64,000 bases of DNA from Mesorhizobium sp. B2-8-5 (GTDB lineage: Bacteria > Pseudomonadota > Alphaproteobacteria > Rhizobiales > Rhizobiaceae), in contig NZ_CP083951.1 in assembly GCF_006440675.2 (NCBI RefSeq), forward strand, positions 868,001-932,000, read 5' to 3'. The first letter of the stretch is position 1; every line of letters starts with the position of its first letter. This document shows, in pieces, positions 1 to 64,000 of the stretch. Under the pieces are notes generated by a model. The model had not been told where the DNA came from. It was given only the letters and a program-made list of their open reading frames with translations, and searched no databases. A program made the position numbers and the translations under genes.

Positions 1-768
1 TGCGGATGAAGGCCAGGTGACCAGGCATCAGCGGCTCGGCCGCCGCCACGATCTCGGCTTGCCGCCATTCGTTGCGGCCGTGGCTGGTCTCGGTCCGCTC
101 GGCAATGGAAGGGGTCGCGTCGGCCAGTTTCAAGTTGGCACGGCGCAGCCAATGACGCCGGTTGCCCTTCAGCGCAAGCAGGTAATCGCCACCTCTTTGG
201 GTAATGGCCGCAGCCATTGGGTATGACAGTGGAGCGCGTCGGCGGTGACCAATCTGCCCGTAAGATCAATGAGTTCGACGACTTTGAGCGCGGCCTCGAC
301 TTCGTTCTCACCATCACTCGGCGAGACTGCCGCCAGGCACAGCCGGGTCTCGGCTGCGAAGGCCGACACCGTCAACGGCGGACTGGCTGCCAAGCCCTTC
401 TCGTAGGCCCGCCGCAAAGCCTTGCCGTCAAGCGATACCACCTCGGGCGTCTCTCGGCTGGCTCGGGCGAAAGCGGCGGCAAAGGCGGCAAAAGCGCGAC
501 CGAAGGCCTCCGGGTCGAGCAGGCGCAGCAGCCGCGAGAAAGTGTCGTGGCTGGGAGCTGCGTCATAGTCGATCAGCCGCGACAGCGCTTGCTTGCGCTC
601 CTGTGCGAACAAGGCAAATTCCGTCGCATTACTGGCACCGCACAGGCTTGCCGCGATCATCATCACGATCAGGTCGCCAAGCCGGTGCGTGGCGTTGGGC
701 GCGCGGGGATCAGGCACCGCGCCAAAGTAGCTCTCAAGGCAGGAAATGGCAGTCGCTCCTTCGCTCAA
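1..768 (-). pseudogene. ISAs1 family transposase, frameshifted and partial
   Basis: The N-terminal half carries the DDE_Tnp_1-associated region (ESYFGAVPDPRAPNATHRLGD, the SHDTFSRLLRLLDP block) followed by VSLDGKALRRAYEKG, typical of ISAs1/IS1547-like transposases. After TADALHCHTQ the frame is lost near base 205-212. The continuation (MAAAITQRGGDYLLALKGN and onward through RTETSHGRNEWRQ) is readable in the next frame to base 1. One missing A would restore the frame. The start is uncertain: TTG at 768 is used here, since sequence upstream belongs to a host repeat. The C-terminus is off the window. The gene is probably inactive unless the shift is a sequencing error or programmed. Confidence 0.8.
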
Positions 769-835
769 CTGCCTCTCCAAAGAATCCTTTCTCAGCCTAA
801 ACTCAACCCAAAAAACGCCATATGCGATTCCCCTG
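1..835 (-). mobile_element. ISAs1-type insertion sequence, partial (left end outside window)
   Basis: The stretch is filled by a reverse-strand transposase and ends at a possible terminal sequence. Read from the outside on the minus strand, 835 downward gives CAGGGGAATCGCATATGG, and a CAGGG start is plausible for this IS family. The opposite end lies beyond base 1, so the inverted repeat and target duplication cannot be confirmed. Immediately outside base 835 a host palindromic repeat begins, which suggests insertion next to or into that repeat. The boundary is an inference. Confidence 0.55.
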
Positions 836-960
836 CCCGCAGGGGGGGAGATCAGGTGTTGTCTCGGCCTTCGCCAATCTCCAACGCTGAAAGGTTTGCG
901 GCGGCGCCGAAGCTGCTGATCTCCCCCCTTGCGGGGGAGATGGCCGGCAGGCCAGAGGGG
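836..960. repeat. Palindromic repeat family C (CTCCCCC/GGGGGAGAT type)
   Basis: Two inverted arms, GGGGGGGAGATCAG near 842 and CTCCCCCCTTGCGGGGGAGA near 921-940, flank a variable centre and end in GGCCGGCAGGCCAGAGG. The same arms recur near 26460, 54060, 57200, 57390 and 61300, so this is a dispersed non-coding repeat rather than a gene. Confidence 0.8.
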
Positions 961-968
961 GGTGCCTC

Positions 969-1379
969 GTGACTCCCTCGGCAATTTTGGAATCGGCGCT
1001 CTATGTGACGGATCTCAATGCCGCCGAAGCCTTCTACCGCGACATCATCGGCCTCGAAGCCTTGGGCAAGATCGAAGGCCGCCACGTCTTTTTCCGCTGC
1101 GGCAACGGCGTATTGCTTCTCTTCAACGCGGAGGCGACGAAGATCCCGCCGGCGCCCGACGCCAGGCTGAAGGTGCCGCCGCACGGCACGGCCGGCGAAG
1201 GGCACCTCTGCTTCGCCGCGACCGCCGATGAGATCGCCGCATGGCGCAAGCATCTCGCGGCCAGGAACATCGCCATCGAAAGCGATTTCGAGTGGCCGCA
1301 GGGCGGGCATTCGATCTATATCCGCGACCCGTCGGGCAATTCGATCGAGTTCGCCGAGCCAAGGATCTGGGGTCTTTGA
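969..1379 (+). CDS. VOC family protein (glyoxalase/bleomycin resistance fold)
   Basis: A 136-residue protein with a single vicinal-oxygen-chelate module: strand [20 protein letters not shown] at the N-terminus, the metal-ligand-type His in GEGHLCFA, and a C-terminal [12 protein letters not shown] with the usual Glu ligand. Members are metal-dependent dioxygenases, lyases or resistance proteins acting on small molecules; the substrate cannot be read here. It starts with GTG at 969, just after a palindromic repeat. Its stop overlaps the rdgB start (TGATG), so it is probably co-translated with rdgB and hemW. Confidence 0.85.
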
Positions 1380-2056
1380 TGCATTCCCTGAATGGACAGA
1401 AGATCGTCGTCGCCAGCCATAATGAAGGCAAGCTGCGCGAATTCGCCGACCTGATGGCGCCGTTCGGCTTCGAGGCGAAATCGGCCAAGGAATACGGCCT
1501 GCCCGAGCCCGACGAGACCGGCACCACCTTCGAGGAGAACGCCTATATCAAGGCATACGCAGCCGCCAAGGCCACCGGCCTGCCGGCGCTGTCGGACGAT
1601 TCAGGCCTCTGCGTCGACGCGCTCGACGGCGCGCCGGGGGTCTACACCGCCAACTGGGCCGAGAAGCCCGATGGCAGCAGGGATTTCGGCATGGCCATGC
1701 AAAAGACGGAAACGGCACTGCAGGAAGCCCGCGCGACCGAGCCCGTCCAGCGCACCGGCCGCTTCGTCGCCGTCATCTGCCTGGCATTTCCGGACGGCGA
1801 AGCCGAATATTATCGCGGCGAAGCGGAAGGCACGCTCGTGTGGCCGCCGCGCGGCACGCTCGGCTTCGGCTACGATCCGGTGTTCCTGCCCAACGGTTTC
1901 GACAAGACTTTCGGCGAGATGAGCGCGGAAGAAAAGCATGGCTGGAAGCCCGGCCAGGCCACGGCGCTGTCGCACCGCGCCCGCGCCTTCCAGAAATTCG
2001 CGCAAGCGCGCCTGGATTTGGCACGTCTGGATCTGGCGCGACCAGGATCGGCATGA
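1379..2056 (+). CDS. rdgB: Non-canonical purine NTP pyrophosphatase (RdgB/HAM1)
   Basis: A 225-residue house-cleaning pyrophosphatase that hydrolyses dITP, XTP and similar nucleotides to monophosphates, keeping them out of DNA and RNA. Family signatures are visible in order: [13 protein letters not shown], the [11 protein letters not shown] segment, [28 protein letters not shown] and [13 protein letters not shown] 1379 is chosen because it overlaps the VOC stop and gives the usual family length. The last codons overlap the hemW start as ATGA. The rdgB-hemW pairing is common in rhizobia. Confidence 0.96.
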
Positions 2057-3225
2057 GCGCGGTCACCATACCGCTCGACCGGAGCCCCGGCTTCGGCGTT
2101 TACATCCACTGGCCGTTCTGCGCGGCCAAGTGCCCTTATTGCGACTTCAACAGCCATGTCCGCCACCAGCCGGTCGACCAGGAGCGTTTTGCCCGCGCCT
2201 TCGAGACGGAGCTTGCGACCATGCGCGACCGCACCGGGCCGCGCGAGGTGACCAGCATCTTCCTCGGCGGCGGCACGCCGTCGCTGATGAAGCCGGAAAC
2301 GGTGGGCGCAGTCCTGGAGGCGGTGGCGAAGAACTGGACGATGCCAGCCGGCATCGAGGTGACACTGGAGGCCAACCCGTCCTCGGTCGAGGCCGAGCGT
2401 TTCCGCGGCTACCGCGCCGCCGGCGTCAACCGCGTCTCGCTCGGCGTGCAGGCGCTGAACGACAAGGATCTGCGCTTCCTCGGCCGGCTGCACAATGTCG
2501 AGGAGGCGCTGCACGCCATCGGCTTGGCGCGCGAGATCTTTCCGCGTCTGTCCTTCGACCTGATCTACGCGCGGCCCGGCCAGACGCCGGAGGCGTGGGA
2601 GGCGGAGCTGGAGCAGGCGATCGGCTATGCCGTCGATCATCTTTCGCTCTATCAGCTCACCATCGAGGAGGGCACGCCCTTCCACGCGCTTTACGCGGCG
2701 CGGAAATTCACGCTGCCCGACAACGACCATGCCGCCGACCTCTACGCGCTGACGCAGGAGGTGACGGCGGCGCATGGCCTGCCGGCCTACGAGATTTCCA
2801 ACCACGCCCAACCCGGCGCCGAGAGCCGGCACAACCTGACCTATTGGCGCTACGGCGAATATGTCGGCGTCGGGCCGGGCGCGCATGGCCGCTTCGTCGA
2901 GAACGGCCGCCGCACGGTGACGATAGCGGAAAGAATGCCGGAGACCTGGGCCAATCTGGTCGAGGCCAGAGGGCACGGCGTCACCGGCGGCGAGATTTTG
3001 ACGCGTTCCGAAGAGGCGGACGAGTTCCTGCTGATGGGCCTAAGGCTCGCCGAAGGCATCGACCTGCAGCGCTACGAGGCGCTCGCCGGGCGCGGTCTTT
3101 CGAGCGCGCGGCTCTCGGTGCTGCAGGAGGAGGGACTGGTGGCGCCGGTCGGCAACGCTCGCCTGCGTGCCACGACCGCCGGCATGATCGTGCTGGATGC
3201 GGTGGTGGCGGATCTGGCGCGGTAG
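2053..3225 (+). CDS. hemW: Radical SAM heme chaperone HemW-like protein
   Basis: A 390-residue cytoplasmic radical SAM protein. The cluster motif [13 protein letters not shown] lies near residue 25, matching the HemW/HemN form CxxxCxYC plus a fourth Cys-containing position replaced by DFNSH. The glycine-rich SAM motif FLGGGTPS, the [11 protein letters not shown] block and a C-terminal HemN-like domain ([16 protein letters not shown]) follow. HemW proteins insert heme into target proteins rather than acting as coproporphyrinogen oxidase; this role is taken from the family. The ATG at 2053 overlaps the rdgB stop. Length is normal. Confidence 0.95.
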
Positions 3226-3314
3226 AGCAGCGGCCAACGGATTTGTCAGTCTGTACGATGATGCTAGATATTCGGATTGCCTAGCCGAATGCCACGCATC
3301 CAATGGGACGTGCA

Positions 3315-3635
3315 ATGAAGTTCCTGATCCATGAGACGCTGCGAACTTTAAACACGGATGACGTTTTTGAGTTTGGATTGACCGAGATTTCGAAGTCCCG
3401 TGAGTATCCCGATCTCTATGAAGCAGTGATCGTGTTCGCAAGGAACCAAAAATCGAAAAAGCATAAAACATCGGGCTTGAGCGAGTTTGATGTTGTGCGC
3501 AACTTCATGACCTATGTTGGGATAAATTTGAGGGCGGTCGCAAAAGACGATTCGATAGAATTCGACCTAAACGGACTCACTCTCGATCAGTACATACCTC
3601 TGACCAAGACGATCCGAGATATGTGGGATGAATAA
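3315..3635 (+). CDS. Hypothetical protein, small and compositionally atypical
   Basis: About 106 residues starting MKFLIHETLRTLNTDDVFEF; an in-frame ATG at 3303 would add four residues. The 3315 start is preferred because GGGACG sits just upstream at suitable spacing. No domain is recognised. The protein is mixed alpha/beta with many Lys and Asp, a patch NQKSKKHKTSG, and no signal peptide or membrane segment. Its codons are clearly more A/T-rich than the flanking genes, which suggests recent acquisition. It sits alone between hemW and a phosphatase-like gene. Confidence 0.6.
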   Translation: MKFLIHETLRTLNTDDVFEFGLTEISKSREYPDLYEAVIVFARNQKSKKHKTSGLSEFDVVRNFMTYVGINLRAVAKDDSIEFDLNGLTLDQYIPLTKTIRDMWDE

Positions 3636-3661
3636 CTGCGGCGAATCAAGAGTGGCAGGTC

Positions 3662-3982
3662 TTGAAGAGCGTCCTCTTCGTCTGCAGCCAGAACCGCCTG
3701 CGTAGCCCCACCGCCGAGCAGGTGTTTTCCAAACGCCGCGACATCGAGGTCGAATCGGCCGGCACCAATCACGACGCCGACAACCCGCTGACGCATGAGA
3801 TGGTCGCCTGGGCCGACATCATCTTCGTGATGGAGAAGGCGCACCGCGCCAAGCTGCAGAAGAAATTCCGGTCAAGCCTTAGAGGCGCCAGGGTGATCTG
3901 CCTCGATATCCCGGACAACTACGCGTTCATGGATCCGGAACTGGTGCGGCGGCTGGAAGAGAGGGTCAGCAGGTACCTCTGA
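3662..3982 (+). CDS. Low-molecular-weight phosphatase family protein
   Basis: A 106-residue protein resembling the LMW protein tyrosine phosphatase fold: N-terminal strand SVLFVCSQNRLRSPTAEQVF, then ESAGTN, and ADIIFVMEKAHRAKL. The P-loop is CSQNRLRSP rather than the canonical CxxxxxRS with Gly/Asn spacing (here C-S-Q-N-R-L-R-S), so Cys and Arg-Ser are kept. The usual C-terminal DPx catalytic Asp is in the IPDNYAFMDPELV tail. It is shorter than typical LMW-PTPs (about 150 residues); this short form is common in proteobacteria. It uses TTG at 3662. Confidence 0.78.
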   Translation: MKSVLFVCSQNRLRSPTAEQVFSKRRDIEVESAGTNHDADNPLTHEMVAWADIIFVMEKAHRAKLQKKFRSSLRGARVICLDIPDNYAFMDPELVRRLEERVSRYL

Positions 3983-4004
3983 AGATGTGGCGCTTCCCGC
4001 GCGT

Positions 4005-4160
4005 TCGTCGTTCTCGGGCTTGACCTGAGAATCCATGCCGTGACCGGTGCGAAGGGCACAGCGGTGCAGAATTCTGCACCGCTGGCAGAACGTCGATGTA
4101 ACGGCATGGAGTCCAGGGCCTGCACGCGTCGCTTCGCTCCTTGCTCCGCCCTGGAATGAC
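4005..4160. repeat. Palindromic repeat family A
   Basis: Inverted arms: GAGAATCCATGCCGTGACC near 4027 and TAACGGCATGGAGTCCAGG near 4099, capped by GTCGCTTCGCTCCTTGCTCC and CGCCCTGGAATGACGA. The centre contains the GTGCAGAATTCTGCAC palindrome. This is the commonest repeat in the window and the family into which the IS110 element at 32.3 kb is inserted. Confidence 0.85.
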
Positions 4161-4192
4161 GAGGCGCGAGGTCGCAAAGGTTGCCAGTTAGT

Positions 4193-4381
4193 TCAAGCGT
4201 CGTGCTTCTGGCGGTGCTTGCCGCGGTGCTTCTCGCCATGCGCCTCGCCGTGACGGACAGGCTTCTGGTCGGCCTTGTCGCGGCGCGCGCCGGACTCGGC
4301 GGCGATGGGGTGTGGAGGGATGCCCTCGCGGGCGGTCTTGCTTTCAAGTCGGCTGATAAAAATATCGAAGCGATTGGGCAT
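4193..4381 (-). CDS. Small His/Lys-rich hypothetical protein
   Basis: A 62-residue ORF starting MPNRFDIFISRLESKTAREG and ending in a basic His-rich tail (RHGEAHGEKHRGKHRQKHDA). A strong ribosome binding site, GGGAGGAGG, lies about 12 bases upstream of the ATG, which supports real translation. No domain, signal peptide or membrane segment is seen. The His/Lys tail could bind metal or nucleic acid, but that is speculation. Confidence 0.55.
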   Translation of the reverse strand: MPNRFDIFISRLESKTAREGIPPHPIAAESGARRDKADQKPVRHGEAHGEKHRGKHRQKHDA

Positions 4382-4532
4382 CGTTCGGTCCTGCCTCCTC
4401 CCGGGGAATCAGGGGTTAAATTCGCCGATGTGGGTTTCGTTCCGCACTGTGGCAAAGGCAAGGCGATTTCGTTGCCTCGACCTCACGTTTTGCAACGGGG
4501 CGTCAGCCATGCGAAACAGACTTGGTTCTTAC

Positions 4533-4581
4533 GCAATTCCGGACGGAAAACCGCGACGCACTTTTCCTGGAATTACTCGGA
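4533..4581. repeat. Imperfect inverted repeat family D (CGCAATTCCGGACGGAA)
   Basis: Arms ACGCAATTCCGGACGGAA and CACTTTTCCTGGAATTACTC form an imperfect hairpin upstream of rsmI. A second copy is at 11571-11642 with a longer loop. It is probably related to the family B hairpins. Confidence 0.6.
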
Positions 4582-4595
4582 ATGAGGGGCATTCG

Positions 4596-5486
4596 GTGAC
4601 CGGCGACAAACGGAGCTATCTGATCGGGCAAAGCGAGGTCGCGGCGCGGCCGCTTCAGCCGGCGCTTTATCTGGTGGCGACGCCGATCGGCAACCTGGCC
4701 GACATCACATTGCGCGCGCTGGAGACGCTGGCCGCCGCCGATATCGTCGCCTGCGAGGACACGCGCGTCTCGCGCGTGCTGCTCGAGCGCTACGGTATCC
4801 GCCGCCGCACCACCGCCTATCACGAGCACAATGCGGGCGAGGCCGGGCCGAAGCTGATCGAGGCGCTGGCGGCCGGGCAGAGCGTGGCGCTGATCTCGGA
4901 CGCCGGCACGCCGCTGGTCTCCGATCCGGGCTACCGGCTGGTCGGCGAAGCGCTGGAACAAGGTATTCGTGTGGTGCCGATCCCCGGGCCTTCGGCGGCG
5001 CTCGCGGCCCTGACCGCTTCCGGCCTGCCGTCCGATGCCTTCCTGTTCGCCGGTTTCCTGCCGGTGAAGACCGGGCAACGGCTGACCAAGCTCGAAACGT
5101 TCAAGGCGGTGCCGGCGACGCTGATCTTCTTCGAATCGCCGCGCCGGCTGGCGGAGACGCTTGGCGCCATGGTCGAGGCGCTCGGCGGCGAACGCAAAGC
5201 CGCCATCGGCCGCGAGCTGACCAAGACGTTCGAGGAGATGCGCACCGGCACGCTGGCCGAGCTGGCCGACCATTATGCCGCGGCCGACACGCCGAAGGGC
5301 GAGATCGTCGTCTGCGTCGGCCCGCCGGAGGCGGCGGTGGACCAGCCGGCCGACATCGACCGACTCCTGCTCTCGCTTGCCGCCGAAATGCCGGCCTCGA
5401 AGGCCGCGGCCGAAGCGGCGAAAATGACCGGCGGGCAGAAGCAGGCGCTCTACCGGCGGCTGCTGGAGCTGAGGGACAGACCATGA
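4596..5486 (+). CDS. rsmI: 16S rRNA (cytidine(1402)-2'-O)-methyltransferase RsmI
   Basis: A 296-residue SAM-dependent methyltransferase of the tetrapyrrole methylase fold that 2'-O-methylates C1402 in the 16S decoding centre. Signatures: LVATPIGNLADITLRAL at the N-terminus, ACEDTRVSRVLL, LISDAGTPLVSDPGY and the SAM-binding PGPSAALAALTASGLPSD. GTG 4596 is preferred because GAGGGG lies just upstream and the family N-terminus begins here; the frame is open further upstream but enters a repeat. The stop codon lies inside a family B repeat. A YraN endonuclease-like gene follows, the usual rsmI-yraN order. Confidence 0.94.
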   Translation: MTGDKRSYLIGQSEVAARPLQPALYLVATPIGNLADITLRALETLAAADIVACEDTRVSRVLLERYGIRRRTTAYHEHNAGEAGPKLIEALAAGQSVALISDAGTPLVSDPGYRLVGEALEQGIRVVPIPGPSAALAALTASGLPSDAFLFAGFLPVKTGQRLTKLETFKAVPATLIFFESPRRLAETLGAMVEALGGERKAAIGRELTKTFEEMRTGTLAELADHYAAADTPKGEIVVCVGPPEAAVDQPADIDRLLLSLAAEMPASKAAAEAAKMTGGQKQALYRRLLELRDRP

Positions 5487-5525
5487 TCCCAAAAAGTGGA
5501 ACCCGGTTTTTGGAAAAGATCATGG
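5482..5525. repeat. Family B hairpin repeat
   Basis: CCATGATCCCAAAAAGTGG pairs loosely with the inverted TTTTTGGAAAAGATCATGG around AACCCGG. The first ATGATC contributes the TGA stop codon of rsmI at 5484-5486. Copies recur near 7001, 9917, 10016, 26222, 44056 and 47799. Confidence 0.8.
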
Positions 5526-5537
5526 TCAAACAAAGAG

Positions 5538-5915
5538 ATGCCTGAGCGCACGGCCGGTCATCGCCGAAAAGCCTATCGGCGCGGCCATCGCGGCGAATGG
5601 CTGGCGGCGCTGGCGCTGATGCTGAAAGGCTACCGCATCCTTGCCCGCCGCCACCGCACCAGGCTCGGCGAGATCGACCTGATCGCCAGGCGCGGCGACC
5701 TCGTGCTGTTCGTCGAGGTCAAGGCGCGCCGCACGCTGATCGAGGCGATGGAAGCGATCGGCCATGAATCGGAGCGGCGGATCGAGGGCGCTGCCGATCT
5801 TTGGCTGTCGCGCCAACCGGATTACGGAAAACTTTCGATGCGTTTCGACATGGTGGCGGTGCTGCCCTGGCGCTGGCCGGTGCATGTCCAGAACGCGTTC
5901 TATGGGCGGAGTTGA
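5538..5915 (+). CDS. YraN family protein (UPF0102, endonuclease-like fold)
   Basis: A 125-residue protein with the UPF0102 pattern: [18 protein letters not shown], then [20 protein letters not shown] with the conserved GEID, and [12 protein letters not shown] containing the nuclease-like E-x-K. The fold is that of restriction-endonuclease-like nucleases, but the cellular role is not established. The ATG at 5538 gives the family N-terminus; the longer open frame upstream runs into the family B repeat. It lies directly downstream of rsmI on the same strand. Confidence 0.9.
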
Positions 5916-5922
5916 TCCCCTT

Positions 5923-6133
5923 CGTTCGTCATCCTAGGGTGGAGCAGTCGCGAAGCGACGTCGCGGAAACCCTAGGATCCATGCCGTGACCTAGACGCGC
6001 TGCCACCGTGCAGAATCTGGATCAAAGAGCGTCGCGTCTAACGAAAGCTATTCGCGACCGCCGCGTTCTACGGTCCGCGTCACGGTCCTCGGGTCTGCGC
6101 GCGTCGCTTCGCTCCTTGCTCCGCCCGTGGATG
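5923..6133. repeat. Palindromic repeat family A, long copy
   Basis: Arms: GTCATCCTAGGGTGGAGCAG plus GATCCATGCCGTGACC on the left, and GTCACGGTCCTCGGGTCTGC plus CTCCGCCCGTGGATGACGAA on the right. It lies between the 3' ends of yraN and uppP, which converge here, so it may serve as a bidirectional transcript end. That role is inferred from position only. Confidence 0.8.
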
Positions 6134-6165
6134 ACGAAGGCGTTTGGTGCGCCGCCTTAGTGTAA

Positions 6166-6972
6166 TCACCCCCAGGCCATCAACGCCACCAGCCCGACGA
6201 TACCGACCACAAGCCGCCACCAACCGAACAGCGAATAGCCGTTGCGCGAGACATAATCGAGCAGGAAGCGCACCACGAACAAAGCGGTGACGAAGGCGGC
6301 GACGAAGCCGACGGCGATGATCGGCAGGTCGGCCGAGGTCAGCACGTTGCGGTTCTTGAAAAGGTCGAAGGCGAAGGCGCCGACCATGGTGGGCATGGCG
6401 AGGAAGAAGGAGAATTCGGCCGCCGCCCGCTTGTCGACGCCCATCAGCAGCGCGCCGACGATGGTCGAGCCGGAGCGCGAGGTGCCGGGGATCAGCGACA
6501 GGCACTGGAACAGGCCGATCTTCAGATAAAGGCTGGTCGGAAAGAGCTCGACGTCGTGATGGACCGGCTTGAAGTTGATGCGGTCGACGACGAGCAGCAC
6601 GACGCCGCCGATGATCAGCATGATGCAGATCAGCTGCGGCGATTCGAACAATATGGTCTTGATGAAATCATGCGCCAGCGCGCCGATGACCGCCGCCGGC
6701 AGGAAGGCGATCAGGATGCCGATGACGAAATGCCGGGTCTGCGGATCGGTGGGCAGCTTGATCAGCATCTGCCAGAGCTTGCTGAAATAGACGCTGAGGA
6801 TCGCCAGGATCGCGCCGAGCTGGATCAGGATCTCGAAGGCCTTGCCGGTGGAATGGAAGCCGAGGAAATGGCCGGCAAGCAGGATGTGGCCGGTCGACGA
6901 CACCGGAATGAACTCGGTCAGGCCCTCCAAAAGCCCGAGCAGCAGCGCTTCGACGATGGTCTGGCTTTCCAT
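6166..6972 (-). CDS. uppP: Undecaprenyl-diphosphatase (bacitracin resistance protein)
   Basis: A 268-residue integral membrane enzyme that dephosphorylates undecaprenyl diphosphate to recycle the lipid carrier for peptidoglycan and other envelope polymers. The two catalytic motif regions are visible: [19 protein letters not shown] near residue 15 (the E-x-x-x-E/PVSSTGH motif) and [14 protein letters not shown] near residue 160 (PGTSRSG). About eight hydrophobic segments are present. Length is normal. It is transcribed alone, converging with yraN. Confidence 0.97.
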
Positions 6973-7000
6973 GGCAACCTCTGATCTCGGATGACGGCTA

Positions 7001-7052
7001 GAGCACGACGCCTAAAAGTGTGAAGCGGTTTTCGGACGACATCATGCTCCAA
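7001..7052. repeat. Family B hairpin repeat
   Basis: GAGCACGACGCCTAAAAGTG with GAAGCGGTTTTCGGACGACA and a closing TCATGCTCC. It lies between the uppP start and the GST gene, in the region that must hold both promoters. Confidence 0.7.
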
Positions 7053-7185
7053 GGGAAGGGCTTGCTTGTCATGGGGCGGAAGTGTCCCTATAGGTCGCAA
7101 CACCCATGACAGCCCCAGGAATCGGGCGGCCAAGACTTACCGGCGCGGTCGGCCAATTGCCAGTGCGCCTTTTCATCGCGGAACC

Positions 7186-7878
7186 ATGCTGACGCTTTTC
7201 CATCATCCCATGTTCGCCACCTGCCGCTTCGCGCGCCTCGCCTTCGGCGAGTATGGCGAGGAACTGGCGCTGATCGAGGAAAAGCCGTGGACGCGGCGCA
7301 AGGAGTTTTTGGCGCTGAACCCGGCCGGCACGCTGCCGATCCTGCTTGCCGAAGGCGACGTGCCGATCGTCGGCGCCATGGTGATCGCCGAATATCTCGA
7401 CGAGACGCGAGGCGTCTTGAAGCGCGACAAGCGGCTGTTCGCCGAGGACCCGATGCAGCGCGCCGAGATCCGCCGGCTGACCGATTGGTATCTGAGCAAG
7501 GCCGAAAGCGAAGTGACGCGGCATCTGGTGCGCGAGCGGGTGCTGAAGCCGGTCATGCCGGAGACCGCCGGCGGCGGCTCGCCGGACTCGGCGGCGATCC
7601 GCGCCGCGCGCGCCAACATCCGCCAGCACATGAAATACACCAACTGGCTGGCCGGCACGCGCCATTGGCTGGCCGGCAACAAGGTGACCTATGCCGACCT
7701 CGCGGCGGCGGCGACGCTTTCGGTGCTCGATTATCTCGGTGAGATCGACTGGCGCGAGCATGCCGCCGCGCGCGAATGGTACACGCGGGTGAAATCGCGG
7801 CCGTCGTTCCGGCCGCTGCTTTCCGACCGGGTGCGCGGCCTGTCGCCGGTGTCGCATTATGCGGACCTCGATTTCTGA
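7186..7878 (+). CDS. Glutathione S-transferase family protein
   Basis: A 230-residue cytosolic GST-like protein. The N-terminal thioredoxin-like domain ([20 protein letters not shown], then [10 protein letters not shown] and the cis-Pro/substrate motif [11 protein letters not shown]) is followed by an all-helical C-terminal domain with the N-capping-type segment [18 protein letters not shown]. These enzymes conjugate or reduce substrates with glutathione; the class and substrate are not clear. The ATG at 7186 fits the family start. The 3' end overlaps queG by 20 bases, so the two are probably expressed together. Confidence 0.9.
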
Positions 7879-9010
7879 GAGCCTGCGCGCGCTGATCGAC
7901 GCCGAGGCGCGCCGCGCCGGCTTCGAGGCGGTCGCCGTGACCCGGCCGGACGCGATCCCGCTGGCGCCGGCGAGACTCGCCGAATTCGTATCCGACGGTT
8001 TCCACGGCTCGATGGAGTGGATCGCCGAGACGGTTCAGCGGCGGGCCGAACCCTCGACGCTGTGGCCGGAGGTCCGCTCGATCATCGTGCTGGCGATGAA
8101 TTACGGTCCGGACCGCGATCCGCGCGATCTCCTCGCGAAGACCGACCGCGGCGCGATCTCGGTCTATGCGCAAAACCGGGACTATCACGACGTGATGAAG
8201 GGCCGGCTGAAGGAGATCGCCGGCAAGATCGTCGCGCGCGCCGGCGGCGACGTAAAAGTGTTCGTCGATACCGCGCCTGTCATGGAAAAACCGCTGGCGG
8301 AAGCCGCCGGGCTCGGCTGGCAGGGCAAGCACACCAATCTGGTCAGCCGCGCGCATGGCTCGTGGCTGTTCCTCGGCACCATCTTCACCACCGCAGAGCT
8401 TGAACCGGACCAGGCCGAGATCGACCATTGCGGCTCCTGCCGCGCCTGCCTCGACGCCTGCCCGACCGACGCGTTCCCGGCGCCTTACCGGCTCGATGCG
8501 CGGCGCTGCATCTCCTACCTGACCATCGAGAACAAGGGGCCGATCCCGCGCGAATTCCGCGACAAGATCGGCAACCGCATCTATGGCTGCGACGACTGCC
8601 TGGCCGCCTGTCCGTGGAACAAATTCGCCAGCGCCGCTTCGGAGGCCAAGCTTGCCGCGCGCGCCGATCTGCGCGAGCCGAAGCTGTCGGAACTGTTGCT
8701 TCTCGACGACGCGGGCTTCCGGTCATTCTTCTCGGGCTCGCCGGTCAAGCGCATCGGCCGCGACCGTTTCATCCGCAACGTGCTGACCGCCGCCGGCAAT
8801 TCGGGCGATGCATCGCTAACGCCCATTGCGCGCCGCCTGCTCGACGACGCCTCGCCGCTGGTGCGGGGTGCGGCAATCTGGGCCCTGTCGCGATTGCTGT
8901 CCGATCGCGAATTTGGCGACCTCGCCGCCACGGCCTCGAAGACCGAAACGGATGCGACGGTGCGCGAGGAATGGCTGGCGGCGCCGGCGTATCCGGCGAA
9001 GGCCGATTGA
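7859..9010 (+). CDS. queG: tRNA epoxyqueuosine(34) reductase QueG
   Basis: A 383-residue cobalamin-dependent iron-sulfur enzyme performing the last step of queuosine synthesis in tRNA wobble position 34. Two 4Fe-4S clusters are marked by [16 protein letters not shown] and [13 protein letters not shown] in the middle. The N-terminal DUF1730 region includes PWTR-like and [19 protein letters not shown] segments. A C-terminal HEAT-like stretch ([20 protein letters not shown]) follows. It overlaps the upstream GST gene by 20 bases. Length fits the family. Confidence 0.96.
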
Positions 9011-9023
9011 AGGGGGTTCATCG

Positions 9024-9926
9024 ATGAGCGAAAGACGCTTCTTCATCTTCGGCGCCGGCTATTCGGCCAAGGCTTTCGCACTGGCCAACGCGTACCGCGC
9101 GCCGGTCTTTGGCACGACCCGGGCGCCGAAAAAGTTCGAGGCGCTGCGGTCGGCCGGCATCGAGCCGCTGCGGTTCGACGGCGCGCTGTCGCCCGAGCTC
9201 AGCGATGCGCTTGCACAGACCACGCATCTCATCGTCTCGGTCGGCCCCGACGACGCCGGCGACCCGGTGCTCAACGCCACCGGCGAGACGATCCGGGCAA
9301 AGATGCCGGCGCTCGAATGGATCGGCTATCTCTCGACCGTCGGCGTCTATGGCGACCATGGCGGCGCCTGGGTGGACGAGACCAGCGACTGCCGGCCGGT
9401 GTCGAAGCGTTCGGTGATGCGGGTGGCGGCCGAACAGGAATGGCTGAGGCTTGGCCGGGAGATCGGCAAACCGGTGGCGATCCTGCGGCTTTCCGGCATC
9501 TACGGACCGGGCCGCAACGCGCTGGCCAATCTCGAGGACGGCACGGCGCGGCGGCTGGTCAAGCCGGACCAGGTGTTCAACCGCATCCATTGCGACGACA
9601 TCGCCGGCGCGCTTTGGCTTCTGGCTGAAAACAATCTCGGCGGCATCTTCAACGTCACCGATGACGAGCCGGCGCCGCCGCAGGATGTCGTCGCCTATGC
9701 CGCCAGGCTGATGGGCGTCACGCCGCCGCCGGAAATTCCCTTCGAGACCGCCCAACTTTCGCCCATGGCGCGGTCTTTCTATGGCGAGAACAAGCGCGTC
9801 GCGAATCAGGCGATCAAGGCGGCTGGCTATCGCTTCCGGTTTCCGAACTATCGGGTGGCGCTGGAGCGGATGTGGGCCGAGGGCAACTGGCGGGACGGAG
9901 CGCCGCGCAGCCCGATCAGAGCATGA
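9024..9926 (+). CDS. SDR/NAD(P)-dependent epimerase-like protein
   Basis: A 300-residue Rossmann-fold protein. The N-terminus RRFFIFGAGYSAKAFALA has the FGxGYxxxA form seen in bacterial YeeZ-like atypical SDRs. LEWIGYLSTVGVYGDHGGAWVDE and AILRLSGIYGPGRNAL match NAD-dependent epimerase/dehydratases. The canonical YxxxK is not obvious, so the catalytic activity is uncertain. AAGGGGGT precedes the ATG at 9024. It lies 13 bases after queG on the same strand. The TGA stop is contributed by a family B repeat. Confidence 0.85.
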   Translation: MSERRFFIFGAGYSAKAFALANAYRAPVFGTTRAPKKFEALRSAGIEPLRFDGALSPELSDALAQTTHLIVSVGPDDAGDPVLNATGETIRAKMPALEWIGYLSTVGVYGDHGGAWVDETSDCRPVSKRSVMRVAAEQEWLRLGREIGKPVAILRLSGIYGPGRNALANLEDGTARRLVKPDQVFNRIHCDDIAGALWLLAENNLGGIFNVTDDEPAPPQDVVAYAARLMGVTPPPEIPFETAQLSPMARSFYGENKRVANQAIKAAGYRFRFPNYRVALERMWAEGNWRDGAPRSPIRA

Positions 9927-9968
9927 TCCCGAAAAGTGGGAACCGGTTTTCGCAAAAGATCATGCTCC
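9917..9968. repeat. Family B hairpin repeat (consensus-like copy)
   Basis: AGAGCATGATCCCGAAAAGT, GGGAACCGGTTTTCGCAAAA, then GATCATGCTCC: an almost perfect hairpin. The epimerase stop TGA at 9924-9926 is part of it. This is the best copy from which to define the family. Confidence 0.88.
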
Positions 9969-10015
9969 AACAAGAGTTAGATCAGGATGACGATTCGACG
10001 AACGTCATCCTGATT

Positions 10016-10073
10016 TTGAGGATGATGCCGAAAAGTGTGAAGCGGTTTTCGGACGACATCATCCTTCTTTGAT
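10016..10073. repeat. Family B hairpin repeat, diverged
   Basis: GAGGATGATGCCGAAAAGTG, GAAGCGGTTTTCGGACGACA, then TCATCCTTC. It lies between the previous copy and mepA, and the intervening AACGTCATCCTGATTTTGAG suggests nested or tandem insertion. Confidence 0.75.
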
Positions 10074-10181
10074 TCAGAGCCGCATGATCGATGCGGGACG
10101 CACGACGTGGTACGATTCGTTCCTGATCGGGTTCGCCTGACCGGGCGGCAAATCGATAGACTGGAGAGGGACCCCAGCCTG

Positions 10182-10958
10182 ATGAATTTGCGATCGCTGC
10201 CTGACCGCAAGCCGTTCCTGACCGCGGCGCTGGCGCTGGTGGCCCTGGCCGCGCTGGCGGCTGTCGCCATTTCAGCCGAACCCCGCGCGAATGACCTGTT
10301 CGGCGCCCGGAAACTGCCGGCCGTGGCACCCGCGCAATCCTTCGGCTTCTACTCCAAGGGCTGCTTCACCGGCGGCGTGGCGCTGCCGATGGACGGGCCG
10401 ACCTGGGAAGTGATGCGCCCGTCGCGCAACCGCCGCTGGGGCCATCCGGTGATGATCGCGCTGATCGAGAAGCTTTCGCGCGACGCGGTAGCCGATGGCT
10501 GGCCGGGGCTTCTGGTCGGCGACGTCTCGCAACCGCGCGGCGGACCGATGATGACCGGCCATGCCTCGCACCAGATCGGTCTCGATGCCGACATATGGCT
10601 GACGCCGATGCCAAGGCGGCCGCTGACCATGGCGCAGCGCGAATCGATGAGCGCGACGCTGATGGTCGACGACAAGACGCATCTGGTGAAGGACGCGCTG
10701 TGGACCCCGGCGCATACGCGGCTTTTGAAGCGCGCGGCGAGCTATCCGGAGGTCGAGCGCATCCTGGTCAATGCCGGCATCAAGAAGAAGCTCTGCGACA
10801 CCGTCACCGGCGACCGCTCCTGGCTGCGCAAGATCCGGCCATTCTGGGGCCATGACTATCATTTTCACATGCGCATCGGCTGCCAGCCGGGCTCGCCTTT
10901 CTGCAAGGCGCAGGAGACGACGCTGGAGGACGATGGCTGCGGCAAGGCGCTGGCCTAG
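10182..10958 (+). CDS. mepA: Penicillin-insensitive murein endopeptidase, 3' end cut by amber codon
   Basis: Encodes 258 residues of a periplasmic peptidase M74 (MepA) that cleaves D-Ala-meso-DAP cross-links in peptidoglycan. An N-terminal hydrophobic signal (residues about 10-32) precedes the enzyme. Zinc-ligand motifs are intact: GHASHQIGLDADIW near 126-139 and WGHDYHFHMRIGC near 225. Cys residues 61 and later fit the family disulfides. TAG at 10956 interrupts CGKALA-*-WFTEEPWRPN, where relatives of this type normally read a Tyr before WFTEEPW (from memory, not checked). All catalytic motifs precede the stop, so a shortened enzyme may still work. Confidence 0.88.
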   Translation: MNLRSLPDRKPFLTAALALVALAALAAVAISAEPRANDLFGARKLPAVAPAQSFGFYSKGCFTGGVALPMDGPTWEVMRPSRNRRWGHPVMIALIEKLSRDAVADGWPGLLVGDVSQPRGGPMMTGHASHQIGLDADIWLTPMPRRPLTMAQRESMSATLMVDDKTHLVKDALWTPAHTRLLKRAASYPEVERILVNAGIKKKLCDTVTGDRSWLRKIRPFWGHDYHFHMRIGCQPGSPFCKAQETTLEDDGCGKALA

Positions 10959-11261
10959 TGGTTCACCGAGGAGCCGTGGCGGCCGAACAAAAACCCGGAC
11001 GCGCCCAAGGCGCGCGACGTGATGACGATGGCCAATCTGCCGAAGCAATGCCAGGACGTGGTCAATGCGCCGGACGCGCCTTCGCTGGAGGCGGTGACCT
11101 ATCATGGCGTCGGCGCAGCGGTCGCCGTGGCCGAGCCGCAGCCGACCGAGCCGGCGGAGATGATCTCCAGCGGCAACGCCTCGGTTTCGTCGGCGGCAAG
11201 CGCCTTCGCGCCGACGCCCAAGATCGGCATCCCGTTGCCGCGCCCACGGCCGGGGAACTAG
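10959..11261 (+). pseudogene. mepA: In-frame 3' continuation of mepA beyond the amber codon
   Basis: The same frame stays open for 100 codons after the TAG and reads WFTEEPWRPNKNP, ARDVMTMANLPKQCQDVV and an Ala/Pro-rich low-complexity tail ending PKIGIPLPRPRPGN. The first part is typical C-terminal MepA sequence, so it was coding until recently or is read through. No plausible independent start lies at its beginning. Confidence 0.8.
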
Positions 11262-11319
11262 TGGCACTGCACAGGGATTTTGACCGGTCGGCTCTGTTTG
11301 CGTTGCCAGGTGGCATGCG

Positions 11320-11450
11320 TTGGAGATTGGCCGAAACGCCCTTCGCGATCGTCATTCTAGGGCGGAGCAGGAGCGAAGCTCCGTCGCGAAGACCATAGAA
11401 TGACGAGGTTGGGGTGGCTTCAACCAATCTCCAGCGTTTGCGCTGATTCA
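11320..11450. repeat. Palindromic repeat family A, short variant with flanks
   Basis: Core CGTCATTCTAGGGCGGAGCA with GACCATAGAATGACGAGG inverted, flanked by inverted GGAGATTGGCCGAAACGC and GGCTTCAACCAATCTCC. The same flanked form is at 37056-37192 and 19607-19870. Outer bases GGGATTTTGACCGGTC (11275) and TTTCAAAATCCCTGTG (11495) form a further inverted pair, so the whole mobile or palindromic unit spans about 11270-11515. Confidence 0.75.
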
Positions 11451-11570
11451 CGGAAATGAACGGAAAATCCTGCACCAAGACAAACGGCAACCTTTCAAAA
11501 TCCCTGTGTCGGGGAACTAGCGCGTTTCACCGTTCACGGAAGCGGCGAAACGCCCTATCTCTTTGCTTTG

Positions 11571-11642
11571 ACGCAATTCCGGACGGAAGGTTACGGCGAA
11601 GGCGCCGAGCTTAACCGCTCACACTTTTCCTGGAATTGCTCC
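11571..11642. repeat. Imperfect inverted repeat family D
   Basis: ACGCAATTCCGGACGGAAGG and CACTTTTCCTGGAATTGCTC, inverted around a 35-base loop; homologous to 4533-4581. The rest of the 484-base gap between mepA and glk holds family A and D repeats and no credible gene. Confidence 0.6.
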
Positions 11643-11745
11643 AAGCGCAAGCGGGCTTCCCCTTTGCGGGCTCATGCGCTAGTCAATCGATTGAAATGGG
11701 CGATGGAAGCGGCACAGCGGCGCCGCAACGAGGACGATCAAGAGC

Positions 11746-12765
11746 ATGGCAGGCGAGAACGAGACAGGGCTGCGGTTTCCGGTCCTGATCGGCGATATTG
11801 GCGGCACCAATGCGCGCTTCTCGATCGTGCTCGACGCCAATTCGGAAGCGACCGAGCCGCAGATCGTCCAGACGGCCAATTTCAAGACCATCGACGAGGC
11901 GATCCAGGCGGCGGTGCTCGACCGCTCGTCCATCCAGCCGAACTCGGCGGTGCTGGCGATCGCCGGGCCGGTCGACGGCGACGAGATCCCGCTCACCAAC
12001 TGCCCCTGGGTGGTGAAGCCCCGGCAAATGTTCGCCAATCTGGGCCTGAGCGAGGTCGTCGTGCTCAACGATTTCGAGGCGCAGGCGCTGGCCGTGGTGG
12101 CGCTCGGCGAAGAGCACATGGAAAAGATCGGCGGCGGCACGCCGGAACCCAATGCGAGCCGGGTCGTGCTTGGCCCCGGCACCGGCCTTGGCGTCGCCGG
12201 GCTGATCCATGCGCTCAACCACTGGATCCCGGTGCCGGGCGAGGGCGGGCATATGGATATCGGCCCGCGCACGCCGCGCGACTTCGAGGTGTTCCCGCAT
12301 ATCGACAAGCTCGAAGGCCGCATCTCCGGCGAGCAGATCCTGTGCGGACGCGGGCTGGTCAACGTCTATCGTGCCGTGGCCAGGACGGACGGCAAGCCGA
12401 CGCCTTTCACGACGCCGGCCGAGGTCACGGCGGCCGCGCTCGCCAAATCCGATCCGGTGGCAGAGGAGGCGCTGGCGCTGTTCGTCACCTGCCTCGGCCG
12501 CACCGCGGGGGATCTCGCGCTGGTGTTCATGGGCCGCGGCGGCGTGTTCCTGACCGGCGGCATCGCGCAGAAGATCGTGCCGGCGCTGAAAGCCGGCAAT
12601 TTCCGCGCCGCGTTCGAGGACAAGGCGCCGCACAGCGCGCTGATGCGCGAAATGCCGGTCTATGTCATCACCCATCCGCTGGCGGCGCTGCTCGGGCTCG
12701 CCGCCTATGCCAGGACGCCTTCGCTGTTCGGCGTGCAGACGGCGGGCCGGCACTGGCGGGCTTGA
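11746..12765 (+). CDS. glk: Glucokinase
   Basis: A 339-residue ATP-dependent glucokinase of the bacterial Glk family that phosphorylates glucose to glucose-6-phosphate. Signatures: phosphate-1 loop [20 protein letters not shown]-like [10 protein letters not shown], catalytic [11 protein letters not shown] (Asp in the LNDF motif), adenosine-binding [12 protein letters not shown], and [17 protein letters not shown] 11746 is used; the frame is open upstream through repeat sequence. It precedes the ABC exporter gene by 80 bases on the same strand. Length is normal. Confidence 0.95.
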
Positions 12766-12845
12766 TCGCGCCAGCGTTAGGGCTGGCGATCGGCCGGCGC
12801 GACGAAGTTTCGCCATAGGCAAGCCGTAGCCGGGGCGCTAAGAGG

Positions 12846-14768
12846 ATGCCGAAATGCGGCCCATCCGACACGCGGAAAACCACGAAGCGCCCTGATTTGA
12901 CTGTTCAAACTTCCCTCAAACTGAAAGTCCAGCCCACCGAGGTCAGCGCGGTGCTGCGCCGCATCCTGGCCGAAAACGGCAAGGAATATCGCTGGACCTA
13001 TGTCGTCGCCGTCGCCTGCCTGCTGATCGTTTCCGGCACCACCGCCTTCACGGCGTGGATCATGGCCCCGATGATCAACCAGATCTTCTACGAACGGCGC
13101 AGCGACATGATCGTGTGGATCTGCGCCGGTTTCATGGGCGCCTCCCTGCTGCGCGGCTTCGCCGGCTATGGCCAGGCAGTGGCGCTGGCGACGATCGGCA
13201 ACAATCTGGTCGCCCGCTACCAGAAGCGCAGCTTCGACCATCTGATGAAGCTCGGCGTCAACTTCTTCAACGAGACCCGTTCCGGCCGGCTGGCGGCACA
13301 GGTCAACGAGAATGTCGGCGGCATCCGAGACCTGCTGTCGCTGACGCTAACCTCCATCAGCCGCGACGCGGTCTCGCTCGTCGCCCTTCTCGGCGTGATG
13401 ATCTACCAGGATCCGGTGCTGTCGCTCAGCTCGCTGCTGATCGGGCCGCCGTTGATCTGGGCCGTCGTCTACATCACCCGCCGCCTGCGCAAGATCAACC
13501 GGGAATCCGTGCTGATCAACTCGCGGCTGAACGGATCGGTGCAGGAGGCCACCCAAGGCATCGCCATCGTCAAGGCCTTCACCCTGGAGGACGAGCTGGC
13601 GCGCCGCATCGGCATCATGGCCGACACGGCCGAGCAGCGTAACAACAAGATCGCCCGCGTCGCGGAGCGGCTGTCGCCGATTTCCGAAATCCTGGGCGGT
13701 CTCGCCATTACCGCCGTGCTTGCCTATTCCGGCTATCGGGCGCTGGTGCTCGGACAGCCGCCGGGCGCCGTGTTTTCCTTCATCACCGCGCTGATCCTGG
13801 CCTATGACCCGGCAAGACGCCTGGCCCGGACACAGGTCGGCATGGAACGTGCCCTGGTCAACGCGCGCATGATCTACGAACTGCTCGACCTCGAGCCGAA
13901 GCAGGGTGACGCGCCCGACGCGGTCGAGGCGAAGGTCACTACCGGCGAGGTGCGCTTCCACCATGTGACATTCGGCTACAACGCCGACATGCCGGTGCTC
14001 AGGGATTTGAGCTTTACCGCCGCCGCCGGCAAGGTGACGGCCGTCGTCGGCGCATCGGGCGCCGGCAAGTCGACGATGGTGGCGCTGCTGCAGCGCTTCT
14101 ACGACGTCGACGAGGGCTCGATCGAGGTCGACGGCCAGGATATTGCCAAGGTGACCAAGCATTCGCTGCGCCAATCGATCGCCTATGTGGCGCAGGCGCC
14201 TTATCTCTTCGAAGGCACGATCCGCGACAACATCCGCTACGGCCGGCTCTCGGCCACCGACGCCGAGATCGAGCAGGCGGCGAAACAAGCGGCGGCCGAC
14301 GAGTTCATCCGCCAGCAGCCGGAAGGCTACGACACGCCGGTCGGCGAAGGCGGCTCGACCCTTTCCGGCGGCCAGCGCCAGCGCGTCTCGATCGCGCGCG
14401 CGATCGTTCGCCAGGCGCCGATCCTCTTGCTCGACGAGGCGACCTCGGCGCTCGACAACGAGGCGGAGGCGCGCGTGCAGGAAGCGCTGACCCATGTCAT
14501 GGAAGGGCGCACGACGATCGTGATCGCGCACCGGCTGTCGACCGTGGTCAATGCCGACCACATCATCGTGCTGGAAGAGGGGCGGCTGGTCGAGGAAGGC
14601 ACGCATGCGACGCTGATGGCCGACCCGCACAGCATCTATGCCCGTTTCCACCGGATCCAGGGCAAGAAGGGGTTGGGGCTTGTCGACGACGTCAAGGCAA
14701 GCCAGACTTCGGGCCAAACTCCGGCGCCGCGCAGCCGCGCCAAGAAGACCGTCAGGAGAAGCGCATGA
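12846..14768 (+). CDS. ABC transporter ATP-binding protein/permease (MsbA-like exporter)
   Basis: A half-transporter of up to 640 residues: six predicted membrane segments in an ABC_membrane domain (about 40-330), then a nucleotide-binding domain with Walker [10 protein letters not shown], signature LSGGQRQR, Walker [13 protein letters not shown] and the H-loop AHRLST. Such homodimers flip lipids or export drugs; an MsbA-like lipid A flippase role is possible but not shown. A basic tail ([12 protein letters not shown]) ends it. ATG 12846 has poor spacing to a ribosome site, so TTG at about 12897 ([10 protein letters not shown]) is an alternative. Its end overlaps dapB as ATGA. Confidence 0.9.
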
Positions 14769-15586
14769 GCGAAGCCGGCGATATGGGCCTGGTTGTGGTG
14801 GGCGCCGCCGGCCGCATGGGCCAGACGCTGATCCGCGCCATCCACACCATGCCCGGCGTGCGCGTCGCCGCCGCGATCGAGCGGCCGGACTCGGCGCATC
14901 TCGGCAAGGATGCCGGCGAGCTCGCCGGCATCGGCATCATCAACGTGCCGATCGCCGACGATCCGCTGCCGGCCTTCGCCAAGGCCGATGGCGTGCTCGA
15001 TTTCACGGCTCCAAGCGCGAGCGTCGAATTCGCCGGCTATGCCGCGCAGGCGCGCATCGTCCATGTCATCGGCACCACCGGCTGCTCGGCCGACGACAAT
15101 GCCAGAATCGCCGCCGCCGCGCGCCATGCCACGATCGTCAAATCCGGCAATATGAGCCTCGGCGTCAATCTTCTGACGGCGCTGGTCGAGCAGGCGGCGA
15201 AGGCGCTCGACCCCGACGATTTCGACATCGAGATCCTGGAAATGCACCACCGGCACAAGGTCGACGCGCCGTCCGGCACGGCGCTGCTGCTCGGCGAAGC
15301 GGCGGCGAAAGGGCGCGGCATCGATCTTGCCGACAACAGCGTGCGGGTGCGCGACGGCCATACCGGCGTGCGCAAGACGGGCTCGATCGGCTTTGCCACG
15401 CTGCGCGGCGGCTCCGTCGTCGGCGACCACAGCGTGATCCTTGCCGGCACCGGCGAGCGCATCACGCTTTCCCACCATGCCGAGGACCGGGCGATCTTCG
15501 CCCGCGGCGCGGTGAAAGCCGCGCTTTGGGCCCGCGCGAAGAAGCCGGGGCTTTATTCCATGCGGGACGTGCTCGGCCTGAGCTGA
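14765..15586 (+). CDS. dapB: 4-hydroxy-tetrahydrodipicolinate reductase
   Basis: A 273-residue enzyme of the diaminopimelate/lysine pathway that reduces the DapA product with NAD(P)H. The N-terminal nucleotide site [16 protein letters not shown], the central [14 protein letters not shown] and GTTGCS loops, and the catalytic signature [16 protein letters not shown] (His-His and Lys) are all present. [17 protein letters not shown] near the C-terminus matches the family. Its start overlaps the ABC exporter stop by four bases. gpmA follows after 30 bases; the dapB-gpmA order is familiar in rhizobia. Confidence 0.97.
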
Positions 15587-15616
15587 TCCCTATCCAAACA
15601 TTCTATAGGAGCTGAC

Positions 15617-16237
15617 ATGTCGGGAACTCTCGTGCTCGTGCGCCACGGCCAGAGCGAATGGAACCTAAAGAACCTGTTCACCGGCTGGCGCGACGTCGGG
15701 CTGACCGAGCAGGGCACAGCCGAGGCGCATGCCGCCGGCGAGAAGCTCAAGGCGCGCGGCCTGAAGTTCGACATCGCCTACACGTCTGCCCTGAAGCGGG
15801 CGCAGGTGACCTGCCAGCACATCCTCGACATCGTCGGCCAGGGCGACCTGAAGACGATCCGCGACCAGGCGCTCAACGAGCGCGACTATGGCGACCTCTC
15901 CGGCCTCAACAAGGACGACGCGCGCAAGAAGTGGGGCGAGGAACAGGTGCATATCTGGCGCCGTTCCTACGACATCGCGCCGCCCGGCGGCGAAAGCCTG
16001 AAGGACACCGGCGCGCGCGTCTGGCCCTATTACCTGCACGAAGTGCAGCCGCATGTGCTGCGCGGCGAGACGGTGCTGGTCGCCGCGCACGGCAACTCGC
16101 TGCGCGCGCTGATCATGGCGCTGGACGGCAAGAGCGGCGAGGAGATCGTCAAGCTCGAGCTCGGCACCGGCGTGCCGATCGTCTACAAGCTCAACGCCGA
16201 TTCCACCGTGGCGTCGAAGGACGTGCTGGAGGGGTAA
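15617..16237 (+). CDS. gpmA: 2,3-bisphosphoglycerate-dependent phosphoglycerate mutase
   Basis: A 206-residue histidine phosphatase superfamily enzyme interconverting 3- and 2-phosphoglycerate in glycolysis and gluconeogenesis. The phosphohistidine motif [18 protein letters not shown] is at the N-terminus, [17 protein letters not shown] carries the second-site residues, and [15 protein letters not shown] holds the second catalytic His. AGGAGCTGAC precedes the ATG well. The protein is shorter than the enterobacterial enzyme (about 250), as is usual in alphaproteobacteria. Confidence 0.96.
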
Positions 16238-16261
16238 GGCAAGCCGGCTCAGGCAATGCGG

Positions 16262-16328
16262 TCTATTTTTGTTTTGTTGCATGTCGATATCCCAAAACCG
16301 CTGGGCACTTTGGGCGACATGCAACGAA
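16262..16328. repeat. Family E hairpin repeat
   Basis: GTTGCATGTCGATATCCC and GGGCGACATGCAACG are inverted around AAAACCGCTGGGCACTTT. A second copy is at 29290-29344 after the RlpA-like gene. Both follow a coding region, so they might act in transcript ends. Confidence 0.7.
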
Positions 16329-16377
16329 AAAAGCGCGTTGACACATATCGTTTGCCCGCTTACATCAGCGCCCACCA

Positions 16378-16462
16378 GCCCAGATGGCGGAATTGGTAGA
16401 CGCGCACGGTTCAGGTCCGTGTTCCGCAAGGAGTGGAGGTTCGAGTCCTCTTCTGGGCACCA
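16378..16462 (+). tRNA. tRNA-Leu (anticodon CAG)
   Basis: An 85-base cloverleaf: acceptor GCCCAGA pairs with TCTGGGC, then discriminator A and an encoded CCA. The anticodon stem CACGG/CCGTG encloses loop TTCAGGT with anticodon CAG, reading CTG leucine codons. The variable arm (TTCCGCAAGGAG) is long, as expected for a class II leucine tRNA, and the T arm is GGAGGTTCGAGTCCTC. A direct repeat begins at its last base. Confidence 0.96.
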
Positions 16463-16830
16463 TCCTTCGCTCTTCGAGCTTCGGATGGCAGGCCATCCCG
16501 GAGTTCCAAGAGCGAAGGGGTCGCCATTCATCCCGACTGCCAACGGGATGCAAGTCTCAACCTTCGCGATTAGCCGTAAGCTTCCAAACTTCGTCATTCC
16601 AGGGCGGAGCAAGGAGCGAAGCGACGCGCGCAGACCCTGGAATCCATGCCGTGACGTCGAGGCGTTGCAGCGGTTACAGAATTCCGCTCCGTTGTACTAT
16701 ATGACCCGCGTCACGGCATGGATTCTCGGGTCAAGCCCGAGAATGACGACATGTGGCCGTTGGCCCAATCTCCCCTTCCGGTCCGTCTCCGAACAAGCCG
16801 CTCCAAACCCGGCGACCGGTTTGGTTTTAA
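16462..16830. repeat. Direct duplication, copy 1 (contains a family A repeat)
   Basis: Begins at ATCCTTCGCTCTTCGAGC directly after the tRNA CCA and runs through a full family A palindrome to CCCAATCTCCCCTTCCGG. It matches 16873-17225 almost base for base at an offset of 411, then 400 after an 11-base deletion in copy 2. The copies differ by scattered substitutions, so the duplication is not an assembly artefact of identical sequence. No gene is seen in it. Confidence 0.88.
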
Positions 16831-16872
16831 GCTGGCCTGCCGACGCTATACGCATGAAGAGCCATGAAGCCG

Positions 16873-17225
16873 ATCCTTCGCTCTTCGAGCTTCGGATGGC
16901 AGGCCATCCCGGAGCTCCGAGAGCGAAGGGGTCGCCATTTGATTCCCGACTGCCAACGGGGTGCAAGTCTCAACCTTCGCGATCAGCCGTAAGCTTCCGA
17001 ACTTCGTCATTCCAGGGGCGGAGCAAGGAGCGAGGCGACGCGCGCAGACCGTGACGTCGAGGCGTTGCAGCGGTTACAGAATTCCGCTCCGTTGCACTAT
17101 ATGACCCGCTTCACGCCATGGATTCTCGGGTCAAGCCCGAGAATGACGACATGTGGCCGTTGGCCCAATCTCCCCTTCCGGCCGGTCCCTCAACAAACCG
17201 CTTCAAACCTTGCGACCTCGGCGCT
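16873..17225. repeat. Direct duplication, copy 2
   Basis: Second copy of the unit after tRNA-Leu. It has lost the CCTGGAATCCATG segment of the left family A arm, so that palindrome is broken here. It ends a few bases before the start of the FAD oxidoreductase gene and so forms the upstream region of that gene. Confidence 0.86.
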
Positions 17226-17236
17226 ACGCTCCGGCC

Positions 17237-18910
17237 ATGGCCCCTGTTGTCAGCCCGACCATTGCCAACCGCCGCGACCAGATGTTTCCCGTGCTCACCG
17301 ATGCGGATATCGAGCGCATGCGCCGCTTTGGCGAGGCCACGGCCTATGCCGCCGGCGATCATATCGTGACGGCCGGCACGGTCTCGCCCGGGTTGATCCT
17401 CATCCTGTCGGGCAAGGTCGACATCACCCAGGCCGGCGGGATCGGGCCGCGCGAGCCGATCATCACCTACGGCCCCGGCAGCTTCGTCGGCGAGCTGGCG
17501 CAGTTGTCGAACCGGCCGTCGCTGGTCAACGCCAAAGCGAAGGGACCGGTAGAGGCGATCGTCATCCCCTCGCAGCGGCTGCGCGACCTGATGGTGCAGG
17601 AGGCCAATCTCGGCGAGCGCGTCATGCGGGCGCTGATCCTGCGCCGCGTCGGCCTGCTCGAAAGCGGCGCCAGCGGGCCGGTCGTCATCGGCCCGGCCGG
17701 CAATGGCGACGTGCTGCGGCTGCAGGGCTTTTTGCGGCGCAGCGGGCTTCCCCATCGCGCGCTCGATTCCGACACCGACCCTTGCGCGAAAACGCTGATC
17801 GAGCGGTTCCATGTCGACCCGCATCATCTGCCGATCGTGCTCTGCCCCAACGGCAAGCTGATGCACAATCCGGGCGAGACCGAGCTCGCCCGCTGCGTCG
17901 GCCTGCTGCGGCCGATCGATGCCGAGAAGGTCTATGACGTGGCGATCGTCGGCGCCGGGCCGGCGGGGCTGGCGGCGGCGGTCTATGCCACCTCGGAAGG
18001 GCTGTCGACCATCGTGCTCGATTGCCGCGCCTTCGGCGGACAGGCGGGCGCCTCGGCCCGCATCGAAAACTATCTCGGCTTCCCGACCGGGATCACCGGC
18101 ATGGCGCTGATGGCGCGCGCCTATAACCAGGCGCAGAAATTCGGCGTCGAGATGGTGATCCCCGACGAGGCGAAGCTGCTCGACGACGCCAGCGACGGCG
18201 CCCGCTACAGTCTTGCCATCGGCGACGGCGAGAGCGTGCGCACGCGCGCCGTCGTGATCGCCAGCGGCGCGCGCTACCGCCGCCTCGATATCGCCAACCT
18301 GGCGCAGTTCGAGGGCACTTCGGTGCATTACTGGGCCTCGCCGATCGAGGCCAGGCTTTGCCAAGACCAGGAAGTGGCGCTGGTCGGCGCTGGCAATTCG
18401 GCGGGACAGGCGGCCGTCTATCTGGCGAGCCAGGTGCGCAAGGTGACGCTCTTGGCGCGCCGCGACAGCCTCGACGCCACCATGTCGCGCTATCTCGTCG
18501 AGCGCATCGCGGCGCAGCCGAACATCGAGGTGCTGCCCGAGACCGAGGTCGCGGCGCTGGAGGGCCATGACGGCAATCTCGAAGCGCTGCGCTGGCGCAA
18601 CCGGGCGAGCGGCGAAGAGACGACGCGCGCCATCCACCACCTCTTCCTGTTCATCGGCGCCGATCCGAACACCGACTGGCTGGCGAATTGCAACGTGGCG
18701 CTGGATGCGAAGGGTTTCGTGCGCACCGGACCGGAGACGACACCCGGGCACGGGCTGATGGAGACCAGCCGAAGCGGCGTGTTCGCCATCGGCGACGTGC
18801 GCTGCGGCTCGACCAAGCGGGTCGCCGCCGCCGTCGGCGAAGGCGCGCAGGTGGTCGCGGCATTGCATGCCTATCTGGCGCGAAACGGCGAATTGGCGAG
18901 GAGAGCGTGA
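17237..18910 (+). CDS. FAD-dependent oxidoreductase with N-terminal cyclic-nucleotide-binding domain
   Basis: A 557-residue three-part protein: a CNB/Crp-like domain (about 18-130, with GSFVGELAQLSNRPS), a thioredoxin-like middle (about 155-225, GFLRRSGLPHRALDSDTDP), and a thioredoxin-reductase-like FAD/NAD domain (about 235-550, AIVGAGPAGLAAAVYA, VALVGAGNSAGQAA, VFAIGDVRCGS). The redox CxxC of thioredoxin reductases is absent: the equivalent site reads HYWASPIEA (W366-P369). It therefore probably does not reduce thioredoxin by a disulfide mechanism. It is coupled to the UBP zinc-finger gene by TGATG. Substrate and ligand are unknown. Confidence 0.9.
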   Translation: MAPVVSPTIANRRDQMFPVLTDADIERMRRFGEATAYAAGDHIVTAGTVSPGLILILSGKVDITQAGGIGPREPIITYGPGSFVGELAQLSNRPSLVNAKAKGPVEAIVIPSQRLRDLMVQEANLGERVMRALILRRVGLLESGASGPVVIGPAGNGDVLRLQGFLRRSGLPHRALDSDTDPCAKTLIERFHVDPHHLPIVLCPNGKLMHNPGETELARCVGLLRPIDAEKVYDVAIVGAGPAGLAAAVYATSEGLSTIVLDCRAFGGQAGASARIENYLGFPTGITGMALMARAYNQAQKFGVEMVIPDEAKLLDDASDGARYSLAIGDGESVRTRAVVIASGARYRRLDIANLAQFEGTSVHYWASPIEARLCQDQEVALVGAGNSAGQAAVYLASQVRKVTLLARRDSLDATMSRYLVERIAAQPNIEVLPETEVAALEGHDGNLEALRWRNRASGEETTRAIHHLFLFIGADPNTDWLANCNVALDAKGFVRTGPETTPGHGLMETSRSGVFAIGDVRCGSTKRVAAAVGEGAQVVAALHAYLARNGELARRA

Positions 18911-19215
18911 TGGATGAATGCCGGCATACGAAGGACATCAAAAAGGTCACGCCGAGCGCGCTGGGCTGCGAGGAATGCCTGAAGAGCGGCTCCTGGTGGG
19001 TGCATCTGAGACTCTGCCGGACCTGCGGTCATGTCGGCTGCTGCGACGACTCGCCCAACCGCCACGCGACAAAGCATTTCCATGCCACGCAGCATCCGAT
19101 CATCGAAGGCTACGACCCGCCGGAAGGCTGGGGCTGGTGCTTCGTCGACGAGGTTTTTGTCGACCTCGAGGGCGATACGACGCCGCAGAATGGGCCGATC
19201 CCGAAGTTTGTTTGA
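18910..19215 (+). CDS. UBP-type zinc finger domain protein
   Basis: A 101-residue protein that is nearly all one ZnF-UBP domain: CEECLKSGSWWVHLRLCRTC, then GHVGCCDDSPNRHATKHFHA and HPIIEGY, with the Cys/His ligand order of the ubiquitin C-terminus-binding finger of eukaryotic deubiquitinases. Bacteria of this group lack ubiquitin, so the ligand is unknown. Its start overlaps the stop of the CNB-FAD oxidoreductase, and the pair is probably one functional unit. Confidence 0.9.
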   Translation: MDECRHTKDIKKVTPSALGCEECLKSGSWWVHLRLCRTCGHVGCCDDSPNRHATKHFHATQHPIIEGYDPPEGWGWCFVDEVFVDLEGDTTPQNGPIPKFV

Positions 19216-19225
19216 GGGTACGCTT

Positions 19226-19402
19226 TCAGCGCACCGAACCCGTCACGGTCTGATCGATGGCGTCGGGCACGGATTTGCGATCGTTGCCGGCGAAGATGCC
19301 GATGAGGAGCAGGCTGAGCACGACCGGCACAAACAGGATGGCGACGCGCGCCTGCACGTAAAAGATGGCGCGCCATTCATTTCGCTTTTCGTCGTTCATC
19401 AT
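19226..19402 (-). CDS. Small single-pass membrane protein
   Basis: A 58-residue protein MMNDEKRNEWRAIFYVQARV followed by a hydrophobic segment (about 20-40) and a short Asp/Thr tail ending TVTGSVR. The basic N-terminus and single helix suggest an inner-membrane anchor with a cytoplasmic N-terminus. A longer in-frame start exists at 19456; the Met pair at 19402 is preferred, with GGGAGG upstream at rather long spacing. Function unknown. Confidence 0.55.
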   Translation of the reverse strand: MMNDEKRNEWRAIFYVQARVAILFVPVVLSLLLIGIFAGNDRKSVPDAIDQTVTGSVR

Positions 19403-19509
19403 GCTCGCTCTGTGGTGCCTCCCGGCGAGGGGACATAGAGACGAAGCGTTAAACATCTCCTTCCGATTCGGTTAATGCGGGACGATCTGCTGGAATCGCG
19501 AAGGGTAGC

Positions 19510-19585
19510 GCTGGCCCCCGCTCCGTCTCGGCGCTACGCGCCGAGCCACCTCTCCCCCGCCTTTGGCGGGGGCGAGGAACCCTAG
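19510..19585. repeat. Inverted repeats, CTCCCCCGCC/GGCGGGGGCGAG type
   Basis: CTCGGCGCTACGCGCCGAG is a perfect small hairpin, followed by CTCTCCCCCGCCTTTGGCGG with GGGCGAGG. It resembles 62905-62962 after lpdA. No gene is seen. Confidence 0.65.
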
Positions 19586-19606
19586 CTTGCGAAGGGCCGC
19601 GGCTTC

Positions 19607-19870
19607 GGCATGCGTTGGAGATTGGCCGAAACGCCCATCGCGATCGTCATCCACGGGCGGAGCGGGAGCGAAGCGGACGCGCGAACCGGGTATCCATTCC
19701 GTGACTTCCGAGCGCCGCTGCGGTGCAGACTCCTGCTCCGCTGCAGTCCACGGCTCAGGTCACGGAATGGATTCCAGGGTCTGCGCGACGCCGCTTCGCG
19801 GCTGCTCCGCCCTGGAATGACGAGGCTGAGGGGCTTCGGCTAATGCCCAGTGTTTGCACCAATTTCACAC
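19607..19870. repeat. Palindromic repeat family A, long flanked copy
   Basis: TGGAGATTGGCCGAAACGCC, CGTCATCCACGGGCGGAGC, ATCCATTCCGTGACTTCC on the left; GGTCACGGAATGGATTCCAG and CTCCGCCCTGGAATGACGAG on the right. The centre holds a GTGCAGAC...CTGCAGTC stem. This copy has the ATTCC rather than ATGCC arm. The rest of the 19.4-19.9 kb gap has no credible gene. Confidence 0.8.
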
Positions 19871-19930
19871 GGTGAAAGCCCTTCGGCAAACGGCGACTTT
19901 TCAAAATTCCTGTGTCGAGAAAACCAACGC

Positions 19931-20752
19931 TCAAACGGTTTTCAGCGCAAACAACCGGCCGCCGGCCGGCACGACGTCGTCGATGCCGGCAAGCCGCAGG
20001 CAGTGCCAGGCCATGGCGTGATTGGAGGACGTGACGGGAATGCCGATGCGCCGCTCCAGATCGGCGACCGCCTCGGCGACGCGCAGGCTGGTGCAGGAGA
20101 TGAAGATCGCCTCCACCCCCGGCACTTCAGCCATGCGTTCGGCCGCCGCCTCGATCGAGGCGAGCGAGATGCGGGCCGCCTCGCGGTCGTCACGGCGGTC
20201 GAAGGTGGCGACGGCCGCGATGTCGAGGCCGCGTCCGGTGAAATAGCGGACCAGGCCCTGGTTGATCTCGGGCGCATAGGGCGTCAGCAGACCGATGCCC
20301 TTGGCACCCAATGCTTTGAAGGCGGCCAAGGCGCCGGTGACCGGCGTGGTGCAGGCGACGCCCTGCCGCGCCTTCCTGATCTCGGCGAAGACGGCTTCCT
20401 CGCCGAGCGTCATGGTGGCCGAGGTGCAGCCGAAGCCGACGACGTCGAGCGGGATGCTGGGCAGGATGAGGTCGACGGTGGGCGCGATGCGCGGGCCCAT
20501 GGCGCGCAGCGTTTCCGGCGTGATGTCGTTGTCGTTGAACAGACGCGCCTCGTAGAAGGCGACGCCCGGAATGCGCACCAGCGCGCGGAATTCATGCTCC
20601 AGCGTCTGATCGGTGGCGAGGATCGCCAGCCCGATCGCCGCGCGTGAGGCGAGGCCGCCGTCGATCTCCGATGGCAGCACACCCAGATCGACTGGCATGG
20701 GACCGACAGGCCCTGAAGCGGCAAGCGGCGCGGCGGCGAGATCGGCGGACAT
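19931..20752 (-). CDS. Asp/Glu racemase superfamily protein (maleate isomerase/EutA-like)
   Basis: A 273-residue protein of the maleate isomerase / arylmalonate decarboxylase branch of the aspartate/glutamate racemase superfamily. The two catalytic Cys motifs are present: VVGFGCTSATM near residue 110 and IFISCTSLRV near residue 222, with TPVTGALAAFKALG and LLTPYAPEIN between. These enzymes use a Cys pair for racemisation, isomerisation or decarboxylation. EutA of ectoine utilisation belongs here, but no other ectoine genes are visible. It is followed upstream on the same strand by a D-amino-acid dehydrogenase 39 bases away, suggesting a shared amino-acid substrate. Confidence 0.82.
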   Translation of the reverse strand: MSADLAAAPLAASGPVGPMPVDLGVLPSEIDGGLASRAAIGLAILATDQTLEHEFRALVRIPGVAFYEARLFNDNDITPETLRAMGPRIAPTVDLILPSIPLDVVGFGCTSATMTLGEEAVFAEIRKARQGVACTTPVTGALAAFKALGAKGIGLLTPYAPEINQGLVRYFTGRGLDIAAVATFDRRDDREAARISLASIEAAAERMAEVPGVEAIFISCTSLRVAEAVADLERRIGIPVTSSNHAMAWHCLRLAGIDDVVPAGGRLFALKTV

Positions 20753-20791
20753 GGCGTTCCCTTTCTTGTCGGAGCGGGATCGATCCCGCTC

Positions 20792-22033
20792 TCAGTTCAA
20801 AAGTCCATCCATCGAAATGGCCGGCTTGCGGCCGGCGATCAGGTCGGCGGTGATGCGGGCCGAGCCATGCGACATGGTCCAGCCGATATGGCCGTGCCCG
20901 GTGTTGAGATAGAGGTTGCGCAGGCGCCGCTGGCCGAATTCGGGCAAATTGTTGGGCGTCATGGGCCGCAAGCCCGCCCACATCTCGGCGCGGTCGTAGT
21001 CGGCGCCTTCGGGATAAAGCTCCGCGGTCACGCCCTTCATGAAGGCGAAATCGGCCGGCTTGTGGCTGGTGTCGTAGCCGGCGAACTCGGCGGTGGCGGT
21101 GACGCGCAGCCGGTCACCGAAGCGCGACACGGCGACCAGGTTGTGCTCGTCGATGGCGGCGATGGTCGGCGGCGCCGGGCGGTTGCCGACCGGAATGGTC
21201 AGCGAATAGCCCTTGATCGGGTAGATCGGCAGGCTGATGCCTACCGTGCTGGCGATCAGCGGACTGTAGGAGCCGAGCGCCAGCACATAGGCGTCGCCCT
21301 TGACCGCGCCCTTGTCGGTCGTCACCTGGACTACGCCGTCGCCGGATGTCTCGATGCCGGTGATGGTGGTGCCGGTGCGGATCTCGCCGCCGCGCTCGGC
21401 CACCTTGGCGGCAAGCGCGCGGGTGAATTTCGCCGGGTCGCCGGTCTCGTCGGTCGGGCAATGGATGCCACCGGCGATTTTTTCCCTGGCCGAAGCCAGC
21501 GACGGATCGAGCGCGACGATGGCGTCGCGATCGAGCACCTTGATCAGCTGGCCGTCGGATTCGAGCAGCCGCATATGCTCGACGCCTTTGTCGAGCGCCT
21601 GCTGGCTGCGATAGAAATAAAGGATGCCGCGATCGTTGCGGTCGTATTCGATCGCCTCGTCGGCGACGACCTCTTGCAGGACCGATTGCGAATAGACGGC
21701 CAGCCGATGCTTGAGCAGCGTGTTACGCTTGGCCTTTTCCGCCGTGCATTCCATCAGGAACAGCCAGGACCAAGAGTAGAGTCGGGGGTCGGCAGAAAGC
21801 CTGAAGCGCAGCGCCTGGTCCTTCAGCACCAGCGATTTCAAGAGGATCATCGGCGCCTTGGGCGAGGACCAGACGAAGGAGTGCCCCGGCGCGATCATGC
21901 CGGCATTGCCCCAGCTCGTCTCGGCGGCGACCTGAGGCTGGCGCTCGAGGATGACGACCTCGTGCCCGTCCTTCTGCAGCTGATAAGCGGTGGTGACGCC
22001 GACAACGCCGCCACCCAACACGGTCACGCGCAT
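20792..22033 (-). CDS. dadA: D-amino acid dehydrogenase (FAD)
   Basis: A 413-residue flavoprotein of the DAO/DadA family that oxidises D-amino acids to 2-oxo acids and passes electrons to the respiratory chain. The N-terminal dinucleotide motif VTVLGGGVVGVTTAYQLQKD, ETSWGNAGMIAPGHSFVWSS and the C-terminal GHGHIGWTMSHGSARITADL are typical. The ATG at 22033 is preferred (GGAGG four bases before GTGATG). It is transcribed ahead of the racemase-like gene, so the pair may degrade a D- or racemised amino acid. Confidence 0.92.
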   Translation of the reverse strand: MRVTVLGGGVVGVTTAYQLQKDGHEVVILERQPQVAAETSWGNAGMIAPGHSFVWSSPKAPMILLKSLVLKDQALRFRLSADPRLYSWSWLFLMECTAEKAKRNTLLKHRLAVYSQSVLQEVVADEAIEYDRNDRGILYFYRSQQALDKGVEHMRLLESDGQLIKVLDRDAIVALDPSLASAREKIAGGIHCPTDETGDPAKFTRALAAKVAERGGEIRTGTTITGIETSGDGVVQVTTDKGAVKGDAYVLALGSYSPLIASTVGISLPIYPIKGYSLTIPVGNRPAPPTIAAIDEHNLVAVSRFGDRLRVTATAEFAGYDTSHKPADFAFMKGVTAELYPEGADYDRAEMWAGLRPMTPNNLPEFGQRRLRNLYLNTGHGHIGWTMSHGSARITADLIAGRKPAISMDGLLN

Positions 22034-22222
22034 CACGCCTCCGGAGATCGCAAGCTGGGGGCAGTTTAGAGGGGAATCGGGATTTGCAAAGGCTGGTTGG
22101 TTGGGCCAGCGCTGTGCAGCGAAGGCCAGCTAACCAACCAAACCTCAAATGCCGCAGTGCCTGTCCAAATTTTGTCGGGGCGCTGCTTCAGCGGCCACGC
22201 TGCCGCTTTTCATACCGCTTGT

Positions 22223-22936
22223 TTACCCGACCCTAAGTCTGGCTTGCTTCAAATGAGGTTGATGCTCAGTCGGCCGAAGCGAATGAGCAGCCATCGCAGC
22301 GATGAAACCCTCGGGCGTTTTCAGGTAGCGCTCCAGCTTGTTCTCCCTCATTAGCACTACGAATAAAGCGCACGTTTTCGCCTGACAATTGACCGATTTG
22401 CTAGGGTTGAACTCTATGTCCGTGAACCCGGCATACCGCATTTCGCCGTCCACTCGATTTTTGAGCCATACACGGTGCGGGAAGATGGCGTTGAGATAGA
22501 GCCAATCGTAGAACACGGTCGTAGGTTCCAATGGGAAATCGAAGCCGTCGAATTTGAAACCCACCAGCGCGCCGGACTCGCGAAGTCGCGGATCGCGCTT
22601 AGCATTGCGTGGCTCGACCTCGTACAGATCGGTGTACGGCCCGCCGCGCTCGAATACCTTACTTCCCTGAAAGGCGTTCTCCAGGGGCATCTCGCCGACG
22701 CTGGTCATCACGCGCAGATGAAAAGCGCTAAGATGGCGGCCGGCTACTTCATCAGACTTGCTAGACACTTCTAGCAACGGCGCGTATCCAGCTTTCTTGG
22801 CGGCCTCGTGCAATGACCGGATATTCTTCTTTTTTTGAATTTCAGCGAAGCCACCAGCCCACGGAATTTCGAAATCCAATTGCCTGACGTAGCCTTCCTG
22901 CTCGGTCGCAGGAATAAAGACTGGTCTCTCAGCCAT
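22223..22936 (-). CDS. DarT1-associated NADAR family antitoxin
   Basis: A 237-residue protein with the features of the NADAR antitoxin that accompanies DarT1 toxins: MAERPVFIPATEQEGYVRQL, FEIPWAGGFAEIQKKKNIRS with LHEAAKKAG, LLEVSSKSDEVAGRHLSAFH and NAFQGSKVFERGGPYTDLYE. NADAR enzymes hydrolyse N-glycosidic ADP-ribose linkages and remove the toxin's ADP-ribose from guanine in DNA; this is family knowledge. The start codon directly follows the TAA stop of the toxin gene, so the two are co-translated. Base composition is more A/T-rich than the neighbours, consistent with a mobile defence cassette. Confidence 0.82.
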   Translation of the reverse strand: MAERPVFIPATEQEGYVRQLDFEIPWAGGFAEIQKKKNIRSLHEAAKKAGYAPLLEVSSKSDEVAGRHLSAFHLRVMTSVGEMPLENAFQGSKVFERGGPYTDLYEVEPRNAKRDPRLRESGALVGFKFDGFDFPLEPTTVFYDWLYLNAIFPHRVWLKNRVDGEMRYAGFTDIEFNPSKSVNCQAKTCALFVVLMRENKLERYLKTPEGFIAAMAAHSLRPTEHQPHLKQARLRVG

Positions 22937-23446
22937 TTAAATGTTCCTTATTAAGCCGAGCGAAATGACATGGGGGACCAACACCTCATATTTCTCCGCC
23001 TGTGTGAGACGTGCCTTAATTGTCGGGTCCTTCCAGTCTGTGCGAGTGTAAAGTACCTCGAAATCGATTAGCGGGTCAGCCTCTCCGATGGGAACCGATT
23101 CGACGCCAGCTTTGTTCGCAACATCGTTGGTGAAACGGACACCCGTGAACTGCATCACCGAGGGGTGTATTTGCAGAAAGATCGTGTCCGTGATCCTGCC
23201 ACCCTGCCTGGCAACGTACTCCATTGGATGGGTACTGCGAAAGCAAAGGTGGACGTAGTTGCCCATTCCCTTCAACGCGTCCGCGTCTCGGCTCCATTCA
23301 TTGCCGCCCGGTGCCGGAACCTTAACCTTCTTCTGGTCAAGCTGTGCGAGTGGATAGAGTCCTCCCATTTCTTTAATCATCGGGAGGTTCCTTCGATCAG
23401 TGAAGTGATAGAGCAGCGGTACCTTTTCAAGAGTGTCGATTGCCAT
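22937..23446 (-). CDS. DarT-family ssDNA ADP-ribosyltransferase toxin (DarT1-like)
   Basis: A 169-residue protein starting MAIDTLEKVPLLYHFTDRRN. The NAD-binding HFTDRRNLPMIKEMGGLYPL, the GNYVHLCFRSTHPMEY helix and a C-terminal YEVLVPHVISLGLI (Glu154 is the likely catalytic residue in the EVLVP position) match DarT/DUF4433. DarT1 enzymes paired with NADAR modify guanosine in DNA and block replication, acting in anti-phage abortive infection (family knowledge). The ATG at 23446 has a G-rich ribosome site four bases upstream; the open frame extends to 23485. It is toxin-first in a two-gene operon with no gap. Confidence 0.82.
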   Translation of the reverse strand: MAIDTLEKVPLLYHFTDRRNLPMIKEMGGLYPLAQLDQKKVKVPAPGGNEWSRDADALKGMGNYVHLCFRSTHPMEYVARQGGRITDTIFLQIHPSVMQFTGVRFTNDVANKAGVESVPIGEADPLIDFEVLYTRTDWKDPTIKARLTQAEKYEVLVPHVISLGLIRNI

Positions 23447-23555
23447 GTTTCCCCCCCATTGCCGGCCGGTAGCGGCCTCGCCCAAGGATGGAAACTTATG
23501 GCAGTTGCCGATCCAATACTATGGTCTGAGCTAAGGTGCTCTAGGCGTTCTACCA

Positions 23556-24725
23556 CTATCCTCCCAACGCCTGATCCAGGTCCGCGACCAGATCATCGCC
23601 GTCCTCGATGCCGCAGGACAGCCGCACCAGCGAATCCGATATCCCGATGGCGCCGCGCTTTTCCGCCGGGATCGAGCCATGCGTCATCAGCGCCGGGTGC
23701 TCGATCAGGCTCTCGACGCCGCCCAGGCTTTCGGCGAGCGTGAAGAGCTGCGTGCGTTCGAGGAAGCGTTTGGTGCCGGCCAGGTCGCGGTCGAGGTCGA
23801 CCGAGATCATGCCGCCAAAGGCATGCATCTGCTGGACGGCGATGGAGTGCTGCGGGTGGCTGGCGAGGCCGGGATAGATGACCCGGCGGATATCTTTTCG
23901 CGTTTCCAGCCATTGCGCTATTTTCAGGCCGTTGGCCGAGTGACGCTCCATCCTGAGCGCCAGGGTCTTGATGCCGCGCAAGGCCAGAAAGCTGTCGAAC
24001 GGGCCGGAGATGGCGCCGATGGCGTTCTGCAGGAATTTCAGCTGGTCGGCGAGATCCTTGTTGTCGCCGACCACCGCCACGCCGCCGACCATGTCGGAAT
24101 GGCCGTTCAAATATTTCGTCGTGGAATGCACGACGATGTCGATGCCGAGCTCCAGCGGACGCTGGATATAGGGGCTGCAAAACGTGTTGTCGGCGATGGT
24201 GAGCAGGCCTTTGCGCTTCGCCAGCGCCGCCACCGCTTCGAGATCCACGATGCGCAGCAGCGGGTTGGTCGGCGTCTCGACCCAGAGCAGCTTGGTCTCC
24301 GGACGGATCGCCGCCTCGACCGCGGCAAGGTCGGTGAAATCGGCAAAGCTCACCTGCAGGCCTGCCGAGCGCTTGCGCACCCGCTCCATCAGGCGGAAGG
24401 AGCCGCCATAGATGTCGTCGGTGGCGACGATATGGGCGCCGGAATCGAGGAGCTCCAGCACGGTGCCGATCGCGGCCAGGCCGGAGGCGAAGGCGAAAGC
24501 CTTGCTGCCGCTCTCGAGGTCGGCGACCGCGCGCTCGAAGGCGAAGCGCGTCGGGTTCTGGCTGCGGGCGTACTCAAAACCCTTGTGCACCCCGGGCGAC
24601 TGCTGGCCGTAAGTGGAGGTGGCGTAGATCGGCACCATCACCGCGCCGGTCAGCGGATCATGGCTCTGGCCGCCATGAATGGCGCGGGTGGAAAAGGCCA
24701 GGCGGTTCTTGCCGGTCGAGGTCAT
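23556..24725 (-). CDS. Cystathionine gamma-lyase/gamma-synthase family PLP enzyme
   Basis: A 389-residue Cys/Met metabolism PLP-dependent enzyme. Key features: YARSQNPTRFAFERAVADLE, FASGLAAIGTVLELLDSG, WVETPTNPLLRIVDLEAVA, the PLP lysine in VHSTTKYLNGHSDMVGG, and LAESLGGVESLIEHPALMTH. Being translationally coupled (ATGA) to a cystathionine beta-synthase, it most likely acts as cystathionine gamma-lyase, releasing cysteine from cystathionine. A gamma-synthase or beta-lyase specificity cannot be excluded from sequence alone. Confidence 0.9.
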   Translation of the reverse strand: MTSTGKNRLAFSTRAIHGGQSHDPLTGAVMVPIYATSTYGQQSPGVHKGFEYARSQNPTRFAFERAVADLESGSKAFAFASGLAAIGTVLELLDSGAHIVATDDIYGGSFRLMERVRKRSAGLQVSFADFTDLAAVEAAIRPETKLLWVETPTNPLLRIVDLEAVAALAKRKGLLTIADNTFCSPYIQRPLELGIDIVVHSTTKYLNGHSDMVGGVAVVGDNKDLADQLKFLQNAIGAISGPFDSFLALRGIKTLALRMERHSANGLKIAQWLETRKDIRRVIYPGLASHPQHSIAVQQMHAFGGMISVDLDRDLAGTKRFLERTQLFTLAESLGGVESLIEHPALMTHGSIPAEKRGAIGISDSLVRLSCGIEDGDDLVADLDQALGG

Positions 24726-26158
24726 TTTGCGCGGCGCCTCAGATGGTTGATCAGGTCGATACGGGTTATCAGGCCGATGAACTCTTCGCCATCGAAGACG
24801 ATGGCGACCTCGTTGCGGTCGAAGACCGGCAGCAGCGTGTCGAGCGTCTGGCTGGCCTGCAGCGTGTGCAGGTTGGAGGTCATGGCCGATCGCACCGGGC
24901 CGTTGAAGCGGTCCCAGCGACCGTCATAGGGGCCGTCGACCTTGGCTAAAATATCGCTCTCGTCGACGATGCCGACCAGCCTGCCTTCGTCCAGCACCGG
25001 CAGCTGCGAGACGTCGGAGCGGCGCATGCGGCCATAAGCGTTGAGCAGGGTTTCTTCCGGACCAACGGTCACAATGTCGCCGGTGCGCGGCGAGCGCATG
25101 ACCAGGTCGCGCAAATCGCCATGCTGTTCCTGGTCGGCGAGGCCCTGCTCGGCCAGCCAGATGTCGTCGAAGACTTTCGACAGGTATTTGTTGCCGCTAT
25201 CGCAGACGAAGGTGGCGACTCGCTTCGGCACCGTCTGCTCGCGGCAGTAGCGAAGTGCCGCCGACAACAGCGTGCCGGAGGACGAGCCGGCCAGGATGCC
25301 TTCGCGCGACAACAGATCGCGCACCGCCAGCATGCTTTGTTTGTCGGGAATGGAATAGGCCTTTTTCACCAGCGACAGGTCGGCATTGGGCGGCACGAAA
25401 TCCTCACCGATGCCTTCGACCGTCCAGCTTCCGGCCTCTTCCATCTTGCCGGTCTTGATCAGCGGCGCCAGCACCGATCCAACCGGATCGGCGAGCACCA
25501 TCTCGGTCTTCGGCGAGTGTTTCGCAAAATAGCGGCCGAGGCCGGTCAGCGTGCCGCCGGAGCCGACGCCGACGACCACCGCGTCGACGTCGCCTTCGAG
25601 CTGCGAAAGGATTTCCGGTCCGGTCGTCGTCTCATGCGCCAGCGGATTGGCGGGATTGGCGAACTGGTTGGCATAGAAGGCGCCGGGCAGTTCGGCGGCG
25701 ATCTTCTCGGCCATGTCCTGGTAATATTCGGGATGGCCCTTGCCGACGTCGGAGCGGGTCATGCGCACCTCGGCGCCGAGCGCGCGCAGATGCTGGATTT
25801 TTTCGCGCGACATCTTGTCGGGCACGACGAGGACGATGCGGTAGCCTTTCGGGATGCCGACCTGGGCAAGGCCGAGGCCGGTGTTGCCGGCGGTCGCTTC
25901 GACGATGGTGCCGCCACGCTTCAGCACGCCCGATTTCTCGGCCGCCGCGATCATCGACAGCGCGATGCGGTCCTTGATCGAGCCGCCGGGATTCTGGCTT
26001 TCGAGCTTGATGAACAGCCGGCACTTGCCGGTGTCGAATTTGGTCAGCTCGACGACCGGCGTCTGGCCGATCAGGTCGAGCACTGAGGCATAAGGCGGAC
26101 GCAATCTCGACAGATTGGCGTCCACGCCGCCGGCCGCCGGTTGTCTCTGCTCGCTCAT
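24722..26158 (-). CDS. Cystathionine beta-synthase with C-terminal CBS domains
   Basis: A 478-residue fold-type II PLP enzyme condensing serine (or O-acetylserine) with homocysteine. The PLP lysine is in LESQNPGGSIKDRIAL, the phosphate loop is VGVGSGGTLTGLG and the asparagine loop is EATAGNTGLGLA. Two CBS domains occupy about 345-475 (MRSPRTGDIVTVGPEETLLN and MTSNLHTLQASQTLDTLLPV), as in eukaryotic CBS; they may sense adenosyl ligands. ATG 26158 is chosen because the longer frame runs into a family B repeat. With the downstream gene it forms a reverse transsulfuration operon. Confidence 0.92.
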   Translation of the reverse strand: MSEQRQPAAGGVDANLSRLRPPYASVLDLIGQTPVVELTKFDTGKCRLFIKLESQNPGGSIKDRIALSMIAAAEKSGVLKRGGTIVEATAGNTGLGLAQVGIPKGYRIVLVVPDKMSREKIQHLRALGAEVRMTRSDVGKGHPEYYQDMAEKIAAELPGAFYANQFANPANPLAHETTTGPEILSQLEGDVDAVVVGVGSGGTLTGLGRYFAKHSPKTEMVLADPVGSVLAPLIKTGKMEEAGSWTVEGIGEDFVPPNADLSLVKKAYSIPDKQSMLAVRDLLSREGILAGSSSGTLLSAALRYCREQTVPKRVATFVCDSGNKYLSKVFDDIWLAEQGLADQEQHGDLRDLVMRSPRTGDIVTVGPEETLLNAYGRMRRSDVSQLPVLDEGRLVGIVDESDILAKVDGPYDGRWDRFNGPVRSAMTSNLHTLQASQTLDTLLPVFDRNEVAIVFDGEEFIGLITRIDLINHLRRRAK

Positions 26159-26221
26159 CTCAGATGCTCCATGAAAGCAGTTCGATGCGGGTGCTCGCAA
26201 TCTTGCGCGCATCCTTGTTGG

Positions 26222-26271
26222 ATCATGATCTTTTCCAAAAACCGGTTCCCACTTTTTGGGATCATGCTCTA
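26222..26271. repeat. Family B hairpin repeat
   Basis: GGATCATGATCTTTTCCAAA, AACCGGTTCCCACTTTTTGG, GATCATGCTC: the reverse-complement orientation of the copy at 9917. It sits 64 bases upstream of the cystathionine beta-synthase start. Confidence 0.85.
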
Positions 26272-26430
26272 GCCGCCGGAATCCATTCCGGTTCGCGGAT
26301 CGCGCGAACCGTCTTTTCAAGCCCTTTTCGTCTGGAAAGAAGATAGATCGTGCCAATCCCGCGGCGAGTGGGGGAATGGAATTTCACGGGGTGCGCGCTC
26401 TATCGCCTCTCCTGTTGAACTTGGCGGGAC

Positions 26431-26590
26431 AGCGCCCCCCTCTGTCCTGCCGGACATCTCCCCCACTTGGGGGGAGATCAGCAGCTCCGCCCGCAGCGTC
26501 TTCTTCTGCAATGTCGGCGATTGGCGAAAGCCGAGGCGACAGCCAATCTCCCCACTTGTGGGGGAGATGGCCGGCAGGCCAGAGGGGGGC
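26431..26590. repeat. Palindromic repeat family C
   Basis: CGCCCCCCTCTGTCCTGCCG, GACATCTCCCCCACTTGGGG and GGAGATCAGCAGC on the left; GCCAATCTCCCCACTTGTGG, GGGAGATGGCCGGCAGGCCA and GAGGGGGGCGCCG on the right. This is a full-length copy, usable as the family reference. Confidence 0.88.
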
Positions 26591-26618
26591 GCCGTAGAGC
26601 GCCGACCTCGGCAGAAAT

Positions 26619-27959
26619 TCACCCCAGCAATTGCTTGCTCAGCTTCGCGCATTGCACGCGGATGTCGGGAATGGCGTCGATCTCGAAGAAGGTGCCGCGT
26701 GTCAGCGGCCCGACGGCGAGCAGCTTCGACGACACCGTGCCGTCGGCCGCGATCAGCTCGCATTTGGCGGTGACATCGAGGCCGAGGCGCAGCGGATCGG
26801 GCCGCGCCACGCCGCGCTCGACCAGCGAGCGCACGACGCCGTTCGACGTTCTCGAAATATCGCGGGCGATGCCCATGCAATCATAGATGCGGGCGACATC
26901 CAGGGTCTCGACATCCTGCGTGCCGCGCGGCTGGATTTTCACGGCGAAGCCACCGTTCGCCTCGACGTTCACGACCCTTCCGGCGACGAGGCGGATGCGG
27001 CCCGACCTGACCGCCTCGGTGACGCGCGCGTAGATTTCCGGCGCCATGCGGTGGCGGTGGATGTCCCACCAGGCCTTGGTGTGCTCGACGAAGCGGCGTT
27101 TGGCCGAGGATGGCCAATTCTGCCAGATCGTCTGGTTGAACGGCCTCAGGCCATCGACGACGTCGCGCCAGTCGCCGCCGGCCTTCTGGGTCTCGCGGAT
27201 CAGATTGCGGAACCAGCCGACGAAATAGGAAAGCTCCGTGCCGAGCGGAATGTCGGCGATATCGAGCTTGATCGGATTGCCCTTGCGGTGCGGCGACGGC
27301 AGCAGCCCGCGCCGCGACACCGCGACGATGGCGCCGCGATGGCCGCGCTGTTCCAGCGAGAGAAACGCGTCGACCATGCTCAGGCCGGTGCCGAGCAGCA
27401 GCACCTGGGCTTGCGGATCGAGCGTGGTGTCGGCCTCCGTCCCCATCCGGACGGCGTGGCCCTGGAAGGCGCCGGGCTGCTCGTCGTGACCGGTGGCCAG
27501 GACGGCAAGATGCGCGACGACGCTGGTGCCGTTGGCCAAGGCCACCTCGACGCCCGACGCGGTCGGCGCGATCGACAGGCTCTCCTCGCGGATCAGCCTG
27601 AGCCGGCCGGTGTCGCGCTCGCGCTCCACGAGGCCGTCGAGCAATTCCTGCAGATAGCGGGCATAGAGGCTGCGCGGCGCATAGAACGGCCCCTGGTCCG
27701 GCCTGGCGAGGCCGCGTTCCAGCACCCAGCGCGCGAAATGCGTCGGGTCGTCGGCATAGCCGCTCATGCCGGAGGCGTTGACGTTGAGCACATGCGCCGA
27801 AAGCAGCGTCGAATAGGCCATGCCCTGGCCGAAATGCGGCCGCTTCTCGATCAAGGTGACGCGCAGGTCCGGATTGGGCGATTTCAACAGATGCGCGGCC
27901 AGCACGACGCCGCTGGCGCCGCCGCCGACAATAATGATGGAATTGGCGCGTCCAACCAT
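26619..27959 (-). CDS. FAD/NAD(P)-binding protein (COG4529-like)
   Basis: A 446-residue protein with an N-terminal FAD_NAD_binding_9-type Rossmann domain: SIIIVGGGASGVVLAAHLLK, LIEKRPHFGQGMAYSTLLSA, HVLNVNASGMSGYADDPTHF. VLLLGTGLSMVDAFLSLEQR is a second dinucleotide motif. This family is related to flavin monooxygenases and HpnW/Ycf-like hydroxylases, but no substrate is established. It has its own promoter space upstream and ends just before the family C repeat. No operon partner is seen. Confidence 0.85.
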   Translation of the reverse strand: MVGRANSIIIVGGGASGVVLAAHLLKSPNPDLRVTLIEKRPHFGQGMAYSTLLSAHVLNVNASGMSGYADDPTHFARWVLERGLARPDQGPFYAPRSLYARYLQELLDGLVERERDTGRLRLIREESLSIAPTASGVEVALANGTSVVAHLAVLATGHDEQPGAFQGHAVRMGTEADTTLDPQAQVLLLGTGLSMVDAFLSLEQRGHRGAIVAVSRRGLLPSPHRKGNPIKLDIADIPLGTELSYFVGWFRNLIRETQKAGGDWRDVVDGLRPFNQTIWQNWPSSAKRRFVEHTKAWWDIHRHRMAPEIYARVTEAVRSGRIRLVAGRVVNVEANGGFAVKIQPRGTQDVETLDVARIYDCMGIARDISRTSNGVVRSLVERGVARPDPLRLGLDVTAKCELIAADGTVSSKLLAVGPLTRGTFFEIDAIPDIRVQCAKLSKQLLG

Positions 27960-28059
27960 GACTGCTCGCCGAAACGGAGCGATCAGCGCGCCGCGAACGG
28001 CCTTGGCCGCAAGCCACGAACGATCGCCGGAACGGGCTTTTGAAGGTCGCGCATCGTTC

Positions 28060-28427
28060 TCTCACTCCCAATGTTGATAAGATTACTATACTAACCGAGC
28101 CGGGCACGAAACCAGAGTTCCAATTGCCGCGCCTTTTGAAGCACGAATTTGCCCGGATGGCGTGACAGAAGGATTTTCGTTCGATCGGCGTCCGGCACCT
28201 TGCGCGCCTTCGTCATTCCAGGGCGGAGCGACGCGGGAGCGGAGCGTAGACCTCAGAATGACGACACGAGAGACGCTCAGCCAACGCGCAAGGGTGGTGC
28301 TTGCCGGCGAACCCGACCGCTTGCCGCCGCGCGGCGAGAGCTTCTACCGGGCCTGGCAGGTACCGGTCGCAAGGATCGGGTCGCAGACTAACCTTTGTCG
28401 CCAGCCGTCTCCGCGCGGCCGGCAAGG
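28060..28427. other. Intergenic region with a short family A repeat; no supported gene
   Basis: Bases 28210-28262 hold a minimal family A palindrome (CGTCATTCCAGGGCGGAGCG and GACCTCAGAATGACGAC). The rest contains only short open frames without ribosome sites. 28258-28425 can be read as MTTRETLSQRARVVLAG and FYRAWQVPVARIG, which looks protein-like but matches nothing I recognise and may be a gene fragment. Confidence 0.5.
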
Positions 28428-28613
28428 TCAGATGCGCGAGCGGTTCGCCCAGCGCAGCCCGACCACGCCGACCAGCATGGTGACGAGGCCGATATAGAGC
28501 CATTGCGTCTGGCCGGTCATGAAGCTGCCCGTGACGAGGCCGAGACCTTGCAGCGACCACAGCGCACCCAACCCCAGCACAATCAGCGCCAGCACAAACC
28601 TGATCAATCGCAT
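28428..28613 (-). CDS. Small two-helix membrane protein
   Basis: A 61-residue protein made of two hydrophobic segments (MRLIRFVLALIVLGLGALWS, and WLYIGLVTMLVGVVGLRWAN) joined by a short loop SFMTGQTQ. GGAGAGGG lies about ten bases before the ATG, a good ribosome site. Many proteobacteria carry such small inner-membrane proteins of unknown function. It is monocistronic and divergent from the RlpA-like gene. Confidence 0.7.
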   Translation of the reverse strand: MRLIRFVLALIVLGLGALWSLQGLGLVTGSFMTGQTQWLYIGLVTMLVGVVGLRWANRSRI

Positions 28614-28922
28614 CGGCTTGACCCTCTCCGGAAGTCGATCCTGAACGGCAATGGGGACGCAACAAAAGACGCGGAGGAACCGAAGCAGTTCCGTTCCTCT
28701 GTACTTGCATCCTGACGACCGATGTTGGCCGGAACGATCCGGATATCGGTCCGATATTCATTGAGAATACGCCTTCCCGGTGCCGGAAATATCATGACAA
28801 ACTGTTTCGCGGCGACTCCAAACGTGTGCCGTCGCCATGGAACCGCCAGATCAATGCCGCATTTCCCGCCTCATTCGGCACATATCGGCGGGGCCTACCT
28901 CTAACGGAGCCACCCCCAAAGC

Positions 28923-29285
28923 ATGAAGAAAACCAACCAGACCGCGCTTGTCGCGGTAACGATCGCGGCTGGCCTGATGGCCGGCGCCTCTTCCGCCTCC
29001 TCCGCCGCCGCGCAGTGCGGCCGCGCTTCCTGGTATGCGCTGCATTCCAGAACCGCCTCGGGGGAACGCATGAACCCCTCGGCACTGACTGCCGCCCATC
29101 GCTCCTTGCCCTTCGGCACCAAGCTCAGGGTCACCAACAAGAACAACGGCCGCAGCGTCGTCGTGCGCATCAACGATCGCGGTCCGTTCGTGAAGGGACG
29201 CATGCTCGATCTCTCCCGCGGCGCCGCCGGCCAGCTGGGCTTCATCGGTTCGGGCCATACCGCCGTCTGCATGGCGCGCGTCTGA
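28923..29285 (+). CDS. RlpA-like double-psi beta-barrel secreted protein
   Basis: A 120-residue exported protein: signal peptide about 1-30 ([20 protein letters not shown], Ala-rich cleavage region), then one DPBB domain with [40 protein letters not shown] and [20 protein letters not shown], including the catalytic-type Glu and Asp of septal lytic transglycosylase RlpA. There is no lipobox and no SPOR domain, so it is a minimal RlpA, possibly a cell-wall lytic enzyme or binding protein. Confidence 0.9.
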
Positions 29286-29289
29286 GCTT

Positions 29290-29344
29290 TGTTTTGATGC
29301 ATGTCGTTGCCCCAAAACCGCTGCACACTTTAGGGCGACATGCA
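29290..29344. repeat. Family E hairpin repeat
   Basis: TTTTGATGCATGTCGTTGCC and GGGCGACATGCATTG flank AAAACCGCTGCACACTTT; homologous to 16262-16328. Beyond it, up to phaZ at 29623, are a second hairpin (TCCGGCATGAGGGCCGGACA) and A/T-richer sequence near 29500-29560 that may hold the phaZ promoter. Confidence 0.72.
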
Positions 29345-29622
29345 TTGTCCGTCGGACCATGATCCAATGCGGACCAAGTGGTTCGGGATCATGGGCGGTG
29401 TCCGGCATGAGGGCCGGACACATATCCTTCACATTTCCGCAGCGCACATTGAGCCGGCTCGCCCGCTCAAGCCCGATTTTCAACAGGTTGAACCAAAGAA
29501 GCATTCGTCAGACAAAATGACGTATTGCATCGCAAAAATATCTTGTTAGCCTCGCCAGGAGACATTCAAGGCTCGGCGCTGTCCGTCGTCCTTTTGGTCG
29601 TTGGACGGCAGCGGGGTTCGCG

Positions 29623-30900
29623 ATGTTCTACCAGCTCTATGAAATGAACCATGCGGCGCTGCAGCCGGCTCGCCTCTATGCCGACGCGGTACGGCTCTTC
29701 TACTCCAACCCGCTCAATCCGATTTCCCACACCCCCTTCGGCCGCTCGGTCGCGGCGACCGCGGAGCTCTTCGAGCGGACCACCCGCCGCTACGGCAAGC
29801 CGCAATTCGGCCTGGACAAGACCGTGGTCGACTGGAAAAGCGTCGCCGTCGCGGAAAAGACGGTCTGGTCGAAGCCGTTCTGCAACCTGATCCGTTTCGA
29901 GCGCGCGCTGCCCGCCGGCCGCAAGCCGGACCCCAAGCTTTTGATCGTGGCGCCGATGTCTGGCCATTACGCGACGCTGCTGCGCGGCACGGTCGAGGCG
30001 ATGCTGCCCTATGCCGACGTGCACATCACCGACTGGGTCGATGCCCGAATGGTACCGGCGGCGCAAGGCAGCTTCGATCTCGACGACTACATCGACTATG
30101 TCATCGAGATGTTCCACGCGCTCGGCCCCGACACGCATGTGATGGCCGTGTGCCAGCCTTCGGTGCCGGTGCTGGCGGCGGTGGCGCTGATGGAAAAGCG
30201 CGGCGATCCCTTCGTGCCCGCCACCATGACGTTGATGGGCGGCCCGGTCGACACGCGCCGCAACCCGACCGCGGTCAATCTTCTGGCCAAGGAAAAGGGC
30301 ATCGACTGGTTCCGCGACAATGTCGTGATGCAGGCGCCCTGGCCGGTGCCGGGCTTCGGCCGCCTGGTCTATCCGGGCTTCCTGCAGCTCTCGGGCTTCA
30401 TGAGCATGAATCTCGACCGCCACATCATCGCGCACAAGGATTTCTTCATGCACCTTGTGAAGCATGACGGCGACAGCGCCGAAAAGCACCGCGACTTCTA
30501 TGACGAATATCTGGCGGTGATGGACCTGACGGCGGAATTCTACCTGCAGACGGTCGACACCGTGTTCGTGCGCCATGCTCTGCCGAAAGGCGAGATGACG
30601 CATCGCGGCGAGCCGGTCGATCCGAAGGCGATCCGCAACGTGGCGCTGCTCACCATCGAGGGCGAAAACGACGACATTTCCGGGCTCGGCCAGACCCAGG
30701 CCGCGCATGATCTGTGTGTCAACATTCCCGCCGACAAGCATGTCCATTACATGCAGCCGGCCGTCGGCCATTACGGCGTCTTCAACGGCTCGCGCTTCCG
30801 CTCCGAGATCGTGCCGCGCATCGCCGACTTCATCTCCAGCTATGGCCGCCAGCAGCGGGTGGCGGTGAGGCCGAAGCTGGTCCGTTCAGCCAAAAGCTGA
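29623..30900 (+). CDS. phaZ: Intracellular polyhydroxyalkanoate depolymerase
   Basis: A 425-residue cytosolic depolymerase that breaks down stored polyhydroxybutyrate. Family features: N-terminal MFYQLYEMNHAALQPARLYA, LIVAPMSGHYATLLRGTVEA, the ITDWVDARMVP segment, and the nucleophile region VMAVCQPSVPVLAAVA with Cys in place of the usual lipase Ser. The TIEGENDDISGLGQTQAAH block and the final VGHYGVFNGSRFR carry the Asp and His of the triad. No signal peptide is present, as expected for the intracellular type. Confidence 0.95.
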   Translation: MFYQLYEMNHAALQPARLYADAVRLFYSNPLNPISHTPFGRSVAATAELFERTTRRYGKPQFGLDKTVVDWKSVAVAEKTVWSKPFCNLIRFERALPAGRKPDPKLLIVAPMSGHYATLLRGTVEAMLPYADVHITDWVDARMVPAAQGSFDLDDYIDYVIEMFHALGPDTHVMAVCQPSVPVLAAVALMEKRGDPFVPATMTLMGGPVDTRRNPTAVNLLAKEKGIDWFRDNVVMQAPWPVPGFGRLVYPGFLQLSGFMSMNLDRHIIAHKDFFMHLVKHDGDSAEKHRDFYDEYLAVMDLTAEFYLQTVDTVFVRHALPKGEMTHRGEPVDPKAIRNVALLTIEGENDDISGLGQTQAAHDLCVNIPADKHVHYMQPAVGHYGVFNGSRFRSEIVPRIADFISSYGRQQRVAVRPKLVRSAKS

Positions 30901-31089
30901 ACGCCGGAGCCCGGATCAGCCCTGCCGCCGCCCGGCGGCCGGCCGTGTTGCGCCCACGCCTCTGTTGCGAAAGTGCCGCTACGGGATCGTCCAGGTAACC
31001 ATGCCGTCAAACTGGCCGTCGTCTCCAATTGACACGGACTGTAAATCGCCTTTAACGTTTCGTTAATAAAGAACAGGGCGGCGGGGACA

Positions 31090-31707
31090 ATGACTTCCTC
31101 AGCGATGACGCGGATTCTGCGTTTGTGTGGGGTCGCAGGGCTGACGATCTCTGCGCATTGGGCCGTGCCTGCCTGGGCGGCGGGCGCGATGGCCACGGGC
31201 GGGCTGACCTCGCAGCCGATCGGCCACTATGATTTCTGCAAATCGCATCCGAACGAATGCAACATCCGCCCGGCCAATCTCGATCCGGCCAGGATGACCG
31301 ACGGTCTGTGGCGCCGGCTGACCAGCGTGAGCGCCAAGGTCAACGCCGCCGTCAAGCCGTTGAGCGATCTCGATCACTACGGCAAGGACGAAGTCTGGGC
31401 CTATCCGGACGACGGCTATGGCGACTGCGAGGACTATGTGCTGGAAAAGCGTCGCCAGCTCTACCGCATGGGCATGTCGCTCGCCGATCTTCTGATCACC
31501 GTCGTACGCAAGCAGGACGGGGAAGGCCATTCGGTGCTGACGGTGCGCACCGACAAGGGCGACTACGTGCTCGACAACCTGACCGACAAGGTCAAAGCCT
31601 GGGACGCGACCGGCTACCGCTTCCTCAAGCGCCAGGCGATCGACAACACCGGACGCTGGGTCTCGATCCGCGACGGCCAGGCGGTGCTGGTCGGCTCGGT
31701 GCAGTAG
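31090..31707 (+). CDS. Bacterial transglutaminase-like cysteine peptidase (BTLCP)
   Basis: A 205-residue exported protein (hydrophobic signal about 8-32, ending AWAAG) of the DUF920/COG3672 family. The catalytic triad is visible: Cys in YGDCEDYVLEKRR, His in GEGHSVLTVRT and Asp in YVLDNLTDKV. These periplasmic peptidases are related to LapG, which releases surface adhesins, but no LapD-like gene is nearby. The 190 bases upstream include an A/T-rich stretch (CGTTTCGTTAATAAAG) suitable for a promoter. Confidence 0.92.
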   Translation: MTSSAMTRILRLCGVAGLTISAHWAVPAWAAGAMATGGLTSQPIGHYDFCKSHPNECNIRPANLDPARMTDGLWRRLTSVSAKVNAAVKPLSDLDHYGKDEVWAYPDDGYGDCEDYVLEKRRQLYRMGMSLADLLITVVRKQDGEGHSVLTVRTDKGDYVLDNLTDKVKAWDATGYRFLKRQAIDNTGRWVSIRDGQAVLVGSVQ

Positions 31708-31726
31708 GCGCCAACTTCGGTTTCGT

Positions 31727-31857
31727 CATATTGTAGGGCGAAGCCAGAGCGCAGCGATGCGCCGCGGTCCCGGCCGCCAAACTACCCTATCCTCCTCAAA
31801 CCATTCTATGGTCTGCGCCGCGTCGCTTCGCTCCCGCTCCGCCCGTGGATGACGAAG
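31727..31857. repeat. Palindromic repeat family A, diverged
   Basis: GTCATATTGTAGGGCGAAGC on the left and GTCGCTTCGCTCCCGCTCCG with CCCGTGGATGACGAAG on the right; the ATGCC arms are replaced by CTATCCTCCTCAAACCATTC. It is a recombined or decayed copy. Confidence 0.65.
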
Positions 31858-31935
31858 TCTCACAGCTCCATGAACCATTTCCTCCCGGACGGCGACACAC
31901 GGCCGTGGACGGAAACCAAACCATGGAGAATTCAA

Positions 31936-32190
31936 ATGACTGCTTTTCTGCGGAACACCCTGCTTGCCGCCGTCGCGGTATCGGCCCTGACCGGATCGGC
32001 CCTGGCGGACGAGACTGTCAAAAGCTGCGCCAAGACCAACTTCAATGATTTGTGGAGCGGTCGCTGCTGCAGCGTCGGTTCCGCGAACTGCCCGGGCGGC
32101 GGCAATGGCCGTGATCATCAGGGCCATCAAGGCAATGGCGGCCGGGGCAGCACCAATGGCGGCAGCACGAACGGCGCCGGCAAGCTCTAA
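31936..32190 (+). CDS. Small exported Cys-containing, Gly/Asn/His-rich protein
   Basis: An 84-residue protein with a clear Sec signal (MTAFLRNTLLAAVAVSALTG, cleavage near SALA-DE), then a Cys-rich core SCAKTNFNDLWSGRCCSVGS with ANCPGG (four Cys), and a low-complexity tail of Gly, Asn, His and Ser. GGAGAATTCAA precedes the ATG. No family recognised; the Cys pairs could be disulfides and the tail could bind metal or cell wall. Confidence 0.65.
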   Translation: MTAFLRNTLLAAVAVSALTGSALADETVKSCAKTNFNDLWSGRCCSVGSANCPGGGNGRDHQGHQGNGGRGSTNGGSTNGAGKL

Positions 32191-32243
32191 TTTAGAGGTG
32201 AGGGCTTTCCACAGCGTCGCACATGGAAGCCTTGGCTTCGCGC

Positions 32244-32301
32244 CTTCGTCATTCCAGGGCGGAGCAAGGAGCGAAGCGACGCAGCGCAGACCATAGAATC
32301 C
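32244..32301. repeat. Left part of a family A repeat, interrupted by the IS110 element
   Basis: CGTCATTCCAGGGCGGAGCA through GACCATAGAATCC, stopping exactly where the element starts. It joins to ATTCCGTGACC at 33414, restoring GAATCC-ATTCCGTGACC as in intact copies. Confidence 0.88.
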
Positions 32302-32320
32302 TGTGTGTTGGTTCTGGTGT

Positions 32321-32465
32321 ATGGTTTGAAGTGGGAAGGAGACCGAATGAATCCTGGTCGTCCTTTCGGACAGGCCGTGGCATGGCCCGGTCCCTTCCCA
32401 CCGGTGAACCATCAACCTGAACAGTTGCACGGGGCTGTTCTAAGCAGACCCCGCACCACAGGAAG
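32321..32465 (+). ncRNA. Predicted bridge RNA (seekRNA) of the IS110 element
   Basis: Two structured loops are readable. Loop 1: 32321-32345 pairs with 32388-32412 (ATGGTT/GAACCAT, GTGGGAAGG/CCTTCCCAC, GACCG/CGGTC), topped by a TCCTTTCGGA hairpin. Its 5' strand holds GAATCC (32349-32354), identical to the left target flank 32296-32301. Its 3' strand holds GGCATGG (32379-32385), complementary to CCATGCC of the repeat arm. Loop 2: CGGGG-CTG pairs with CAG-A-CCCCG around TTCTAAG. It is preceded by ACAGTTGC (32421-32428), identical to the element's right end 33405-33412, and followed by CACAGG (32457-32462), complementary to the left end CCTGTG. This is the target-loop/donor-loop order known for IS621. 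Confidence 0.82.
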
Positions 32466-32475
32466 AGGCGTGGAC

Positions 32476-33402
32476 ATGATAGCCCAGAACTATGTCGGCT
32501 GCGACATCTCAAAGCAGTGGCTCGATTTTTTTGATGAGACAAGTGGCCGTCTTCGGCGCATCGACAACCAGGCCGACGCGATCGCGGCGTATGTGGCGGG
32601 CCTTGATCCCAGTCGGGACTTCGTCGTCATGGAGGCGACGGGCGTCCATGACCGGCTTCTGCGCCATGCGCTGGCCAAGGCCGGCGTGCCGTTCTCGCGG
32701 CACAACCCAGCGCATACCCACCACTATGCGAAGTCGACGAGACGGCGGGCCAAGACCGATCCTCTCGACGCCAGGATGCTGAGCGACTACGGCCGTCGCT
32801 ATCAGCCTGAGGCCGAGCCGGCGCCGCGCGAAGAAGTCGAGCGGCTTCAATCGCTTGCCCGCTACCGCGATCAACTGGTCGAGATGCGGGCAACGGCGAA
32901 GAAGCACCTCGCCGAGGCCTTCAATGAGATCGTCATTGCCGATCTGGAAGAAACGATCGCCTACCTCGACACGCGCATCAAGGCGATCGAGAGCCAGATT
33001 GCCGAAGTCATTCGTCAAGCCGAGGACACCGCCCGCGATTACACGCTCATGGTCTCCGTGCCCGGTGTCTCCAAGGTCGGCGCATTCTCGCTGCTGGCGC
33101 TTCTGCCCGAGCTCGGCCAGCGCTCACCCAAGGCGATCGCGGCACTGGTCGGCCTGGCCCCGTTCGACAACAAAAGCGGCAAGCTCAACCGCAGGAGCCA
33201 GATCCAGGGCGGGCGATCACGCGTGCGCCGCGCTCTCTACATGGCAGCCCTCACCGCCATTCGAACCTGTGAGCGCTTCAAGACCTTCTACAGCGCACTT
33301 GCTGCCCGCTCCGGCTCCAAGAAGCTCGCCATCATCGCCGTCGCAAGGAAGCTCCTGGTCGTCCTCAACGCCATCATGCGCGACAAAACCGCATTCGCAT
33401 GA
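32476..33402 (+). CDS. IS110 family transposase (DEDD + Ser recombinase)
   Basis: A 308-residue recombinase. The N-terminal RuvC-like DEDD domain shows Asp in YVGCDISKQWLDF, Glu in VVMEATGVHDRLL and the Asp pair in RRAKTDPLDARML. A coiled middle (about 120-190) leads to the Tnp20 domain with SVPGVSKVGAFSLLALLPEL and LVGLAPFDNKSGKLNRRSQI, including the likely catalytic Ser, then GGRSRVRRALYMAALTA. The ATG at 32476 follows GGAAGAGG; GTG at 32470 is an alternative. The reading frame is complete and undamaged, so the element may be active. Confidence 0.94.
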   Translation: MIAQNYVGCDISKQWLDFFDETSGRLRRIDNQADAIAAYVAGLDPSRDFVVMEATGVHDRLLRHALAKAGVPFSRHNPAHTHHYAKSTRRRAKTDPLDARMLSDYGRRYQPEAEPAPREEVERLQSLARYRDQLVEMRATAKKHLAEAFNEIVIADLEETIAYLDTRIKAIESQIAEVIRQAEDTARDYTLMVSVPGVSKVGAFSLLALLPELGQRSPKAIAALVGLAPFDNKSGKLNRRSQIQGGRSRVRRALYMAALTAIRTCERFKTFYSALAARSGSKKLAIIAVARKLLVVLNAIMRDKTAFA

Positions 33403-33413
33403 ACACAGTTGCC

Positions 33414-33548
33414 ATTCCGTGACCTAAGAGCGTCGCGGCGGTGCAGAAAAACCTCTGTTCTGCACCGCCTTTACCCTTCGCGCGAGGTCACGGAATGGAT
33501 CCTCGGGTCTCCGCGTCCGCTTCGCTCCCGCTCCGCCCGTGGATGACG
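33414..33548. repeat. Right part of the interrupted family A repeat
   Basis: ATTCCGTGACCTAAGAGCGT begins directly at the element's edge. It contains the central GTGCAGAAAAACC / TTCTGCACCGCC stem, the right arm GGTCACGGAATGGATCCTCG, and the cap GCTTCGCTCCCGCTCCGCCC with GTGGATGACGAAG. Confidence 0.88.
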
Positions 33549-33595
33549 AAGTTCGGGCGGCTTCGGCTAGCGGCATCCCGTTTTATGCGGGCAAA

Positions 33596-33958
33596 CTATC
33601 CCCTCAGCGCAGCTCGGACCAATGCCGTGATCTTCCTCAGTTCCGCTTCATCGAGCCTCTCGATGCTCTCGGCCAAAAGATTGGCCAGCTCGGTGGCCGC
33701 CGGCGACAGGCCGGACGTGTCGATCCTGACCCTTGGGTGCGAGCTTTCGGCGAGGCGGGCAAGTTCCTCGGCGTCGTCCCAGATGATGTTGAAGTAGCCG
33801 ATGATCTTCTGGATCAGCGTCCAGGTCGGCGCGCCGCGGCGGCCGTGCTCGAGCGCCGACAGATAGGCGGCGCTGACGCCGATGGCTTCGGCCATCGCCT
33901 TCTGGCTGACGCCGCGTTCGGCGCGCAGCGCCCTGAGCTTCTCGCCGAACGGGGTCAT
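33596..33958 (-). CDS. XRE-family helix-turn-helix transcriptional regulator
   Basis: A 120-residue cytoplasmic protein with an N-terminal HTH_3 domain: FGEKLRALRAERGVSQKAMA, then EAIGVSAAYLSALEHGRRGA (recognition helix AAYLSALEHG). The C-terminal half is helical (AATELANLLAESIERLDEAE, LRKITALVRAALRG). The ATG at 33958 fits the family start. It lies ten bases downstream of the Smr gene and is probably the last gene of the Tim44-mltA-smr operon. Its targets are unknown. Confidence 0.9.
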   Translation of the reverse strand: MTPFGEKLRALRAERGVSQKAMAEAIGVSAAYLSALEHGRRGAPTWTLIQKIIGYFNIIWDDAEELARLAESSHPRVRIDTSGLSPAATELANLLAESIERLDEAELRKITALVRAALRG

Positions 33959-33968
33959 ACCAGGTCCC

Positions 33969-34493
33969 TCATAGGCGCGTCCGCCGCAGCCGCACATAGA
34001 GCGCGCCCGAGCCGCCATGGTTGCGGGCGGCGTGATCGTGGCTGGACACAAGATGCCGGAAGGCCGGCGTCGACAGCCAGGCCGGAACGGCGCGGCGCAG
34101 GATGCCGTCGCCGCCGGAGGACGAGCCCTTGCCGGTGATGATCAGCACGTAACGGATGCCGCCGGCATGCGCCCGGTTGAGGAAGGTGAGCAGCAGCGAA
34201 TAGGCCTCGTCCTGCGTCATGCCGTGCAGGTCGACGCGGCCTTCGATCGGCAGCCGGCCTTTTTTCAGCTTGTGCAGCGTCTGGTCGTCGAGCGCGTGCG
34301 AGACATGCTGCGGCTTGGGTTTTGCGGCAGCGGCCGGAACGCCGTTGACCGGAGCGGCGGCCGGCGCCGGTTTCGGCTCGACGATGTCGGGGATCTCGAC
34401 GGCGGTCTTACCTTTCAGCGGCCGGGCCGAACGCGCCACCAGGTTCCACAGGATGCGGTCGTCGTCGCTGAGTTGATCGTCGCGGCGGCTCAC
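33969..34493 (-). CDS. Smr/MutS2-C domain protein
   Basis: A 174-residue protein with an unstructured Pro/Ala/Lys-rich N-terminal half (PAPAAAPVNGVPAAAAKPKP) and a C-terminal Smr domain: LPIEGRVDLHGMTQDEAYSL (the DLHG motif) and YVLIITGKGSSSGGDGILRR (the TGKG motif), ending in LRRTRL. Smr domains nick or bind nucleic acids; recent work ties some to ribosome rescue, but a role here is not shown. It starts with GTG, overlapping the mltA stop as GTGA. Confidence 0.92.
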   Translation of the reverse strand: MSRRDDQLSDDDRILWNLVARSARPLKGKTAVEIPDIVEPKPAPAAAPVNGVPAAAAKPKPQHVSHALDDQTLHKLKKGRLPIEGRVDLHGMTQDEAYSLLLTFLNRAHAGGIRYVLIITGKGSSSGGDGILRRAVPAWLSTPAFRHLVSSHDHAARNHGGSGALYVRLRRTRL

Positions 34494-35623
34494 CGGCGCG
34501 CTCCATCGAACAGGCCGCGGGGCACCAGCGCGTAGAAGTCGGCGGCGTTGCGCACCACGCCGGCGATCTCGCCGGCGGCGTCGCCCGAGCCGGCGAAGAG
34601 ATCGCCGCGGGCCGGGCCGGTGATGGCCGAGCCGGTGTCCTGCGCGATCATCAGCCGCCGGAACGGCTTTTGGTCGAAGGCGGTGAGCGTCGGCGCGTCG
34701 ATATAGAAAGGCGTGCCGAATGTGTGCAGCAGGCGGTCGACCGCGATCGAACGCCCGGGCGTCAGCGGCACCTTGGCGGCGGCGATGGGCCCAAGCGCTG
34801 CATCGTCGACGGCGGCTTCGCGGAAGAAGATGTAGGAGCGGTTCCGCCACAGGATCTCGTCGACGCGGTCGGGATGCGCCTTGAACCAGGCGCGGATCGA
34901 CTGCATCGTCACCTTTTCCAGCGGGATCTCGCCGAGATCGCTCAAGGTTTTGCCGGGGCCAGAAAAGCGCTGGCCGGACTTGGCGGCGTAAGTGACGCGG
35001 GCGAGCCTGCCGTCGGCCATCTTCAATCTAGCTGCGCCCTGCACATGGATGAAGAAGGCATCGACCTTTTCGGCGAGCCAGGCGATCTCGAGGTTCCGGC
35101 CGGAGAGCGCGCCGCGCTCGATCGCGCCGCGGTCGAAATATTCGACCGGAGCAGCATCCGTCCGGCGGGCGAAGGCCAGATAGGCATCCATGCCGGCCGG
35201 CCGGTTGCCGTCGTCGATGTCGATCAGGTCGGCGGGGCGGGACAGCAGCGGCACGGTGAACCGCTCGGTCCTGACCGGCGAGGCCTCGACCTCGGGTTCG
35301 TAAAAACCGGTGACAAGGCCGGCGCCGCCATTGTCGGGTACGACCAGAGCGGGAACGAAATGCCGTTCGAAGAAGGATCGCGCCTCGGACCTGCTCGGCG
35401 CCGAAACGGCACGCGCCTCGGCATAGGCCTCGGCAAAAGCATTGAAATCGACGCCGAGCGATCCGGTGCGGTAAGGTTTTATCGGCACGTGGAAGGCCGA
35501 GCGGCGGAACGCGGCGAATGCCGCAGCGTGGTCGTCTTCGCCCCAGCCCGGGAGGTCGGTAAAGGATTTTTCGCTGAATGCGGGAGAGAGCGGCACGACT
35601 GGGGCCCCGCCGCTTGATCTCAA
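34490..35623 (-). CDS. mltA: Murein transglycosylase A (MltA)
   Basis: A 377-residue lytic transglycosylase that cleaves peptidoglycan glycan strands to anhydromuropeptides. MltA barrel motifs: LVTGFYEPEVEAS, DAFFIHVQGAARLKMADG, SYIFFREAAVDDAALGPIAA, and the C-terminal 3D-like MIAQDTGSAITGPARGDLFA with GSGDAAGE containing the catalytic Asp. No lipobox or signal peptide is obvious, unlike the enterobacterial lipoprotein, so the export route is unclear. It overlaps both neighbours by four bases and is coupled to the Tim44-like gene upstream. Confidence 0.94.
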   Translation of the reverse strand: MRSSGGAPVVPLSPAFSEKSFTDLPGWGEDDHAAAFAAFRRSAFHVPIKPYRTGSLGVDFNAFAEAYAEARAVSAPSRSEARSFFERHFVPALVVPDNGGAGLVTGFYEPEVEASPVRTERFTVPLLSRPADLIDIDDGNRPAGMDAYLAFARRTDAAPVEYFDRGAIERGALSGRNLEIAWLAEKVDAFFIHVQGAARLKMADGRLARVTYAAKSGQRFSGPGKTLSDLGEIPLEKVTMQSIRAWFKAHPDRVDEILWRNRSYIFFREAAVDDAALGPIAAAKVPLTPGRSIAVDRLLHTFGTPFYIDAPTLTAFDQKPFRRLMIAQDTGSAITGPARGDLFAGSGDAAGEIAGVVRNAADFYALVPRGLFDGARR

Positions 35624-36327
35624 TCTTCTTCTTCGGTGGCGACGAGCTTCCAGTTCGGGTCGCGCGAGCGGGTGTCGCGGGCGAAGGTCCAGACATCCTT
35701 GACCTCGGCCACCGTTTCCGGGTCGCCGTCGATGACGGCGCCGGCCTTGTCGCGGGTCGCCGAGATCAGCTCGGAGACGATGCGCAGCGTGATATGCGCT
35801 TCCGAACCCTTCATTTCGGCGGCGACGATGTCGGCCTTGTCGATGCCGACAAAGGAAGACTGGATCTTTTCGGATTTGGCCTCGCGTTCGCCGATCGCGG
35901 CGACGAAACCGTCATAGACTTCGCGCGACAACAGGTTCTTCAGCGTCTTACGGTCGCCATCGGCATAGGCCATGACGATCATCTCGTAGGCCATCTTGGC
36001 GCCGTCGACGAAGCCCTTCGGCTCGAACGACGCATCATTGTCCTTGATGGAGCGCAGGCCCTTGTTGAGATCGGTGTCGGGTTTGGCGAAGGCGTCGATA
36101 TCGGCATAGGTCTCGGGCGCGGTTTCGCCCGGCGCGCGCTTGCGCGGCAGCGACACGACATTTTCAGGCTTCTGCGCCGCATCGGCCTCGCGCGTGCGGC
36201 TCGCCGAATAGGGATCGAAGGGCGGACGCTCGTTTCCGGTGCGACGTCCAAGCACGTTGCGCAGCTGGAAAAAGATCACAACCGCCGCAATCAGGAAGAA
36301 AATCGTGCCGAAGTCGAAGAAACCCAT
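35620..36327 (-). CDS. Tim44/TimA family membrane-anchored protein
   Basis: A 235-residue protein with an N-terminal membrane anchor (MGFFDFGTIFFLIAAVVIFF), a low-complexity linker, and a C-terminal Tim44-like (DUF-type NTF2-like) domain from about 75: GFVDGAKMAYEMIVMAYADG, LKNLLSREVYDGFVAAI, ending DVWTFARDTRSRDPNWKLVA. Bacterial homologues of this mitochondrial import subunit are inner-membrane proteins, sometimes called TimA, of unsettled function. ATG 36327 gives the standard N-terminus. It is the first gene of the mltA-smr-XRE operon and is divergent from fxsA. Confidence 0.92.
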   Translation of the reverse strand: MGFFDFGTIFFLIAAVVIFFQLRNVLGRRTGNERPPFDPYSASRTREADAAQKPENVVSLPRKRAPGETAPETYADIDAFAKPDTDLNKGLRSIKDNDASFEPKGFVDGAKMAYEMIVMAYADGDRKTLKNLLSREVYDGFVAAIGEREAKSEKIQSSFVGIDKADIVAAEMKGSEAHITLRIVSELISATRDKAGAVIDGDPETVAEVKDVWTFARDTRSRDPNWKLVATEEED

Positions 36328-36528
36328 ATTTTCCGCCAACCGATCCCTGTCCGTGCCGGACCGGCGTAACCCCTGCGGGACCGCGGTCGCATAGCGTTCA
36401 ACACCCAAAGCATATAGAACGGCAGGCGCAATCATTCAAATCAAAGGCAGCCATACCTATCTAAGGGCGCCAAGGCCAGCGGCGATTGTCCGCCAGCGCC
36501 GCAAAAGAAGAAAGCGATCGGTCGAGAC

Positions 36529-37023
36529 TTGCGCATTTCGTTCATCCCGCTGTTCCTGCTCCTGCTGCCGCTGCTGGAGATCGCCGGCTTCGTCGTTGTC
36601 GGCCGCGAGATCGGCGCTTTGGCGACGGTCGGCCTGGTCATCCTGTCCACCGTCGCGGGCAGCCTGTTGCTCCGGCACCAGGGTTTTGGCGTCATGGCGC
36701 GGGTGCGGACGGAGATGGATGCCGGGCGCGACCCCAGCCGCCAGCTCGCGCATGGCGCTATGATCGTGCTGGCGGCGATCCTGCTGATCATCCCGGGCTT
36801 CATCACCGACATCTTCGCCATTCTTCTGTTGCTGCCGCCGGTGCGCGACTTCGCCTGGCGCGCGCTCAAGAACCGCATCGTCATGGCGACCAGCTTCAGC
36901 AGCGGCTTTTCGGCCCGCCGGCGCGACAATGTCATCGACCTCGACGACACAGACTATTCGCGCGACGACTATCCGAACCGGCCGGACCACAATTCACCCT
37001 GGCGGCGGCTGAAGAACGACTAG
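36529..37023 (+). CDS. FxsA family membrane protein
   Basis: A 164-residue membrane protein with TTG start: MRISFIPLFLLLLPLLEIAG and FVVVGREIGALATVGLVILS are the first two helices, LLLRHQGFGVMARVRTEMDA the conserved loop, and IIPGFITDIFAILLLLPPVR the third/fourth helix region. FxsA in E. coli affects phage exclusion; in alphaproteobacteria it lies next to secB, as here. A hydrophilic Asp-rich C-terminal tail follows. The 200 bases between it and the Tim44 gene must contain both divergent promoters. Confidence 0.92.
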   Translation: MRISFIPLFLLLLPLLEIAGFVVVGREIGALATVGLVILSTVAGSLLLRHQGFGVMARVRTEMDAGRDPSRQLAHGAMIVLAAILLIIPGFITDIFAILLLLPPVRDFAWRALKNRIVMATSFSSGFSARRRDNVIDLDDTDYSRDDYPNRPDHNSPWRRLKND

Positions 37024-37055
37024 TCCTCGACGGGGACTTTGACCGGCCGGCTCTG

Positions 37056-37192
37056 GCAGATGGCATGCCTTGGAGATTGGCCGAAACGCCCATCGCGATC
37101 GTCATTCCAGGGCGAAGCAGGAGCGGAGCTCCGTCGCGAAGACCCTGGAATGACGAGGTTGAGGAGCTTCAGCCAATCCCCAGCGTTTGCGC
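37056..37192. repeat. Palindromic repeat family A, flanked short form
   Basis: TGGAGATTGGCCGAAACGCC, CGTCATTCCAGGGCGAAGCA, GACCCTGGAATGACGAGG, CTTCAGCCAATCCCCAGCG. Same architecture as 11320-11450, including a preceding GGGACTTTGACCGGCCGGC. It lies between fxsA and secB. Confidence 0.78.
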
Positions 37193-37312
37193 TGTCCTGT
37201 TCCTCCTGCCGATAAGGGCGGCAAAACTTGTTTTGTCCGGCCGACCATGGTAGCGAACCCGCGATTTCAATCCGGTCAGCAATGCTGCCCAGGCAAAAGG
37301 ACTTAAAGGCTA

Positions 37313-37816
37313 ATGGCCAGCAACGATGACGCGGCGACCGGCGCCGCCAACGGCAACGGCACCCAGAACCAGCCCTCGCTCAATGTGCTTGCGCAATATG
37401 TGAAGGACCTGTCCTTCGAGAGCCCCGGCGCGCCGAATTCGCTGCGCGGCCGTGACAAGGCTCCGGGTATCGCGATCAATGTCAACGTCAACGCCAATCC
37501 GCTCTCGGACAAGCAGTTCGACGTCAATTTGACGCTGAACGCCAAGGCCTCCTTCGACCAGGAAGTGCTGTTCAATGTCGAGCTGGTCTATGGCGGCGTC
37601 TTCGCCATAAACGGCTTCCCGCAGGAGCATATGCTGCCGCTGCTGTTCATCGAATGCCCGCGGCTTTTGTTCCCGTTCGCCCGCCAGATCATCGCCGACG
37701 CCACCCGCAATGGCGGCTTCCCGCCGCTGATGCTCGACCCGATCGATTTCGCGCAGATGTTCCAGCAGCGCATAGCCGAGGACCAGGCGGCGGCGAGCAA
37801 GATCCAGGTGAGCTGA
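37313..37816 (+). CDS. secB: Protein-export chaperone SecB
   Basis: A 167-residue cytosolic chaperone that keeps preproteins unfolded and delivers them to SecA. The core matches Sec[79 protein letters not shown] and [18 protein letters not shown]. The tail is short. A clear intrinsic terminator follows 28 bases after the stop. Its location between fxsA and dnaQ is typical for rhizobia. Confidence 0.97.
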
Positions 37817-37843
37817 GGCGAATCGGCGCCACACCGTATGGAG

Positions 37844-37869
37844 AGCCCGGCTTCGCGCCGGGCTTTTTT
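37844..37869 (+). terminator. Intrinsic terminator after secB
   Basis: AGCCCGGC and GCCGGGCT form a perfect 8-bp stem with a 5-base TTCGC loop, followed directly by a run of six T. It is the cleanest rho-independent terminator seen in the window. Confidence 0.92.
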
Positions 37870-37929
37870 GTTTGATCAGGGCCCAGCGGCAGTTGCCAAC
37901 CTTCGCGATTGGCCGTGGCCGCCTTCCCG

Positions 37930-38085
37930 TTCGTCATTCCAGGGCGGAGCAAGGAGCGAAGCGACGCGCGCAGACCCTGGAAACCATGTTACGCCAAGGC
38001 GTTGCGGCGGTTACGGAATTCTGCACCGTTGCATCTTACGGCCGAGGTCACGGCATGGATACTCGGGTCAAGCCCGAGTATGACG
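37930..38085. repeat. Palindromic repeat family A
   Basis: CGTCATTCCAGGGCGGAGCA and GACCCTGGAAACCATGTTAC on the left; GGTCACGGCATGGATACTCG with GTCAAGCCCGAGTATGACGA on the right; centre GGTTACGGAATTCTGCACCG. It lies between the convergent secB and dnaQ ends. Confidence 0.83.
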
Positions 38086-38136
38086 ACGTCACGGGGGATT
38101 TCGGCCAATCTCCAACGTCAGCGCCAGCGCGCCCGC

Positions 38137-38841
38137 TCAACCGACCGCCACTTTCAGCCACAGCGCCTTTTCACCCAGCGTCGAAACCAGCCCGGCATGC
38201 GCCGCGCGATCCGCTTCGCTCAACCGCGACGGCAGGGCGATCGGCCGGGCGCCGATCGAGATGTCGATGTCGGCCACCTCGCCGGCGCCGTTCATCCGCA
38301 CCGCCACGGCCTCGAGCACCAGCGCCGCCTGCTTGCCGCCGATCAGTTCGATATAGACCTCGGCCAGCAGTTCGGAGTCGAGCAGCGCGCCGTGCTTGGT
38401 GCGGCGGGTGTTGTCGATGCCGTAACGACGGCAAAGCGCATCGAGCGAGTTCGGCCCCATCGGATGCTTGCGGCGCGCGAGCGCCAGCGTGTCGACGATG
38501 CGGCCGGGATCGATGGCCGCCTGGTCGAGCCGGCTGAACTCGATATTGAGGAAGCCGATATCGAAGGTGGCGTTGTGGGCGATCAACTTGGCGCCGTCGG
38601 TGAAGTCCAGCCATTCCTGCGCGATTTCGGCGAAGGTCGGCTTGCCGACAAGGTCGGCGGCGCTGATGCCATGCACGGCCTGCGCCTCGGCATGGATGGC
38701 GCGCCCTTGCGGATTGATGAATTTGTGGAAGGTGCGGCCAGTCGGGAAGCGGTTGACCAGCTCGATGCCGCCGAGCTCGATGATGCGGTCGTCGCGCAAA
38801 TCGAGGCCGGTGGTTTCCGTATCGAAGATGATCTCACGCAT
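38137..38841 (-). CDS. dnaQ: DNA polymerase III subunit epsilon
   Basis: A 234-residue 3'-5' proofreading exonuclease of the replicative polymerase. The three Exo motifs are intact: IIFDTETTGLD (ExoI, Asp and Glu), LIAHNATFDIGFLNIEF (ExoII) and TKHGALLDSELLAEVYIEL (ExoIII, His and Asp). The C-terminal tail binds the polymerase subunit alpha in this family. ATG 38841 is the family start. It is the last gene of the maf-aroE-coaE-dnaQ cluster beside the origin, a very conserved alphaproteobacterial order. Confidence 0.96.
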   Translation of the reverse strand: MREIIFDTETTGLDLRDDRIIELGGIELVNRFPTGRTFHKFINPQGRAIHAEAQAVHGISAADLVGKPTFAEIAQEWLDFTDGAKLIAHNATFDIGFLNIEFSRLDQAAIDPGRIVDTLALARRKHPMGPNSLDALCRRYGIDNTRRTKHGALLDSELLAEVYIELIGGKQAALVLEAVAVRMNGAGEVADIDISIGARPIALPSRLSEADRAAHAGLVSTLGEKALWLKVAVG

Positions 38842-38917
38842 TCGAATCAGTTGTCCTTGGCACGGGCAGCATCGTGCTTCGGCGAAAAATGGCAATGGCG
38901 GCTGCTGACAGCAAGAG

Positions 38918-39523
38918 TCAGGAGGGTGGTGTCTCCTTCTTATCCCCCGCCAGTTCGGCGACGATCGCCTCGACCGCCTTTCGAGCGGCATCGAAGCCGT
39001 GGCCAGTGTCGATGATGAAATCGGCCTGGCGGCGCTTTTCGGCGTCGGGCACCTGCTTGGCGAGGATCGACGAAAACTTCTCCGCGCTCATGCCCGGCCT
39101 GGCGAGCACGCGTTCACGCTGGATTTCGGGCGAGGCGGTGACGACCACGACCTTGTCGACGCGGCCGCGGCCGCCGGTCTCGAACAAAAGCGGGATGTCG
39201 AGCACGGCGAGCGGCGCGCCGGCGGCGCGGTGTTTGGCCAGGAACGCGTCGGCATCGGCGCGCACCAGCGGATGGACGATTGCCTCGAGCTTCTTCAGCG
39301 CGTCCGGATCGGCGAGCACTTTTCCGGCGAGCTTGACGCGGTCGACCACGCCTGCCTGCGTCGTGCCCGGGAAGGCCGCCTCGACCAGGGGGGCGGCCTT
39401 GCCGGAATAGAGGCGATGCACGGTCTCGTCGGAATCATGCACCGGCACGCCGGCCTCGGCGAACATTTTCGCCGTCGCCGACTTTCCCATGCCGATCGAT
39501 CCGGTAAGGCCGAGCACGATCAT
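38918..39523 (-). CDS. coaE: Dephospho-CoA kinase
   Basis: A 201-residue P-loop kinase catalysing the last step of coenzyme A synthesis. Motifs: [20 protein letters not shown] (Walker A), [16 protein letters not shown] (catalytic Asp region), [15 protein letters not shown] and [11 protein letters not shown]. The ATG at 39523 shares a base with the aroE stop (TGATG); the frame allows TTG three bases earlier. Length is normal. It is coupled to aroE. Confidence 0.96.
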
Positions 39524-40356
39524 CAATGGCCCCCGATATCGGCGACGATCACGCTTCGCAGCTCGGACGTAACGTCGGGTTTCCGGCCGAACCAGCGTTC
39601 GAAACCGGGCACCGCCTGATGCAGAAGCATGCCGAGACCATCGACGGTCTTCAGGCCACGCGCCCTGGCGGCGGCGAGCAAAGGCGTCTCCAGCGGCACA
39701 TAGACAATGTCGGTGACGATGGCGTGGTCCGGCAACGCGCCCGGATCGGCGGCCAAGGTTTCATTGCCATGCATGCCGAGCGAAGTGGTGTTGATGAGCA
39801 GGCCGGCATCGGCAAGCAGCTCGCCGAGCGCATCGGCGCCATGCGCCGAGATCCCGGCGCCAAAATGGCGCCCGAGTTCCTCGGCTCTCGCGAGCGTTCG
39901 GTTGACGATGCGGATATCCTTCACCGCGCGCTCCTTCAGCGCATGGATGACCGCGCGCGAAGCCCCGCCGGCGCCGAGCACCACGGCCGGGCCATTGGCC
40001 GCCCAGCCGGGCGCATATTGGTCGAGGTTGGCGGCAAAGCCGTAGCCGTCGGTGTTGCCGCCACACAGAATGCCATCCTCGAACCACAAGGTGTTGACCG
40101 CGCCGATCGCGTCGGCCGCATGATCGCGGCGGGCGACGCTGGCGAAGGCCGCCTCCTTGTGCGGGATGGTGACATTGCCGCCGCGAAAACCATTGTCGGC
40201 AAGCGCCTTCAGGAAGGACGCGAAATCATCCGGCGCGACGTCGATCGCTTCATAGCTGCCGTCGATGCCGTATTGCGCCAGCCAATGGCCATGGATCTTC
40301 GGCGAGCGCGAATGCGCGATCGGATGTCCCGCGACGAAGGCCTTTTTCTCAGCCAT
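39523..40356 (-). CDS. aroE: Shikimate dehydrogenase
   Basis: A 277-residue NADP-dependent enzyme reducing 3-dehydroshikimate in aromatic amino acid synthesis. The substrate motif [20 protein letters not shown], catalytic Lys in [16 protein letters not shown], the Asn/Asp region [16 protein letters not shown] loop [20 protein letters not shown] with [11 protein letters not shown], and the C-terminal [19 protein letters not shown] are all present. Its start overlaps the end of maf by eight bases. Confidence 0.97.
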
Positions 40357-40948
40357 CGATGGCTCCCAATGCGCGCAGCTCCTTCAGCACCGGCAAAAGC
40401 GGCAGGCCGACAATGGTGAAATAATCGCCCTCGATCTTCTCGAACAGCTGGATGCCCTCGCCCTCGATCTGGTAGGCGCCGACGCTGGACAGCGCCTTGG
40501 CGCCGACCAGCGCCAGATGCCGGCCGATGAAGGCGGGATCGAGCTTGCGCATGGTGAGGCTGGCAACGCCGACATGGCGCCACAGCACCTCGCCGTCGCG
40601 GCAAAGCACGGCGGCGCTGTTGAGCTGATGAGTCTTACCCGACAACGTTAGGAGATGACGCCGCGCGCTTTCCATGTCGGCGGGCTTGTGAAAGACCTCG
40701 TCGCCCAGCGACAGGGTCTGGTCGCAGCCGAGCACCAGGGCGCCTGGCTTGCGCTCGCTGACCTCGGTCGCCTTGGCCTCGGCCAGGATCGACGCGACAT
40801 CCTCGGGCGAAGCGCCGCTGTCCTTCAGCGGAGCCTCGAGCGCGCGCTCGTCGACATTTGCCGGCACCGCCTCGATGTCGAGGCCGGCATTGACGAGCAC
40901 CGCCTTGCGGTAGGGACTGCCTGAAGCGAGGATGATTTTCTCGGCCAT
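40349..40948 (-). CDS. Maf family nucleotide pyrophosphatase
   Basis: A 199-residue Maf protein: [17 protein letters not shown] at the N-terminus, [20 protein letters not shown] (catalytic Asp-Gln) and [20 protein letters not shown] near the end. Maf proteins hydrolyse non-canonical or canonical NTPs (dTTP/UTP or m7GTP types); the subtype is not assigned. In alphaproteobacteria it stands at this position near the origin between ppsR and aroE. ATG 40948 gives the standard N-terminus. Confidence 0.93.
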
Positions 40949-41042
40949 GATTTTTCGCCCAACTAGCTCCCTGACGCTGTTGACCCATCGTTTGTCTGGG
41001 GGTCCAGCACAAACTTTGGAGAATGGCCAAAGCCTTACGAAC

Positions 41043-41228
41043 TTCGTCATCCTAGGGCGAAGCAGGAGCGAAGCTCCGTCGCGAAGACCCTAGGATCCAT
41101 GCCATAACCTCAGCCGAGGGGCGCAGCGGAGCAGAATTCTACACCGTCGCAACACTTCGACGTCACGGCATGGATCCTAGGGTCTACGCCGCGTCGCTTT
41201 GCTCCTTGCTCCGCCCTAGGATGACGAA
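41043..41228. repeat. Palindromic repeat family A
   Basis: CGTCATCCTAGGGCGAAGCA and CCTAGGATCCATGCCATAAC on the left; GTCACGGCATGGATCCTAGG with GCTCCGCCCTAGGATGACGA on the right. Centre CAGAATTCTACACCGTCGC. It lies between maf and ppsR, breaking the otherwise tight cluster. Confidence 0.85.
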
Positions 41229-41254
41229 GCGGCCGGCGTCTCGGCAAATCCCAG

Positions 41255-42076
41255 TTAGCGCGTCTTTCCCCGCAGGGCAACGATGGCGGCCGCCGTTTCC
41301 TCGATGGAGCGGCGGCTGACATCGATCATCGGCCAGCCATGCCGCGTGCAGAGCTGGCGGGCATAGGCGAGCTCCTCGTTGATGGCGGCGCGGTCGACAT
41401 AGGCGGTCGGCACAAAGGCGGCGCTGTTGCCGAGGATGCGATTTTGCCTCACATGCGAGATGCGTTCGGCCGTGGCGATCAGGCCGACGACCAAGGGCGT
41501 CCTGGCGGCGATCAGGCTTTCGGGCAGCGGCACGCCGAGCACGATCGGGATGTTGGCGGTCTTGATGCCGCGATTGGCAAGATAGATGCTGGTCGGCGTC
41601 TTCGAGGTGCGCGATATGCCGATCAGCACGATATCGGCATCGTCCATATTGGCCGGCAGCTGGCCGTCATCATGCTCCATGGTGAAGTTCAAGGCATCGA
41701 TGCGGCGGAAATATTCGGCGTCGAGCACGTGCTGGGCGCCGACGCGCCGGCCGGCCGGCGTGCCGAGATAGGACTGGAAGACCGTCAGCACCGGCTCCAG
41801 CACCGACACGCAAGGCAGGCCCATCGCCGCGCAGCGCTCGTCGATCGAGCGCGCCAGCTTCTGGTCGACCACCGTATAGAGAATGATGCCGGGCTCTTCC
41901 TCGATATCCTCGAAGACCTTGGCGATCTGCTTTTCCGTGCGGATCAGCGGATAGATGTGCTCGATGGCGCGCGCATCCTTGTATTGCGCCGACGCCGCGC
42001 GGCCGGCCGCCAGTAGCGTCTCGCCGGTGGCGTCGGAGATCAGATGCAGGTGGAAGAAGCTCTGAGGTTTGTTCAC
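41255..42076 (-). CDS. ppsR: Pyruvate, water dikinase regulatory protein (PSRP, DUF299)
   Basis: A 273-residue bifunctional serine/threonine kinase and phosphorylase family protein regulating PEP synthase or pyruvate phosphate dikinase. Motifs: [20 protein letters not shown] at the N-terminus, [20 protein letters not shown], the nucleotide P-loop [20 protein letters not shown], and [12 protein letters not shown]. It starts with GTG at 42076; the longer frame upstream crosses the probable origin. In alphaproteobacteria it commonly flanks oriC opposite hemE, exactly as here. Confidence 0.93.
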
Positions 42077-42479
42077 AGGGGATGGGTCCAGGCTGTGGGC
42101 AATTGTGGACAAGGCTGGATGGGCAGGCCTCGGGTCGGGAAGCGACTGTATCAGATGGCCGCTTGTCCACAATTCGACCCGCTGTAGGCTTTGTCGCGGC
42201 GCTGGGGACAAAACTGGGGATCAATTTTTCTTGGCCGATTTCGTCCACAGCGGGAAGTCCAGACCCGAAAGGCCAAGCTTTTGACTCGAAAGCCTGAATC
42301 CGCTTCGTCCCCAGATCCCTCCAAATTGCGAAAGCGAGTACGCGACAATATGCTGACTGGCCTTTTCGAGCCGCAGGCTGGACAGGTCGCAATCATCACA
42401 ACCAACAGACTCTTAGAATCAGAAGACTCTTTTAAAATAGATATTTGATTTAAGAGACACCCGGAGGGGACAGCGCCAA
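42077..42479. other. Probable chromosomal replication origin (oriC)
   Basis: A 403-base gene-free gap between divergent ppsR and hemE, the known alphaproteobacterial origin location. It holds DnaA-box-like sites TGTGGACAA (42104-42112) and TTGTCCACA (42163-42171), each one mismatch from the consensus, and a weaker TCGTCCACA (42241-42249). An A/T-rich tract at about 42410-42455 (GACTCTTTTAAAATAGATAT, TTGATTTAAG) could be the unwinding element. It also contains the hemE and ppsR promoters. No exact consensus DnaA box (TTATCCACA) is seen, so the call rests on position and partial boxes. Confidence 0.72.
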
Positions 42480-43508
42480 ATGGCTGCGAAACGGATCATG
42501 CTGGACGTCCTCAAGGGCGAGACGGTTGCACCGCCGCCGCTCTGGATGATGCGTCAGGCGGGCCGCTATCTTCCCGAATACCGGGAGACCAGGAAGCGGG
42601 CCGGATCCTTCCTCGATCTCTGCTACGACCCGGACCTTGCCGTCGAGGTGACGCTGCAGCCGATCGAACGCTTCGGCTTCGACGCCTCGATCCTGTTCTC
42701 CGACATTCTCGTCGTGCCCAACGCCTTGGGTCGGGATGTCCGCTTCGAAGAGGGCCGCGGCCCGATCCTGAAGCCGATCTCGGCATCGGAGATTCCCGCG
42801 CTGGACGGCGGTATGTTTCACGTGAATCTCGAACCGGTCTACGAGACGGTGCGCCGGTTGCGCGTAAAACTGCCCGACGAGACGACGCTGCTCGGCTTCT
42901 GCGGAGCGCCCTGGACGGTGGCGACCTATATGATTGCCGGGCACGGCACGCCCGACCAGGGCCCTGCCCGGCTTTTCGCCTATCGCGAGCCCGAGGCCTT
43001 CGCACGGCTTCTGAAGATTCTGGCCGACCACTCGGCCGCCTATCTCATTCGCCAGATCGAAGCCGGCGCCGATGCGGTGCAGATTTTCGATTCGTGGTCG
43101 GGCGTGCTGGACGAACCATCCTTCGAGGCCTTCTGCGTCGAGCCGGTGGCCGAGATCGTCCGGCAGGTGAAGGCGGCTCACCCGAACGTGCCAGTGATCG
43201 GCTTTCCGAAGGGCGCCGGCGAGCGCTATCGCGACTACAGGAGGAAGACCGGCATCACCGGTCTCGGCCTCGACTGGACCGTGCCGCTGTCGATGGCGAA
43301 GGACTTGCAACGCGACGGAGCGGTGCAAGGCAATCTCGATCCGCTGCGCCTGGTCGCCGGCGGCAAGGCGCTGGCCGACGGCGTCGATGCGATTCTAAGA
43401 ACGTTGGGTGGTGGACCGCTGATCTTCAATCTCGGCCACGGCATCACGCCGGAGACGCCGGTGGCGCATGTCGAGGCGATGGTGAAAATGGTGAGGAGCC
43501 GCCGATGA
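42480..43508 (+). CDS. hemE: Uroporphyrinogen decarboxylase
   Basis: A 342-residue enzyme that decarboxylates uroporphyrinogen III to coproporphyrinogen III in heme synthesis. Signatures: [20 protein letters not shown] near the N-terminus, [50 protein letters not shown] and [27 protein letters not shown] sits ten bases before the ATG. Its stop overlaps the hemJ start as ATGA. It is the first gene to the right of the probable origin. Confidence 0.97.
42814..42829. promoter_or_regulatory. parS-like half site inside hemE
   Basis: TGTTTCACGTGAATCT has a perfect left half and core but two mismatches in the right half compared with the parS consensus TGTTTCACGTGAAACA. It lies within codons of hemE. 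Weak binding by ParB is possible. Confidence 0.45.
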
Positions 43509-44050
43509 GCAACGAGAACAGCGCGAGCAGTGGGAACAGCACTGGCCAGGCGATGAAGCGCATGGCGATCGGCATTGCCGTGCTCGTCATGCTGAGCGCG
43601 CTGCTCTATTTCGTGGCGGGCGACGGCTTCTACCCCTGGGCCAAGGCGATCCATGTGATTGCCGTCATCGCCTGGATGGCCGGCATGCTCTATCTGCCGC
43701 GGCTCTTCGTCTATCACGTCGATGCCGAGAAAGGCTCGGTGCAGTCCGAGACCTTCAAGGTGATGGAACGCCGGCTGCTGCGGGGCATCATCAATCCGGC
43801 GATGATCGTGACCTGGGTGTTCGGGCTTTGGCTGGCCTGGAAGGGCTTTGGCTTCCAGGGCGGTTGGCTGCACGCCAAGATCGCGCTGGTGCTCGCCTTG
43901 TCGGGGCTGCATGGCTATCTCGCCGCGGCGGTCAGGAAATTCGCCGAGGACAAGAACGAAAAACCAGCGCGGCACTGGCGGATCGTCAACGAGATCCCCA
44001 CATTGCTGATGATCGTCATCGTCATCCTGGTCATCGTGAAGCCGTTTTAG
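43505..44050 (+). CDS. hemJ: Protoporphyrinogen oxidase HemJ
   Basis: A 181-residue integral membrane protein oxidising protoporphyrinogen IX to protoporphyrin IX. A short hydrophilic N-terminus is followed by four hydrophobic segments. Conserved features: [20 protein letters not shown] (His in the first conserved helix), [27 protein letters not shown] and [23 protein letters not shown] 43505 overlaps hemE; the family is usually about 150-180 residues. The hemE-hemJ-rho order is typical. Confidence 0.95.
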
Positions 44051-44055
44051 ATCGG

Positions 44056-44086
44056 GAGCATGATCTTTCCGAGGATCATGCTCTAG
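44056..44086. repeat. Short family B hairpin
   Basis: GAGCATGATCTTTCC and GAGGATCATGCTC: outer arms of the family B hairpin with the centre deleted. It lies between hemJ and rho and could form a compact stem in the transcript. Confidence 0.75.
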
Positions 44087-44264
44087 GCTTCCTTCAATCC
44101 AGCAGAAGCCCAGCAAAAGGCGGCTTGCTCTTTCAGGCGACCGACGATAAAAGACGGGTCTTCCTTCCCGTCATGCGCCGCCCCTTTCACTCGCTTTCGG
44201 CCGCGCCCGGCATTTGTCGTATTCAGCCGATTTTCCTCCCCAAAGCCTACCCAGAGTCTATCTG

Positions 44265-45530
<1,266 letters not shown>

Positions 45531-45555
45531 TCGGGATACCGAGCCGGTCTAGGCT

Positions 45556-45717
45556 TCGTCATTCTAGGGCGGAGCAAGGAGCGGAGCGACGCGGCGTAGA
45601 CCCTAGAATCCATGCCGTTACTTTTGGGCCTTGCAGCGGTGCAGAGTAATCTGGTCCGCTGCGTTCTTCGGCGAGCGTCACGGCATGGATCCTCGGTCAA
45701 GCCCGAGGATGACGAAG
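45556..45717. repeat. Palindromic repeat family A
   Basis: CGTCATTCTAGGGCGGAGCA and CCTAGAATCCATGCCGTTAC on the left; CGTCACGGCATGGATCCTCG with GTCAAGCCCGAGGATGACGA on the right. It lies between the convergent rho and DUF255 genes. Confidence 0.86.
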
Positions 45718-45743
45718 AAACCGGTCTTGGCCTCGCTGGCTTT

Positions 45744-47780
<2,037 letters not shown>

Positions 47781-47798
47781 TTGGGTTTGATGCGGCAA

Positions 47799-47848
47799 AG
47801 CATGATGCCGAAAACCGTGAGGCGGTCTTCGGCCGACATGCTCTTACC
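47799..47848. repeat. Family B hairpin repeat, diverged
   Basis: AGCATGATGCCGAAAACCGT and GAGGCGGTCTTCGGCCGACA, then TGCTCTTACC. It lies between the divergent DUF255 and mnmE genes. Confidence 0.7.
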
Positions 47849-47879
47849 TTTAATCTAGGCGGTTCGGCAGGTCCGGCAA

Positions 47880-49199
47880 ATGGTTTCCCCAATGGCTTCG
47901 AAGGATTCGATCGTAGCGCTGTCCAGCGGCCGCCTGCCTGCCGGGCTTGCCGTCATCCGCGTCTCTGGCCCGAAGACTCGATTCGTGGTCGAAACGATTG
48001 CGGGCGCCGTTAAGGACCGGTTTACCACGTTGCGCAAGCTCAAGGCCGCGGACGGCTCGGTCATCGATCACGGGCTTGTCCTGTTCTTTCCAGGGCCCGG
48101 CAGCTTCACCGGCGAGGATGTCGCCGAGTTCCAGGTCCATGGCAGCCGCGCCGTTGCGGCCAAGATGCTGGAGACGATCACGGGCTTCGAAGGCGTGAGG
48201 CATGCCGAGCCTGGCGAATTCACCCGGCGCGCTTTTCTCAACGGCAAGTTCGACCTGGTCGAGACCGAGGCGCTCGCCGATCTGGTCAATGCCGAGACGG
48301 AAGCGCAGCGCCGCTTCGCCTTGCGCAACGCGGAAGGCACGCAGAGCGAGCTCTATTCGAGCTGGCGCCGCCGGCTGATCCATGCGCGCGCCATGATCGA
48401 GGCGGAAATAGACTTCGCCGACGAAGAAGACGTGCCGGGTTCCGTTTCGGGAGCGGTCTGGTCCGACGTGTCGGCAATGATCGGTGAGATCGATCGGCAT
48501 GTTGAAGGCTTCAAGGCAGCCGAGATCATCCGCGACGGGTTCGAGGTTGTGATCCTCGGCGCGCCGAATGCCGGCAAGTCCAGCCTGTTCAACGCGCTGG
48601 CTAGGCGCGACGCAGCGATCGTCACCGACGAACCGGGCACGACTCGCGATTTGCTCGAGGTCTCCATGGACCTCAACGGGCTGAAGGTGCGGATTGTCGA
48701 CACGGCCGGCCTGCGGGACGCCGCGGGCAAGGTCGAATCGATAGGCATCGAGCGTGCCAGGACCAGGGCCGGGGAGGCAGACCTGATCCTGCTGTTGGAG
48801 GACATGGCTGACCCTGTTCCGGTCGGCGATGTTGCGAGCGGGGCGCCGTTGCTGCGTGTCGGGACGAAGTCCGATATCGCCGGTGTCGGCGCTGGCGCTT
48901 ATGATCTGGCGATCTCTTCCAGGGACGGCACCGGGCTCGGCGCTCTTCTCGACGAGATCGGAGCCCGTGCCGCCAAGACAGCCGGGGACGCGAGTGAAGT
49001 CCTCCCGTCGAGGCTGCGGCACGTCGAGCTGCTCAAGGAGACGACGGACTTCTTGCGAGCGGCGTTGGCCGGACACAGCCAGGAACTGAGGGCCGAGGAA
49101 TTACGATTGGCGGCGGATCGCCTCGGCCGGATCATCGGCGCGGTCGATGTCGAGGATCTGCTCGACGTCATCTTTTCGCAGTTCTGCATCGGTAAATGA
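47880..49199 (+). CDS. mnmE: tRNA uridine-5-carboxymethylaminomethyl(34) synthesis GTPase MnmE
   Basis: A 439-residue GTPase that with MnmG installs cmnm5U at tRNA wobble uridines. The N-terminal tetrahydrofolate-binding domain (VALSSGRLPAGLAVIRVSGP, FQVHGSRAVAAKMLETI) is followed by a helical domain with the inserted G domain (VVILGAPNAGKSSLFNALAR, DEPGTTRDLLEV, VDTAGLRDAAGKVESIGIER). The C-terminal catalytic motif FCIGK is intact. The ATG at 47880 has CAGGT upstream; 47892 is an alternative. The stop codon lies within the first parS-like site. Confidence 0.97.
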   Translation: MVSPMASKDSIVALSSGRLPAGLAVIRVSGPKTRFVVETIAGAVKDRFTTLRKLKAADGSVIDHGLVLFFPGPGSFTGEDVAEFQVHGSRAVAAKMLETITGFEGVRHAEPGEFTRRAFLNGKFDLVETEALADLVNAETEAQRRFALRNAEGTQSELYSSWRRRLIHARAMIEAEIDFADEEDVPGSVSGAVWSDVSAMIGEIDRHVEGFKAAEIIRDGFEVVILGAPNAGKSSLFNALARRDAAIVTDEPGTTRDLLEVSMDLNGLKVRIVDTAGLRDAAGKVESIGIERARTRAGEADLILLLEDMADPVPVGDVASGAPLLRVGTKSDIAGVGAGAYDLAISSRDGTGLGALLDEIGARAAKTAGDASEVLPSRLRHVELLKETTDFLRAALAGHSQELRAEELRLAADRLGRIIGAVDVEDLLDVIFSQFCIGK

Positions 49200-49212
49200 T
49201 TCACGTGAAACA
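49197..49212. promoter_or_regulatory. parS site 1
   Basis: TGATTCACGTGAAACA, one mismatch from the palindromic parS consensus TGTTTCACGTGAAACA. It overlaps the mnmE stop codon TGA. Confidence 0.9.
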
Positions 49213-49234
49213 CGACGCGGGATCTGTGCGGAGA

Positions 49235-49250
49235 TGACTCACGTGAAACA
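49235..49250. promoter_or_regulatory. parS site 2 (weaker)
   Basis: TGACTCACGTGAAACA, two mismatches from the consensus in the left half. It lies 38 bases after site 1. Confidence 0.78.
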
Positions 49251-49267
49251 TTCGGGCTTCGGATACA

Positions 49268-49283
49268 TGTTTCACGTGAAACG
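49268..49283. promoter_or_regulatory. parS site 3
   Basis: TGTTTCACGTGAAACG, one terminal mismatch. With sites 1 and 2 it fills the 162-base mnmE-mnmG gap, which appears to be a ParB loading centre. Confidence 0.92.
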
Positions 49284-49361
49284 AGTCGGGCCTTCGTCCT
49301 TGACAGCGCGTGATGACGGGGACATGTGTCGGGCAATCTCTGAAAGCGGATTCTTGGAAAA

Positions 49362-51236
49362 ATGACCGATCACTATGATGTGGTGGTGGTGGGCGGCGGC
49401 CATGCCGGCTGCGAGGCGGCGAGCGCTGCGGCGCGCGCTGGCGCCAGGACCGCGCTGGTGACGCTGCGCTTCGATACGATCGGCGTCATGTCCTGCAATC
49501 CGGCGATCGGCGGCCTCGGCAAGGGCCATCTCGTGCGCGAGATCGATGCCATGGACGGGCTCATGGGCCGCATCACGGATGCCGCCGGCATCCAGTTCCG
49601 CCTGCTCAACCGCCGCAAAGGGCCGGCCGTGCGCGGTCCGCGCACTCAGGCCGACCGCAAGCTCTATCGACTTGCCATGCAGGCCGCGATCGGCGACCAG
49701 GCCAATCTCGACGTGGTCGAGGGCGAGGTTCTCGATCTCGCAATCGAAGACGGGCACGTGGCGGCCGTGCTGGTCTCGGGTGATCGGCACTTGGCCTGCG
49801 GCGCGGTCGTGCTGACCACCGGCACTTTCCTGCGCGGGCTGATCCATATCGGCGAGAGGAAGATCGTCGCCGGCCGCATGAACGAACAGGCAAGCCATGG
49901 GCTTTCGGCCACCATGGCGCGTGCGGGCTTCAAGCTCGGGCGCCTGAAGACCGGCACGCCCCCTCGCCTCGACGGCCGCACCATCGATTGGGCGTTGCTG
50001 CAAAGCCAGGCGGCGGACGAGGATCCGGTGCCGTTCTCGCTGATGACGGACGTAATCGTTAATCCACAGATCCATTGCGGCATCACACGGACCATGCCGG
50101 CGACGCATGACCTGATCCGGGCCAATCTCGGCCGCTCGGCCATGTATTCCGGCTCGATCGAAGGCGTCGGGCCGCGCTATTGTCCCTCGATCGAGGACAA
50201 GATCGTTAAGTTCGGCGACCGCGGGGGTCATCAGATCTTCCTTGAGCCGGAAGGCCTCGACGACGACACCGTCTACCCGAACGGGATCTCGACCTCGCTG
50301 CCTGAGGATGTGCAGCTCGACATCCTGAAGACCATTCCCGGGTTGGAAAAGGCGACGATGCTGCAGCCGGGCTATGCCATCGAATACGACCATGTCGATC
50401 CGCGCGAACTGAGGACGACGCTGGAGACGAAGCGCGTGGCCGGCCTATTCCTGGCCGGGCAGATCAACGGCACGACGGGTTACGAAGAGGCCGGCGCGCA
50501 AGGTCTGCTCGCCGGCATCAACGCGGCGCGCAAGGCTTCGGCAAGCGAGCCGGTCGTGCTCAGCCGCACCGAGGCCTATATCGGCGTGATGGTCGATGAC
50601 CTGACCAGCCGCGGCATCGCCGAGCCTTACCGGATGTTCACCTCGCGGGCGGAGTTCCGGCTGTCGCTGCGCGCCGACAATGCCGATGAGCGGCTGACGC
50701 CGCTGGCCGACAAGCTCGGGATCGTGGCCCCGCCGCGGATGCAGCGGTTCGGCGAGATCGCGCTGAAACTCGATCAGGCCCGCGCGCTGGCAAAGTCGGT
50801 GACGCTGACGCCGAACGAAGCGGCGCGGCATGGGTTGGAGATCAACAAGGACGGCGTGCGCCGCTCGGCCTATGCGCTTTTGGCGCATCCGGGCGTCGAC
50901 ATGGCGTGGCTAACACGCGTCGAGCCGCGCTTTGCCGCGCTTGACGCGAGGACGGCGGAGCGGCTCGAAACGGAAGCGAAATATTCGGTTTACCTTGATA
51001 GGCAGCAGGCCGATGTCGCGCAGATCAGGCATGAGGAATCGCGGCTCATCCCCGAGGCGATCGATTTCTCTGATGTTCCTGGACTTTCGAACGAGTTGAA
51101 GCAGAAGATGAAGACGCGCCAGCCGCGTTCGATCGCCGATGCTCAGCGGATGGAAGGTATGACGCCCGCGGCGCTGGCCATCATCGTGGCTCATGTCCGC
51201 AACGCCGAGCTCGCCGCGCGAAGGGACGTGGCGTGA
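49362..51236 (+). CDS. mnmG: tRNA uridine-5-carboxymethylaminomethyl(34) synthesis enzyme MnmG (GidA)
   Basis: A 624-residue FAD protein partnering MnmE in wobble uridine modification. Motifs: [20 protein letters not shown] (FAD site), [72 protein letters not shown] and [20 protein letters not shown]. The C-terminal helical domain that contacts MnmE ends the protein. Its stop overlaps the rsmG GTG start. Length is normal. Confidence 0.98.
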
Positions 51237-51868
51237 GCGACTGGGACGATCTGCAAAAGGCGGCAGGTCCGGTTTCACGTGAAACATTCGAGCGGCTTCG
51301 GGCCTTCGAAGAGCTGTTCCTGAAATGGAACCGCAGCATCAATCTGGCGGCGCCGTCGACACTGGACGATGTCTGGCGCCGCCACATCCTGGATAGCGCC
51401 CAACTCGCGCGAATCGCACCCACTGCCACGCGCTGGGTCGACCTTGGTTCGGGCGGCGGGTTTCCGGGATTGGTGCTCGGCTTTCTGCTGGCCGAGCGGG
51501 CCGGCGCGTCGATCGACCTGGTCGAGAGCAACCGCAAGAAGGCTTCGTTTCTGCAATCGGTCATCGGCCAGTTCAATTTGCCGGCACGGGTCCTGGCCAA
51601 GCGCATCGACGACAGCTATGCGCTTGTTTCCGCACCGGAAATCGTAACCGCCAGAGCGCTGGCCGCCCTTCCGGATCTGCTCGACCTGGCTGCGCCGTGG
51701 CTGACCAAAGGGTCACGCGCGCTTTTCCATAAAGGCCGGGATTACCGTGCCGAGGTGGAAGAAAGCACTCACCGCTGGGGCTTCGATCTGGTAGAACATT
51801 CGAGCATGACCGACCCACACGGCGTCATCCTTGAAATCACCGAATTGCGCCCGGCGAAACAGCAATGA
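51233..51868 (+). CDS. rsmG: 16S rRNA (guanine(527)-N(7))-methyltransferase RsmG (GidB)
   Basis: A 211-residue SAM-dependent methyltransferase modifying G527 of 16S rRNA; loss gives low-level streptomycin resistance in other bacteria. Motifs: [33 protein letters not shown], the SAM loop [17 protein letters not shown], and [20 protein letters not shown]. It starts with GTG overlapping mnmG. Codons for GPVSRETFE contain a parS site. Its end overlaps the parA start. Confidence 0.96.
51271..51286. promoter_or_regulatory. parS site 4, inside rsmG
   Basis: GGTTTCACGTGAAACA, one mismatch from consensus, translated as the VSRET segment of RsmG. It is placed about 2 kb from the mnmE-mnmG cluster and 0.6 kb before parA. 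Confidence 0.9.
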
Positions 51869-52683
51869 ATTACTGGCATAGGCCCATGAGCACAGCACCG
51901 CGTATCATCACTGTTGCCAACCAGAAAGGCGGCGTCGGCAAGACGACGACGGCCATCAACCTGGCCACGGCGCTGGCCGCGATCGGCGAGCGCGTGCTGA
52001 TCGTCGATCTTGACCCGCAGGGCAATGCCAGCACCGGCCTCGGCATCGACCGAAAGGACCGCACCGTCTCGTCCTATGACGTGCTGACCGGCGAACTCGA
52101 TCTGGAAGCGGCTGCGGTGCCGACGGCGGTGCCGGGTCTGTCCATCGTGCCCTCGACGCTCGACCTGCTCGGCATCGAGATGGAGATCGCCTCGGCGCCC
52201 GACCGCGTGCTCAGGCTGCGCAACGCGCTGCGCGCCGCCGCCGAGCGCTCGGCGCCGTTCGGCTATGTGCTGATCGACTGCCCGCCCTCGCTCAATCTTT
52301 TGACTTTGAATTCAATGGCCGCGGCCGATTCCGTTCTCGTGCCGCTGCAATGCGAGTTCTTTGCGCTCGAAGGTCTGAGCCAATTGCTGGAGACGGTCGA
52401 GCAGGTGCGCAGCAGCATCAACCCGGATCTCACCATCCAGGGCATCGTGCTCACCATGTATGACGGGCGCAACAACCTCGCCAACCAGGTGGTGCAGGAT
52501 GTGCGCACCCATATGGGCGACAAGGTCTATGAGACGATCATTCCGCGCAATGTTCGCGTTTCCGAAGCGCCGTCCTATGGTAAGCCGGCGATCCTCTATG
52601 ACCTGAAATGCTCGGGCAGCCAGGCCTATCTGCAGCTCGCCTCCGAGGTGATCCGCCGCGAGCGCAAGCTGCGCGCCGCCTGA
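51865..52683 (+). CDS. parA: Chromosome partitioning ATPase ParA
   Basis: A Walker-type ATPase of 265-272 residues driving origin segregation. The deviant Walker A motif is in [20 protein letters not shown], the A' and B regions are [17 protein letters not shown] and [20 protein letters not shown], and [19 protein letters not shown] is conserved. ATG 51865 overlaps the rsmG stop; ATG 51886 (MSTAPRIIT) would give the usual family N-terminus, so the true start may be there. It is followed by parB 66 bases later in one operon. Confidence 0.97.
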
Positions 52684-52749
52684 GCCGTAGGCGCGGCAGC
52701 AGCTTTGGTTAATTAGCCAATTCGATTCCGAAACGATCTGGACAAACCA

Positions 52750-53643
52750 ATGAGCGAAGACCAATCAAGAAAAAGACTGGGCCGTGGCCTCGCGGCGCTG
52801 ATCGGCGAAATCGACCGTCCGGCGGCGCCGGAAAAGCCAAGCGCGGCGGTCGCGGCGGACGGCAAGGTGCCGATCGAATTCGTCAGCCCGAACCCGAAGA
52901 ATCCGCGCCGGCATTTCGGCGATGCCGAGCTCACCGACCTCGCGCAATCGATCCGCGAACATGGTGTGGTGCAGCCGGTGGTGGCGCGCCCCTCGCCTTC
53001 GCAGCCCGGCCGGTACGAGATCATCGCCGGCGAGCGGCGTTGGCGGGCGGCGCAGCGCGCCGGCCTGACCGAGATCCCGCTGATCGTGCGCGACGTCAAC
53101 GACCGCACCGCGCTGGAGCTGGCGATCATCGAGAACGTGCAGCGCGCCGACCTCAATCCGGTCGAGGAGGCGCAAGGCTATCAGCAGCTGATCGACGAGC
53201 ACGGCTACACCCAGGCCGATCTCGGCCAGGTGATCGGCAAGAGCCGCAGCCATGTCGCCAACACGCTGCGGCTTCTGAAGCTGCCCAATGTCATTCACGA
53301 CATGCTGGTCGATGGCGATCTCTCGGCCGGTCATGCCCGCACGCTGGTAACCGCGGCGGACCCGGCCGGGCTCGCCAAGCGCATCGTCAAGGAAGGGCTT
53401 TCGGTGCGCCAGGCGGAAGCGCTGGCGCAGATGCCCGCCGGCCCAACGCCGGCCAAGACCAAGTCCACGGCGGGCGCGCCGGACAAGGACCCCGACACGC
53501 TGGCGCTCGAGAAGCTGATGACCGATACGATCGGCATGATCGTCAGCATCGAGCACAAGGGCAAGGGCGGCACGCTCAGGGTCAACTATCGCTCGCTGGA
53601 CCAGCTCGACGAGTTGTGCCGGCGGCTGAAGGACGAGCGGTAG
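52750..53643 (+). CDS. parB: Chromosome partitioning protein ParB
   Basis: A 297-residue CTPase and DNA clamp that binds parS. Order: basic N-terminus KRLGRGLAALIGEI, CTP-binding region with IREHGVVQPVVARPS and IIAGERRWRAAQRAG, the ENVQRADLNPVEEAQGYQQL segment, HTH GYTQADLGQVIGKSRSHVAN TLRLLKLP, and a C-terminal dimerisation domain ending RVNYRSLDQLDELCRRL. Together with parA and the nearby parS sites it forms the complete segregation system. Confidence 0.97.
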   Translation: MSEDQSRKRLGRGLAALIGEIDRPAAPEKPSAAVAADGKVPIEFVSPNPKNPRRHFGDAELTDLAQSIREHGVVQPVVARPSPSQPGRYEIIAGERRWRAAQRAGLTEIPLIVRDVNDRTALELAIIENVQRADLNPVEEAQGYQQLIDEHGYTQADLGQVIGKSRSHVANTLRLLKLPNVIHDMLVDGDLSAGHARTLVTAADPAGLAKRIVKEGLSVRQAEALAQMPAGPTPAKTKSTAGAPDKDPDTLALEKLMTDTIGMIVSIEHKGKGGTLRVNYRSLDQLDELCRRLKDER

Positions 53644-53859
53644 GCCGCTGCGGTGCAACGGTATTTGCCGGAACCTGAGGTTTTGGCTTAAGGCTGGCTA
53701 TGCCTGATATATCGGTGATAGACAGAAGGCCTTTGGGCGATATGCCGGCCCTTTTTGTCGCGCGCCACTCATTGGCGAAGGCGGTGGGAGTGCCCGGCAG
53801 GACAGCAGGGACGCTGTCCGGTTAGCGCACCAGCGCTTCTCTAGCCGCAACCGACGCGT

Positions 53860-54018
53860 CGTTATCCTCGGGCTTGACCCGAGGATCCATTCCGTGACCG
53901 ACGCCGAAGGGCTCAGCGGTACAAAATTCTGTAAACGTTGCAATGCCTTAGCGTCACGGAATGGATTCCAGGGTCTGCGCGCGTCGCTCCGCTCCTTGCT
54001 CTGCCCTAGAATGACGAC
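53860..54018. repeat. Palindromic repeat family A (ATTCC-arm form)
   Basis: CGTTATCCTCGGGCTTGACC and GAGGATCCATTCCGTGACC on the left; CGTCACGGAATGGATTCCAG with GTCGCTCCGCTCCTTGCTCT and GCCCTAGAATGACGA on the right. Its left arm has the same GGATCCATTCCGTGACC form as the site hit by the IS110 element. Confidence 0.85.
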
Positions 54019-54045
54019 GGAGATCGTCGGCGTTCCTCCGCGCCC

Positions 54046-54100
54046 CCTCTGTCCTCCCCGACATCTCCCTCACAAAGGCCCACGGGGGGATCAGCCGGCG
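54046..54100. repeat. Palindromic repeat family C, partial
   Basis: CCCCCTCTGTCCTCCCCGAC, ATCTCCCTCACAAAGGCCCA, CGGGGGGATCAG. It is one degenerate arm, located just before the holA remnant. Bases 53644-53859 between parB and the repeats hold no credible gene. Confidence 0.65.
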
Positions 54101-54127
54101 CGTCGGTTTCGCCAATCACAGCCGTTT

Positions 54128-54275
54128 TGCAGCACAATCGCGAAACACAGCCTGTCGCGCCAGTGCATCGGACAGGTCTGCCGTTTGCGCGTCGGCAGCA
54201 CCGCTGTCTGCAGCCGCACGCGGCCGAGCGACCCGACGTTCCAGCGCCGGCGCCCTCCGCTTGACAGTCCGGGGC
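54128..54275 (-). pseudogene. Degenerate second copy of the holA 3' end
   Basis: Plus-strand text such as GTTTGCGCGTCGGCAGCACC and GCTGTCTGCAGCC aligns with the C-terminal coding end of holA at 56116-56258 (GCTTGCGCGTCTGCAGCACC, GCCGTCTGCAGCC). Shared blocks run from AATCGCGA through CGCGCCAG, GGACAGGTC and CGGCCGAGCG to CAGTCC. Substitutions and indels destroy the frame. It lies between parB and the DUF1326 gene, while the intact holA is 1.9 kb further right. Confidence 0.75.
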
Positions 54276-54430
54276 AACGGCGTACCTTCTATTAGCTCGA
54301 ACTTAAGTTATGCCCCGGCGTGCCGATCAGTCGCGATGAGGGCTCTCTGCCGTTCCGATCGTGTTCGTGAAACGGCACCGCCTCGCCAAAGCGATATGCC
54401 CGACGCGCCTGACGCAAATGGGAGGTGCAA

Positions 54431-55057
54431 ATGGCGGTCAGTTGGCAATTGTCTGGAAGTTACTTCGAGAACTGCAGCTGCGATGTCGTATGTCCCTGTC
54501 TGCTGTCCACCCAGGCGCAGCTGACGTCGAAGCCGACGAAAGGCGTTTGCGACGTCGCCCTGGTCTTTCATATCGACAAGGGCAGTTTCGGCGACGTTCG
54601 ACTGGACGGGCTCAATGTCGCGATGGTTGCTCACACGCCAGGCCCGATGGCGGACGGCAATTGGACGGCGGCGGCCTATATCGACGAACGGGCGGATGAC
54701 CGGCAAACAGAGGCGCTGGGCGCCATCTTCACCGGCGCCGCGGGTGGGCCGATGGCTGCCTTCGCGCCGATGATCAGCACCAATCTCGGAGCGAAGAAGG
54801 CGCCGATCAAATACCAGGTCGACGGCAAGAAGCGGTCGGTGGAGGTTGCCAGCGTGATGCAGCTGGCGGTCGAACCGTTGCCGACAATGCGCGAGGACGG
54901 CGAGATGTGGGCGGCCACCGGCCATCCCGTCAATCCAGACTGGCTAGGCCTGGCGATGGGCGTGGAAGGCAATACGTTCAGCGACCATGGCATGAGTTGG
55001 GATAATTCGCGCCGCAACGCGCACTACGCGCCGATCAATTGGTCCGGCCAGCAATAG
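54431..55057 (+). CDS. DUF1326 domain-containing protein
   Basis: A 208-residue soluble protein of the DUF1326 family: WQLSGSYFENCSCDVVCPCL (the conserved CxCxxxCPC cysteine cluster) near the N-terminus, FHIDKGSFGDVRLDGLNVAM and VEGNTFSDHGMSWDNSRRNA with HYAPINWSG at the end. The Cys cluster suggests metal or Fe-S binding; function is unknown. GGAGG sits five bases before the ATG. It is paired with a DUF2182 membrane protein 31 bases downstream, a recurrent combination in proteobacteria. Confidence 0.9.
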   Translation: MAVSWQLSGSYFENCSCDVVCPCLLSTQAQLTSKPTKGVCDVALVFHIDKGSFGDVRLDGLNVAMVAHTPGPMADGNWTAAAYIDERADDRQTEALGAIFTGAAGGPMAAFAPMISTNLGAKKAPIKYQVDGKKRSVEVASVMQLAVEPLPTMREDGEMWAATGHPVNPDWLGLAMGVEGNTFSDHGMSWDNSRRNAHYAPINWSGQQ

Positions 55058-55088
55058 TCCTTGACCGCATGGCCGGACGGGCTCGCCC

Positions 55089-55877
55089 ATGACGCTGACA
55101 CTGCAGCGAAACATCGTTCTCGCGCTGCTGATTGCGAGCGCCGCGGCGTCGTGGACTGTGCTCATCCGACAGCAGATCGGCATGGCCGCGGACATGCGCA
55201 TGGAAATCTACTCGCCCACCATGGGCATGACGGCGCCGCTCTTTCTTGCCGTCTGGATCGTCATGATGATTGCCATGATGTTTCCGACGGCCGCCCCGAT
55301 GATCCTGACGTTTCACCAGGTTCAAGCGGCCAAGCGGGGGCGCGGCGAGACCTTCGTCTCCACCTGGGTGTTCGTGGCCGGCTACATGCTGGTTTGGGGC
55401 GCGATTGGCGTTCTCGCCTTTGCCGGCGCGGCCGGCGCGGAGATGCTTGGCGGGCAGATGGGAATGTCCGCCGCGACGGCCGCGCGCATCGGTGGCGTGC
55501 TGCTGATCGTTGCGGGTGCCTATCAGCTCTCCCCATTGAAGGATATTTGCCTGGCCAAATGCCGCACGCCCATCGGTTTCATCCTGACCTCATGGCGCGA
55601 CGGTCGTTGGGGCGCGGCACGCATGGGCATCGAGCATGGGGCGTTTTGTCTTGGCTGCTGCTGGCTCCTGTTTCTCGCCCTCTTTCCGCTCGGGATCATG
55701 AATGTCGCCGCAATGGCCGTGGTCACCTTGCTGATCTTTGCGGAAAAGACCCTCCCGTCGGGAGAGCGGATAGCCAAGGTCTCGGGAATCGCTCTGCTCC
55801 TTTACGGCGCGGCGGTGCTGGTCTTTCCACAGGCGCTGCCGACCTTCCAGCCGATGGACGCGATGATGATGAATTGA
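55089..55877 (+). CDS. DUF2182 domain membrane protein (predicted metal-binding)
   Basis: A 262-residue integral membrane protein with about six or seven hydrophobic segments. The DUF2182/COG5486 hallmarks are visible: FLAVWIVMMIAMMFPTAAPM (a Met-rich helix), YQLSPLKDICLAKCRTPIGF with a CxxxC-like pair, and GIEHGAFCLGCCWLLFLALF (His and Cys cluster). The Met, Cys and His residues suggest a metal ligand set such as copper. Function is unknown. It is in an operon with DUF1326, inserted between parB and holA. Confidence 0.9.
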   Translation: MTLTLQRNIVLALLIASAAASWTVLIRQQIGMAADMRMEIYSPTMGMTAPLFLAVWIVMMIAMMFPTAAPMILTFHQVQAAKRGRGETFVSTWVFVAGYMLVWGAIGVLAFAGAAGAEMLGGQMGMSAATAARIGGVLLIVAGAYQLSPLKDICLAKCRTPIGFILTSWRDGRWGAARMGIEHGAFCLGCCWLLFLALFPLGIMNVAAMAVVTLLIFAEKTLPSGERIAKVSGIALLLYGAAVLVFPQALPTFQPMDAMMMN

Positions 55878-55904
55878 GAATTGAGCAACGATATTGCAGG
55901 ACGT

Positions 55905-55972
55905 ATCCTTCGTCATTCTAGGGTCTGCGCGCGTCGCTTCGCTCCTTGCTCCGCCCTAGAATGACGAAGGAT
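55905..55972. repeat. Minimal family A palindrome
   Basis: CCTTCGTCATTCTAGGGTCT and GCTCCGCCCTAGAATGACGA with AGG: outer arms of family A with the ATGCC arms missing. It lies between the convergent DUF2182 and holA genes and could form a strong transcript hairpin. Confidence 0.8.
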
Positions 55973-56095
55973 ACGCTGGTGGGACAGCACTCATTTGGCC
56001 TGCCCGTCCTTCGCAGCAGCTCCGGAGGATGGGCCGGCCATCTCCGCTACAAGGAGGGAGTTAGCTGTCGCCCGGCCGTCGCCAATCGCCGGCGT

Positions 56096-57139
56096 TTACC
56101 TTTGCCCCAGTCTCGCACTTTCGATCGCGATCCCGAGCAGCGCCTGGCGCGCCAGCGCTTCCGACAGATCCGGCCGCTTGCGCGTCTGCAGCACCGCCGT
56201 CTGCAGCCGGCCGAGCGCGCGACCGAGCGCCTCGACAGTCCAGCGCTCCAGCGTCTTTTCCACCAGCTTGCGGCGCGAGAAGAAGACGGGCGGACGGGCG
56301 CCGGCGACGACCGAGGCGGCGTTGCGGCCGCCGGTCTCCATCTGGCCGCGCATCGCCTGGATCGCCTGCAATTGCCGCATCGCCGAGGACAGGACCAGGA
56401 AGGGATGGCCGCCCGACTGGCAATGGCGGTTGAAGGCGATGTCGAAGTCGCCGACCTTGCCGTCCAGCATGGCGTCGACCGCGGCGTCGAAAGACGCGCC
56501 GGAGACATCGCCGGACAGGGCGTTGACGTCGCCGACGTCGATCTCCTTTTGGCCGTGCGCATAAAGCACCAGTTTCTCGATCTCGCCGCGCGAGGCGAGG
56601 CGATCGCCGCCGAGATTGCGGCGCAGCGCCTGGCGGGCGTCGAGCGTCATCGACATGCCGGCCTTGCGCAGTTCGTCGTCGATCACCGTATCGAGGTCGC
56701 GGGCCTCGTCGGCATAGCAGGGCAGTGCGATGGCGTTGCCGGCGGCCTCGACGATGGCCCTGAGACCGGTGCCTTTCTTCAGGTCGCCGGCTTCGATGAG
56801 GATGATGGCGTCGCGCGCGGGTTCGGCGGTCAGCGCCTTGATGTCGTCGGCAAGCGCCTTCTGGCCGCTGGCATTGCGCACCCAAAGCAGCCGCCGGTCG
56901 GAAAACATCGGCACGGTGCGGGCTTCGTCGAGCAGCCGGCCCTCGTCGCGGTCGACTTCCGCGCCGTCCAGCCTGACCACGGAGAATGGGTCGTCGAGCG
57001 GCAGGCCGGTTTTCGCGGCGAAGGTCTTCGCCCGCTCGGCGACGAGGCCGCGGTCGGGGCCGTAAAGCAGGACGATTCCCATGGCCGGATCCGGCCTCGC
57101 CAGCCACGAATCGACCTCGTATCCCTTCTTCTGTGCCAT
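56096..57139 (-). CDS. holA: DNA polymerase III subunit delta (HolA)
   Basis: A 347-residue clamp-loader subunit that opens the beta sliding clamp. The N-terminus GIVLLYGPDRGLVAERAKTF, the RLDGAEVDRDEGRLLDEART block, LWVRNASGQKALADDIKALT, and C-terminal LSSAMRQLQAIQAMRGQMET with LGRLQTAVLQTRKRPDLSEA match alphaproteobacterial HolA. Length is normal. It ends close to the repeats on its 3' side, and a degenerate copy of that 3' end is found at 54.1-54.3 kb. Confidence 0.94.
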   Translation of the reverse strand: MAQKKGYEVDSWLARPDPAMGIVLLYGPDRGLVAERAKTFAAKTGLPLDDPFSVVRLDGAEVDRDEGRLLDEARTVPMFSDRRLLWVRNASGQKALADDIKALTAEPARDAIILIEAGDLKKGTGLRAIVEAAGNAIALPCYADEARDLDTVIDDELRKAGMSMTLDARQALRRNLGGDRLASRGEIEKLVLYAHGQKEIDVGDVNALSGDVSGASFDAAVDAMLDGKVGDFDIAFNRHCQSGGHPFLVLSSAMRQLQAIQAMRGQMETGGRNAASVVAGARPPVFFSRRKLVEKTLERWTVEALGRALGRLQTAVLQTRKRPDLSEALARQALLGIAIESARLGQR

Positions 57140-57196
57140 GCGGGTGGGTTAGCACGGGGCGGGGGCCGAGTGAACGGAGAAGCGGCGGGCAGAGAG

Positions 57197-57425
57197 CGTG
57201 ATCTCCCCCCTTGTGGGGGAGATGGCCGGCAGGCCAGAGGGGGGCGCTGTCCCGCCGGCGTCTTGATGTTTGATCCTTGGCCTTGACCGAATGTCGACTT
57301 TCGGAAGCCGGGTTTGCACCCTCCGTTGCCTTATGACGACGAATGACTACGGAGAGTTGGCGTTCTGTCACGCCCCCCTCTGCCCTGCCGGGCATCTCCC
57401 CCACAAGGGGGGAGATTAGCTGCTA
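57197..57425. repeat. Pair of family C arms around a short spacer
   Basis: Left: GTGATCTCCCCCCTTGTGGG, GGAGATGGCCGGCAGGCCAG. Right: ACGCCCCCCTCTGCCCTGCC, GGGCATCTCCCCCACAAGGG, GGGAGATTAGCTGC. The two are inverted around about 115 bases (TTGATGTTTGATCCTTGGCC and onward) without a gene. They lie upstream of the dehydrogenase operon. Confidence 0.82.
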
Positions 57426-57475
57426 CGGCCGACGCCATATCCCGCTTACTTTTTCTGGCGGCAATCGCCCCATAA

Positions 57476-58909
<1,434 letters not shown>

Positions 58910-58911
58910 TC

Positions 58912-59925
58912 ATGCCCAGGAAGACCATGATCGAGGCGATCCGCGACGCGCTCGACGTCTCGATGGGGCGCGACAACAAAGTCATCGTCTATGGCGAGGA
59001 TGTCGGCTTCTTCGGCGGTGTGTTCCGCGCTACGCAGGGCCTGCAGGCGAAGTATGGCCGCAGCCGCTGCTTCGACGCGCCGATCAACGAGTCCGGCATC
59101 GTCGGCTCGGCCATCGGCATGGCCGCCTACGGGCTGAAGCCCTGCGTCGAGATCCAGTTTGCCGACTACATGTATCCGGCCTACGACCAGCTGACGCAGG
59201 AAGCGGCGCGGCTGCGCTACCGCTCGAACGGCGATTTCACCTGCCCGATCGTGGTGCGCATGCCGACCGGCGGCGGCATTTTTGGCGGCCAGACGCACAG
59301 CCAGAGCCCGGAAGCCCTGTTCACCCATGTCTCCGGCCTGAAGACGGTGGTGCCGTCCAATCCGCACGACGCCAAGGGGCTGCTGATCGCGGCGATCGAG
59401 GATCCGGATCCGGTGATCTTCCTTGAGCCGAAGCGGCTCTACAACGGACCGTTCGACGGCCATCACGACCGGCCGGTGACGCCGTGGTCGAAACACGAGC
59501 TCGGCGAAGTCGCCGACGGCCATTACACGATCCCCCTCGGCAAGGCGGCGATACGCAGGCAAGGAGGCGCGATCACCGTGCTTGCCTACGGCACCATGGT
59601 CTATGTCGCGCAGGCCGCGGCCGAGGAGACCGGCATCGACGCCGAGGTGATCGATCTGAGAACGCTTTTGCCGCTCGACCTCGACACGATCGTCGCCTCG
59701 GTGAAGAAGACCGGCCGCTGCGTCGTCGTGCACGAGGCGACGCTCACCTCCGGTTTCGGCGCCGAGCTGGTCTCGCTGGTGCAGGAAAACTGCTTCTATC
59801 ATCTGGAAGCGCCGGTGGCGCGGGTCGCCGGCTGGGACACGCCCTATCCGCATGCGCAGGAATGGGACTATTTCCCCGGCCCGGCGCGGGTCGGGCGCGC
59901 GCTTATCGAAACATTGGAAGCTTAG
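58912..59925 (+). CDS. 2-oxoisovalerate dehydrogenase E1 subunit beta
   Basis: A 337-residue transketolase-like subunit completing the E1 heterotetramer. Motifs: VIVYGEDVGFFGGVFRATQG, APINESGIVGSAIGMAAYGL, VEIQFADYMYPAYDQLTQEA, VVRMPTGGGIFGGQTHSQSP and the C-terminal EVIDLRTLLPLDLDTIVASV. Two bases separate it from the alpha-subunit stop. The residues that bind the cofactor pyrimidine (Glu in INESG) are present. Confidence 0.94.
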   Translation: MPRKTMIEAIRDALDVSMGRDNKVIVYGEDVGFFGGVFRATQGLQAKYGRSRCFDAPINESGIVGSAIGMAAYGLKPCVEIQFADYMYPAYDQLTQEAARLRYRSNGDFTCPIVVRMPTGGGIFGGQTHSQSPEALFTHVSGLKTVVPSNPHDAKGLLIAAIEDPDPVIFLEPKRLYNGPFDGHHDRPVTPWSKHELGEVADGHYTIPLGKAAIRRQGGAITVLAYGTMVYVAQAAAEETGIDAEVIDLRTLLPLDLDTIVASVKKTGRCVVVHEATLTSGFGAELVSLVQENCFYHLEAPVARVAGWDTPYPHAQEWDYFPGPARVGRALIETLEA

Positions 59926-59940
59926 AGCGGGGAGGCCTGG

Positions 59941-61251
59941 TTGGGCGAACATATCATCAAGCTGCCCGATGTCGGCGAAGGCGTCGCCGAGGCCGAGCTC
60001 GTCGAATGGCATGTCAAGGTCGGCGACCTCGTGCGCGAGGACACGGTCCTCGCCGCCGTCATGACCGACAAGGCGACCGTCGAGATTCCGTCGCCGGTCG
60101 ATGGCGAAATCCTTTGGCTCGGCGCCGAGATCGGCGACACGGTGGCGATCGGCTCGCCGATCGTGCGGTTGAAGGTAGCCGGCGAGGGCAATGTGAATGC
60201 GGTCGGCGAGGCCCCATCCGGGGAGAAAGCGCCGGCTGAGCCGGCCGAGGCAAAGCCGGCGCCGGCCGCGCCGAAGGCGGCATCAAAGCCGACAGAGGCG
60301 CCGAAGACGACCGCCCCCGCGCCGAAGGCCACGCGCCCTGCCTCCGTTTCAGCCGCGCCGCGCGCGGAAGGCGAAAAGCCCTTGGCCTCGCCGGCCGTCC
60401 GGCTGCGCGCCAGGGAGGCCGGCATCGATCTGCGACAGGTCGCGGGCAGTGGTCCGGCGGGGCGCATCAGCCATGAGGACATCGATGCGTTCGTCGCGCG
60501 CGGCCCGCAACTGGCCCGCGCGACCGGGCTTGCCCGGAAGGACGGCGTCGAGGACACCAAGGTCGTCGGCCTCAGGCGCAAGATCGCCGAAAAGATGTCG
60601 CTGGCGAAATCGCGCATTCCGCATATCACTTATGTCGAGGAGATCGACGTCACCGCGTTGGAGGACTTGCGCGCCACCCTCAACAAGGAGAAACGCGGCG
60701 CCAAGGGGACGGAAAGGCCCAAGCTGACGCTGCTGCCTTTCCTGATGCGGGCGATGGTCAAGGCGATCGCCGAGCAGCCCAATCTCAACGCGCTGTTCGA
60801 CGACGATGCCGGCATCATCCACCAGCACGAAGGCATCCATATCGGCATCGCCGCCCAGACGCCCAACGGGCTTGTGGTGCCGGTGATCAAGCATGCCGAG
60901 GCGCGCGATCTGTGGGACTGCGCTGTCGAGGTCAACCGGCTGGCCGACGCGGCGAAGTCCGGCACGGCGACGCGCGAGGAGCTTTCAGGCTCGACCATCA
61001 CCATCACCTCGCTGGGCGCCATGGGTGGCGTCGCGACCACGCCGGTCATCAACTATCCGGAAGTGGCGATCATCGGCGTCAACAAGATAATGGTGCGGCC
61101 GGTATGGGACGGCACGCAGTTCATCCCGCGCAAGATGATGAACCTGTCGCCCAGCTTCGACCACCGCGTCATCGACGGCTGGGATGCCGCGGTGTTCGTG
61201 CAGCGGATCAAGGCGCTGCTCGAGACGCCGGCGCTGATCTTCGTGGATTAG
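59941..61251 (+). CDS. Branched-chain 2-oxoacid dehydrogenase E2 (lipoyl acyltransferase)
   Basis: A 436-residue core subunit: one N-terminal lipoyl domain with the lipoylated Lys in AAVMTDKATVEIPSPV, an Ala/Pro-rich linker (about 85-135), a peripheral-subunit-binding domain (ASPAVRLRAREAGIDLRQVA, GSGPAGRISHEDID) and a catalytic domain with SLGAMGGVATTPVINYPEVA and the active-site LSPSFDHRVIDGWDAAVFV (His and Asp). It starts with TTG at 59941, with GGGGAGG upstream. Confidence 0.93.
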   Translation: MGEHIIKLPDVGEGVAEAELVEWHVKVGDLVREDTVLAAVMTDKATVEIPSPVDGEILWLGAEIGDTVAIGSPIVRLKVAGEGNVNAVGEAPSGEKAPAEPAEAKPAPAAPKAASKPTEAPKTTAPAPKATRPASVSAAPRAEGEKPLASPAVRLRAREAGIDLRQVAGSGPAGRISHEDIDAFVARGPQLARATGLARKDGVEDTKVVGLRRKIAEKMSLAKSRIPHITYVEEIDVTALEDLRATLNKEKRGAKGTERPKLTLLPFLMRAMVKAIAEQPNLNALFDDDAGIIHQHEGIHIGIAAQTPNGLVVPVIKHAEARDLWDCAVEVNRLADAAKSGTATREELSGSTITITSLGAMGGVATTPVINYPEVAIIGVNKIMVRPVWDGTQFIPRKMMNLSPSFDHRVIDGWDAAVFVQRIKALLETPALIFVD

Positions 61252-61282
61252 GGCGAAACGACCGAGATGCCGGCGGGACAGC

Positions 61283-61440
61283 GCCCCCCTCTGCCTTGCC
61301 AGGCATCTCCCCCACGAGGGGGGAGATCAGACGTTGCCGCGGCTTTCGCCAATCTCCGACGCAGCAGGAATGGGCGGCGCTCCGAAGCTGCTGATCTGCC
61401 CCCTCGTGGGGGAGATGTCCGGCAGGACAGAGGGGGGCGC
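61283..61440. repeat. Palindromic repeat family C inside the operon
   Basis: CGCCCCCCTCTGCCTTGCCA, GGCATCTCCCCCACGAGGGG, GGAGATCAGACG on the left; GCTGATCTGCCCCCTCGTGG, GGGAGATGTCCGGCAGGACA, GAGGGGGGCGC on the right. It separates the E2 and E3 genes of one operon by about 235 bases. Confidence 0.87.
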
Positions 61441-61487
61441 GAAGGATCGCGACCTATGTTCCCCAGGCCGCAACATAAGGTGCCATC

Positions 61488-62885
<1,398 letters not shown>

Positions 62886-62904
62886 GTCCGGCGCCGGTCG
62901 ACCC

Positions 62905-62962
62905 CCACTCCGTCGAGCTTCGCTCGACACCTCTCCCCCGATCGACGGGGGAGAGGAAAGGC
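62905..62962. repeat. Inverted repeat, GTCGAGCTTCGCTCGAC and CTCTCCCCCGATCG type
   Basis: GTCGAGCTTCGCTCGAC is a perfect small palindrome, followed by CTCTCCCCCGATCGACGGGG with GAGAGG. It resembles 19510-19585 and may end the lpdA transcript, since it lies between convergent genes. Confidence 0.7.
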
Positions 62963-62966
62963 GCCC

Positions 62967-64000
62967 TCAGCTCGCGAGCCGGCTCGCCATCTCGTGCTGG
63001 GCGTAGGCGCGGCCGAAGCGGTTGGCGAGGAAGGCGTCGAGGGCGATGTCTTCCTGGCGCACGAAACCCTTCGCCGGCAGCGAGCCGTCGGCCAGCATAT
63101 CGAGCACGGCGCAGATGCCGGAAGCGGTGGTGATCTGGATGGCGCTGCGCACGATGTTGCCGACGCGCTTGGAATAGATCTTGTTGGCGTAGGTCTCCTG
63201 CAGCAGGCGGCCGTTGCGGCGGCCCGAGACGGTGACGAAGACGATGACCACGTCCTGCATCGTCGCCGGCAGGGCGCTTTCAAAGATGTCCTTCAGCACA
63301 TCACGGCGATGGCGCAGCCCCAGATCGTTGAGCAGCGCCTTCATGATCGCGGCGTGGCCGGGGTAGCGGATAGTGCGGTAGTTCAGCGTGCGCACCTTGC
63401 CCTTCAGCGTCTCGGCGAGCGTGCCGAGGCCGCCGGAGGTGTTGAAGGCCTCGTAGGTAACGCCGTCGAGCGAGAATTCCTCGCGCTCCTCCAGCGGCGG
63501 CACTTCGATCAGCTCGCCCTCGACGATCGCCTCGCAGGGCTCGCAATATTCGTTGATGACGCCGTCGGTGCTCCAGGTCAGGTTGTAGTTCAGCGCGTTG
63601 GACGGATATTGCGGCAGCGCGCCGACGCGCATGCGCACGCTTTCCAGCGTGTCGAAGCGGCTGGCGAGATCGTTGGCGACGATCGAGATGAAGCCCGGCG
63701 CCAGGCCGCATTGCGGGATGAAGGCGTTTTTCGCCCCGCGCGCCAGCTCCTTCACCCGGCGGGTCGAGACCACGTCCTCGGTGAGATCGAGATAATGCAC
63801 GCCGGTGGCGGCGGCCGCCTCGGCGATGCGGGTGGTGAGGTGGAAGGGCGCGGCGCTCAGCACGGCGAATTTGCCGGCAAGCACCTTTTCCAGCTCGCCC
63901 GCGGCGGCGATGTCGAGCTCCTGCGTCTCGACGCCGGCCGGCAGTTCGGCGGCGGCAAGCTGGGCGGCCGAGCGGTCGACGAGCGTGACGCGATAGTCGC
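62967..64000 (-). CDS. Saccharopine dehydrogenase family protein, N-terminus outside window
   Basis: At least 344 residues, open to the window edge. The visible N-terminal part ends DYRVTLVDRSAAQLAAAELP and LAGKFAVLSAAPFHLTTRIA, typical of the NADP-binding Rossmann domain of saccharopine dehydrogenases; HYLDLTEDVVSTRRVKELA, FIPQCGLAPGFISIVANDLA and YNLTWSTDGVINEYCEPCEA follow. Family members reduce or oxidise saccharopine, carboxynorspermidine or similar imino acids. The start codon is missing, so the full length is unknown. Confidence 0.88.
   Translation of the reverse strand, partial: DYRVTLVDRSAAQLAAAELPAGVETQELDIAAAGELEKVLAGKFAVLSAAPFHLTTRIAEAAAATGVHYLDLTEDVVSTRRVKELARGAKNAFIPQCGLAPGFISIVANDLASRFDTLESVRMRVGALPQYPSNALNYNLTWSTDGVINEYCEPCEAIVEGELIEVPPLEEREEFSLDGVTYEAFNTSGGLGTLAETLKGKVRTLNYRTIRYPGHAAIMKALLNDLGLRHRRDVLKDIFESALPATMQDVVIVFVTVSGRRNGRLLQETYANKIYSKRVGNIVRSAIQITTASGICAVLDMLADGSLPAKGFVRQEDIALDAFLANRFGRAYAQHEMASRLAS

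Follow-up and report, generated by a model that had tools for sequence, protein, structure and literature searches.

An IS110-group element of Mesorhizobium with a predicted IS621-type bridge RNA, inserted in a palindromic host repeat

Bridge RNAs have been predicted in 85.7% of IS110-group elements (PMC11208160, PMC11208158). In IS621 of Escherichia coli, which has a CT core, the RNA is encoded at the left end of the element and is 177 nt long, with a 5′ stem-loop followed by a target loop and then a donor loop; the target repeat is REP, a palindromic repeat of the host, and the promoter lies across the joined ends (PMC11208160, PMC11208158). The cited accounts of IS621 also describe bulged A residues and a right target guide of 4 nt (PMC11208160, PMC11208158). 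In ISEc21, the RNA comes from an upstream non-coding region, likewise with a joined-end promoter, and its bottom-strand match lies 5′ of its top-strand match; its target is a conserved stretch within IS3 transposase genes, a 74-nt form was reported, and natural retargeting through a guide change has been described for a relative (PMC11187229). Four further IS110-family elements, specifically ISRm19, ISPpu9, ISPpu10, and ISPa11, were inserted in REP sequences in 4/4, 7/7, 7/7, and 6/6 cases, respectively, and ISRm19 of Sinorhizobium was among the IS110 elements found in REP sequences in 2006 (PMC1525189). An IS110 element that targets a repeat is thus not new (PMC11208160, PMC1525189).

The element described here lies in a 64,000-nt stretch of the Mesorhizobium sp. 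B2-8-5 genome, referred to as the window, and very probably moves by bridge-RNA-guided recombination. It is like IS621 in the left-end position of the RNA, the succession of target and donor loops, the order and strand sense of the guides, the 4-nt right target guide, the bulged A residues, the catalytic residues, the promoter across the joined ends (here a prediction), and the choice of a palindromic host repeat, although the repeat is a different one; it is unlike IS621 in its CC core and in an RNA predicted at about 145 nt without the 5′ stem-loop. Compared with ISEc21, the upstream location, the joined-end promoter (again a prediction here), and the arrangement of the two target matches are alike, whereas the target and the reported RNA form differ. 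The REP-associated elements belong to other hosts and other repeats, and are likened to this one by their insertion sites, not by their sequences. The present element has a CC core and probably a shorter RNA, and its copies give an informative record of guide use within one genus. Because bridge recombinases are under development as tools for programmable insertion of DNA, natural elements that combine a compact RNA with a CC core and a large number of scorable insertion sites are useful material. The Mesorhizobium copies are also a natural archive of the importance of individual guide bases: one base of the left guide goes with target choice, whereas the fifth right-target base does not. Literature listings on Mesorhizobium IS110 elements and palindromic repeats and on rhizobial bridge RNAs contained no entry naming the element, which does not prove it unpublished.

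The element and its host repeat

The element is intact and extends from core CC to core CC (window positions 32300-33413). The two CC dinucleotides (32300-32301 and 33412-33413) are common to both junctions, as the earlier note on this DNA had stated. On the left, the core together with the preceding GAAT forms the 3′ foot of the host repeat (32296-32301, forward strand, as are all features below unless stated); on the right, the end of the element, ACAGTTG (33405-33411), serves as the left donor and is followed by the core and right target flank, CCATTCCGTGAC (33412-33423), also in the host repeat. A recombinase of 308 aa (32476-33402) with Pfam matches to DEDD_Tnp_IS110 and Transposase_20 occupies most of the element, and the non-coding ends are 174 nt on the left and 9 nt on the right, the long-left and short-right arrangement of the IS110 group. 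The recombinase contains both the DEDD RuvC-like domain and the Transposase_20 domain with the catalytic serine. Residues D10, E53, D95, D98, and S234 were invariant among 32 aligned proteins and aligned with the catalytic D11, E60, D102, D105, and S241 of IS621 (PMC11208158). In a PDB sequence search, only two solved structures matched at E ≤0.001: the ISCro4 transposase (PDB 9t56; E 2.7e-27), the closest by sequence and a likeness known from the protein alone, and IS621 (E 1.4e-25). The nearest named relatives belong to Mesorhizobium, and relatives with 60-80% identity come largely from short metagenome contigs.

The host genome is a single contig of 6.46 Mb with six copies of the element at 98-100% identity, which suggests recent movement; a search of a plasmid collection gave no match. 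All six copies lie inside one Mesorhizobium palindromic repeat. This genome has 64 sites with its intact target, ACCNNNGRATCCATNCCGTGAC (19 of them the GAATCC variant), compared with zero occurrences of the backwards pattern. The target repeats are often arranged as inverted pairs ∼75 bp apart, some ∼400 bp apart, like composite REP elements, and such pairs are also present inside the window, for instance at 16628-16737 and 53880-53980. The only RNA gene detected in the window by Rfam gathering score and ARAGORN was a tRNA-Leu (anticodon CAG) at 16378-16462.

Across the genus, a search by the RNA stem with the guides left free recovered 62 copies in 21 of 146 genomes. Their left flanks were GRATCC in 58 copies, AAATCC in two, and GAGACC and ACATCC in one each, in agreement with the host-repeat targeting that had been proposed. 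An earlier genus-wide junction pattern was not trusted alone, being restricted to sites with ACC nine bases ahead of the end of the core; the flank-free stem search added nine copies, including both with AAATCC and the one with GAGACC, and the ACATCC copy had already been found. At the left junction of one copy (L135, in G074), the flank GAGACC of the repeat takes the place of GRATCC, and the repeat's own GGATCC is missing. The sole copy of the 62 with a left flank outside the host repeat (L060/L138, on contig 10 of G067) is flanked by GGAACATCC.

The predicted bridge RNA and its promoter

Sequence comparison gives good support for a bridge RNA of the IS621 type, having two target guides and two donor guides, in the non-coding left end (32302-32475). 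The predicted RNA of about 145 nt (32331-32475) would start at the first stem, as judged from the predicted −10 and the fold. The target-loop stem has a 5′ arm (32331-32345), composed of GUGGGAAGG, a bulged A at 32340, and GACCG, and a 3′ arm (32388-32401), composed of CGGUC and CCUUCCCAC, both supported by compensatory changes. Within this loop are the left target guide, AAUGAAUCC (32346-32354), whose final six bases (32349-32354) equal the flank GAATCC; an inner hairpin (32355-32377), supported by the fold and by compensatory changes; and the right target guide, GGCAUGG (32379-32385), of which the apparent working part, judging from the flanks of the copies, is AUGG (32382-32385), pairing with CCAT. 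The second loop holds the left donor guide, ACAGUUGC (32421-32428; ACAGTTGC as DNA), the same as the right end ACAGTTG-C; a hairpin (32430-32453) with two compensated positions; and the right donor guide, CACAGG (32457-32462), the complement of CCTGTG. All four guide segments are therefore where the earlier note had placed them. When the 174 nt were shuffled 50000 times with dinucleotides preserved, the two target guide matches, with order and spacing, arose 214 times, and the donor pair and the full set of four arose 0 times each.

The 174-nt left end folded better than 200 of 200 dinucleotide shuffles (z −4.1), and the first stem-loop was strong by itself (z −3.5). By energy alone, the second, donor stem-loop was not significant (z −0.6, a fold equalled by 53 of 200 shuffles); the support for its inner hairpin comes from compensatory changes, and its outer stem consists of 3-4 bp only. 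The two proposed stem-loops thus hold for the fold as a whole and for its compensatory changes, but not for the energy of the donor loop taken separately. In an alignment of 27 distinct left ends, 21 from the genus and six from five other genomes, seven of the 32 predicted pairs had at least one sequence changed on both sides with pairing kept. For several of the distant left ends, MAFFT displaced the 3′ arm of the first stem, so some of the broken pair cells are artefacts. When the arms were anchored by a script, which leans towards structure because it chooses the best-pairing position, each of the six distinct arm pairs formed the 9-bp outer stem with eight or nine of nine positions paired, and two positions of the donor hairpin were compensated. 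The first stem has bulged A residues, as do its inner hairpin and the donor hairpin. Rfam gave no match at the left end.

A putative −35 hexamer, TTGCCT, exists only once the ends are joined, being composed of TTG (33409-33411), the core CC, and T (32302); the predicted −10, TATGGT (32320-32325), lies 17 bp from it. Among spacings of 15 to 19, a spacing of 17 gave the best −10 match (3 or 4 of 6) in 10 of 10 junctions without a tie, judged by consensus match only; these junctions comprised four from the genus, five from other lineages, and that of G659. A start about six bases past the predicted −10 would fall at the first stem, which would leave ∼145 nt and no room for a 5′ stem-loop, and the bridge RNA is accordingly predicted to be, and probably is, shorter than that of IS621.

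By analogy with its family, the recombinase would excise the element as a circle joined at CC, and the junction sequence suggests that end joining would create the promoter from which ∼145 nt of the left end may be transcribed. Comparison of the copies supports a model in which the first loop would pair with the target: its left guide would bind the bottom strand of GRAT-CC, and its right guide AUGG the top strand of CC-AT. The second loop would pair with the joined ends of the element, ACAGTTG-CC-TGTG, as indicated by the sequence and one compensated change, and the recombinase would then exchange strands at CC, as in IS621. The palindromic repeat whose 3′ foot serves as target has dozens of copies, so the element would have many sites in its host.

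Guide bases and target use within the genus

The right target guide had been read as the seven-base GGCATGG, complementary to CCATGCC in the host repeat. CCATGCC does exist there, at 12 of 20 GAATCCATNCCGTGAC sites, but it flanks none of the six copies in this genome, of which five have CCATTCC and one has CCTTTCC on the right. Among the 31 copies in the genus with known right flanks, 18 have CCATGCC, 11 CCATTCC, one CCATACC, and one CCTTTCC. The fifth right-target base followed the host background, being G in 13 copies of 24 vs. 14.2 expected; these 24 are the earlier-found copies in genomes with a counted background, without the three in G100, the single copies in G099 and G106, and two later finds in G074. 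This base is thus unselected in the genus, so that the working right guide is about AUGG, and the right target guide of IS621 is also 4 nt (PMC11208160, PMC11208158). A 7-nt working right guide in the genus was ruled out by the flanks of the copies and by the background frequency of the fifth base. A meaningful excess of T at the fifth base in this genome was also rejected: none of the six copies has G (P 0.09 against all 64 sites), and the chance is lower against GAATCC sites alone (7/19 with T), but that subset was picked post hoc. The earlier proposal that specificity could be predicted from the sequence alone accordingly holds in part, in that the guides are in place and the host repeat is matched, but specificity is not fully readable from one sequence because the fifth right-target base lacks a guide preference. 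The same note had named as contrary evidence other copies lying where the guides do not match, and for this base such copies were found.

The left guide varies by one base within the genus. The 15 copies with guide GAATCC have flanks of GAATCC (11), AAATCC (2), GGATCC (1), and ACATCC (1); the 46 copies with guide GGATCC have GGATCC (39), GAATCC (6), and GAGACC (1); and the one copy with guide GGATCT has GGATCC. With the repeats of the same genomes as background, and with the three flanks other than GRATCC dropped, guide-A copies had GAATCC flanks in 11 of 12 cases vs. 4.1 expected (P = 5e-5), and in this genome alone the count was 5 of 6 (P = 0.010). Guide-G copies had GAATCC flanks in 5 of 35 cases vs. 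5.9 expected; these 35 of the 46 come from the first junction search and from genomes with a counted background, leaving out three in G100 (one with GAATCC), one in G099, and seven from the flank-free search. Because guide G can face C or T and guide A only T, the A/G pattern is as rG:dT wobble predicts, and an rG:dT pair is tolerated in IS621 (PMC11208158). We give roughly even chances to the full proposal that G in the left guide permits use of both GGATCC and GAATCC through rG:dT wobble, that A restricts use to GAATCC, and that the bridge RNA of this clade, with its CC core, has been shortened by lack of the 5′ stem-loop.

A possible though less probable explanation of the association between guide and target is shared ancestry or duplication of repeats, without wobble pairing. 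Guide-A copies number just 15 and are restricted to three genomes, and may all descend from one change, in which case the guide would have changed just once; some copies, specifically L002 and L004, also share the surrounding repeat over ∼130 bp on the right. Set against this, most of the copies have different left flanks upstream of the junction and so look like separate insertions, and the background was drawn from the same genomes. Past the shared ∼130 bp of host repeat, the right flanks of L002 and L004 diverge; their left hairpin arms appear to have been swapped, a hint that repeats have recombined with each other.

Guides, targets, and donors across seven lineages

Seven lineages were compared, consisting of the window element and relatives in six genomes with 43-46% protein identity and other targets; junctions were read by comparing copies where several were present (three genomes). 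Match scores at non-core positions, taken as means over copies and summed over the seven lineages, were 38.2 of 42 for left guides and 29.2 of 35 for right guides on their own flanks, vs. permuted means of 20.7 and 16.6. Own pairing had the highest combined score, a value that 2 of the 5040 permutations attained (2 for the left guides by themselves and 6 for the right); the second of these counts because G288 and G344, which it swaps, have identical guides. The alignment of homologues, suggested earlier as a check, thus found target guides that co-vary with their flanks as well as compensated stems, and with an intact recombinase of the IS110 type it bears out the proposed IS621-type organisation. 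Among the left guides, the match was weakest for that of the window element, at 3.8 of 6 on its own flanks vs. 4.0 on the flank of G659, and the right guide of G375 scored 3 of 5 on its own flank vs. 4 on those of two other lineages. In G288, G344, and G371, the right guide matched at all five non-core positions, so whether a longer guide is used may vary from lineage to lineage. All seven lineages, the window element included, have a CC core; the CT core of the narrow IS621-like subgroup is absent.

Donor guides matched the joined ends at six of six positions in six of the seven lineages and at five of six in G288. In G659, the left end CCTATG is accompanied by a right donor guide of CAUAGG, where the others have CCTGTG with CACAGG, and the change is therefore compensated; in G288, the left end CCTGTA with CACAGG is an uncompensated donor change. 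These observations bear on a reading that we consider unlikely, namely that a shorter RNA of ∼70 nt, mainly the first stem-loop and similar to the ISEc21 seekRNA, guides target choice, with the second loop processed off or of minor importance. ISEc21 has its guides in the same order in a 74-nt seekRNA, of which 58 nt sufficed (PMC11187229), and of the two stem-loops here the first is much the more stable, whereas the second loop is the most conserved portion of the left end and keeps its donor match in 6/7 lineages with one compensated change. That the recombinase alone recognises the palindromic repeat, with the left end an untranslated leader and the flank similarity incidental, is very improbable: many copies do lie in one repeat family, as is also reported of IS elements from other families without known guide RNAs (PMC1525189), but the guides change with the targets between lineages, target use within the genus goes with one guide base, and the four ordered matches never arose among the shuffles.

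In bridge-RNA-guided recombination, the base after each 3′ guide is predicted to pair with the other DNA after strand exchange (PMC11208158). Inspected by eye, the right target guide is followed by C, facing donor G, in the window and its six relatives. The right donor guide is followed by A where target position 7 is T (window and G659), by G where position 7 is C (G288, G344, G371, and four of five G264 copies), and by G where position 7 is T, a wobble pair, in G375 and one G264 copy. At the left junction of a reverse-strand copy in G264 (L127), a partial left end of the same element is present, and the copy begins inside its left target guide. This looks as though the target-like DNA of the guide itself had been struck by an insertion, with the two copies then recombining.
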